In this document: piece after piece, positions 1 through 39,151 of the stretch | Layout of the letters: every line of letters starts with the position of its first letter | Position numbering within the stretch: the first letter of the stretch is position 1 | Source: Candidatus Eisenbacteria bacterium | GTDB lineage: Bacteria; Eisenbacteria; RBG-16-71-46; SZUA-252 | DNA length: 39,151 nt | NCBI GenBank assembly: GCA_005893305.1 | Contig: VBOZ01000013.1 | Span: forward strand, 54,008 to 93,158 | Direction: 5' to 3' | Position numbers and translations under genes: made by a program | Notes under the pieces: generated by a model | The model's input: the letters and a program-made list of their open reading frames with translations, nothing else | What the model was told of the DNA's origin: nothing | Database searches by the model: none

Positions 1-3000
1 TGGCGTCGGAGGAGAACGCGACCCTCGACCCGCCGCCGGCGGAGCGGTCGCGGGCGGAGTGCTCTCCGCTCAATCTCAGGAGCAGCCCGGAGGCGTTGTG
101 CCACCCCCGCTCGAGCCCGACGACCGACTGCGTGCGCGTCTCGTCGCCGTCGTGGAGCCACCGGTACTCGCTGTACGTCCGGCCCATCGACCCCAATGCC
201 GATTGGGCGCCCAAGAGCGTGGAGCTGGAGCGGGCGCCCATCCCTTCGTTTCGCTCCTGACGAAGATAGAGCTGGCTTCCCGCCACGGTGAGCGCGACCC
301 CCCCGCGGAGGGCGCGTCCGGTCGAGCCGTCCGAGCCCCGCAACTCCAGCGCGAGCGACGGCAGGGGCCACCATTCCAAGCCCAGCGAAGTGCGGTGATT
401 CAGAGGCCCCGAGAATGTCTGCTGCCTCTCGGCGGAAGTCCGGATCGGTCGGATCGGGCGCCACCAGAGGCTGGCCGCGCCGGTCTGCAAGGTGCTACGC
501 GCCGCGTTCACGGAATCCACGGTGCGCTGCTCGAATTCAGAGGCGACGCCGAACGGGCCGGCATCGCGCCGCCACTGGATGCCCAAGCGGCTCATGTCGC
601 GAACGGCCGCGCTGTCGCCGAGTCCGATCCCGAGCCGCTGTTCACGATTGAATCGGATTCCCCACCAGCCCCATCGACCCGCTTCGAAGGCGGCCTGCGC
701 CCCGTGGCGGGCAAAGCCCTGGCCCCCGGGATCGTTGCTGCCCGTAAATCCCGGCTCCGACCTTCGAACGAAGCCGGCCACCTTGATCCGGCCCGGTTTG
801 TGGAGCCACTCGCCGACGTCGAGATCGGCCGCCACCTTCCAAGCGTTGCCGCGATTCGCGGCGGCGGAATCCGCGTCCGCGAACGACAGGCCGCCGTCCT
901 CGCTGACGAACGTTCCGCCCGCCACTCCCTCGCTCCGCGCCACCTCCCCCACGATTCGCGCGTGAGAGCCGACCTTCACTTCGGTATCGCCGCTCCAAAG
1001 ACGGTAGGGACCGGCCCTGGCCTCGTCCTGGAGAACCGTTCCGCCCACGGCGAGGAATTGCGCGATGGGCTGCCGGAAGCGGCCGCCCACGGCCGCACGC
1101 TCTTGGATCGATCCGCGGGCTTCGTACTCGGCCTCGATCGTCACCGGCTGACCGTGAAGCTGGGTGCCGTCGACGAGCGAGCCGTCATCCCAGACGCTGG
1201 GAATGGGCCTCATGAAGAGGAGCCTTCCCTCGATCTCCTTGGCGTTGAAGTCCACGCCGCGCTGTTGCCTGTAGCGCACGAGGGGGAGCCCGGTGTCGCG
1301 GTCGCGGACAACGAGCGAAACCTGAATGCTTCCCTCGAGGATGTCGCGATGACTCAGGTAATAGAGGGTTCCGCCGGTCGCGCGAATCTCGTCCTGCACG
1401 TGCACCTCGCGCGCGGCCGCGCCGAACGCCGTCAGGGACGTTCCCGGGTTGGGCGTTCCCGCGGCAGGACCCAAACGGACCTGGGCTCCATAGAGGGTCC
1501 GATGGAATGCGGCCAGCTCCACCTCGTCGATGGAGATCGGGAAGTCCCCAACGGAGGCCCGGAACGCCCCGCCCTCGACGGCGAGGAAGAAGCGTCCGCC
1601 CCCTGGAGCGCCGTACGCGACGGCGCTCGAGTCTCCGTAGACCGGATAGAGACGATCCGGATCGAGGTTGACGAGGAGGCGGTCGCGGCCGGCGTCGTCT
1701 AAGTCCTTGAAGAGGTCCCCGAACTTCCTCCGGCGGGAGTCGAACGCCGACGTGACCAAGTAGCGGCCGGCGATCCAGCCTTTCAGGTGATAGGCGAGGC
1801 GCCCCTCGGTATAGACGCCCTCGCTCTGGCCGGCCCCACGGAGGGCGGAGCCGGCTGTTTTCCCGATGACGCCGTCGGCCAGCGCGACCAGGAAGAGGCG
1901 CTTCGATCGGACATCGACCGGCCGGTCGATCTCTCCGCGGTGTCCCTCGGCGTCCTCGACGGCGATCTTCAAATTGCTCTTCCCTTCCGGCAGCGTCACC
2001 GTCCCGGAGAAGGCGCCGCCGCCGTCCACGTGAAGCGACTCGGCGTTCGCCCATACCCGGTGCCCCGGCGCGGTCTGCCCGGAGAGGCGCAGCTCGCGGC
2101 TGGAGAGGACGGACGCCGCAGGCGGCAGGGCGACCGTCAGGTTCGGAATCCGGTCTACGACCACGAGGTCCTGCCCTTCGTCCGCATGGTCCAGGACCCG
2201 AACGATCAGATTCGCGACGCGGAGCGCGCCGGTGGGATCCCGAACGACGAGGGCGATCCCGTTCTCGCCGACGTGCAGGGGGACTTCCCTGTTGAACTCG
2301 CCGCCCCGCGCGACCGGGACGACCACGCCGTCGACCTCGACCCGATTTCCGGGATCGGTCCGGCCCGAGACCTGGACGTGCGCCGCGGCCGACTCCCGTG
2401 GCGGCGCTCCGGGGCCCGCGACCTGGGGCACGCCGCTGCCGGCCCCGCGGGGTCCTACCGTGACGCCCGGCGCGGTTCCGCCGTAGGGGACCCTCACCTC
2501 GCCCCGGGGCTCCACGATCTCGAGGCGCGGGAGTCGAACGAGAGCGCTGGCCGTCCGCCCCTGCCTGTCGCTCAAAGTGACCGCAAGCGTGTCCCCGGTG
2601 GCCAGAGGCACCGAGCAGGAGAATCGCCCCACCGAGTCGACGGGGACGGAGAGACCCCCGATCCGCGAGGAGGCTTCGCCGCGATAAATGTCGTAGAGCC
2701 GTGCTCTCTGGACTTCGGTGCCCTGGCCGTGGATCTCGACTCGCCGATTGAGCTCTCGGCCTTCGGGCGTCGCATTGTTCGCCACGGGACGCTGTTGCCC
2801 GAAAGCGAGGACGACAAGGCGCGAGCGGGGGATCCGCTCTCGCTCGACGAGATAGCGAACGGCCGCCTCCGCGCGGGCACGCGAAAGCGCTAGGTTCCCG
2901 GCAGGAGAGCCTACCGAGTCGGTGTGGCCCTCCACGATTACCTTCTCCGTCGGAGAACGCCGCAGCGCCTTTGCGAGCTCGGCCAGGGCCGTCACCGCCG

Positions 3001-6000
3001 CCGGGGTGAGCACCGCGCGGCCGGCCTCGAAGGAGTCCCCGGTCATGGTCATGGAGATCGACGTGCCCCGATCGACACCGAAGGCGCGGCGCGGACCACA
3101 TACCTCCAAACCGTCCGCGTAGGTGACCCGAAGCTGATATTCGTAGACGGCGCCTCCCACGAGGCCAGACGACCCCGATCCGGTTCCGTCCCAAGGGCAC
3201 ACGCGCGGGGGGGCTCCCGGTCCCTTGGCTGACCAGAGGACCGCTCCCTTCTGATCGCGGACGTCCAGGGTCCAGTCGCGAACGGTGGACGTGTCGCTCG
3301 CGTTGAGGGCGAATACCGCCGGCTCCCGAAGGCGATCGCCGTCGAGACGCACCACGTCGTTCAGCCCGACGGACGTGAGGCTCGCTTCGACGGCACGGAG
3401 GCGAACGGCCACCCCGTTCACGACGAGGGCGGCACGGAGCGCGTTTCCGGCGACGACCACGCTTCGATCCATTTCGTCGGTCACGATCGCGACGCCGCTC
3501 ACGGGTGGACGGCCGATCTCGAGCGAGTCCCGCTGGAAGGAGACCCCAAATCGAACCGAAGTGAGCAGCCCCGGCGAAACGTAGGCGACCGGTGCGATCT
3601 CCGTCGTCGCGGTGGCCGGAAGGCCGAATCGCTCCAGATCGAGCTTCACGACGTGCGGACCCGGATCGAGGTCGGGAAGGTGGAACCGCCCTTCGGCGTC
3701 CGTGCCGACGGAGGTCCCGTCGTCGAGCATCACGACCGCTCCGGGAAGGCCCCTCTCGTCGCGGCCCTGAAGACCGTCTCGATTGGAATCCTCGAAAACG
3801 CGCCCCACCACCGTGCCGCGAGAGAGGAGCGCGTCTTCGTCCACGTGGACGGTCGCCTCCGCCCGGTTCGAGGCCCCGCAGGCGGAGCAACCGGCGAAGG
3901 CGGACGCCGCATCCACATAGGAGCCAGGCGTCGCGCTGGCGCCCGGCACGAGCACCCAGCTCAGGGCGATATATCCCGGCTCGCCGGGTCCGGCTTGGCC
4001 GTCCCCATTCAGGTCGGTGAACGCCGCCAGCGTGTCGAGGGCGAACCGCTGGACGCCCGATCCGGACGGATCGGCAATGACACGCCCGTCCCGCGTCGAG
4101 CTGCCGGGGAGGTATCCGAATCGTGGAGGCAGCTCGTTCTGAACTTCGAAATTGGCGAGATTGACCGACGTGCGATTTCGAATTTCCAAGGTGTAGCGCA
4201 CCGGCTGGCCGGACTCGACCCGATCGCGGTTGGGCGTCAGCCGGAGGTCGACCGCGAAGCTCGTGTCGTCGTCCAGGTTCGTCACTCCCACGTCCGGCGC
4301 GTTCCGGGTGTTGTAGCTCGCGTCCGTGCTGGTCGCGGCCGCCGTCACGATCGTGTACGCCACGTTGCCGTCGACCCCGAAGTCGTCCACACCGGTGACG
4401 GTTGCCGTCTGCGCCGTGTTCCAGTTGCCGGGCGTGAAGGTCAGGGAGGCCGGAGCGACCGTCCCTTCGCTCAGATCGCTGGACGAAAGCCCGATCGTCA
4501 CGTTCGCGGTCGGCTGCGTGTCGAGCACCACAGTGAACGTCGCGGTCCCGCCGGCTTCGGTCGTCGAGAGCCCAGAGGTCGGGGCCACCGTGATCCCCGG
4601 TGTGTCGTCATCCGTATTCGTCACCGCGGCGTCCGCCGCGTTGAGCCCGTTATAGCTGCCGTCGGTGCTGGTCGCCGCCGCCGTCACGATCGTGTAGGCC
4701 ACGTTGCCGTCGACTATGGGATCGTCGACACCCGTCACCGTCACCGTCTGTGCCGTGTTCCAGTTCGCGGGCGTGAAGGTCAGGGAGGCCGGAGCAACCG
4801 TCCCCTCGGTCAGATCGCTCGAAGAGAGTCCGATCGTCACATTGGCCGTGGGCTGAGTGTCGAGAATCACGGTGAACGTCGCGGTACCGCCGGATTCTGT
4901 CGTCGCCAGGCCGGACGTCGGCGTCACCGTGATCCCCGGCGTGTCGTCGTCCGTGTTCGTCACCGCCACGTCCGCCGGGTTGAACCCGTTGTAGACCCCG
5001 TCCGTGCTGGTCGCGGCAGCCGTCACGATCGTGTATGCGACCGCGCCGTCGACCACGGGGTCGTCGACCCCGGTGACCGTCACCGTCTGCGCCGTGTTCC
5101 AGTTGCCCGGGGTGAACGTGAGGGACGCGGGTGCCACGGTCCCCTCGGTTGGATCGCTCGAGGAGAGCCCGACCGTGACATTCGCGGTCGGTTGGGTGTT
5201 GAGCACGATCGTGAACGTCGCCGTCCCGCCCGATTCGGTCGTCGTCAGGCCGGAGGTGGGCGTCACCGTGATCCCCGGCGTGTCGTCGTCCGTGTTCGTC
5301 ACGCCGACGTCCGCGGCATTCATTCCGTTATAGATCCCGTCCGTGCTGGTCGCCGCCGCCGTCACGATCGTGTACGCGACCGGGCCATCGACCCCGAAAT
5401 CGTCCACGCCAGTCACGGTTACCGTCTGGGCGGTGTTCCAGTTCCCCGGGGTGAACGTCACCGACGCGGGCGCCACGGTCCCCTCGGTCAAATCGCTCGA
5501 GGAGAGCCCCATCGTGACGTTTGCGGTCGGTTGACTCGTGAGCGCCACGGTGAAGGTCGCGGTCCCGCCCCCCTCAGTCGTCGTCAGGCCGGATGTCGGG
5601 TTCACCGTGATCCCAGCCGTGTCGTCGTCCGTGTTCGTCACGCCGACGTCCGCTGCGTTCCGCCCGCTGTAGTCCGGGTCCGTGCTGGTCGCCGCTGCCG
5701 TCATGATCGTGTACGCGACTGCGCCGTCGACCCCGAAGTCGTCGACGCCGGTCACGGTCACCGTCTGCGCCGTGTTCCAGTTGCCCGACGTGAATGTCAC
5801 CGAGGCCGGGGCCACCGTCCCCTCGGTTAGGTCGTTCGACGTAAGCCCGATCGTCACGTTCGCGGTCGGCTGGCTCGTGAGCGCCACCGTGAAGGTCGCG
5901 GTCCCGCCCCCCTCCGTCGTCGTCAGACCCGATGTCGGGTTTACCGTGATCCCCGCCGTGTCGTCGTCCGTGTTCGTCACGCCGACATCCGCCGGATTCA

Positions 6001-9000
6001 TTCCGTTATATATCCCGTCCGCGCTGGTCGCCGCGGCCGTCACGATCGTGTACGCGACCGGCCCGTCGACCCCGAAGTCGTCCACCCCCGTCACGGTCAC
6101 CGTCTGCGCCGTGTTCCAATTCCCCGACGTGAACGTCACCGACGCAGGCGCGACCGTGCCCTCGGTCAAATCGCTCGAGGAGAGTCCGATCGTCACGTTC
6201 GCGGCCGGCTGGCTCGTGAGCACCACGGTGAAGGTTGCCGTCCCACCGCCCTCCGTGGTGGTCAGGCCGGAGGTCGGAATCACCGTGATCCCAGCCGTGT
6301 CGTCGTCCGAATTCGTCACGCTGACGTCGGCGGCGTTCCGCCCGCTGTAATCGGGGTCCGTGCTGGTCGCCGCAGCCGTCACGATCGTGTACGCGACAGG
6401 TCCATCGACCCCGAAGTCGTCCACGCCAGTCACGGTTACCGTCTGGGCGGTGTTCCAGTTCCCCGGGGTGAACGTCACCGACGCGGGCGCCACGGTCCCC
6501 TCGGTCAAATCGCTCGAGGAGAGCCCGATCGTCACATTCGCGGTCGGCTGGCTCGTGAGCGCCACCGTGAAAGTCGCGGTTCCGCCGCCCTCCGTGGTCG
6601 TCAGGCCCGACGTCGGAATCACGGTGATCCCGGCCGTGTCGTCGTCTGTGTTCGTCACGCCGACGTCCGCCGCGTTCCTCCCGCTGTAATTCCCGTCGGC
6701 GCTGGCCGCCGCAGCCGTCACGATCGTGTACGCGACAGGTCCATCGACCCCAAAGTCGTCGACCCCGGTCACCGTCACCGTCTGCGCCGTGTTCCAGTTC
6801 CCCGAAGTGAACGTCACCGAGGCCGGGGCCGCCGTCCCCTCGGTCAAGTCGCTCGACGAGAGCCCGATCGTCACATTCGCGGTCGGCTGGCTCGTCAGCA
6901 CCACGGTGAAGGTCGCCGTCCCGCCCCCCTCCGTCGTCGTCAGGCCGGAGGTCGGAATCACGGTGATCCCTGCCGTGTCGTCGTCCGTATTCGTCACGCC
7001 GACGTCCGCCGCATTCCGCCCGCTGTAGTCCGGGTCGGTGCTGGTCGCCGCAGCGGTCACGATCGTGTACGCCACCGCCCCGTCGACCCCGAAATCGTCG
7101 ACGCCCGTCACCGTCACCGTCTGCGCCGTGTTCCAGTTCCCCGACGTGAGCGTCACCGACGCCGGGGACACCGTCCCCTCGGTCAGGTCGTTCGAGGAGA
7201 GCCCGATCGTGACGTCCGCCGTCGGCTGACTCGTGAGCGCCACGGTGAAGGTGGCCGTTCCGCCCCCTTCGGTGGTCGTCAGGCCTGAAGTGGGGATCAC
7301 CGTGATCCCAGCGGTATCGTTGTCCGTGTTCGTCACGCCCACGTCCGCGCCGTCCCTCCCGCTGTAGCCCGGGTCCGTACTGGTCGCCGGGGCCGTCACG
7401 ATCGTGTACGCCACCGCACCATCCACCCCAAAGTCGTCCACTCCGGTCACCGTCACGGTCTGCGCCGTGTTCCAGTTTCCCGACGTGAACGTCACCGACG
7501 CAGGCGCGACCGTGCCCTCGGTCAAATCGCTCGAGGAGAGTCCGATCGTCACATTCGCCGTCGGTTGGCTCGTGAGCGCCATCGTGAAGGTGGCCGTCCC
7601 GCCCCCCTCCGTGGTCGTCAGGCCGGAGGTCGGAATCACCGTGATCCCCGCGATGTCGTTGTCCGTATTCGTCACGCTCACGTCCGCAGCGTCCCGCCCG
7701 CTGTAGCCCGGGTCGGTGCTGGTCGCCGGGGCCGTCACGATCGTGTACGGCACGTCGCCGTCCGCGACGAGGTCGTTCACCCCTGTGACGGTCACGGTCT
7801 GCGCCGTACTCCAGTTCCCCGCCGTGAACGTCAGCGAGGCCGGAGCCACCGTGCCCTCGGTCAGGTCGTTCGATGAGAGCCCGATCGTCACGTTCGCCGT
7901 CGGTTGGCTCGTCAGCGCCACGGTGAAGGTCGCCGTCCCGCCCGCCTCGGTCGTGGTCAGACCGGAAGTCGGGTTCACCGTGATCCCGGCGATGTCGTTG
8001 TCCGTATTGGTGACGCCCACATCCGCCGCGTTCCGGCCGCCGTAGTTCGGGTCCGTGCTGGCCGCGGCAGCAGTCACGATCGTGTACGGCACGTCGCCGT
8101 CCGCGACGAGGTCGTTCACGCCTGTGACGGTCACGGTCTGCGCCGTGTTCCAGTTTCCCGCCGTGAACGTCAGCGACGCGGGCGCCACGGTCCCCTCGGT
8201 CAGGTCGTTCGATGAAAGGCCCATCGTCACGTTCGCCGTCGGCTGGCTGTCGAGCACCACGGTGAACGTCGCGGTTCCGCCCGCCTCGGTCGTCGTCAGC
8301 CCCGAGGTCGGTGACACCGTGATCCCCGCGATGTCGTTGTCCGTATTCGTCACGCTCACGTCCGACCCGTTCTCCCCGTTGTAGCTGCCGTCGGTGCTGG
8401 CTGCCGGAGCGGTCACGATCGTGTACGGCACGTTGCCGTCGACGACGAAGTCGTTCACGCCCGTGACCGTCACCGTTTGGGCCGTGCTCCAGTCCGCCGG
8501 CGTGAATGTCACCGACGCGGGAGACACCGTCCCCTCGGTCAGGTCATTCGACGAGAGCCCGATCGTCACGTTGGCCGACGGCGGGCTATCAAGCACGACG
8601 GTGAACGTCGCGGTTCCGCCCGCCTCGGTCGTCGTGAGACCGGACGTCGGGTTCACCGAGACCCCCGGGGCAAGGATCACGAGCTGACCCAACGCCGGAT
8701 AGGTCGTGGTGTCGTAGGCGAGCCACATATCGTTGCCCGAGGCGGGCCCGACTTCCAGCTTGAAGCCGACCGACTTGCCGGGGCCCAGCGTGTAATTCAC
8801 GAATCCGAAATTGAACGTGTCCTGAATCCAGGTGCCGGTATCGCTCACGTCCCAATCGGGCCGGGTCACGGTCGCCGAGGCGATCTGGACGCAGCCGGTT
8901 CCGTTGTTGTTGCACTCGACGAGATAGCCGACCAGCGAGCCGCCGGCGCTGATGTTGAAGTTGTTCACGGCGGTCCAGATCGTGTTGGACACGAGGCCGT

Positions 9001-9307
9001 TGAGCGTGAACCCGCCCCCACCGGTTATCCAAAGCTGGTACTTCGTCGGATCGCTCTCGCCGACCCCGGCCCCTCCCTGCTGAATCCAAAGTCCTGGAAA
9101 CGCATCTCGGGCGGGATCGTAGTTGGCGAGCGCCACGCGGGTGGGGGCTGTCGCCTTCAGCTGCGCGACGGGGACGTCGCTGCCGTCCCCGATGCCTTCG
9201 TTGTAGCGCACAATGGTGAGAGCGGTGGCGTCGGTCGCTGCCGCAGAGAGAGCCGCGAAGGCGAGAAGCCCCGCGATCGCGCAAAGCGAGAGACGCCGGG
9301 ACTTCAT
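1..9307 (-). CDS. Giant OmpA-domain surface protein with 13 Calx-beta-like repeats (3' end outside window)
   Basis: The frame beginning at the ATG at 9305-9307 was read at many points down to base 2 without a stop, giving over 3100 residues with the C-terminus missing. Order seen: signal peptide (residues 1-24, MKSRRLSLCAIAGLLAF...); a unique Gly/Asn-rich domain to about 210; 13 repeats of 113 residues (about 212-1680; core TSGLTTTEAGGTATFTVVL); a DUF11-like domain (about 1683-1800); an SdrD-B/carboxypeptidase-regulatory-like domain (about 1806-1900, GRVFEDSNRDGLQGRDERG); an OmpA-like peptidoglycan-binding domain (about 2090-2200, with TDSVGS and NRRVEI); Ig-like linkers; then YPVYGDSSAVAYGAPGGG near 2555 and a beta-strand-rich tail. 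This order resembles large DUF11/OmpA outer-membrane proteins of diderm bacteria. It probably sits in the outer membrane, held to peptidoglycan, with the repeats exposed; that location is inference. Its start overlaps the stop of the upstream hybrid kinase gene (ATGA). Confidence 0.9.
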   Translation of the reverse strand, partial: MKSRRLSLCAIAGLLAFAALSAAATDATALTIVRYNEGIGDGSDVPVAQLKATAPTRVALANYDPARDAFPGLWIQQGGAGVGESDPTKYQLWITGGGGFTLNGLVSNTIWTAVNNFNISAGGSLVGYLVECNNNGTGCVQIASATVTRPDWDVSDTGTWIQDTFNFGFVNYTLGPGKSVGFKLEVGPASGNDMWLAYDTTTYPALGQLVILAPGVSVNPTSGLTTTEAGGTATFTVVLDSPPSANVTIGLSSNDLTEGTVSPASVTFTPADWSTAQTVTVTGVNDFVVDGNVPYTIVTAPAASTDGSYNGENGSDVSVTNTDNDIAGITVSPTSGLTTTEAGGTATFTVVLDSQPTANVTMGLSSNDLTEGTVAPASLTFTAGNWNTAQTVTVTGVNDLVADGDVPYTIVTAAAASTDPNYGGRNAADVGVTNTDNDIAGITVNPTSGLTTTEAGGTATFTVALTSQPTANVTIGLSSNDLTEGTVAPASLTFTAGNWSTAQTVTVTGVNDLVADGDVPYTIVTAPATSTDPGYSGRDAADVSVTNTDNDIAGITVIPTSGLTTTEGGGTATFTMALTSQPTANVTIGLSSSDLTEGTVAPASVTFTSGNWNTAQTVTVTGVDDFGVDGAVAYTIVTAPATSTDPGYSGRDGADVGVTNTDNDTAGITVIPTSGLTTTEGGGTATFTVALTSQPTADVTIGLSSNDLTEGTVSPASVTLTSGNWNTAQTVTVTGVDDFGVDGAVAYTIVTAAATSTDPDYSGRNAADVGVTNTDDDTAGITVIPTSGLTTTEGGGTATFTVVLTSQPTANVTIGLSSSDLTEGTAAPASVTFTSGNWNTAQTVTVTGVDDFGVDGPVAYTIVTAAAASADGNYSGRNAADVGVTNTDDDTAGITVIPTSGLTTTEGGGTATFTVALTSQPTANVTIGLSSSDLTEGTVAPASVTFTPGNWNTAQTVTVTGVDDFGVDGPVAYTIVTAAATSTDPDYSGRNAADVSVTNSDDDTAGITVIPTSGLTTTEGGGTATFTVVLTSQPAANVTIGLSSSDLTEGTVAPASVTFTSGNWNTAQTVTVTGVDDFGVDGPVAYTIVTAAATSADGIYNGMNPADVGVTNTDDDTAGITVNPTSGLTTTEGGGTATFTVALTSQPTANVTIGLTSNDLTEGTVAPASVTFTSGNWNTAQTVTVTGVDDFGVDGAVAYTIMTAAATSTDPDYSGRNAADVGVTNTDDDTAGITVNPTSGLTTTEGGGTATFTVALTSQPTANVTMGLSSSDLTEGTVAPASVTFTPGNWNTAQTVTVTGVDDFGVDGPVAYTIVTAAATSTDGIYNGMNAADVGVTNTDDDTPGITVTPTSGLTTTESGGTATFTIVLNTQPTANVTVGLSSSDPTEGTVAPASLTFTPGNWNTAQTVTVTGVDDPVVDGAVAYTIVTAAATSTDGVYNGFNPADVAVTNTDDDTPGITVTPTSGLATTESGGTATFTVILDTQPTANVTIGLSSSDLTEGTVAPASLTFTPANWNTAQTVTVTGVDDPIVDGNVAYTIVTAAATSTDGSYNGLNAADAAVTNTDDDTPGITVAPTSGLSTTEAGGTATFTVVLDTQPTANVTIGLSSSDLSEGTVAPASLTFTPGNWNTAQTATVTGVDDFGVDGNVAYTIVTAAATSTDASYNTRNAPDVGVTNLDDDTSFAVDLRLTPNRDRVESGQPVRYTLEIRNRTSVNLANFEVQNELPPRFGYLPGSSTRDGRVIADPSGSGVQRFALDTLAAFTDLNGDGQAGPGEPGYIALSWVLVPGASATPGSYVDAASAFAGCSACGASNRAEATVHVDEDALLSRGTVVGRVFEDSNRDGLQGRDERGLPGAVVMLDDGTSVGTDAEGRFHLPDLDPGPHVVKLDLERFGLPATATTEIAPVAYVSPGLLTSVRFGVSFQRDSLEIGRPPVSGVAIVTDEMDRSVVVAGNALRAALVVNGVAVRLRAVEASLTSVGLNDVVRLDGDRLREPAVFALNASDTSTVRDWTLDVRDQKGAVLWSAKGPGAPPRVCPWDGTGSGSSGLVGGAVYEYQLRVTYADGLEVCGPRRAFGVDRGTSISMTMTGDSFEAGRAVLTPAAVTALAELAKALRRSPTEKVIVEGHTDSVGSPAGNLALSRARAEAAVRYLVERERIPRSRLVVLAFGQQRPVANNATPEGRELNRRVEIHGQGTEVQRARLYDIYRGEASSRIGGLSVPVDSVGRFSCSVPLATGDTLAVTLSDRQGRTASALVRLPRLEIVEPRGEVRVPYGGTAPGVTVGPRGAGSGVPQVAGPGAPPRESAAAHVQVSGRTDPGNRVEVDGVVVPVARGGEFNREVPLHVGENGIALVVRDPTGALRVANLIVRVLDHADEGQDLVVVDRIPNLTVALPPAASVLSSRELRLSGQTAPGHRVWANAESLHVDGGGAFSGTVTLPEGKSNLKIAVEDAEGHRGEIDRPVDVRSKRLFLVALADGVIGKTAGSALRGAGQSEGVYTEGRLAYHLKGWIAGRYLVTSAFDSRRRKFGDLFKDLDDAGRDRLLVNLDPDRLYPVYGDSSAVAYGAPGGGRFFLAVEGGAFRASVGDFPISIDEVELAAFHRTLYGAQVRLGPAAGTPNPGTSLTAFGAAAREVHVQDEIRATGGTLYYLSHRDILEGSIQVSLVVRDRDTGLPLVRYRQQRGVDFNAKEIEGRLLFMRPIPSVWDDGSLVDGTQLHGQPVTIEAEYEARGSIQERAAVGGRFRQPIAQFLAVGGTVLQDEARAGPYRLWSGDTEVKVGSHARIVGEVARSEGVAGGTFVSEDGGLSFADADSAAANRGNAWKVAADLDVGEWLHKPGRIKVAGFVRRSEPGFTGSNDPGGQGFARHGAQAAFEAGRWGWWGIRFNREQRLGIGLGDSAAVRDMSRLGIQWRRDAGPFGVASEFEQRTVDSVNAARSTLQTGAASLWWRPIRPIRTSAERQQTFSGPLNHRTSLGLEWWPLPSLALELRGSDGSTGRALRGGVALTVAGSQLYLRQERNEGMGARSSSTLLGAQSALGSMGRTYSEYRWLHDGDETRTQSVVGLERGWHNASGLLLRLSGEHSARDRSAGGGSRVAFSSDA
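4265..8671 (-). repeat. 13 tandem 339-bp protein-coding repeats
   Basis: Equivalent positions recur at 4326, 4665, 5004, 5343 and so on to 8394, exactly 339 bp (113 codons) apart with no indel across 13 copies. Each unit encodes a Calx-beta-like beta-sandwich: a TSGLTTTE..GTATFTV start, a GLSS.DLTEGT middle, a W.TAQTVTVTGV.D strand, and an acidic boundary VTNTDDD/TDND that could bind calcium. Copies in the middle are closest to each other; the end copies have diverged. The array lies inside the giant surface protein and is not a CRISPR array, because the units are long, have no spacers and stay in frame. Confidence 0.95.
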
Positions 9308-11451
9308 CGCTTGCGGCTCGATTTCTCTCCAACGGGTTGGGGGCCCGACCGCTGCTCGCGGAGGAGCCGCTGGACGGCCTGGGTCAGCTCGCCGATCTGG
9401 ACGGGCTTCGAGAGAACCAAGTCGATTCCCGCGGTCCTTATTTGCTCTGGATCCTGCTGAACACTCCAGCCGCTGAGGAGCATGACGCGGGTGGAAGGAG
9501 AAACCTTCTTCGCTTGCTTCGCGACGTCCCAGCCGGAGAGGCCGGGCATGCTCAAATCGGTAATCACCAGGTCGAAGCGCCCGCCGGCAATCTGTTCCAA
9601 CGCATCACTTCCGCCGGCGGCCGTGTGGATCTCATGACCGAGCGGCTCCAGTACCTCAACGCAGATTTCCCGGTTGATCCCGTCGTCGTCGACGACCAGG
9701 ATCCTCCCGTGCTGGGTGGGAGCACCGGAATCGATAGCCCGCAAGTCATTGCCGGCCGCTTCGGCCGGCTGGGCCGGCGGGAAGACGAGGCCGATCGACG
9801 TCCCTTTTCCCGCCCGGCTCTCGACTTCAATCTCCCCCCCCAGGCGTCGGACGATCCCGCGAACAACGCCCATTCCAAGCCCCTGTCCATGGGTCTTGGT
9901 CGTGAAGAAGTTCTCGAACAGCCGTTCCTGAACCTCCTTGGTCATCCCGCAGCCCGTATCGGAGATCGTCACCCGGGTGCCTTTTCCACTCTTCGAAGTC
10001 GCGATCCGGATCGATCCGCCGTTCGGCATGGCCTCGACCGCGTTGAAGATCAGATTGCTGATCGCTTGGGTCAGCTCGCGGACGTTTCCAGTAATGGCTG
10101 GGACCGACGGAAGGGTTGTCTCAATCTCGATGCGGACTCCTGACGCGCTCAGCTCGCCTTGCCACTTCGGGGTCGTCAACTCCACCGCTCCGCGGACGAC
10201 ATCGTTGAGGTCCACCCGCTCGGAGGGCCGGTCCTTTCGAATTCCCGCGAAGTCCTGGAGCCGCCGCACCGTATCGGCACCCTGAAGCGCGAGCTTCTCG
10301 ACCATGCCGGCCTGCTTCAGGACGCGGTCGCGAGGAACGCCGTCCTGGTCGAGATCGCGTTGGATCAGTTGGCTGTTCATCAGGATGCCGTTGAGGAGGT
10401 TGTTGAAATCATGGGCCACACCGGCTGCCATCTCGCCGATCGCCTTGAGACGTCCGGTCACGACGAGCTCATCCTGAGTGCGCCGGAGGCTGTCGTACGC
10501 GCTTTGTAAATGCTCCGCCTGGCGGGCGCGCTCGAGCGCGACGGCCAATTGGCCGGCCAGGGCCGAGAGGTACGAGCTGTCGTCCTCGTCGAACGGCCGG
10601 CCCTCCCGTCGCCCGGTGACGTTGAGAACCCCCAGCACGTTCGTCGGCGTCCGAACGGGAACACTGACGGAAATCGGGATGGAGGCGAAGGGGCCGTGGG
10701 CGCCGGGATGCCCCCCGGCTTCCACCGCGGGATCCATCGGATCGCCGTTCGAGTAGAGCTGCTTCCCTTCCTTGGCCACGCGGCCTGCGACTCCCGACCC
10801 GAGGGGCACGCGGGTCTGGGTCACGATGTTCTTGTCGAGGCCGCGGGACGCTGCGATGGAGAGCTCCGTGCCTTGCTCATTCACGAGCATGAGCGATACG
10901 CGCTCCGCGTCGAGCTCCTTCGAGACCAGCTCGACGATGAAGTCGAGTAGCTCCTCGATGGACGTAATCGCGGCAAGGCCGGTGCCGGCGGAATTCAGGG
11001 AGCCGAGGCGTTTCACCGCCTCCTGCAGAAATTGGTTCTGCCGCGTTTGCTCTTCCTGAAGGCGCCGGTTCTCCAGACGCAGGCGGCGCTCCGATGCAGC
11101 GCGCTCCGCGACGGCCACAACGTGATCCAGCTCGAAGGGCTTGTCGATGTAGTCGTAGGCCCCCTTGCGGAGGGCATCGACGGCGGTCTTCGCGGAGGAT
11201 TGGCTGGTCATCATGATGATGGCCGCGTCCGGATCGCGCTCCTTGATTCGATCGAGGAGGCTGAGCCCGTTCATCCCGGGAAGGACGATGTCCAGGAACG
11301 CGACGGAGACCGGACCCTGCTCGAGCTTCGCGAGCGCCTCTTCCGCGGAGGAGGCTGAAGCGGTTTCATAACCCTGCTGCTGGAACAGGGTCGTCAGGAC
11401 GTATTGGACCGTCTTTTCGTCATCGACGACAAGCACGCGAGTGCGTTCCAT
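9304..11451 (-). CDS. Hybrid sensor kinase, REC-GAF-HisKA-HATPase-REC
   Basis: 715 residues, no membrane segment seen, so a cytoplasmic phosphorelay protein. REC1 covers 5-118 (phosphoacceptor D54, conserved K104). A linker helix leads to a GAF domain (about 160-310), then a histidine kinase core with H-box GVAHDFNNLLNGIL (H347), N-box around N470 (SNLIFNAVEAMP), G1 box DTGCGM and G2 box GQGLGMG, and a C-terminal REC2 (about 583-705; D632, K682). The H-box HDFNNLL is the NtrB/PAS-kinase type. The GAF domain probably senses a small ligand, and both receivers may exchange phosphate with other proteins; partners are unknown. No DNA-binding domain is present. The stop overlaps the start of the giant surface protein by four bases, so the two are probably translated together. 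Confidence 0.93.
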   Translation of the reverse strand: MERTRVLVVDDEKTVQYVLTTLFQQQGYETASASSAEEALAKLEQGPVSVAFLDIVLPGMNGLSLLDRIKERDPDAAIIMMTSQSSAKTAVDALRKGAYDYIDKPFELDHVVAVAERAASERRLRLENRRLQEEQTRQNQFLQEAVKRLGSLNSAGTGLAAITSIEELLDFIVELVSKELDAERVSLMLVNEQGTELSIAASRGLDKNIVTQTRVPLGSGVAGRVAKEGKQLYSNGDPMDPAVEAGGHPGAHGPFASIPISVSVPVRTPTNVLGVLNVTGRREGRPFDEDDSSYLSALAGQLAVALERARQAEHLQSAYDSLRRTQDELVVTGRLKAIGEMAAGVAHDFNNLLNGILMNSQLIQRDLDQDGVPRDRVLKQAGMVEKLALQGADTVRRLQDFAGIRKDRPSERVDLNDVVRGAVELTTPKWQGELSASGVRIEIETTLPSVPAITGNVRELTQAISNLIFNAVEAMPNGGSIRIATSKSGKGTRVTISDTGCGMTKEVQERLFENFFTTKTHGQGLGMGVVRGIVRRLGGEIEVESRAGKGTSIGLVFPPAQPAEAAGNDLRAIDSGAPTQHGRILVVDDDGINREICVEVLEPLGHEIHTAAGGSDALEQIAGGRFDLVITDLSMPGLSGWDVAKQAKKVSPSTRVMLLSGWSVQQDPEQIRTAGIDLVLSKPVQIGELTQAVQRLLREQRSGPQPVGEKSSRKR

Positions 11452-11604
11452 GCAGGGTCCTCGGGCGAGGGGTGCGACCTAGCCTTATTCCTGATCCAAT
11501 CGGTAGTTCGGGGCGCTATCTTTAGGCGGGGAGCGTTTCTTGGCGGGCAGCGGTCGCGGGAGGAACGCGGATCGCCGGCAGCGAACATGCGGGATCCCTT
11601 CGAC

Positions 11605-12690
11605 TTACCAGAGCGCTCCCGCGGCCTGTTCGATGAAAGGGAGCGTTACGCGGAACTCGGAGCCGTGCCCCATGCTGGACTCGGCCGAGAGGTCTCCACC
11701 CATGGCCAGGATGAGCCTCCGCGCGACCACGAGGCTCAGGCCGTGGCCCGAGGAGTGGTGCTCGATGTCCGATACGTCAAGCCCATCGAAGAGCGTAGCG
11801 ACGTGATTCGGGTCGAGCCCCGGCCCTCGGTCGATGAACGAGACGATGGGCCGCGTCGGGTCTGTCCCGATCCGAATTCGAATGGGACCCCCGCGCGGGC
11901 TGACGCGGATTGCATTGTCGAGGAGCGACTCGAAAATCGTGAAGAGATGGCCTGGATGGATGCAGCCGATGAGAAAAGGAGGGCCTTCGATCTCCACGTT
12001 GCAATCGCGAGCCGCGAGTCGGTCTTGGGCGGATGCGATCGCCTGATGGATCAGGGGAACACAATCGGTCGCGACGCATTCCATCGAGATCTGCCCGCTG
12101 CGGATCGAGGCGAGGAAAGTCGCGCTATCAATGAATCGAAGAAGGCGGGTGGCCCCCACCAAGATAATACCGGCGAGGTCCCGACGCTCCGAGTCGTCCA
12201 TGGTGTCCTGATCGGAGAGCATCTCGGCAGGCGCGAAAATCTCGGACAGCGGGGTCCGGAGCTCGTGACCGAGCAGCGTCAGCAGCCTGCTCTGGAACTC
12301 GTCCACCTCTTCCACAGTCTTTAGTCGAAGGTAGACGTGCACCTTGGCGCGAAATTCATCGGGTGAGAACGGCTTCACGATGTAGTCGTCGGCGCCCGCA
12401 TCGTATCCGCGTACGCGCTCTTCGATCTTCGCGTTCGCGGAGACGAGAATCACCTTGAGGTGCTTGAGCGTCGACTCCGCGCGCAGCGTCCGGCACACGT
12501 CGTACCCGCTGACGGCAGGCATCATGATGTCCAGGAGAACGACGGCCGGCTTCAGCCGCTTGGCGGTTTCAAGCGCCTCCCGTCCGTCGGACAATCCGGT
12601 GACGTCGCACTCCTCTCCGAGAAGCTCTTCGATGATGGCCAGGTTCATCGGTTCGTCATCGACGACCAGGATTTTGGGACGCTGCGGCAC
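11605..12690 (-). CDS. Response regulator fused to a histidine kinase
   Basis: About 361 residues from the chosen GTG at 12690, which has GAGGAG seven bases upstream; a frame extension to GTG 12717 (nine more residues) is possible but lacks such a site. The N-terminal REC domain (phosphoacceptor DIMMPA, conserved K in IVKPF) is followed directly by a HisKA segment (GHELRTPLSEI) and a HATPase domain with N-box (ESLLDNAI), G1 (DRGPGL) and G2 (GHGLSL). A receiver in front of a kinase means phosphorylation of REC may switch the kinase. It is soluble and has no sensor domain of its own. It lies 153 bp upstream of the hybrid kinase on the same strand, so the two probably form one phosphorelay that serves the giant surface protein; this is inference from order only. 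Confidence 0.9.
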   Translation of the reverse strand: MPQRPKILVVDDEPMNLAIIEELLGEECDVTGLSDGREALETAKRLKPAVVLLDIMMPAVSGYDVCRTLRAESTLKHLKVILVSANAKIEERVRGYDAGADDYIVKPFSPDEFRAKVHVYLRLKTVEEVDEFQSRLLTLLGHELRTPLSEIFAPAEMLSDQDTMDDSERRDLAGIILVGATRLLRFIDSATFLASIRSGQISMECVATDCVPLIHQAIASAQDRLAARDCNVEIEGPPFLIGCIHPGHLFTIFESLLDNAIRVSPRGGPIRIRIGTDPTRPIVSFIDRGPGLDPNHVATLFDGLDVSDIEHHSSGHGLSLVVARRLILAMGGDLSAESSMGHGSEFRVTLPFIEQAAGALW

Positions 12691-12808
12691 CGGAGAGCTC
12701 CTCGGGCTGGCGACCACGAACTAGCTAAATTCTCCTCGATTTGTCGGCCTCAACGGCTCGGAGGTTGAGGAAATTCGATGGAAGTCCCGACGGGCCATTC
12801 TGATGGGG

Positions 12809-12822
12809 GCAATCGTGCTACC
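12809..12822 (-). promoter_or_regulatory. Possible sigma-54-type -24/-12 element (weak)
   Basis: Read on the minus strand, TGG (GG at 12822-12821) and TTGC (GC at 12810-12809) have the 12-base GG-to-GC spacing of a -24/-12 promoter, about 120 bases upstream of the response regulator-kinase start. The inner CACG part of the -24 box is not matched, so this is only a candidate. Confidence 0.25.
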
Positions 12823-12890
12823 AGAGACCGGGAGCACCGTCCATAATTCGGCTGGCTGCGGAATGCCGCACGAAAAGGGGAGATTCCTGG

Positions 12891-13478
12891 ATGAAACGAT
12901 CGAGCAAGCGAGTCTGCGGGTGGGCGGCCGGGGACAACCCCCTCATGCGCCGCTACCACGACAAGGAATGGGGCGTGCCGGTGCACGACGATCGGCGCCT
13001 ATTCGAGTTTCTGACCTTGGAAGGCGCACAGGCGGGACTCTCGTGGAGGACAATCCTGGGAAAACGGGAGAATTACCGCGAGGCGTTCGCCGGCTTTGAT
13101 CCGGTGCGGGTCGCGCGATTCGATTCGAGGCGCCGGACGTCCCTCATGAACAATCCGGGCATCGTGCGAAACCGCCTCAAAATCGAGTCGACCGTGTCGA
13201 ACGCCCGCGCGTGTCTCGACGTGAGGAAGGAGTTCGGTAGCTTCAACGACTACTTGTGGCAATTCGTAGATGGGAAGCCGCTCCAGAATCGGCGGAGAAG
13301 CTTGCGCGAAGTTCCCGCGCGAACCCGCGTGTCGGATGCGCTCAGCATCGATCTCACGAAGCGCGGCTTCCGATTCGTCGGCTCCACCATCATGTACGCC
13401 TTCATGCAGGCGGTCGGGATGGTGAACGACCATGAGATCTCTTGCTATCGACAGCTGGAGCTTGCGCGCCGCCGCTAA
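12891..13478 (+). CDS. tag: DNA-3-methyladenine glycosylase I
   Basis: 195 residues, the usual length for Tag. It removes N3-methyladenine from alkylated DNA and starts base excision repair. Seen: CGWA near the start, YHDKEWG, LFEFLTLEGAQAGLSW, GIVRNRLKI, and the C-terminal MQAVGMVNDHEISCYR. The four zinc ligands of the family are in place (C9, H23, H181, C185, with the typical four-residue spacing of the last two), as is the catalytic-region Glu (E44) and Trp (W52). An AGGGGAG purine run precedes the ATG by about ten bases. It is divergent from the kinase genes on its left and convergent with the DinB gene on its right, so it is probably a single-gene unit. Confidence 0.97.
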   Translation: MKRSSKRVCGWAAGDNPLMRRYHDKEWGVPVHDDRRLFEFLTLEGAQAGLSWRTILGKRENYREAFAGFDPVRVARFDSRRRTSLMNNPGIVRNRLKIESTVSNARACLDVRKEFGSFNDYLWQFVDGKPLQNRRRSLREVPARTRVSDALSIDLTKRGFRFVGSTIMYAFMQAVGMVNDHEISCYRQLELARRR

Positions 13479-13514
13479 GGGGGAAGCTCGCGCCCGACCT
13501 CACGGCGCGGATGA

Positions 13515-14003
13515 TCATTTGAGCTCCGGAGCAGGCCTGAGCTCTCCGACGAAGGCCTTCGTCATGGATAGGATCTGGCCCGTGTGCATCGAGAAGTGTT
13601 CCACGAGGTGGTAGACGCACCACAACACGGTCAGCTTCTCGTCGCGCGTGGCCCGGAGTTCAAGAAGCGCCTCACCGGAGAGTCCCGCGAGGTGACGATC
13701 GACCTCGCTCATCGCCGCGCGGAGATCGGACATCAACTTCTCGGGTGAAACGGGGCCACGCCTGTCAAACTCAGCCTGACGAACGCGTCCGATCGGCTCG
13801 CCGCCGATCACTTCGACCGCCCAGTAACGGCTGCTCCCGGTCAGGTGGAGCAGCAGGTTGCCAATGCTGTTCGAGGGGTCGTTGCTCCGGGACCAGACCT
13901 GCTCCGGGGTGAGCTGAGCCAGGCAGCGCTCGATCTTCGGCATGTAGTCCTCGGTAAGGAACGCCCGGGAATCGCTGATGAATTGCCTCGACAGGTCAGG
14001 CAT
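13515..14003 (-). CDS. DinB/DUF1572-like protein
   Basis: 162 residues from the ATG at 14003, chosen because GGAGGG lies just upstream; the frame stays open for nine more codons. The protein is a four-helix DinB-superfamily member: an N-terminal helix with a conserved His (H53 in NLLLHLTG) and a C-terminal helix YHLVEHFSMHTGQI with H132, H136 and H140, which fit the metal-binding histidine triad of the fold. Members bind a divalent metal; some are thiol (bacillithiol or mycothiol) transferases, many have no known substrate. No substrate can be read here. It is the first of three unrelated-looking DinB proteins in the window. Confidence 0.85.
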   Translation of the reverse strand: MPDLSRQFISDSRAFLTEDYMPKIERCLAQLTPEQVWSRSNDPSNSIGNLLLHLTGSSRYWAVEVIGGEPIGRVRQAEFDRRGPVSPEKLMSDLRAAMSEVDRHLAGLSGEALLELRATRDEKLTVLWCVYHLVEHFSMHTGQILSMTKAFVGELRPAPELK

Positions 14004-14113
14004 GCGCCCTCCAGTGGAGTTGCATTTCAAGACAGATATGAACAGTATCAGAGTTCGCCTGCGCGAGAGCAGGGTTGAACGTGCGAGCGCCGGCCTCCGA
14101 GGGAGGGTAGGAC

Positions 14114-14757
14114 GTGTCTAAGCTGCGCCTCATGATCTCGATGGCGCTCGACGGCTTCGTTGCCGGTCCCAACCAGAGCGTGAACAACCCGCTCGGGATC
14201 GGCGGCATGCGTCTGCACGAATGGGTGTTTCCGTTGGCGGTCTGGCGCTCGACGCACGGCCTTGAAGGCGGAGAGGTCAACGAGAGCACGCGGGTCGTCG
14301 AGGAATCGCTCGAAAACATCGGAGCGACGGTGATGGGGCGCAATATGTTTGGCGGCCATCCGGGGCCGTGGGACGCCAAGAAGCCGTGGATGGGTTGGTG
14401 GGGAGCCAATCCGCCCTACCATCACCCGGTGTTCGTTCTCACCCATCACCCACGAGAGCCGCTCGCTCTCGAGGGCGGGACGACGTTCATGTTCGTCACC
14501 CAAGGGATCGAGGCGGCGCTCGAACAGGCGCGCCGAGCCGCGGGCGGCAAGGACGTGTCCCTCGCCGGCGGAGCGCGTGCCGCGCGGCAGTACCTAACCG
14601 CGGGCCTCGTTGACAGGATGGATATCCGCCTCGTGCCGATCCTCCTCGGCAGCGGCGAGCGGCTCTTCGAGGGCGTGGGCGCCGATCTACGCGTCTCGAG
14701 CTCGTCCGGACTGTCGCCACGCCAGTGGTGACGCACCTCAAGTTCGCAAGGCGTTGA
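14114..14757 (+). pseudogene. RibD C-terminal / dihydrofolate-reductase-like protein, frameshifted near the end
   Basis: The GTG start at 14114 follows GGAGGGTAGGAC. Reading gives LRLMISMALDGFVAGPNQ, then VMGRNMFGGHPGPW and DRMDIRLVPILLGSGERLF, the pattern of the RibD C-terminal (YyaP/YwjB-like) reductases, which use NADPH; the substrate of this group is mostly unknown. In the starting frame it ends early at 14731 as GADLRVSSSSGLSPRQW. Insertion of one G near 14692 restores the family C-terminus (GLELVRTVATPVVTHLKFARR) ending at 14757. The frame break is therefore a one-base deletion within a GG pair. It could be a real late mutation or a sequence error; only the last 20 or so residues are affected. 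Confidence 0.8.
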
Positions 14758-14773
14758 AAGAGGCGAGGCTTCC

Positions 14774-15577
14774 GTGATCATCGGCCTGGCTTCGCCCGGG
14801 GTGGCCTCGACCCTTGACGAGGGCCTGGACAAGATCAAGCTCCTCATGTCCGAAGCTTCCGCCCAGGGCGCGGAGATCGTGTGCTTCCCGGAAGCGTATC
14901 TGCCGGGTCTCCGGGGACAGGACTCCGAGGTATTCCTCTACAACGCCGCGCATCACGACAAGGCCCTCCACGCCGTGGCGGAGTGGGCGCGAACGTATTC
15001 GGTGGCCACGATCCTCGGGATGGAACGGCTCACGGAGGCGGGCCGGCAGATCGCGGCCTTTGTCATCGACGCCCAGGGCGAACTTCAGGGGTTCCAAACC
15101 AAGAACCAGATCGACCCGACCGAGGACCGGTTCTACGTGCCGGGAGAAACCCGGCGCCTCTTCGAGATTCGAGGGATCAAGTTTGGCGTCGTCATTTGCC
15201 ACGAGGGCTGGCGCTACCCCGAGACGGTGCGATGGGCGGCGAAGCGGGGCGCCAAGATCGTGTTTCATCCCCAGCACACGGGAAGCAATCGCGATGGCGT
15301 TCGTTTGACGGAGTGGGGCGCGTCCGGCGGCCCTTTCTACGAGAAGGCGATGATGCTTCGGAGCATGGAGAACACGATCTACTTCGCCAGCGTCAATTAC
15401 GCCCTACGCTTCCAGGAATCCGCGACATCCCTCATCACGCCTTCAGGCCGCTGCCAGGCGTACCTCCCATATGGCCAGGAGGGCGTGCTGGTGCAGGCCA
15501 TCGAGGTCGAGGAAGCGACCGGTTTGCTGGCCGGTCGGTACGCCCCTGAGCGTTATCAAGAATTTAGGCCGGGGTGA
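14774..15577 (+). CDS. Carbon-nitrogen hydrolase (nitrilase superfamily)
   Basis: 267 residues from a GTG start 16 bases after the corrected end of the preceding gene. The Glu-Lys-Cys triad of the family is visible: E40 in CFPEAYLPG, K110 in FQTKNQIDPTEDRFY, C142 in VVICHEGWRYPE. Such enzymes cleave amides, carbamoyl groups or nitriles in the cytoplasm. The triad surroundings look more like amidase/carbamoylase branches than true nitrilases, but the substrate cannot be told. A downstream motif HPQHTGSNRDG and VNYALRFQESATSLI match the general fold. It is probably cotranscribed with the reductase-like gene in front. Confidence 0.9.
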   Translation: MIIGLASPGVASTLDEGLDKIKLLMSEASAQGAEIVCFPEAYLPGLRGQDSEVFLYNAAHHDKALHAVAEWARTYSVATILGMERLTEAGRQIAAFVIDAQGELQGFQTKNQIDPTEDRFYVPGETRRLFEIRGIKFGVVICHEGWRYPETVRWAAKRGAKIVFHPQHTGSNRDGVRLTEWGASGGPFYEKAMMLRSMENTIYFASVNYALRFQESATSLITPSGRCQAYLPYGQEGVLVQAIEVEEATGLLAGRYAPERYQEFRPG

Positions 15578-15656
15578 GTGTCGAGCGCGGGCCCCTCCGT
15601 TCGACTAGCGGATAGGAGAGGATCCAAGCCGGTCGCCACAACCGAAAGGACACGCC

Positions 15657-16121
15657 ATGCTAGACACGCCGCGCATTACCAAGACGACCCCCCGCATCAC
15701 CGCCAGCATCCACATGACAATTCCGAGAGCCGAGATGCCGAAGGTCTTCGGGCCGGGCGTCGGCGAGCTGATGGCCGCCATCGCGGCTCAGGGCATCGAG
15801 CCCGCCGGCCCGGTGTTCACGCACCATCTCAAGATGGCCCCGGACATCTTTGACTTCGAGCTGAGCGTCCCGGTCAGTCGCCCCGTGGTTGCCGCGGGCC
15901 GCGTGAAGCCGACGGTGTGGCCCGCGATGAGAGTGGCTCAGACGGTATATCAGGGACCTTACGAGGGCCTTCCGGCGGCTTGGCGCGAGTTCATGGGCTG
16001 GATTTCGGCCGAGGGACACACGCCGGGCCCGGATCTCTGGGAGTGTTACATCACACACCCTGACTCGAACCCAGACCCGGCAACCTGGCGCACCGAGCTC
16101 AATCGACCGCTGGCGGATTAG
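15657..16121 (+). CDS. GyrI-like small-molecule-binding protein
   Basis: 154 residues; the ATG at 15657 has GAAAGGA seven bases upstream. The sequence follows the GyrI-like / AraC effector-binding fold: an N-terminal ITASIHMTIPRAEMPKVFG segment, a middle strand DFELSVPVSRPV, then VWPAMRVAQTVYQGPYEGLPAAWREFMGW and a C-terminal LWECYITHPDSNPDPATWRTEL. Stand-alone members bind small hydrophobic or cationic molecules; some hydrolyse or sequester toxic compounds. There is no DNA-binding domain, so it is not a regulator by itself. It sits five bases upstream of the DUF488 gene and is probably in one unit with it. Confidence 0.85.
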   Translation: MLDTPRITKTTPRITASIHMTIPRAEMPKVFGPGVGELMAAIAAQGIEPAGPVFTHHLKMAPDIFDFELSVPVSRPVVAAGRVKPTVWPAMRVAQTVYQGPYEGLPAAWREFMGWISAEGHTPGPDLWECYITHPDSNPDPATWRTELNRPLAD

Positions 16122-16126
16122 AATCG

Positions 16127-16512
16127 ATGGCCGTCCGGATCGTTCGTCTGGGTACCGACCGATCTCCGCACGAAGGGCTGCGGATCGGCACGGTCAGGCG
16201 CCCGCCGCGGGGCGTCCCAAAATCCGAGTTTTCGTCCGGCAATTGGTACGACGTCTGGCTCCCGAACTTGGCCCCTTCCCGCAGACGGTCAAGCTGGGCC
16301 TAGGCGCCAAGTCTCAGCGCGAGTGGAACGCATTCGTGAAGCGCTATCGCGCCGAGATGGCGATCCCCGAAAGCAGCCGGGTGCTTGATTTGTTGGCTGC
16401 CCTATCGCATGAGTCGAACTTCTCCGTGGGCTGCTATTGCGAAGATGAGTCCCGCTGCCATAGGTCCGTTCTCCGCGAGCTCCTTCGCGACCGAGGGGCC
16501 AAGATCCTATGA
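16127..16512 (+). pseudogene. DUF488 family protein, frameshifted
   Basis: From the ATG at 16127 the frame encodes MAVRIVRLGTDRSPHEGL, IGTVRRPPRGVP and YDVWLPNLAPS, a typical DUF488 N-terminus, and then stops soon after. The rest of the family pattern is in another frame: PQTVKLGLGAKSQREWNAF, SRVLDLLAAL, and the Cys/His motif GCYCEDESRCHRSVL, ending at 16512. One extra C in the CCC run at 16278-16280 would join the halves into a protein of about 128 residues. DUF488 has no firmly known function. Whether this is a genuine pseudogene or a sequence error cannot be decided here. Confidence 0.85.
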
Positions 16513-16582
16513 AAGGAAAATGGCCGATATGGCCTGGAGTGCCATCTCATACACCGGCCCGATTGTGCCTACGCAACAACGA

Positions 16583-16608
16583 AGGCCCCGGACTCGAGTC
16601 CGGGGCCT
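16583..16608. terminator. Bidirectional hairpin terminator
   Basis: A perfect 26-base palindrome, AGGCCCCGGA on the left arm and TCCGGGGCCT on the right around CTCGAG, lies between the convergent DUF488 gene and the secreted-protein gene. The following CTCGGTGCTTT is only weakly T-rich. The location between two gene ends fits a shared terminator. Confidence 0.75.
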
Positions 16609-16633
16609 CGGTGCTTTGGGCTATTGAGCCGTG

Positions 16634-17218
16634 TCAGGGGCGCGAATAGACCCGGAATTGCGCGATCCGGAAATCGGAATTGGTGTCGACGGTCCACATC
16701 AAGTCTTCGAGGCTCGCGTCGAACATCGAGCTTGGCGCCAGCGTGAACTTCGATTGCCCGTTGCCGCGCGTCAAATCGATGGTGCCCAGGAGACAGAGGG
16801 TCTCGCCGTTGAGGAAATCCGTCATCGTATTCGCGCAGACGTGCAGGGTTCCTCCGGGCTTCCCGAGAATTCGGACATATATGTCGTAGATTGCTGCCTG
16901 GTTCGTGGCCAGCACGGCCTGGTGATCCGAGGTGGCGTTGCAGTCCTCGATGCTCCAGCCCGTGGTCGAGTTCGTAACGCGCACCTGCGCGCCCCTGGCG
17001 TCGCGATTGACGAAGATGCGGTGACCGTCACCGCAGTTGCCGTCGTACGTCTTGCCCGCGGGATAGCCGATGACGTTGAAGTTAAATTCCAGCTTGGAGC
17101 CGGCTGGGATCGGCTTGGGATTTGCCGACGCTGGCGTCGCCACTGTCATGAGGAGAATCGAGCCGAGGAGCGACACAAGAGCAGCGGAAAAACGATTTCG
17201 AACCTGGGAGTGGCGCAT
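16634..17218 (-). CDS. Secreted protein of unknown function
   Basis: 194 residues from the ATG at 17218, chosen because it begins a clear signal peptide (MRHSQVRNRFSAALVSLLGS, hydrophobic core to LLMTVATPASA, cleavage after ASA) and has AAGGGG upstream; the frame is open further upstream but that part looks noncoding. The mature part is beta-rich with four cysteines (in DGNCGDGH, IEDCNATSD, LHVCANT, ETLCLLG), which may form two disulfides, as expected for an exported protein. No known family was recognised. It is alone, with a hairpin terminator behind it and a sigma-54-like element about 145 bases upstream. The 312 bases between this gene and the SDR gene hold only that element and its dyad. 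Confidence 0.75.
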   Translation of the reverse strand: MRHSQVRNRFSAALVSLLGSILLMTVATPASANPKPIPAGSKLEFNFNVIGYPAGKTYDGNCGDGHRIFVNRDARGAQVRVTNSTTGWSIEDCNATSDHQAVLATNQAAIYDIYVRILGKPGGTLHVCANTMTDFLNGETLCLLGTIDLTRGNGQSKFTLAPSSMFDASLEDLMWTVDTNSDFRIAQFRVYSRP

Positions 17219-17361
17219 GATTGTGCCCCTTTGGGAGTGGATCCCTCCGGCGGATGCCGAAGCGATGAGCCTGATTCGCATGGTCGGAGATGACCCTTGC
17301 CTGGAGATCGCCGCGCTCGACCCGCTCCATTCCCCCTGGAGCCGCGACGCGGGCCAATACA

Positions 17362-17393
17362 GCAGGTACCATGCCGTGTCCCGCATTGCGGGA
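17362..17393 (-). promoter_or_regulatory. Sigma-54-type -24/-12 element with adjacent dyad
   Basis: On the minus strand GGCATG, four bases, then CTGCT: GG at 17375-17374 and GC at 17363-17362, 12 bases apart as in sigma-54 promoters. Directly upstream is a perfect dyad TCCCGC-ATT-GCGGGA (17379-17393). It lies in front of the secreted-protein gene, with a predicted leader of about 130 bases. It matches the two elements at 28859 and 32307 in the GGCA and CTGC parts but lacks their upstream 17-base box. Confidence 0.45.
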
Positions 17394-17530
17394 TGCGCCG
17401 AGGCAAACCCGGCCGGGCGCCCAGGAGTCTGGTGGTGGGGATGAATTGCCAGCGATTCGCAACGTGGGGCGTGCCCTGTCTGGTGCGTTTCCGCACGCGG
17501 AGGGGCAACGGGGTGCGCGCGGTTCTCCAG

Positions 17531-18292
17531 CTATAGCATCAGGTCACCGCCGTTGATATCGAAGGACGCCCCCGTGATGTATCCCGCCGCCTCGGAGGCC
17601 ACGAAACAGATCAGGTCTGCAACCTCTTCGGCTGTCCCGAGCCTGGCGATCGGATAGCTCGCCGCGAGGGCGGCAAGCTGCTCCTGCGTTGCGTGCTCGC
17701 GTGTCAGCTCGGTGTCGATCATCCCCGGACAGATCGCGTTCACGGTGATCCCGAACGGTCCGAGCTCCTTGGCCGCGGCCCGGGTGAGTCCCTGGAGCCC
17801 GGCCTTCGACGCCGTGTAGTGCGCGCCACCCAGGGTGCTCACCGTCTTCCCGGCGAGGGAGGAGATGTTGACGATCCGCCCGTACTTGCGCTCCTTCATC
17901 GGCCGGACCACCGCCTTGGTGAGGAGAAAGGGCGCGGTGAGGTTCACTTCGATCGCGCGGCGCCACTCGTCCGCGGTGAGGGTTTCGAAGCGGGTGGAGT
18001 GCGCGTAGGCAGCGTTGTTGACGAGGATATCGAGCCGCCCGAACCGCTCCAGCACCTTTTCAATGATTGTGTCCGGCGCGTCGGAATCGGTCACGTCCCC
18101 GGGCACGGCGAAGGCCCGGTCCCCAAGCTCCCGGGCCAGCGCGTCGGCGCGCTCTTGATCGCGGACATTCACCGCGACCGATGCTCCGCGCGCAATGAGA
18201 CGCTCCGTGGCCGCGCGCCCGAGTCCGCGAGCCGCGCCCGTGATCAGGGCGACACGTCCGTCGAAGTCATCTCGGGGGGAGCGCGCGGTCAC
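17531..18292 (-). CDS. SDR-family oxidoreductase (FabG-like)
   Basis: 253 residues, usual length for classical short-chain dehydrogenases. The NAD(P)-binding motif TGAARGLGR (residues 18-26), D67-V68 after the second strand, NNAA (92-95), catalytic S144/S145, Y159 and K163 (YTASK) are all present, as is the PG..DTE substrate-loop segment. It would reduce or oxidise a ketone/alcohol in the cytoplasm; it resembles 3-oxoacyl-ACP reductases, but such similarity is common and its context gives no fatty-acid link. Its ATG overlaps the stop of the preceding DinB gene by four bases (ATGA), so the two are one transcript. Confidence 0.9.
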   Translation of the reverse strand: MTARSPRDDFDGRVALITGAARGLGRAATERLIARGASVAVNVRDQERADALARELGDRAFAVPGDVTDSDAPDTIIEKVLERFGRLDILVNNAAYAHSTRFETLTADEWRRAIEVNLTAPFLLTKAVVRPMKERKYGRIVNISSLAGKTVSTLGGAHYTASKAGLQGLTRAAAKELGPFGITVNAICPGMIDTELTREHATQEQLAALAASYPIARLGTAEEVADLICFVASEAAGYITGASFDINGGDLML

Positions 18293-18798
18293 GGCGCGCT
18301 CGCCTCGTCCTCGGCGGTCGGGCCGCGAGTGGCGCGATCGATCTGTCGGATCGCGCCCAGGTGGTATGCGAGGTGCGCGACGCTGCCCGCCATCCAGCCG
18401 GCCTCGACGTCACTCACGTCACGAGAGGTGCCGAGCGCCTCGGCCCACCGGGTCGCCTCGCGTCGGAGCTCGTGGCGCAGGATTCGCCATTCGCTCTCGG
18501 ACACGACCGTCCGCCGCCAGCTGGCCGTCCAGTCCATCTCGGGCCAGGGGGGCGAAACGCCCTCCGCCCATCGATTGAGGAGCGAGAGCCCGTACCGGAG
18601 ATGATCGACGTGCGCGGCGATCGACGCTCCGCCTCCGTGGATCGCGGAGGCCGCGGCCGCCGAGAGCCGATCGAGTGACTCGAGCAGGCCGCGATCGCCC
18701 TGGTTCAGCACGAACGTCCGCGCGTTCGGATCGGGAGAGCCCTGGACCAGCTCATCGAAGATTGCCCGTAGAGCCATGGCGACGGGGTCCGCGCTCAT
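18289..18798 (-). CDS. DinB-superfamily protein
   Basis: 169 residues from the ATG at 18798; an in-frame extension upstream looks noncoding. The four-helix DinB layout is visible: IAAHVDHLRYGLSLLNRW (H63, H66) and VAHLAYHLGAIRQI (H142, H146), which can supply the metal-binding histidines. A Trp-rich middle (SPPWPEMDWTASWRR) is typical of the group. No thiol or substrate can be assigned. No good ribosome binding site was seen before the start. It overlaps the SDR gene by four bases. Confidence 0.85.
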   Translation of the reverse strand: MSADPVAMALRAIFDELVQGSPDPNARTFVLNQGDRGLLESLDRLSAAAASAIHGGGASIAAHVDHLRYGLSLLNRWAEGVSPPWPEMDWTASWRRTVVSESEWRILRHELRREATRWAEALGTSRDVSDVEAGWMAGSVAHLAYHLGAIRQIDRATRGPTAEDEASAP

Positions 18799-18910
18799 GG
18801 CCGCAGTGTAAGCTAACGAACCGTGGACGGGAATCGCCGGGTGGGAATTGGTCCGCCGGGCGTTCAATGATGCGTTGACCTCTCCAGCGGGCGGGGGCAT
18901 CGTGCCGCAC

Positions 18911-19744
18911 ATGAGATGGAAGCGGCATCTGGCAAATCTTCCGCTCGTGGGCCCTCTACTGCTCTTCGCCTACCGGGCCCGGGCGAGCGCGGCCACGGGG
19001 CTCGGGCCGCTCCGGGAATACGCGCGCTGGCTCGTCGCCTCGCGCGAGCTCACCAATTACACCTACGATCTGACGGAGCGGAACAAGCGGCACCTCGCGT
19101 GGTTCGTCTCGGAGGTGGCCGGAATCGCCCCCGCCGCCGCGCTCGGATACATCCAAGAGCTGGAGAACGACGAGGACCTTCGCGCGCACATCCGTAGCGC
19201 GATCCAATCTAGCCCGGACGGTCGATTCAGCGACCGGGAGATCCGGTTCGGCCGTCGCCTAGGGTGGTACGCCATCGCCCGAGCGACCAAGCCGGGCGTG
19301 GTGGTAGAGACAGGCGTGGACAAGGGTCTGGGCTCCTGCGTCCTCGCCGCCGCGCTCCGGCGAAACGCCGAGGAGGGTCGGCCCGGCATCTACTACGGCA
19401 CCGACATCGATCCCAAAGCCGGATTCCTGTTCGGGGGCGAGTATGCGAAAGTCGGGAAGCTGCTCTACGGAGACTCCGTGGAGTCATTGCTCCGCCTGGA
19501 CGCGGGCATCGGCCTGTTCATCAACGACAGCGACCATTCGGTCGACTACGAGGCCCGGGAGTACGCCGTGATCGAGTCGAAGCTGGCCGGCTCGGCGATC
19601 GTGCTGGGCGACAATGCCCACGCCACGGACGAGCTGCTCCGATTCGCAGAGCGGAGTGGCCGCAGATTCCTCTACTTCCGCGAGCAGCCGGATCGGCACT
19701 GGTACCCGGGGGCCGGAATCGGGGCTGCGTACTTCGGCCACTGA
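18911..19744 (+). CDS. Class I SAM-dependent methyltransferase (Methyltransf_24-like)
   Basis: 277 residues from the ATG at 18911; GTG at 18902 is an alternative with GGGGG upstream. An N-terminal region with a hydrophobic stretch (LPLVGPLLLFAYRARA, perhaps membrane-associated) precedes a Rossmann-type core: motif I is VVVETGVDKGLGS (about 130-142), the second acidic strand GTDIDP, then LFINDSDHSVDYEAREY, typical of the Methyltransf_24 group where an Asp-rich loop binds a metal or substrate. Substrate unknown; relatives methylate cephalosporin-like, sugar or phenolic compounds. It is divergent from the DinB/SDR pair. Confidence 0.8.
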   Translation: MRWKRHLANLPLVGPLLLFAYRARASAATGLGPLREYARWLVASRELTNYTYDLTERNKRHLAWFVSEVAGIAPAAALGYIQELENDEDLRAHIRSAIQSSPDGRFSDREIRFGRRLGWYAIARATKPGVVVETGVDKGLGSCVLAAALRRNAEEGRPGIYYGTDIDPKAGFLFGGEYAKVGKLLYGDSVESLLRLDAGIGLFINDSDHSVDYEAREYAVIESKLAGSAIVLGDNAHATDELLRFAERSGRRFLYFREQPDRHWYPGAGIGAAYFGH

Positions 19745-19988
19745 GAACGATCGTCGATGCCAGAGCCAGACCAGGAGAGGAGGATGAAAATGGCCGCTGA
19801 CCGGCGGACGGTGGACGAACGCGGCGACGGATCTCAACGCGAACAGGGTACTCAAACGCCGGCTGAGGGAGCGGACTCTTCTCTGAAGCTCGCGACGCCT
19901 CCCGATGACGGACCGACGGGGGGCCTTTTCGACCGGCACGGTCCCTTGCCCTGGTGATCGGAGGATATGGTTCAAGCGAAGAGGAAAT

Positions 19989-20064
<76 letters not shown>

Positions 20065-20090
20065 ACACATCCGGGTGGGAAATCGGTTGA

Positions 20091-20119
20091 AAGCTAGGTG
20101 GATTCGGGCTCCAAGTCAA
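20091..20119 (-). promoter_or_regulatory. Sigma-70-type promoter of tRNA-Lys
   Basis: On the minus strand TTGACT (20119-20114), 17 bases, TAGCTT (20096-20091), ending 26 bases before the tRNA. It shares its -35 hexamer with the tRNA-Pro and tRNA-Leu promoters. Confidence 0.75.
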
Positions 20120-20274
20120 GGTTTGACCGCTCGCGGCAGGCCCCACCAAGGCACAACCCGCCTCCGGCTGGGAACCGGCAGGCCCTCCAAGTGGTGTCAG
20201 TGGTACGCCAAGCGCCCGAATGCTAGCATCCGAGGATTGATCCGATCCGCCCCCATACTGCTCCCGGAGACCCA

Positions 20275-21618
20275 TTGATTCAGCGCCCTCGGCGCCGCGC
20301 CCGACATCTCCTCCGCCTGGTCGCCGGCGTTGCCCTCGGTCTCGGAGTATGGACCTGCGCGGGAGCAGGCGAGAAGCCCCGGCCCAAGGTCCTCCTGATT
20401 GGGGTCGACGCAGGGGAGTGGGACGTGCTCGGTCCCCTGCTCGACCAGAAGAGGGTGCCCGCCTTCGCGAAACTCCGCGATACCGGGGCGTCCGGTAAGC
20501 TTCGCTCCCTCGAGCCACTCACCAAGAGCCCGGTCATCTGGGCCAGCATCGCCACCGGCAAGGTCCCCAAGAAGCACGGTGTCTCGGATTTCTTCGTCAA
20601 GCAGGGTGAGAGAGAACGCTCGGCGGCCCGGGCGCGCGGCGACAGCGCGGCGGCCGAATCAGATCCGATGGTGACCTCCAACCTCTGGCGAGCCCGGCCG
20701 ATCTGGGACATTTTGGGCTCCCTTGGGAAAAAGGTCGGCGTCGTCGGATGGTGGACCACCTGGCCCGCTCAGCCGGTGAACGGCTCTCTGATCACCGACT
20801 ACGTGCAATACGACCTCGCCGATTGGGGAGCCCGCGACACGCGGCGGACCTACCCCGCCTCGCTGGACTCCCTGGTGGCCGCGCTTCGGCGCACCCCCGA
20901 GAGCGTATCGTGGGCCGAGCTGTTTCAGTTCGTGCCCGCGATCGACACCACGAAGGTCACGGAGCGCCAGAAATCCCTCGTCCAACAGCTGCGGTGGATT
21001 TACGCGGCCGACATGACGTTCTATCGGGTCGCCATGCACCTCTATCGCGCGTCGCACCCCGAATTCTTCACGGTCTACTTCCGCGGTGTCGACGAGGTGT
21101 CGCACGTTTATTGGGACATCGACCTGCCGAACAACTCGCAGTTCGTCTCCTCGGACGCGGAGTACGATTGGCTGAAGCGGATCGTCCCGAATTACTACGT
21201 GTTCACCGACCGGCTGATCGGAGACTTCCTCCGCGAGGCGGGGCCGAAGACGAACGTGATCGTCTGCTCCGACCACGGATTCCAGGGAGGGGGCAAGGGC
21301 GTCGGCGCCCACAAGGTCGACGGGATCGTCCTCATGATGGGACCGGACGTGATGCGGGACGCGAACATCTCGGGCGCGACGGTACTCGACATCACACCCA
21401 CCGTCCTCGCGCTCTACGGGCTCCCCACCGCACTCGACATGGATGGGCGCCCCATCGAGGACGCGCTGATGCCGGGCGTGATGAAGCGCCTGGGGCACGA
21501 GAAGCACCTCGCAACCTACGAGACCGCGCGCCCGAAGGGAGGAAGCGAAGAGCCTCTCCGCTCCCCCGTTGACGAGGAGTTGCGCGAGAGGCTCCGCTCA
21601 CTCGGCTACATTCAATGA
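20275..21618 (+). CDS. Alkaline phosphatase superfamily / type I phosphodiesterase-like hydrolase
   Basis: 447 residues from a TTG at 20275 with GGAGA six bases upstream. An N-terminal signal-like segment (LLRLVAGVALGLGVWTCAG) suggests export, but the Cys is not in a good lipobox. Metal ligands of the fold are seen: D45 (IGVDAGEWD), the nucleophile region T83/S85 (TKSPVIWASIATGK), D273 and H277 (FRGVDEVSHVYW), D333-H334 (CSDHGF), H346 (GAHK). The enzyme would hydrolyse phosphate mono- or diesters, possibly nucleotides, in the periplasm; substrate not known. Downstream LLDITPTVLALYGLP and the C-terminal RLRSLGYIQ are common in the family. A weak CGGGG-CCCCG hairpin with TTCT (21632-21650) may end it. 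Confidence 0.88.
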   Translation: MIQRPRRRARHLLRLVAGVALGLGVWTCAGAGEKPRPKVLLIGVDAGEWDVLGPLLDQKRVPAFAKLRDTGASGKLRSLEPLTKSPVIWASIATGKVPKKHGVSDFFVKQGERERSAARARGDSAAAESDPMVTSNLWRARPIWDILGSLGKKVGVVGWWTTWPAQPVNGSLITDYVQYDLADWGARDTRRTYPASLDSLVAALRRTPESVSWAELFQFVPAIDTTKVTERQKSLVQQLRWIYAADMTFYRVAMHLYRASHPEFFTVYFRGVDEVSHVYWDIDLPNNSQFVSSDAEYDWLKRIVPNYYVFTDRLIGDFLREAGPKTNVIVCSDHGFQGGGKGVGAHKVDGIVLMMGPDVMRDANISGATVLDITPTVLALYGLPTALDMDGRPIEDALMPGVMKRLGHEKHLATYETARPKGGSEEPLRSPVDEELRERLRSLGYIQ

Positions 21619-21666
21619 CTTCCGCTTAGGCCGGGGCACAATCCCCGTTCTACAAGGCCAGGCTCC

Positions 21667-22110
21667 CTAGAACGGCAGATCGTCGTCCGAGCCGCCGCCG
21701 CCCGCGGGCGCCATCGACTCGTCGGGCGCACCGCCTCGTGAAGGCGAGTCGGCCGCGGGATCTCCGTTTCGATCCGCACCGGCACGACCCAGCATCTGCA
21801 TCGATTCGCAGATGATCTCGGTCTTGTACCGAGTCTGCCCTTCCTTGTCCTGCCAGGAACGGGTCTCGAGCCGGCCCTCCACGTAGACCTGCTTTCCCTT
21901 GTTGAGGTACTTCTCGCAGACATCCGCGAGCTTCCCCCAGGCGACGATCGAGTGCCACTCGGTCTTCTCCTGGCGCTGGCCGTCCTGGCCGGTCCAGCCG
22001 CGGGAAGTCGCCATGCGGAAATTGGCCACGCGCTGCCCGCTCGGCGTGGTCCGGATCTCCGGGTCCGAGCCCAAGTTGCCCACCAAAATGACTTTGTTCA
22101 CTCCTGCCAC
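21667..22110 (-). CDS. ssb: Single-stranded DNA-binding protein
   Basis: 147 residues with a GTG start at 22110 preceded by GGGGGT. The OB fold (1-105: [47 protein letters not shown]) is followed by a Gly/Asp-rich flexible tail ending in the acidic tip DDDLPF, which recruits replication and repair proteins. It coats single-stranded DNA in replication, recombination and repair, usually as a tetramer. It is convergent with the phosphodiesterase-like gene and divergent from the tRNA cluster. Confidence 0.97.
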
Positions 22111-22154
22111 GATGCACCCCCGGTGCGTATAGGTTGATGTCGGGGAACCACTAG

Positions 22155-22183
22155 ACGATAGGCGTCGGGTCGCGGCTCGTCAA
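22155..22183 (-). promoter_or_regulatory. Sigma-70-type promoter of ssb
   Basis: On the minus strand TTGACG (22183-22178), 17 bases, TATCGT (22160-22155). The -35 lies back to back with the -35 of the divergent tRNA-Pro promoter, about 16 bases apart. Confidence 0.65.
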
Positions 22184-22198
22184 GGCGAATGGCCCTGA

Positions 22199-22228
22199 TT
22201 GACTGCCCGGCGCGTGGGAGGCTACAGT
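22199..22228 (+). promoter_or_regulatory. Sigma-70-type promoter of the tRNA-Pro/Arg/His cluster
   Basis: TTGACT (22199-22204), 18 bases, TACAGT (22223-22228), with the tRNA-Pro gene beginning 26 bases later. It probably also drives part of ompA transcription downstream. Confidence 0.7.
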
Positions 22229-22253
22229 GTGTGGCTGGCGCCGGCGGCGGCAC

Positions 22254-22327
<74 letters not shown>

Positions 22328-22357
22328 TTTCGTGCCGGCGCCCCCCGACTACCTGGA

Positions 22358-22431
22358 GCGCCTGTAGCTCAGTTGGATAGAGCAGCGGATTTCTAATCCG
22401 CCGGTCGGGGGTTCGACTCCCTCCAGGCGCG
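22358..22431 (+). tRNA. tRNA-Arg (TCT)
   Basis: Acceptor GCGCCTG pairs with CAGGCGC; anticodon arm GCGGA-TTTCTAA-TCCGC gives TCT, reading AGA. T arm GGTTCGACTCC. No CCA is encoded. Confidence 0.97.
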
Positions 22432-22449
22432 AAGCCCGTTCCGACACAC

Positions 22450-22525
22450 GGTGGATGTAGCTCAATGGTAGAGCACTGGACTGTGGCTCCAGGTGTTGCG
22501 GGTTCGATCCCCGTCATCCACCCCA
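22450..22525 (+). tRNA. tRNA-His (GTG)
   Basis: Acceptor GTGGATG pairs with CATCCAC, with the His-specific G at -1 (22450) opposite C73. The anticodon arm CTGGA-CTGTGGC-TCCAG gives GTG. CCA appears encoded at 22523-22525. Confidence 0.96.
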
Positions 22526-22559
22526 TTCTTGGCATCCGCACCCGACGGGAGGAACGACC

Positions 22560-23681
22560 ATGAGACAGTCCGGGTTAGCCATTTTCGCCGTTCTCGTTGC
22601 CAGCCTTGCCCTCTTGAACGCCCCTCCCGCGCTGGCGAAGGGCCACGAGCCCCTCGGCGATGCCGGACCCCTGTTCGGGGTCAACTTCGCGGACAAGGAC
22701 CTTGGGGGCCCCGGTGGGAGCAGCGATCAGTCGTTGCTCATCGGTCTTCGGGTCGCACGGAGGATCGCTCCGCGCTGGAACTGGTTCGCTGACGGCACCT
22801 ACGCGCAGAGCGGTACCACGCTACTGGAGGACGTGAAGGTCATCGAAGGACGGATCGGCTTCGAGAGGCTCTACCCGCTGGGCCAGGGCGCCACGAATTT
22901 CTTCCTCGCCGGCGCCTTGGGCGGCGCGGACGTGAATAATCCCTCGGGGATGGAGGACTTCGGCAGGCCACTCGCCTCGATCGGGGCGGGCTTCGCGCAG
23001 GCCGGACACGGGTGGCGCACTGAGGCCCGCGTGGGAGACCTGGCGGGCAATCGCGGGCTCAACGGCGCGGATATCGCCAACGTGCAATTGATCGTCGCGT
23101 ACACGTTTGGGCTTTATGCGCTCGAGGACGAGGACTCGGACGGGGACGGAGTCATCAATTCAAAGGACAAGTGCCCGAACACGCCCAAGGGCGCGTTCGT
23201 GGACGCGCGCGGCTGCCCGCTCGATTCCGACGGGGACGGCGTTTGGGACGGCATCGACGAGTGCCCGAATACGCCGCGTGGGGTCGCGGTGGACTCGAAA
23301 GGCTGCCCGATCAAGAAGGTGCTCTTCGAGCCGAACAAGAAAAAGCTCATCTTGGAAGGCGTGAACTTCGAGTTCGACAGCGCGAAGCTGACTTCCGATT
23401 CGTACGCCGTGCTGGATCGCGTCGTGCTTGCGCTCCAAGACTGGCCGGACATCCGGGTCGAGGTCGGCGGACACACCGACTCGATTGCATCGGACGAGTA
23501 CAACCGCGATCTTTCCGACCGCCGGGCCAAGGCGGTGCGCGACTACCTGGTCTCGAGGGGAATCGAGCGGTCGAGGCTCGAGGCGAAGGGGTACGGTGAG
23601 AGCGAGCCGATTACGACCAACGATACCGACGCGGGCCGTGCGAAGAACCGCCGCGTCGAGCTGAAGAAGCTGGGAGATTAG
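22560..23681 (+). CDS. OmpA-family protein with thrombospondin type 3-like repeats
   Basis: 373 residues; GGAGGA lies seven bases before the ATG. Signal peptide 1-26 (cleavage after ALA), then a 160-residue beta-rich N-terminal part (probably an eight-stranded barrel-like domain), two Asp-rich calcium-binding-type repeats (about 191-250: DSDGDGVINSKDKCPNTPKG and DSDGDGVWDGIDECPNTPRG), and an OmpA C-terminal domain (about 262-373) with VNFEFDSAKL, GGHTDSIAS, and NRRVEL, which binds peptidoglycan. It links outer membrane and cell wall. It follows the tRNA cluster by 34 bases on the same strand. Confidence 0.93.
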   Translation: MRQSGLAIFAVLVASLALLNAPPALAKGHEPLGDAGPLFGVNFADKDLGGPGGSSDQSLLIGLRVARRIAPRWNWFADGTYAQSGTTLLEDVKVIEGRIGFERLYPLGQGATNFFLAGALGGADVNNPSGMEDFGRPLASIGAGFAQAGHGWRTEARVGDLAGNRGLNGADIANVQLIVAYTFGLYALEDEDSDGDGVINSKDKCPNTPKGAFVDARGCPLDSDGDGVWDGIDECPNTPRGVAVDSKGCPIKKVLFEPNKKKLILEGVNFEFDSAKLTSDSYAVLDRVVLALQDWPDIRVEVGGHTDSIASDEYNRDLSDRRAKAVRDYLVSRGIERSRLEAKGYGESEPITTNDTDAGRAKNRRVELKKLGD

Positions 23682-23696
23682 TCGAGGACGGGGCGA

Positions 23697-23741
23697 CGAT
23701 CGGGCACGGGGGAGCCACGCTTCAGTCCCCGTGCCTGATCG
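23697..23741. terminator. Hairpin terminator between ompA and rdgB
   Basis: GGCACGGGG (23703-23711) pairs with CCCCGTGCC (23727-23735), extended outward by CGATC/GATCG (23697-23701 with 23737-23741). It lies between the convergent ompA and rdgB genes and overlaps the last codons of rdgB. It has no clear T tract on either side. Confidence 0.55.
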
Positions 23742-24315
23742 CTCGGACCAGAAGCGCTGCGGCGCGGCCGCGATGGCTGATGGCGTCCTTTCGGGCCGCG
23801 GGCAGCTCCCCAAACGTTAGCGTCTCCCCTTCCGGTAGGAAGAGAGGGTCGTAGCCGAACCCCTCGCCGCCGCGCGGCGCTTCGAGAATTCGCCCCTCGC
23901 AGACCGCCTCCACCTCCAGGACGTCGTCCGTACCGCGCACCAAGACCAGCGCGCAGTGGTAACGCGCGGTGCGGCCATCCGGAGGAACGCCCTCGAGGGA
24001 CCTGAGGAGGAGCGCGTTGTTCTCGGCGTCCGTCGCGCCCTCCCCCGCGAATCGGGCAGAGTAGAGTCCCGGCGCCCGGTGGAGCGCATCGACTTCGAGC
24101 CCCGAATCGTCACCGAGCGCGGGAAGCCCCACCGCCTCGTTCACCGCGCGAGCCTTCGCGAGCGCATTTTCCCGATAGGCGGAGCCTGCTTCCGGTGGGA
24201 GCGTGAGCTTGGGGTGGTCGCGGAGAGTTTGGAACCGCTCCACGGCGGCTTCCAGGAGGCGCGTGAGCTCGCGCGCCTTCCCCTCGTTTCGCGTGGCGAG
24301 GACGACTAGCTCCAC
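23722..24315 (-). CDS. rdgB: Non-canonical purine NTP pyrophosphatase (RdgB/HAM1 family)
   Basis: 197 residues from the GTG at 24315, chosen because the family starts with [14 protein letters not shown] right after it; the frame is open further but the extension overlaps rph. Seen: TRNEGKARE (the nucleotide-binding N/K motif), [37 protein letters not shown] and the C-terminal ISHRGRA. It hydrolyses ITP, dITP and XTP to monophosphates, keeping such bases out of DNA. The start overlaps the end of rph by ten bases, the last step of a six-gene overlapping operon. Confidence 0.96.
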
Positions 24316-25088
24316 GCTTTGGGAAGCGCGCGCAGCCCGAGCGTTCGCTTCTGTTGCGTGATGAGCTTCCGGATCCCCGTCTTGCCCAACTCCATCATCG
24401 TCGCGAGCTCCGCTTCGGAGAAGGGCTTCCCTTCGGCGGTGCCCTGGATCTCCACGAGGCGGCCCGATCCGGTCAGAACCAAGTTCATGTCGACCTCGGC
24501 CCTCGAGTCCTCCTCGTAGCAGAGGTCGAGCATCGGCTCCCCGCCCACGATGCCGACCGACACCGCCGCGATGAAATCGCGAAGCGGCGGGCCGGGCAGC
24601 TCGACGCGGCGCGTGAGCCATCGGATCGCGTCGACCAGCGCCACGAAGGCGCCGGTGATCGAAGCGGTTCTGGTTCCGCCGTCCGCCTCGAGCACGTCGC
24701 AGTCGACGAGGATCTGGCGCTCGCCCAAGGCTTCAAGATTCGTCACCGCGCGAAGCGAGCGGCCGATCAGGCGCTGGATCTCATGCGTGCGCCCGCCGAC
24801 GTGGCCGCGCGTCACCTCGCGCTGGATCCGCTCGTGCGAAGAGCGCGGGAGCATGCTGTACTCGGCGGTCACCCAGCCCCGGCCGGTGTTCCGCAAGAAG
24901 GGCGGCACGCGATCCTCCACGGTCGCCGCGCAGATCACGCGTGTCCCGCCCATCTCGATGAGGGCCGAGCCTTCCGCGTTCTTGAGATAGCCGCGGCGAA
25001 TGGTGATGGGGCGGAGGTCGCCGGGACGGCGCTGGTCGATGCGCCGGCCGTTGCCCTTCCCCCGCGATTTCGTCCCCGGGCGAGTCAC
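24306..25088 (-). CDS. rph: Ribonuclease PH
   Basis: 260 residues, normal length. It trims the 3' ends of tRNA precursors by phosphorolysis. Seen: [20 protein letters not shown] near the N-terminus, [25 protein letters not shown], the phosphate-binding [11 protein letters not shown] (137-147), and [19 protein letters not shown] with the acidic active-site residues. The N-terminus is a basic extension of about 20 residues. It starts one base after the murI stop region (25090), so the two are tightly linked. Confidence 0.96.
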
Positions 25089-25089
25089 C

Positions 25090-25938
25090 TCAGCGCCCTC
25101 CCTTGTGGGGCGGACGCTCGAACCAGGGAAGGTCGTCCTGCGCCACGAGGCGCACGCGTCCCATGGAGTGGCCCAGGAAGCGGCGGCCGATCCGCTCGAA
25201 CTGCCGCGGAATATCGGAGACGTAGCACCGGAGCGTGCCGCGTCCGTCGCGACGCTCGCGCTTCAACGTCTTGGCCAGGCGCCGCGCGGTCGCTTCGCCC
25301 GAGTCGATCAGCCGCACCCGAGGGCCCATCACCGCGCCGAGCGCTCGACGAAACGGAGGATAGTGCGTGCAGCCGAGAATCAGGGTATCGACCTTCTTTC
25401 GCTTGAGCGGGGCGAGGTAGTCGCGCAGGACCTCTCGGGCCGCCTGGGAATCTTCCATTCCCTCCTCGGCGAGCGGGACCAGGAGCGGGCAGGGGACGGC
25501 GTCGACCCGAGCGCGCTTCCCCGCCCGGCGCGCCGCGGCCGACACCGCGCGCTCGTAGGCCGCGCTCGCCACCGTGGCGCGGGTCCCGATCACGCCGATC
25601 CGCCCGGATCGGGTGGCCTCGACGGCCGCGTCGGCGCCCGGCTCGATCACGCCGTCGATCGGAAGCCCCTGAAACTCACGCCCGAGCGTACGAAGGGCGA
25701 CCGCGGAAACCGTATTGCACGCCACGACGACCCGTCCGACTTGAAACTGGGTCAGGAAGCGGACGGCCTCGCCGGCGAAGCGCCGAACGGTGGCGTCCGA
25801 TTTCGTGCCGTAGGGAACACGGGCCGTGTCCCCGAAATAGACGATCGGGACGCCCGGGAGAAGCCGGCGCAGGTGCCGCACGACGGTGAGTCCGCCGATT
25901 CCCGAATCGAAGACGCCGAGAACGCGGCGGGCGCTCAT
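25090..25938 (-). CDS. murI: Glutamate racemase
   Basis: 282 residues from the ATG at 25938 ([16 protein letters not shown]); a longer in-frame reading of 65 more residues would run into the previous gene and is not used. It makes D-glutamate for peptidoglycan. Seen: [31 protein letters not shown] (catalytic C74) and LGCTHYP (catalytic C190, H192). The start overlaps the gerM-like gene's stop by four bases (ATGA). Confidence 0.95.
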
Positions 25939-26495
25939 CGCCACTCCGCCACGGTGAGGGGCGTCATGGTATCGAAATGCCCTCCGATCGTCTCGACCGG
26001 GTTTCCCTCGACGAGGAGCACGACCTCGGTGACGTCCGGCAAATTGTCGGCCGCCGTGAGCACGATCGAGGCGAGAAGCTGGCGCTCGCGCCCACTCCCG
26101 CCTTGGAATTCCTTCACCAGGGCCTGGTTCCAATCGAGGTAGAGCGATCCGCGCGACGTGTAGTAGGCGTTCAGGAGCTCCACCCCGTCGGGAAAGGGCG
26201 ACTCGTAGCTTCCGGTCGATCCGGAGAGAAGCTCCCGGTAGATCGCGCGCACGCGGTCCGCCTCCCGGTCCTTCACCACGACGTCGCGGTACTCCGCCGC
26301 CACGTCGTCCGAGCCAGGCACCCCGAAGTAGAGGTAGACGCCGCGGATTCCTTCGAGCTCGGAGGCAAGGGGCGTGAGCCGCTCGGGCGCGAGCTTCGAT
26401 CCCCGCCCCGGGCCGATCGTGAACCAGAGCGCGACCGCGACGAGGACAACGGCCCCCGCGATCGCGAACACCCGCTGCCGGGGGGTGAGCTTCAT
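25935..26495 (-). CDS. GerM-like (GerMN-domain) membrane-anchored protein
   Basis: 186 residues from the ATG at 26495 with GGAGAGG upstream; the frame extends upstream but that part is a shadow of the amidase gene. A single N-terminal membrane segment (VFAIAGAVVLVAVALWFTIG, about 9-28) is followed by an extracytoplasmic GerMN domain: VYLYFGVPGSDDVAAEYR, AIYRELLSGS, LNAYYTSRGSLYLDW, VVLLVEGNPVETIGGHFD. The domain is named from Bacillus GerM but occurs widely in bacteria that do not sporulate; its function there is unclear, probably in the cell envelope. Overlaps both neighbours by four bases. Confidence 0.88.
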   Translation of the reverse strand: MKLTPRQRVFAIAGAVVLVAVALWFTIGPGRGSKLAPERLTPLASELEGIRGVYLYFGVPGSDDVAAEYRDVVVKDREADRVRAIYRELLSGSTGSYESPFPDGVELLNAYYTSRGSLYLDWNQALVKEFQGGSGRERQLLASIVLTAADNLPDVTEVVLLVEGNPVETIGGHFDTMTPLTVAEWR

Positions 26496-27964
26496 CCTCT
26501 CGCCGCCTTCACGAATTTCTCGATCGCCTCGGCCACGGTCCGCGCGTAGTCGTAGATCGTGTAGCTTCGGCTCGCCGCGTCGGGGCCGGTGCGCGCCGCC
26601 GGCGCCGACTCCAGCATGATCGCGGGACAAACGACCGGCTCGAGAATCCGGATCGGACCCTGGCGCGTCAGGACGGGAGTCCCTGGGAACGAATGGTGGA
26701 GCGAGTCGGCGATCGCCTGGGCGAGCGCCATGCTGCTTCCCACGGCGGACGTCTGCGCCCCGACCCACGGTCGAAGCGTGACGCCGTCGATGTCCTCCGG
26801 AATGGCGTCGGACTGCCCCTCGCCCCCGGCCCCTCCGGGGGAGAGCGTGTAGACGCGGAATCCGCCGCCCTTGATCGAGCCCTCGGAATCGAGATGGATG
26901 CTGATGAAGAGATCCGCTCCCGCTTCGTTGGCGATCTCGGCGCGGCGCGCGGCCGACACCTCGGCGTCGCTCTCGCGGGTCATGATCACGCGGGCGGAGA
27001 GCCTTTGACTGAGGGCGGAGCGGAGGGCGCGCGCAAGGTCCAGGGCCGCATCCTTCTCGGACATGCCGCCGCGAAGGGTCGCGCCTAAATCCGTTCCTCC
27101 GTGCCCCGGATCGATGATGATGGTGCGCACCTCGCGATCGGGCCCGCCGATCGGCACCGGCTCGAGCTTGTTGAAGAGCCCAGCGTCGACCAGATCCTTA
27201 TCGTCGGTGACGGACACCTTGAGCCGGCCCGATCCGACGGATACGGCGTAGCCCTTCGCGTCCTGACCGAGGCGGAGACGAAGCTCCACGCCGCCCGCCA
27301 CCTCGCGGATCGATCCGCCGGTGACGATGCCTCCCTCGAAGCTGCGGACCGTGTCGAGCGTCCCTCCCTCGAAGAGGATCCTGATCTCGGATGGGGTCGC
27401 GTAGAGGACGCGCGGGGGGAGGCCGCGGAGGAGCGTGGCGGAGATTTCCGTCACGCGGCCGCGGGGAAAGAGCTGGGCCTGGCGCACGACGTGAACCGGC
27501 GACCGGAAGCGGATCGTGCGGGTCGCGTCGTCCCACGTCGCGTCGGCGAAGAGGCCCCATTCGAAGATCCGGCGCACGATCGATTCGGGCGCGTAGACCA
27601 CGCCTTGAATCAGCCTGGCCGGCTCGATCAGGTTTCGGCCCGTCTCGTCGACGAGGACGATCGGCGCGTCAACGGTGAAACGAAGCGTGTGCTCCCCGAG
27701 GCGAAGCGTCAGCTTCTGAATCTCGGGACGCCAGTACTTGGTCGCGGCGAAGATCCGCGCGAGGTCGTTGGTCGAGACATAGCTCGTGCCGTCGATCACG
27801 ATGGGAAAGATCTTCTCGGCCGGTCGCTCCTCGGCGTGGTCGATGGAGATCGGCGAGGCCGTCCGCGCGGCCACCGGTGGGGTGACGAGGGCCAGGGCGC
27901 CCAGCCCGAGGACAAGGGTAAGGGAGGCGACGGCACTGGTCGCGCGGCCTGGAATCGGCCTCAC
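26492..27964 (-). CDS. N-acetylmuramoyl-L-alanine amidase (amidase_3) with N-terminal stalk-like domain
   Basis: 490 residues from a GTG at 27964 that overlaps the smpB stop (GTGA). Signal-like start (VASLTLVLGLGALALVTPPVAA). An N-terminal copper amine oxidase-like/AMIN-type beta domain (about 50-155, IVIDGTSYVSTNDLARIF) is followed by a further beta domain (about 165-255) and the zinc amidase_3 domain (280-488). Zinc ligands H288 (DPGHGG), E303 (MSEKDAAL), H357 (SIHLDS) and catalytic-region E452 (LESAPA) are seen. It cleaves the bond between muramic acid and the peptide stem and acts outside the inner membrane. Last-but-one gene at the 5' side of the six-gene operon. Confidence 0.93.
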   Translation of the reverse strand: MRPIPGRATSAVASLTLVLGLGALALVTPPVAARTASPISIDHAEERPAEKIFPIVIDGTSYVSTNDLARIFAATKYWRPEIQKLTLRLGEHTLRFTVDAPIVLVDETGRNLIEPARLIQGVVYAPESIVRRIFEWGLFADATWDDATRTIRFRSPVHVVRQAQLFPRGRVTEISATLLRGLPPRVLYATPSEIRILFEGGTLDTVRSFEGGIVTGGSIREVAGGVELRLRLGQDAKGYAVSVGSGRLKVSVTDDKDLVDAGLFNKLEPVPIGGPDREVRTIIIDPGHGGTDLGATLRGGMSEKDAALDLARALRSALSQRLSARVIMTRESDAEVSAARRAEIANEAGADLFISIHLDSEGSIKGGGFRVYTLSPGGAGGEGQSDAIPEDIDGVTLRPWVGAQTSAVGSSMALAQAIADSLHHSFPGTPVLTRQGPIRILEPVVCPAIMLESAPAARTGPDAASRSYTIYDYARTVAEAIEKFVKAARG

Positions 27965-28458
27965 TCCGGCTTCTCTCCCCGCATCACGCCTCGGATCTCC
28001 CGCCGCGCCCTCCTCTCGTCGAGCTTCGTGCGCTTGTCGTAGTTCTTTCTGCCCTTCGCGAGGGCCAACTCCACCTTCACTCTGCCGTCACGAAAGTAAA
28101 GGGAGAGCGGGATGAGCGTGAGTCCTTTCTCCTCAAGCTGCGCGCGGAGGCGCTTGATCTCCATGCGGTGCATGAGCAGCCGGCGCGCGCGCGTCGGCTC
28201 GTGATTCTCGTAGCTCGCCGGATCGTAGGGGCTGATGTGGGCGTTGCGGAGGTAGAGCTGGTCGGTCTCGACGGTGGCGTACGCGTCGACCAGGTGCGCC
28301 TTGGCGTCGCGGAGTGACTTGACCTCGCTGCCCCGCAGCTCAATCCCCGCCTCAAAGGTCTCGATCACCGTGTAATCGTGCCGCGCCTTCCGGTTCGTGC
28401 AAATGATCTGGCGCCCGTCGTCGCCCTTCTTGGCCTTCGGCGCCGAGCCCCGCAGCAT
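27961..28458 (-). CDS. smpB: SsrA-binding protein SmpB
   Basis: 165 residues; GGGAGGA lies six bases before the ATG. It binds tmRNA and brings it to stalled ribosomes. Seen: ICTNRKARHDYTVIETFEAG, ELRGSEVKSLRDAKAHLVDA, LYLRNAHISPY, and the basic C-terminal tail KGRKNYDKRTKLDERRA with GVMRGE. First gene of a minus-strand operon (smpB, amidase, gerM-like, murI, rph, rdgB), nearly all overlapping. No tmRNA gene was seen in the window. Confidence 0.97.
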   Translation of the reverse strand: MLRGSAPKAKKGDDGRQIICTNRKARHDYTVIETFEAGIELRGSEVKSLRDAKAHLVDAYATVETDQLYLRNAHISPYDPASYENHEPTRARRLLMHRMEIKRLRAQLEEKGLTLIPLSLYFRDGRVKVELALAKGRKNYDKRTKLDERRARREIRGVMRGEKPE

Positions 28459-28474
28459 CGCATCCTCCCTGAGA

Positions 28475-28503
28475 TTGACTCGCCCTCGCGAGCCGCCTAT
28501 ATT
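28475..28503 (+). promoter_or_regulatory. Sigma-70-type promoter of tRNA-Leu
   Basis: TTGACT (28475-28480), 17 bases, TATATT (28498-28503), 33 bases before the tRNA. It starts just outside smpB and points away from it. Confidence 0.85.
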
Positions 28504-28536
28504 AGCGTGTTCCGGCGCGAATTCGAAGCATTCGGT

Positions 28537-28621
28537 GCGGAAGTGGCGGAACTGGTAGACGCGCTGGGTTCAGGGTCCAGTGTCGCGAGACGTAGGGGTT
28601 CGACTCCCCTCTTCCGCACCA
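28537..28621 (+). tRNA. tRNA-Leu (CAG)
   Basis: Acceptor GCGGAAG pairs with CTTCCGC; anticodon arm CTGGG-TTCAGGG-TCCAG gives CAG. A long variable arm (TGTCGCGAGACGT) marks a class II tRNA. CCA is encoded at 28619-28621. 85 bases with CCA. Confidence 0.97.
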
Positions 28622-28839
28622 CATCGACGCAGCGGCACCCGCGCGTCGCGCGAAAATCGCGCCCGCCGCGTAACGAATCTGCAAACCGGATCGGCGGTCT
28701 GCATCGATTCCTCTGGCCGGCCGCGACCAATCCCCTCCCGCTTCTCCGCATCCCGATGCTCTTTTCAAGCCATATAGCGTCCTGCGACGCGCTCAACCGC
28801 TTGATCCCAACCGGATCGGCGCGCGGCGCCGCGCGATGG

Positions 28840-28873
28840 GCAATCTGCATGGAATCCCGGCACGGCGGCTGCA
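28840..28873 (+). promoter_or_regulatory. Sigma-54-type promoter with conserved upstream box (Ig-protein gene A)
   Basis: A 17-base box GCAATCTGCATGGAATC (28840-28856) is followed after two bases by GGCACG, four bases, CTGCA: GG at 28859-28860 and GC at 28871-28872, the 12-base -24/-12 spacing. The same box, spacing and element precede gene B at 32288. A predicted start of transcription near 28884 leaves a leader of about 60 bases before ATG 28947. The rest of the 28622-28946 gap shows no gene. Confidence 0.65.
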
Positions 28874-28946
28874 TTGGCCGGAATCGGTCGGGAGTGTTTC
28901 CTCCTCCATTCTGGTGAGACACCCCATGCGGACTCTAGGAGGACTC

Positions 28947-31900
28947 ATGAAGGCACCACTCAAGCTTCTGGCACTGAGCCTGCTCATCTTATTCGTGCCG
29001 TTCGCGACGGCTCAGGCCCAGGCACCTTCGCTGTCCACCATTCCGAACATCAGCGTGAATGCTGGCGCGACGGTGATCGCGAACGTGGTCGCGGTCGACC
29101 CCCTTGGCCGCAATATCACCCTTACCTCCTCACTCCCGTCCTTCGTGACGCTGAACACACCGACCTCCGGAGTCGGGGTCATTGTCACCACCTTGACGCT
29201 GGCTCCCGGCGCCATCAACGTCGGCAATTACACCGCCGCGGTGACCGCGTCAGCGGGAGGGGTGACGGACATCGAGATCTTCGGGATCACCGTCAACACA
29301 TCGGGCACGAACCAAGTGCCTGTCGTGAGCGCTCCTCCTCTGCGGGAAGTGACAGAGGGTTCGAATCTCAATTTCACCATTGGCGTGAGCGATGCCGACG
29401 GAGACCCCGTCGAAGCCTTGTACACCTCCATACTCCCCGTCGGAGCCACATTCACCCCGAATGGCTCGAACACGTCGGGGACGTTCAACTGGACGCCGGG
29501 CTTGGGAGATCACGGCGAGTACGACATCCGGTTCACGGCGATGTCCATGACCGGCACCCTGGGCGCCGCGGTGACGCACATTCGCGTCGCGGCGGCACCA
29601 ACGCTCACGATTACTCCGATCGATGATGTCACCTTGGCGGACGGCTCCAATCTCTCGGTGCCGGTAAACGCGTCCGGCCCGGCGGGCGTCCTCATAACGC
29701 TCCTAGGGTCGCTCCCGTCGTTCGCGACCCTGGAGGCGCCAGGCTCAGGCTTGGGATCCGTGAGCACCTCGATCTCACTGGCTCCTCCGGTGGGAAGCGC
29801 GGGCACCTACCATGCTTCGATCACGGCCAGCTCCAGCGGAGTTCCGCCGGTCATCGAGAACTTTGACATCATCGTCACGGGCACGGTCGGAGGCGAGAAC
29901 CACCCGCCGGTCCTGACGGCTCCTGCGAGCGAGACGGTCGCGATTGGTTCCACCCTGACCTTCAGTGTGAGCGCGACCGATGCCGACGGAGATCATGTCG
30001 ATCTCTTCCTCAGCGGCCAGCCGCCCGGATCGAGCTTCGTGGATCACGCGAATAACACTGGGACCTTCACCTGGAGCCCGATTTCCGGCCAGGGTGGTAC
30101 GCACACGGCGTCGTTCAGCGGGACCGACGGACACGCCGGTGGCTCGGGTTCCGCGAGCACGGTGATCACGGTAACGGGAGATGCTCCGCAGAACCACGCG
30201 CCTGTATTGAGCGCTCCGTTGACTCAGCAGGTGGCCGAGGGCGTCAACCTCGCGTTCACGGTGACCGCCACCGATCAGGACGGCGATCATGTGACCCTCA
30301 CGGCGAATTCGGTCCCCACCGGGGCCACGTTCGGCGATCAAGGGAACAACACCGGAACCTTCTCATGGACGCCGGGGTCGACGCAGTCGGGCCTCTATAA
30401 CGTGGCGTTCAACGGCAGCGACGGGAACGGCGGCACCGGTACGGCGAGCACCGCCATCACGGTGACGGGCCCTCCTCCCGAGAACCACGCGCCGGCGCTG
30501 AGCGCGCCGTCCACGGAGCAGGTGGACGAGGGCGTCATTCTTTCGTTCACGGTGACCGCCACCGATCAGGACGGCGATCATGTCACCCTCACGTCGAATT
30601 CGGTGCCCAATGGAGCCGCGTTCTCCGATATGGGGAACAACACCGGGATCTTCTCGTGGACACCCGGCTCGACGCAGTCAGGTCTCTATGACGTTGCCTT
30701 CAATGGCGGCGACGGGCACGGCGGCACCGGTACGGCGAGCACCGCGATCACGGTGAACGACGTCGCCGCCGAGAACCACGCGCCGGTGCTGAGCGCGCCG
30801 TCCACGGAGCAGGTGGACGAGGGTGCCAGCCTCTCATTCGCGGTCACGGCTACCGATCAGGATGGCGATCACGTCACCCTCACGGCGAGCTCGGTCCCCA
30901 GCGGGGCCGCGTTCTCGGATCAGGGTGACAATACCGGCGTCTTCTCGTGGACGCCGGGATCGACGCAGTCCGGCGTCTATAACGTGGCGTTCGCGGGCAG
31001 CGACGGCCGCGGCGGCACGGGCACCGCGAATACGGCCATCACCGTCAACGATGTCGGCGGTGGAGACGTACCTGGAAAAGCGTGCCTCATCGCGAGCTTC
31101 AAGTCCAAGGACGACGCGACCTGCTTCCGGATCCGGCCGGTCAACAAGTCCTTCGACCTTCGTGACGTCGTGCTGTCCAGCATTACGTTCGTGTGGCACG
31201 GCGCGTCGGTGGCGGCGCAGGCGGCCCGGATCGAGCTCCATTGCCATGGTAACGGCGGCCATGACGACGGCGGCAACGACGCCGCGGCGATTCACTTGAA
31301 CGGCGATCATCCTCACGGCGACGGCGAGGGTGAGAACGACGACGACGACGATGCGGACCACGATTGCGGCGGCGTGGTCTGTGGCGAGCACGGTGGGAAC
31401 AACGACCACCATGGCGATGGCAACGGCGGCAACTGCGATACGCTCGGCATCCGCGCGTGCTTCTCGACGCGGGCCCTCCTCGAAGTGCTGGCGGGAGCGA
31501 AGATGCCGTGCGACCTGGTCCACGCCGAGATCCACGCCACGCTGACGAGCGGCGGCACGGTCGTGGCCACGTTCGGCAAGGACAGGGACTCCGACGACGG
31601 CGAGGTCTGCGACAAGGGCAAGGACAAGGGCAAGGACGAGGACAAGGGCGGCAACAAGGACGGCGATAAGGACAAGAACAAGGGTGGGGACCACCAGACC
31701 GGTGCGCAGGCCAAGGCCGGCATGAACCCGATGGTCCGGCCGAACCCGCTCAACCCGATGACGGAGCTCTTGTTCACAACCTCGCGCGCGGGCACGGTGC
31801 GCGTGACGATCTATGACAGTCGGGGCCGGCTCGTGAAGTCCCTGCTGGAAGAGTTCCGCAGCGCCGGCCTGCAGAGGATGGCGTGGGACGGCTCGAACTC

Positions 31901-31991
31901 GCGGAGCCAGAAGGTCGCCTCGGGCGTGTACTTCTTCCGGATTGAGGCGGCCGAAGGACAGATGATCAAGCGGGTCGCGGTCGTTAAGTAG
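28947..31991 (+). CDS. Secreted Ig-like repeat protein with FlgD-like C-terminal domain
   Basis: 1014 residues from the ATG at 28947 (AGGAGG four bases upstream). Signal peptide to about 24 (cut after AQA). Three Ig-like domains of mixed type come first, then four tandem cadherin/putative-Ig repeats of 97-98 residues (DNA 29898-31065; NHAPVLSAP, VTATDQDGDHVTLT, GTFSWTPGSTQSG). Next is a unique Cys-containing domain broken by a His/Asp/Gly-rich stretch (about 764-830) and a Lys/Asp/Gly-rich stretch (about 887-918). The end (about 926-1014) is a FlgD-like Ig domain (PNPLNPMTELLFT, YDSRGRLVKSL, DGSNSRSQKVASGVYFFRI, KRVAVVK), the type that serves as sorting signal for type IX-like secretion in FCB bacteria. 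Probably a surface or released adhesin; function unknown. Confidence 0.9.
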   Translation: MKAPLKLLALSLLILFVPFATAQAQAPSLSTIPNISVNAGATVIANVVAVDPLGRNITLTSSLPSFVTLNTPTSGVGVIVTTLTLAPGAINVGNYTAAVTASAGGVTDIEIFGITVNTSGTNQVPVVSAPPLREVTEGSNLNFTIGVSDADGDPVEALYTSILPVGATFTPNGSNTSGTFNWTPGLGDHGEYDIRFTAMSMTGTLGAAVTHIRVAAAPTLTITPIDDVTLADGSNLSVPVNASGPAGVLITLLGSLPSFATLEAPGSGLGSVSTSISLAPPVGSAGTYHASITASSSGVPPVIENFDIIVTGTVGGENHPPVLTAPASETVAIGSTLTFSVSATDADGDHVDLFLSGQPPGSSFVDHANNTGTFTWSPISGQGGTHTASFSGTDGHAGGSGSASTVITVTGDAPQNHAPVLSAPLTQQVAEGVNLAFTVTATDQDGDHVTLTANSVPTGATFGDQGNNTGTFSWTPGSTQSGLYNVAFNGSDGNGGTGTASTAITVTGPPPENHAPALSAPSTEQVDEGVILSFTVTATDQDGDHVTLTSNSVPNGAAFSDMGNNTGIFSWTPGSTQSGLYDVAFNGGDGHGGTGTASTAITVNDVAAENHAPVLSAPSTEQVDEGASLSFAVTATDQDGDHVTLTASSVPSGAAFSDQGDNTGVFSWTPGSTQSGVYNVAFAGSDGRGGTGTANTAITVNDVGGGDVPGKACLIASFKSKDDATCFRIRPVNKSFDLRDVVLSSITFVWHGASVAAQAARIELHCHGNGGHDDGGNDAAAIHLNGDHPHGDGEGENDDDDDADHDCGGVVCGEHGGNNDHHGDGNGGNCDTLGIRACFSTRALLEVLAGAKMPCDLVHAEIHATLTSGGTVVATFGKDRDSDDGEVCDKGKDKGKDEDKGGNKDGDKDKNKGGDHQTGAQAKAGMNPMVRPNPLNPMTELLFTTSRAGTVRVTIYDSRGRLVKSLLEEFRSAGLQRMAWDGSNSRSQKVASGVYFFRIEAAEGQMIKRVAVVK
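29898..31065 (+). repeat. Four tandem 97-98-codon Ig-like repeats
   Basis: The start NH.PVL recurs at 29898, 30192, 30483 and 30774, that is 294, 291 and 291 bases apart. Copies 2 to 4 are nearly identical in many stretches (VTATDQDGDHVTL, FSWTPGSTQSG, GTGTASTAITV), which points to recent duplication. Confidence 0.9.
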
Positions 31992-32015
31992 GCCGACCCC
32001 TACGGGGGTCAAGAG

Positions 32016-32060
32016 CGGGCGGGGCGCCACACAGCGTCCCGCCCGTTTCGCTTTGTCGCT
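32016..32060 (+). terminator. Rho-independent terminator
   Basis: CGGGCGGGGCG (32016-32026) pairs with CGTCCCGCCCG (32035-32045) with one G-T pair, followed by TTTCGCTTTGTCGCTTTT. It lies 25 bases after the Ig-protein gene A stop. Confidence 0.9.
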
Positions 32061-32287
32061 TTTGCTCGGGGGGTGCGTGCCGCCTGGGACTGGGTCCGAG
32101 CGTTGGAGCTTGAATCTGCAACGTTACGACCCCTCCCACGTCGCGGCATGCACCGGATAATCCGACCCGGCGCGGCCGGATTCTTCAAGGTCCCCGGATT
32201 CTCTGGTCGAATTTGAGCCGTCGTTGCAGGCTGCGGCTCCGCGAACGCTGCGCCGCATAGGGATCGGGGACCTGGTGTGCGCGCGGC

Positions 32288-32321
32288 GCAATCTGCATGG
32301 AATCGCGGCACGCCCCCTGCT
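32288..32321 (+). promoter_or_regulatory. Sigma-54-type promoter with conserved upstream box (Ig-protein gene B)
   Basis: The box GCAATCTGCATGGAATC (32288-32304) is base for base that of gene A, two bases from GGCACG, four bases, CTGCT: GG at 32307-32308, GC at 32319-32320. A predicted transcription start near 32332 leaves a leader of about 105 bases. The 445-base gap between the two genes holds only the terminator and this element. Confidence 0.65.
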
Positions 32322-32436
32322 TCGTACTGAAGTGGTCCGTACTGCGTCCATCCCCGGACGCATCATCGCTGCGGTTGGACCGGTCGGGTCCGATCGTGGG
32401 AAGAGAGCGGGCAAACCGTACTCAGGGAGGTTCGTC

Positions 32437-35400
32437 GTGCGCCAAGGACTTCGCGTGGCTCAGGCGGGAGCGTGGCTCGCTCTGGCCCTGGCCGTCCAAC
32501 TTAGCGCGGCCCCCGCGATCGCGGGACCGTTCTCACGACTACAAGTGTTGCTTCCCGGAGAGACAGCCGCTCCCGGAACGCCTTCGGGCAAGACCGGAAC
32601 CCCGACAGCCCAAACCGCGGGCATTCCTTTCTACGCCACGGTCCGCGCGTGCGACTCTACCTGGACGCTCGTGTCCACGGTGACACACACGATTCGGATC
32701 CTGTCTTCGGACGCCAGCGCTTCACTCCCGGCCGCGGCTCAGCTCGTCGGCGGAACGGGCGACTACCTTGTGATCCTGAACGCCGGCGGCAACTTCACGA
32801 TCTTCGCGCATGACCAGTCGGACGTCACGATTCCCGATGGGTCCAGCTCCTTGGTCCGATCGATCGTCCTTCAGAGCCTCGAGATTTCGAACATTCCCAA
32901 GAACCAGACGGCCGGTGTCCCGATCTCGGTCTCGATCACGGCCAAGGATCCGAATGGCGACGTCGTGAGCGGGTTCTCTGGAAACGTGCAGCTAAGCCAG
33001 CTCACCAGCTTCGGCGCGGGCCGAATCACGCCCCCCACCGTGAGTCTTGCCTCGGGCCAGTGGAGCGGCAACGTCACCGTCTACCGCGCCGATGAGACTT
33101 CCCCGACCACCGGAAACGTATTCGTCGCGGCCGCAGTTCAGGGACATCCGTCTCAGAGCGGTTCCAGCAACGGCTTCGTCGTCAGCCCCGGCCCGTTCCG
33201 TCGGGTGCAGATCGTGGCGCCGGGAGAATCGCCCCTCCCCGGTAGCCTGAACGGTATCACCGGCGTGCCCGCGAGTCAGGCGGCCGGCCAGGGATTCACG
33301 GTCAACGTCTACGGGACCGACAACTATTGGAATCAAGTTTCGAGCGGTGACGCCGTTCAGGTCGCGTCGTCGACCGATCCGGCCGACACGCCGGCGACGG
33401 GCAGCCTTACGGCGGGTTTCCGTCAGTTCACCTACACACTAATGACGGTGGGCACGCAGACACTGACGGTGACCGATCAGAGCAACGGAAGCATCGCGTC
33501 GATGACGAGCGCCGGGATCCAGGTGATCCCGAACGCGACGGACCACTTCTCGTTCGCCGCGATAGCGTCTCCTCAGGTCGCGGGCGTGCCGGTCACGGTC
33601 ACCGTCCGCGCGACCGACTCGAGCGGGAATACCGTCTTTGACTACAACGGCGATGCGGTCCTGGCCTCCAACGCGGGCTCCGGCACCAGCACGCCGAGCC
33701 TGATCACGTTCGTGGGCGGCGTGTGGTCCGGTCCGGTCACGTTTTTCGGAGCCGGCTCCTCCGTGCGGCTCTCGTGCACCGATTTCTCGTCACCGGCCAG
33801 GACGGGAACGAGCGGGAACGTCGTGGTGAATCCCGCCACATTCACGAAACTCCAGGTCATCCTTCCCGGGGAAACCGCGAGACCCGGTACCGCCGACGGG
33901 AAGGATGGGACGCCGGGGAATCAGACGGCGGGGACCTCGTTCCCGATCACCATTCGCGCCGTTGACGCGTACTGGAACGTTGTGAGCGGCATCGGCGACC
34001 ACGTCCAGGTCACCTCGACGGACCCGTTCGCGGGCCTCCCGGCCGACACGACGCTTGTCAGCGGGCAGCTTGTCTTCCAGGGCCGCCTCTATAAGAGCGG
34101 GACGCAGACGATCACCGTGCACGACCTCACCAATACCGGAATCACCGACAATACGTCCGGAGACGTCACGATCGTGGGAGGCGCCTTCACGAGGGTGCTG
34201 GTCTTGGCGCCGGGTGAGTCACCCGCGCCCGGCACCGTGAGCGGCCGCACGGGCGCCGCGCTCGACCAGTCGATCGACTACGCTTTCACGCTCACCGCGC
34301 TCGCCACGGATCAGTGGTGGAACCCGGTGGCGGGACCCACGGACGTGGTGCACATCGCCTGCGGCGACCCGCTGGCGCAGGTCCCTCCGGATCAGGCGAT
34401 GGCGAACGGTCGCGCCGACATGAGCCTGAAACTGGCGACCGGCGGTTTCCAGAACATAACCGTCTCCGACGCTACGAACCCGTCGAAGACCGGGAGCACG
34501 ACGCAGGTGCGAGCCATTTCGAGCGGCTTCCACCTCGAGGCCTCGGTCACCCCGTCCACCACCCGTGCCGGCGACTTCTTCACGCTGACCGTGAAGGTGA
34601 AGAACAACGGCGGAGCTGTGATCACGGAGATCAATTCCTTCGTCACGATCGAGGTACGGAACGCATCCGGCGCGGCGGGGCGCGGAACACTCCTCACGCC
34701 CCAGTTCCAGCTGATCCAGGGCCAGCGCTCGGTATCCGAGACCTACACGTTCAGCGAGCCGATCATCCTGGTCGCGCGCGACGACGCGGGCAACGCGCCC
34801 GCGACGAGCAACATCATCACGATCACGTCCGGTCCGCCGGCGGGGATCCACCTCGCGTCGAGCCCGGCCTGGGTCGGCGGCAACAAGCACGGCACGCTGA
34901 CCGCTAAGGTCGTGGATGCCTATGAAAACGGCGTCCCGGACCGTCCGGTGAGCTTTGCCCTTCTCTCGGGCACCGGCACCCTGACGGCGCAGGACGACTC
35001 CACGGACGCGAGCGGCAACGCGCGGGCCGATTTCCTGAGCCCGCGGATTCAGGAGACGGACCGCATCCGCGCATCGTCCGGAGGGTTCACGCAGGATCTT
35101 GACGTCAAGGTGGCGTACGTGGATCCCACCGCCGCCGGCGGCTACGTCACGAACTATCCGAACCCGTTCCACGCCGGGACCGAGGCCACCACGATCGCGT
35201 ACAAGTTGGACGACTTGGCGACCGTGACCCTCCGCGTCTACACCAACAGCGGCTCCCTGGTGCGCCGCGTGGTCTTCGATCGGGGAGCGCCTGGAGGGAA
35301 TCCCGGACTCAACAACTGGGCCTGGGACGGAAGAAACGGCAAGGGCGAAGTCGTCGCGAGCGGCGGCTACCTCGTGCTGATCGAGGCTCAGGGCCAGGGC

Positions 35401-35445
35401 GGGACGGTAAACGTGATCCGTCGCAAGGTCGCGGTCGTCCGCTGA
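32437..35445 (+). CDS. Secreted modular repeat protein with FlgD-like C-terminal domain
   Basis: 1002 residues from the GTG at 32437 (AGGGAGG six bases upstream; the frame is open further upstream but lacks coding character). Signal peptide to about 29. Four copies of a motif of the form F.RLQVLLPGET..PGT..G..GTP at residues about 30, 252, 467 and 582 each begin an Ig-like domain (VTVRATDSSGN, QTITVHDLTN, W.PV..). An invasin-like domain follows (about 800-900, GTLTAKVVDAYENGVPDRPV). The last 90 residues are a FlgD-like Ig domain (NYPNPFHAGTEATTIAYKL, VTLRVYTNSGSLVRRV, DGRNGKGEVVASGGYLVLIE, RRKVAVVR). Domain order differs from gene A but architecture class and promoter are shared. Probably surface-exposed; function unknown. 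Confidence 0.9.
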   Translation: MRQGLRVAQAGAWLALALAVQLSAAPAIAGPFSRLQVLLPGETAAPGTPSGKTGTPTAQTAGIPFYATVRACDSTWTLVSTVTHTIRILSSDASASLPAAAQLVGGTGDYLVILNAGGNFTIFAHDQSDVTIPDGSSSLVRSIVLQSLEISNIPKNQTAGVPISVSITAKDPNGDVVSGFSGNVQLSQLTSFGAGRITPPTVSLASGQWSGNVTVYRADETSPTTGNVFVAAAVQGHPSQSGSSNGFVVSPGPFRRVQIVAPGESPLPGSLNGITGVPASQAAGQGFTVNVYGTDNYWNQVSSGDAVQVASSTDPADTPATGSLTAGFRQFTYTLMTVGTQTLTVTDQSNGSIASMTSAGIQVIPNATDHFSFAAIASPQVAGVPVTVTVRATDSSGNTVFDYNGDAVLASNAGSGTSTPSLITFVGGVWSGPVTFFGAGSSVRLSCTDFSSPARTGTSGNVVVNPATFTKLQVILPGETARPGTADGKDGTPGNQTAGTSFPITIRAVDAYWNVVSGIGDHVQVTSTDPFAGLPADTTLVSGQLVFQGRLYKSGTQTITVHDLTNTGITDNTSGDVTIVGGAFTRVLVLAPGESPAPGTVSGRTGAALDQSIDYAFTLTALATDQWWNPVAGPTDVVHIACGDPLAQVPPDQAMANGRADMSLKLATGGFQNITVSDATNPSKTGSTTQVRAISSGFHLEASVTPSTTRAGDFFTLTVKVKNNGGAVITEINSFVTIEVRNASGAAGRGTLLTPQFQLIQGQRSVSETYTFSEPIILVARDDAGNAPATSNIITITSGPPAGIHLASSPAWVGGNKHGTLTAKVVDAYENGVPDRPVSFALLSGTGTLTAQDDSTDASGNARADFLSPRIQETDRIRASSGGFTQDLDVKVAYVDPTAAGGYVTNYPNPFHAGTEATTIAYKLDDLATVTLRVYTNSGSLVRRVVFDRGAPGGNPGLNNWAWDGRNGKGEVVASGGYLVLIEAQGQGGTVNVIRRKVAVVR

Positions 35446-35485
35446 GGCGCTCCGCCGAGAGTCGGTAGAGGGCCGCCGCTCCGAG

Positions 35486-35523
35486 GGGCCAAGGTCGCCG
35501 ACGCAGGCGGCCTTGGCCCATTT
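35486..35523 (+). terminator. Rho-independent terminator
   Basis: GGGCCAAGGTCGCC (35486-35499) pairs with GGCGGCCTTGGCCC (35506-35519) with one T-G pair around a six-base loop, followed by ATTTCCT. It also separates the convergent ACT-protein gene. Confidence 0.85.
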
Positions 35524-35527
35524 CCTA

Positions 35528-35920
35528 TCAGGGGCGCTCGCGCGTCCAGGCCTCGGAGACGGCCTTCCCTTTCGCCGGGTCGTCGACGACCAAAATGAGC
35601 TGGTGGTCGTGATCGCTATACTGGACTTCGATGTTGACGCCTGCGTCCGCCATGCGGCGCGAGACCTTGCCTAGCTGTCCCGGCTGGCCTTGATGTAGCC
35701 GCTGCACCAGCACGTCGCGCTCCGCGACCACACGGATGCCCGCAGCTTCGAGTGCCTTGCGAGCCGCCGCCCCGTCCGTGAACAGGAAGTGAGCGACCCC
35801 GACGCCGTTCACGACGAAGACGCCCCCGCCCGCGACGCTCACGCCCGCGCGACCCAGCACCTCGCCCATCTCGGCCAGAGCGCCGGGGCGGTTCTCCAGC
35901 TCGATGGTCAGGTCCTTCAC
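35528..35920 (-). CDS. Tandem ACT-domain protein
   Basis: 130 residues from the GTG at 35920, with GGAGGG six bases upstream. Two ACT domains: the first (1-65) VKDLTIELENRPGALAEMGE with GVSVAGGGVFVVNGVGVAHF, the second (about 70-130) VLVQRLHQGQPGQLGKVSRR with GVNIEVQYSDHDHQLILVVD. ACT pairs bind amino acids and act as stand-alone regulatory proteins. No enzyme is attached. It is the third gene of a possible unit led by an XRE regulator and a small membrane protein. Confidence 0.85.
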   Translation of the reverse strand: MKDLTIELENRPGALAEMGEVLGRAGVSVAGGGVFVVNGVGVAHFLFTDGAAARKALEAAGIRVVAERDVLVQRLHQGQPGQLGKVSRRMADAGVNIEVQYSDHDHQLILVVDDPAKGKAVSEAWTRERP

Positions 35921-35942
35921 GAGCAGCCCTCCAGGCGGGTCA

Positions 35943-36110
35943 TCAGAGCCGGGAGATCTTGTAGCCGGCCCAAATCCCGAGCACGCCGCCGACGCCGCCG
36001 AGTAGGACGGAGGAGAACGAGAGCCAACCGGCGCCCCACAACGAGGGGAGCCAGCTTCCAAGGGTCGATCCGACAACCATGCAGATCATGATCAGCGGTT
36101 TCGATCTCAC
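35943..36110 (-). CDS. Small two-helix membrane protein
   Basis: 55 residues from a GTG at 36110, with AGGA seven bases upstream. Sequence begins VRSKPLIMICMVVGSTLGSW and continues with a second hydrophobic stretch SSVLLGGVGGVLGIWAGYKI. Two membrane helices with glycine-zipper-like spacing (GGVGGVLG) are predicted. No family recognised. It lies 12 bases downstream of the XRE regulator and 22 upstream of the ACT protein on the same strand, so it is probably a third member of that unit. Confidence 0.7.
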   Translation of the reverse strand: MRSKPLIMICMVVGSTLGSWLPSLWGAGWLSFSSVLLGGVGGVLGIWAGYKISRL

Positions 36111-36122
36111 GGTCGATCCTGC

Positions 36123-37007
36123 TCAGCCCCCTCGGTTCTCTCCATCGGTGCCAAGCCTGCGGAAGTGAAGCGGGTCCCGGAGATTCTGCAATTCCCGGTA
36201 ATAGTAGAGCGGGGTCGGACGCTTCCCCCTGAATCTCAGCGCTTTCAAGAACTGGACCTCTTCCTCGGAAGCGCCGCCGCTAAGGGTCGCGTCCTCGAGG
36301 AACTCCTTGAGCCCCTGCTCCTCCTCGGAACGATGGCCGGGCTCTCGCTCGACAAATTCGACCCGGTGAGGGTCCCCCGACGCGAGCCGCCGGTTCAGGA
36401 CCACTTCCATGGCGAAGCTGGCGAGCTCGATGTCCCAGGATTCAATCAAGGGCTCCAGGAAGGCAACGCAATTCTCGGCGGAGACGTTGAAAACGTCAGT
36501 GTCCAGGAATTCCAGGACGACAACGCGCATCTGCTCGTAGGAGCGATCGCTGAGCCGGGCCACCCGCTGGAGCCAGGCCTCGTTCCCCAATTCCTCCCTG
36601 GCGACCCGTTTCACCACGTCCAGCAGTTTCTGCGTGACGAGGCGCTCGAACTCGCCGAAAGGCTCCTTCTCGAAGATGCCGCGTAGTTGCTTTTCCTTGC
36701 TTGGGGGGCACTTCCGAAGAATGAGCTCGCGGACCAGGCGCAGCAAGGGCACCGGGGGATCTGCCAGGTGTCGCTTCAGCTCGTCCCTGCGCTGGATCTC
36801 GGCCAGCTTCGAGAGCTTCCCGCTCGTGATCTTCAGAAAGATCTCGATCTTCTCGTAGATATCGGTTCGATCCGGAGCGGGTGGGGATTTCTTCCGGGTC
36901 AGGAGCTGCGAGATGTAGGACTCCGTTACCTCGGCGGCGGCCGCCAGCTCCTTCTGCTCCAGCCCGAGCTCCACAAGCCGCTCGCCGATCACCGAGGATA
37001 CGTCCAT
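36123..37007 (-). CDS. XRE-type helix-turn-helix regulator
   Basis: 294 residues; AGGGGGG lies a few bases before the ATG. The N-terminal HTH_3/XRE domain (about 5-50: IGERLVELGLEQKELAAAAE and VTESYISQLLTRKKSPP) binds DNA. The rest is acidic and mainly alpha-helical (LVRELILRKCPPSKEKQL, ELGNEAWLQRVARLSDRSY) and matches no domain I know; it may sense a ligand or partner. Regulation is probably autogenous, since three dyads lie just upstream of its start. Confidence 0.85.
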   Translation of the reverse strand: MDVSSVIGERLVELGLEQKELAAAAEVTESYISQLLTRKKSPPAPDRTDIYEKIEIFLKITSGKLSKLAEIQRRDELKRHLADPPVPLLRLVRELILRKCPPSKEKQLRGIFEKEPFGEFERLVTQKLLDVVKRVAREELGNEAWLQRVARLSDRSYEQMRVVVLEFLDTDVFNVSAENCVAFLEPLIESWDIELASFAMEVVLNRRLASGDPHRVEFVEREPGHRSEEEQGLKEFLEDATLSGGASEEEVQFLKALRFRGKRPTPLYYYRELQNLRDPLHFRRLGTDGENRGG

Positions 37008-37020
37008 GAAGCCCCCCCTG

Positions 37021-37078
37021 ATTAACTGTTAATGATTAATTATTTGATATGATCCCATCAATGACTTGACTAGTCAAG
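37021..37078 (-). promoter_or_regulatory. AT-rich promoter/operator of the XRE operon
   Basis: An AT-rich patch in a GC-rich window. It holds a dyad ATTAAC-T-GTTAAT (37021-37033), an inverted repeat TTGAT...ATCAA (37044-37061) and a perfect 14-base palindrome CTTGACTAGTCAAG (37065-37078). On the minus strand TTGACT or TTGATG with a TAATCA -10 (17 bases) can serve as promoter. The dyad nearest the start is a likely operator. Confidence 0.55.
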
Positions 37079-37214
37079 GTAAATCGAAGATGGACTCGAT
37101 GGACAAAGGGAGTCTTCAGACGGGCTAAATCAGCTTGGATTTACTGGACGTACGAGGTTTCCAACTCCACGTTCCACAGGATCGCGGCACCGGTAGCGGT
37201 CTAAGGAGCCGCGG

Positions 37215-37589
37215 TCACACTGGAACCCGAAGCCACTCGAGCGCGGATTTCGAATCGCGGAAGACCGCCGCCTCCACGCCGACCCCCTCGCAATAGACGA
37301 TTCCCATGCTGCACAGTCCAAAATGAACATCTCTGGCCGCCACAACGGCGCATCGCGCACCGATTCGCTCCCGATAGGGCCCCAACTGCTCCGCCACGAG
37401 ACGGATTTCATGGGGGGCCCGCGTCTCCAGCGATTCCGACTTGGTCACGTCCACCAAGAGAGCTACTTGCTCGGGGCACTTCGGATCGGCGAGCCCCGCG
37501 ACGAATTGGGCGATGATGTCCCCAGGTTCGTACCGACCCTCGAGAACCAATTTGAGGAGAGATCCCTCCAGCGCATATCTGACAGCCAT
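37215..37589 (-). CDS. STAS/SpoIIAA-like protein
   Basis: 124 residues from the ATG at 37589 (GGGGG nine bases upstream; ATG at 37616 is an alternative). Beta-alpha pattern with YALEGSLLKLVLEGRYEPGD, EQVALLVDVTKSESLE, ARCAVVAARDVHFGLCSMGI and VEAAVFRDSKSALEWLRV, which resembles the small SpoIIAA/STAS-like fold that carries a lipid- or phosphoserine-like interface. No conserved phosphoacceptor Ser could be identified with certainty. It is convergent in function with nothing obvious; it starts 52 bases after the methyltransferase stop. Confidence 0.6.
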   Translation of the reverse strand: MAVRYALEGSLLKLVLEGRYEPGDIIAQFVAGLADPKCPEQVALLVDVTKSESLETRAPHEIRLVAEQLGPYRERIGARCAVVAARDVHFGLCSMGIVYCEGVGVEAAVFRDSKSALEWLRVPV

Positions 37590-37641
37590 TTCCAGTGACC
37601 CCCGATCGAGGTCCATGTAGCGACCAAGCCTCGTAATTGTA

Positions 37642-38457
37642 TTACAGGCGGCACCAGGCGCCGATCTCATACCGGCCCACGATCACGCTGTCGTTGGCCA
37701 CGGCTTCGTGAATCATCCGCGCGGCCAGGGTTTCCAGCCCGGCCTCGGCGGCCGTCGCGACGCGCGCCCGCTCCATCGCGGGCAGCATGGTCTCGACGAG
37801 GTCGGCGATCAGTGTCAGGCCCTCGGCGCCCTTCGCGCCGCCGCCGATGAATGCTTCCAGTCCCATCGTTGGTGCAGCGAGCCCGGCTGCGACGAACGTA
37901 GCGTGCAGTTTCTTCCCCATCCGCGTTTCGTTTCCGAGCACCCGGAGCGTCTCAACTATCCATCCGCAGCACCGGTCGTAGGTCGGCGCCGGCGGAAACG
38001 ACCGGGCCCCATCCCAGTCCGGCTCGTGGAAGACGATTGCGCCCCCGGGCCGCACGTGAGCCGCGAGTTTGCGCAGCATCGCGCTCGAATCATCTTGAAA
38101 CATGAGCACGTAACGGCCGATCACAGCGTCGAACGGCCGGTCGAACTTCATCTCGGCGGGATCTCCTTCGAGAAACGTTACGTGGCGCGCCGACCGCGAT
38201 TCCGCACGCGCTCTCGCTGCCACGAGCGCCTCCGGGGCCCGGTCTACTCCGACGACCTCGCCGCGGTCGCCGACCATCTCGGCCGCCAGGAGCGCGACGT
38301 GCCCCGCGCCGCTCCCGACGTCGAGCACGCGCATGCCGGGGACAATTCCGGCAGCCTGAAAGAAATGGCGTGTCATCGGATCGACCATTCGCGCCTGAGT
38401 GCCCAGGCGCTCGAGCTCGCGCTCGGAATGCCCGAGCACATAGCTGGGCGTCGTCAC
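37642..38457 (-). CDS. Class I SAM-dependent methyltransferase
   Basis: 271 residues from the GTG at 38457, which overlaps the stop of the preceding DinB gene (GTGA). SAM-binding motif I VLDVGSGAGHVALLAAEMVG (44-62), acidic residue D72 in VVGVDRAPEALVAARARAE, then FDAVIGRYVLMFQ and LAAHVRPGGAIVFHEPDWDG. The C-terminal part is helical (MGLEAFIGGGAKGAEG). Substrate unknown; a small molecule is likely. Coupled to the DinB protein by overlap. Confidence 0.85.
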   Translation of the reverse strand: MTTPSYVLGHSERELERLGTQARMVDPMTRHFFQAAGIVPGMRVLDVGSGAGHVALLAAEMVGDRGEVVGVDRAPEALVAARARAESRSARHVTFLEGDPAEMKFDRPFDAVIGRYVLMFQDDSSAMLRKLAAHVRPGGAIVFHEPDWDGARSFPPAPTYDRCCGWIVETLRVLGNETRMGKKLHATFVAAGLAAPTMGLEAFIGGGAKGAEGLTLIADLVETMLPAMERARVATAAEAGLETLAARMIHEAVANDSVIVGRYEIGAWCRL

Positions 38458-38944
38458 TTCGCCTTCGCCTTCGCGACCCAGCCCGGGGCGGAATCGATCT
38501 GCTGGCGCAGGATCAGGTTGAGCTGGGCGGCGTGGTGCTGAACGTGGCGCATGTTGTAGAGCAGCAGCTCCGCGTAGCTGCCCATCCGAATCGGTGGCGC
38601 TCATTGCTCCTCGCATCCGTGAGCGCGTCGATCGCAGCCCGGCATTTCTTCCTGGCGTGCTCGAGATACGCCTGGAGCTCCTTCTTCGTATACGGTCGCT
38701 CGGGAAGCAGGCCCGCAGGATCCAGCTCTTCGAGCGTGAACGGCGCGGGAGGAGTGAATCCCTCGACCGGACCGGAGAGGTAGAGATCGAGCCAGAAGAG
38801 CGTGTGATAGACCAGGTACCAGTACTCTGGCCTCTTCGATCGGTCGCTCCAGAGATCGTCGGGGCAGGCGCTGATGGCATTGTCGAGCATGTCGATCGCG
38901 GCTCCGAACTGCTGCCAGACGATCTTCTTCCAGGCTGAGTTCAT
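38454..38944 (-). pseudogene. DinB-superfamily protein, frameshifted
   Basis: Starts MNSAWKKIVWQQFGAAIDML and continues with YWYLVYHTLFWLDLYL (H in the first metal site) and KCRAAIDALTDARSNERHRF. In this frame it then ends in unrelated sequence, stopping at 38513. The family C-terminus SYAELLLYNMRHVQHHAAQL and LILRQQIDSAPGW, with the HVQHH metal-site histidines, is in the next frame and ends at 38454. One extra G in the run at 38580-38583 joins the two parts into about 163 residues. The restored stop overlaps the downstream methyltransferase start by four bases, which supports the correction. Confidence 0.8.
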
Positions 38945-38976
38945 TTCCCGGGCGGGACCTCTCCCTTCACGCGGTT

Positions 38977-39151
38977 CTACGCGGTCGACGGCGCAGTCCT
39001 TTTCTTCGCCACGATTCCAATTGTGAAATTGAGCGCCGGCGGCAGCTTGGAGATCGGCTGTCCCGTCACCTCGACCACGTCGAAATACTCGCCCACCACC
39101 TTGGCGAGCCGCGCGTAATCGAAGCCCTTGTGATGGCCCCGTTGGACCCGG
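38977..39151 (-). CDS. C-terminal fragment of a gene cut by the right edge
   Basis: 58 residues ending at a TAG at 38977-38979, beginning off the window with RVQRGHHKGFDYARLAKVVG. It continues YFDVVEVTGQPISKLPP and ends ALNFTIGIVAKKRTAPSTA. The pattern LA..VG.YF.VV.V.G.P is common at the end of class I methyltransferases, but the fragment is too short to be sure. Same strand as the DinB gene, 32 bases upstream. Confidence 0.5.
   Translation of the reverse strand, partial: RVQRGHHKGFDYARLAKVVGEYFDVVEVTGQPISKLPPALNFTIGIVAKKRTAPSTA

Follow-up and report, generated by a model that had tools for sequence, protein, structure and literature searches.

Two neighbouring genes of the uncultured soil bacterium Candidatus Eisenbacteria, here called A and B and encoding large secreted surface proteins, are each preceded by the same sequence box set against a sigma-54-type -24/-12 element, and the arrangement probably represents a real, conserved and narrow gene-control circuit at these two genes. 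The features lie in a window of 39,151 nucleotides, which is the whole stretch of DNA analysed (Table 1). The first-pass annotation had described an identical box before both genes, two bases from GGCACG-N4-CTGC with correct GG/GC spacing; indeed, both copies are exact, lie on the forward strand and keep that distance and spacing. In the genome, which comprises 2.75 Mb in 39 contigs, there are just two exact copies of the box, and each is followed two bases later by such an element. No further copy with fewer than three mismatches was found in the whole genome, and none with three or fewer in the window, where 0.08 were expected.

Table 1. Predicted control sites and genes at promoters A and B (positions of the window).
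Feature	Positions	Strand	Sequence or product	Basis or remark
UAS1, promoter A	28678..28683	+	GAATCTGCAAA	181 bases before the -24 GG
UAS2, promoter A	28698..28703	+	GGCGGTCTGCATCG, second TCTGCA	alignment
Dyad, promoter A	28714..28729	.	TGGCC-N6-GACCA	dyad comparison
Conserved block between dyad and box	28805..28819	+	TCCCAACCGGATCGG	alignment
Box 1	28840..28856	+	GCAATCTGCATGGAATC	exact sequence match
-24/-12 element, promoter A	28859..28872	+	GGCACGGCGGCTGCA (GGCACG-GCGG-CTGC; GG at 28859)	predicted transcription start ~28884
Gene A	28947..31991	+	1014 aa, secreted; Ig repeats (He_PIG/Big_9), FlgD_ig / T9SS type A sorting tail	
UAS1, promoter B	32115..32120	+	GAATCTGCAAC	alignment
UAS2, promoter B	32147..32152	+	degenerate CATGCA	alignment
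Dyad, promoter B	32163..32178	.	CGACC-N6-GGCCG	dyad comparison
Box 2	32288..32304	+	GCAATCTGCATGGAATC	exact sequence match
-24/-12 element, promoter B	32307..32320	+	GGCACGCCCCCTGCT (GGCACG-CCCC-CTGC; GG at 32307)	predicted transcription start ~32331
Gene B	32437..35445	+	1002 aa, secreted; Big_1, FlgD_ig tail	

The -24/-12 pattern by itself is not enriched: with two mismatches allowed, GGCACG-N4-YTGC was found 23 times against 25 expected, and its 12 occurrences in the genome compare with 15 for the reversed control. The case therefore rests on the combination of box and element and on its conservation. The genome does carry rpoN, which the first-pass annotation had suggested looking for, in a single copy (E 6e-62), together with about 19 strong sigma-54 activator domains. 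A search for conserved RNA with Rfam gave only a tRNA-Leu in 28300-32800.

The same module precedes orthologues of A and B in three genomes of the same family (G003, G006 and G007), and conservation of the box extends to another genus. The fixed box touching the -24 element that had been proposed at first was borne out in related genomes. Model R1, built on seven promoters and searched in 59 genomes, recovered its own seven at E values of 1e-12 to 1e-18; no other match fell below 1e-3. A scan with the exact pattern across 84,980 species genomes matched four times in WS_1 and WS_7, both isolates of Candidatus Eisenbacteria, and gave three single matches in unrelated organisms. GGCAY-N5-CTGC is present in all 14 A/B promoters compared, 73 to ~200 bases 5' of the start codon, and its -24 and -12 blocks are near-invariant among them; in nine B orthologues the site was located by this very pattern, within 260 bases, and the position of -129 to -197 from the match start in 10/10 B-type promoters is pattern-located in the same sense. 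In 11 of the 14, the box core CTGCA stands at precisely 14 bases before the -24 GG. Three of these promoters belong to a second family (G028, G035 and G037), where the rest of the box has diverged and promoters are 40-53% identical to those of the first family, the background level being ~40-45%; the chance of CTGCA at one given position is 0.0011. The box has been lost in G001 and G004 and is degenerate before B2, a paralogue of B, and it is thus dispensable. Across the class, CTGCA-N9-GGCAC-N5-CTGC has 14 matches, 10 of which precede A or B, while the remaining four fall inside long open frames, where no promoter context is apparent. A class-wide regulon was rejected, the reversed control giving 17 matches against these 14, so that the pattern alone is unenriched.

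Both proteins end in FlgD_ig domains, as the shared FlgD-like C-termini noticed at first had implied. The tail of A passes TIGR04183 (29.9 bits against a cut-off of 23), and that of B falls below the cut-off. Full-length relatives of B occur in both families and include B2 (66% identity; L197, G000:C32:14000-20500), also in the source genome, which has its own sigma-54-type element and TCTGCA at -192 and whose box reads GTGCA, not CTGCA, at -14. A PorV/PorQ-family gene lies 3' of B in G007 and 3' of B2 in the source genome, and a TPR gene lies downstream in G007 and G003. Elsewhere in the window, a 339-base unit is repeated in tandem at positions 4262-8667 (13 copies, 84% match), which suggests a giant repeat protein. 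The first-pass annotation had also envisaged a dedicated regulon for FlgD-tailed surface proteins, but the box is found only at A and B. The other FlgD-tailed genes matched have no box, and a general FlgD-tail regulon was rejected.

Nor did the view survive that ordinary upstream activator sites are lacking, for conserved predicted sites lie at about -192, -160 and -145 from the -24 element. UAS1 is conserved in orthologues at -191 to -193, and the promoter alignment contains conserved blocks GAATCTGCAA near -192, GCGGTCTGCATGAA near -160 and CCCAACCGGATCGG near -50. UAS2 of promoter B reads TCTGCA or ACTGCA in the orthologues of G003, G006 and G007. A 16-bp dyad, TGGCC-N6-GGCCA, which was recognised post hoc, is found at -144 to -147 in all ten same-family A/B promoters other than B2; in G001 and G004 it is retained with changes in both arms, and its significance there is modest. 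Between -260 and -20, TCTGCA, whose copies near -192 and -160 form direct repeats, was counted 15 times on the promoter strand and not once on the opposite strand against 0.57 expected, although these come from related promoters and are not 15 independent events. The distances are near-fixed and roughly helically phased: UAS2 to box is 145-147 bases in 7/7 promoters where both were scored, and UAS1 to UAS2 is 31-32 bases, or 20 in promoter A of the source genome, about one helical turn less. Sigma-54 enhancers are described as tolerating 10-11 bp indels (PMC4740811).

Promoters A and B share about 190 bp ending at -12. Within each of G000 (the source genome), G006 and G007, their identity is 58-72% from the UAS to -12 and 42-45% just downstream of -12; two different genes have therefore come to share a promoter cassette by duplication or transfer. 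In G003 (L058) and G008 (L133) gene A is absent and B is preceded by the C-terminus of the gene that precedes A in G006 (read by eye); recombination between the twin promoter copies may have removed gene A in these two genomes.

As for the regulator, no activator gene adjoins A or B in the flanks checked. The NtrC-type activator L177/L181, which in two genomes shares a contig with A or B2 at a distance of 18-29 kb, was not supported: G005 carries it but lacks a full-length B, and second-family genomes that do have B gave no match to it at E <= 1e-130. Two activators scanned with the PrsR equivalog TIGR02915 both scored below its cut-off. A pilB-pilT-pilC-pilS-pilR operon (L196, G000:C8:186000-205000), encoding a sensor kinase and an NtrC-type regulator, has an upstream TCTGCA pair and a sigma-54-type promoter. 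The sequence upstream of pilB, TCTGCAAAGAATCCGGCGGTCTGCATCG, resembles the pair of promoter A (0/500 shuffles were as good), the region shares a 14-base identity with UAS2 of promoter A, and TGGCACCCCTCTTGCG lies 98 bases after the second TCTGCA; it has neither the dyad nor the box. With the exact pair pattern, no pilB was matched in eight relatives, although this pattern also fails to detect roughly half of the genuine A/B sites. Because a promoter-A-like TCTGCA pair precedes this operon, PilR is the leading, unproven candidate activator, a link that comes from one operon in one genome.

We favour, with a probability of about 0.5, a model in which duplicate sigma-54 modules drive A and B, each activated from distal sites and tuned by the box, with PilR as the best candidate. 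An NtrC-family activator would bind the dyad, the TCTGCA repeats or both in the distal cluster and loop to the silent, promoter-bound polymerase. The box, which spans roughly -42 to -26 relative to the predicted start, would be occupied by the same TCTGCA-binding protein, for which PilR would be the best single candidate; we argue for one factor because the box core repeats the upstream TCTGCA a third time. Occupation of the box may lower or gate polymerase access, in an operator or 'governor' role. A tuning role is proposed because the box, at this position, falls on the upstream border of the expected sigma-54 polymerase footprint. More doubtfully, an activator-site copy fused to the -24 element might be a built-in limiter in Eisenbacteria, by which PilSR would link T9SS-type surface adhesins with type IV pili.

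It is possible, though we think it unlikely, that the box belongs to a separate dedicated regulator, a repressor or co-activator, in line with the first-pass annotation's suggestion of a different factor, with its likeness to TCTGCA partly a coincidence and the dyad alone serving as activator site. The dyad has the classic form of such a site and survives where the box is lost, pilB has the pair and no box, and the upstream copies are shorter than the box and less constrained; however, TCTGCA is common to the box and both upstream elements on the same strand, and its excess upstream speaks for a shared factor. An extended polymerase contact 5' of the -24 element (UP-like or extended -24), needing no regulator site, would fit a conserved region that touches the element at constant distance. 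We regard this as improbable, since the other sigma-54-like intergenic sites of the source genome have no CTGCA before -24 and G001 and G004 do without it; the box is likewise missing at the other sigma-54-like promoters of that genome, and its role as a general extended -24 was rejected.

The shared ~190 bp and the adjacency of the two genes would also suit a functionless box, identical merely through promoter duplication or conversion, but its retention in another genus and the persistence of CTGCA at -14 in another family, where identity is otherwise near baseline, make this very unlikely. We give still less credence to the idea that GGCAC-N5-CTGC belongs to an operator or to a promoter of another type. 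The lack of genome-wide enrichment speaks for that idea, yet the -24/-12 blocks hardly vary in 14 promoters, rpoN is present, the upstream sites are enhancer-like and no sigma-70-like promoter match occurs in 28500-32450.

Among known systems, the favoured sigma-54 module resembles the PEP-CTERM / PrsK-PrsR regulon (Haft et al. 2006, PMC1569441) in its single-gene surface-protein units, long intergenic regions and sigma-54 element with a conserved upstream motif. In that regulon, however, motif 1 lies ~63 bases 5' of motif 2, whereas here the sites lie at -192, -160 and -145 and touching -24, and membership was rejected when the tail test failed: NCBIfam and Pfam gave no PEP-CTERM tail on the A/B proteins, whose tails are FlgD/T9SS-like. 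At glnAp2, two strong distal NtrC sites are accompanied by closer governor copies that limit output (described in PMC3870243). The combination of distal sites with a promoter-proximal copy is alike, though known here from sequence anatomy alone, and unlike the governor sites the proximal copy keeps a set distance of two bases to -24. PilSR regulons are described as reaching beyond pili, to surface proteins in D. nodosus and to sites in G. sulfurreducens (PMC6058289). PilR acting with sigma-54 on surface-exposed proteins would be the parallel, at candidate level here, and the GTCT elements near PilR sites are matched by GTCTGCA; the difference is that our PilR assignment draws on a single operon of a single genome.

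To conclude, the literature searched described no sigma-54 system in which a site stands at a constant two bases from the -24 element, and nothing on Candidatus Eisenbacteria together with sigma-54. The region upstream of A and B stands as a phylogenetically footprinted sigma-54 control region from an uncultured phylum, and its rigid distances and -24-touching site make it a testable case of whether overlap with the polymerase footprint may tune an enhancer-dependent promoter.
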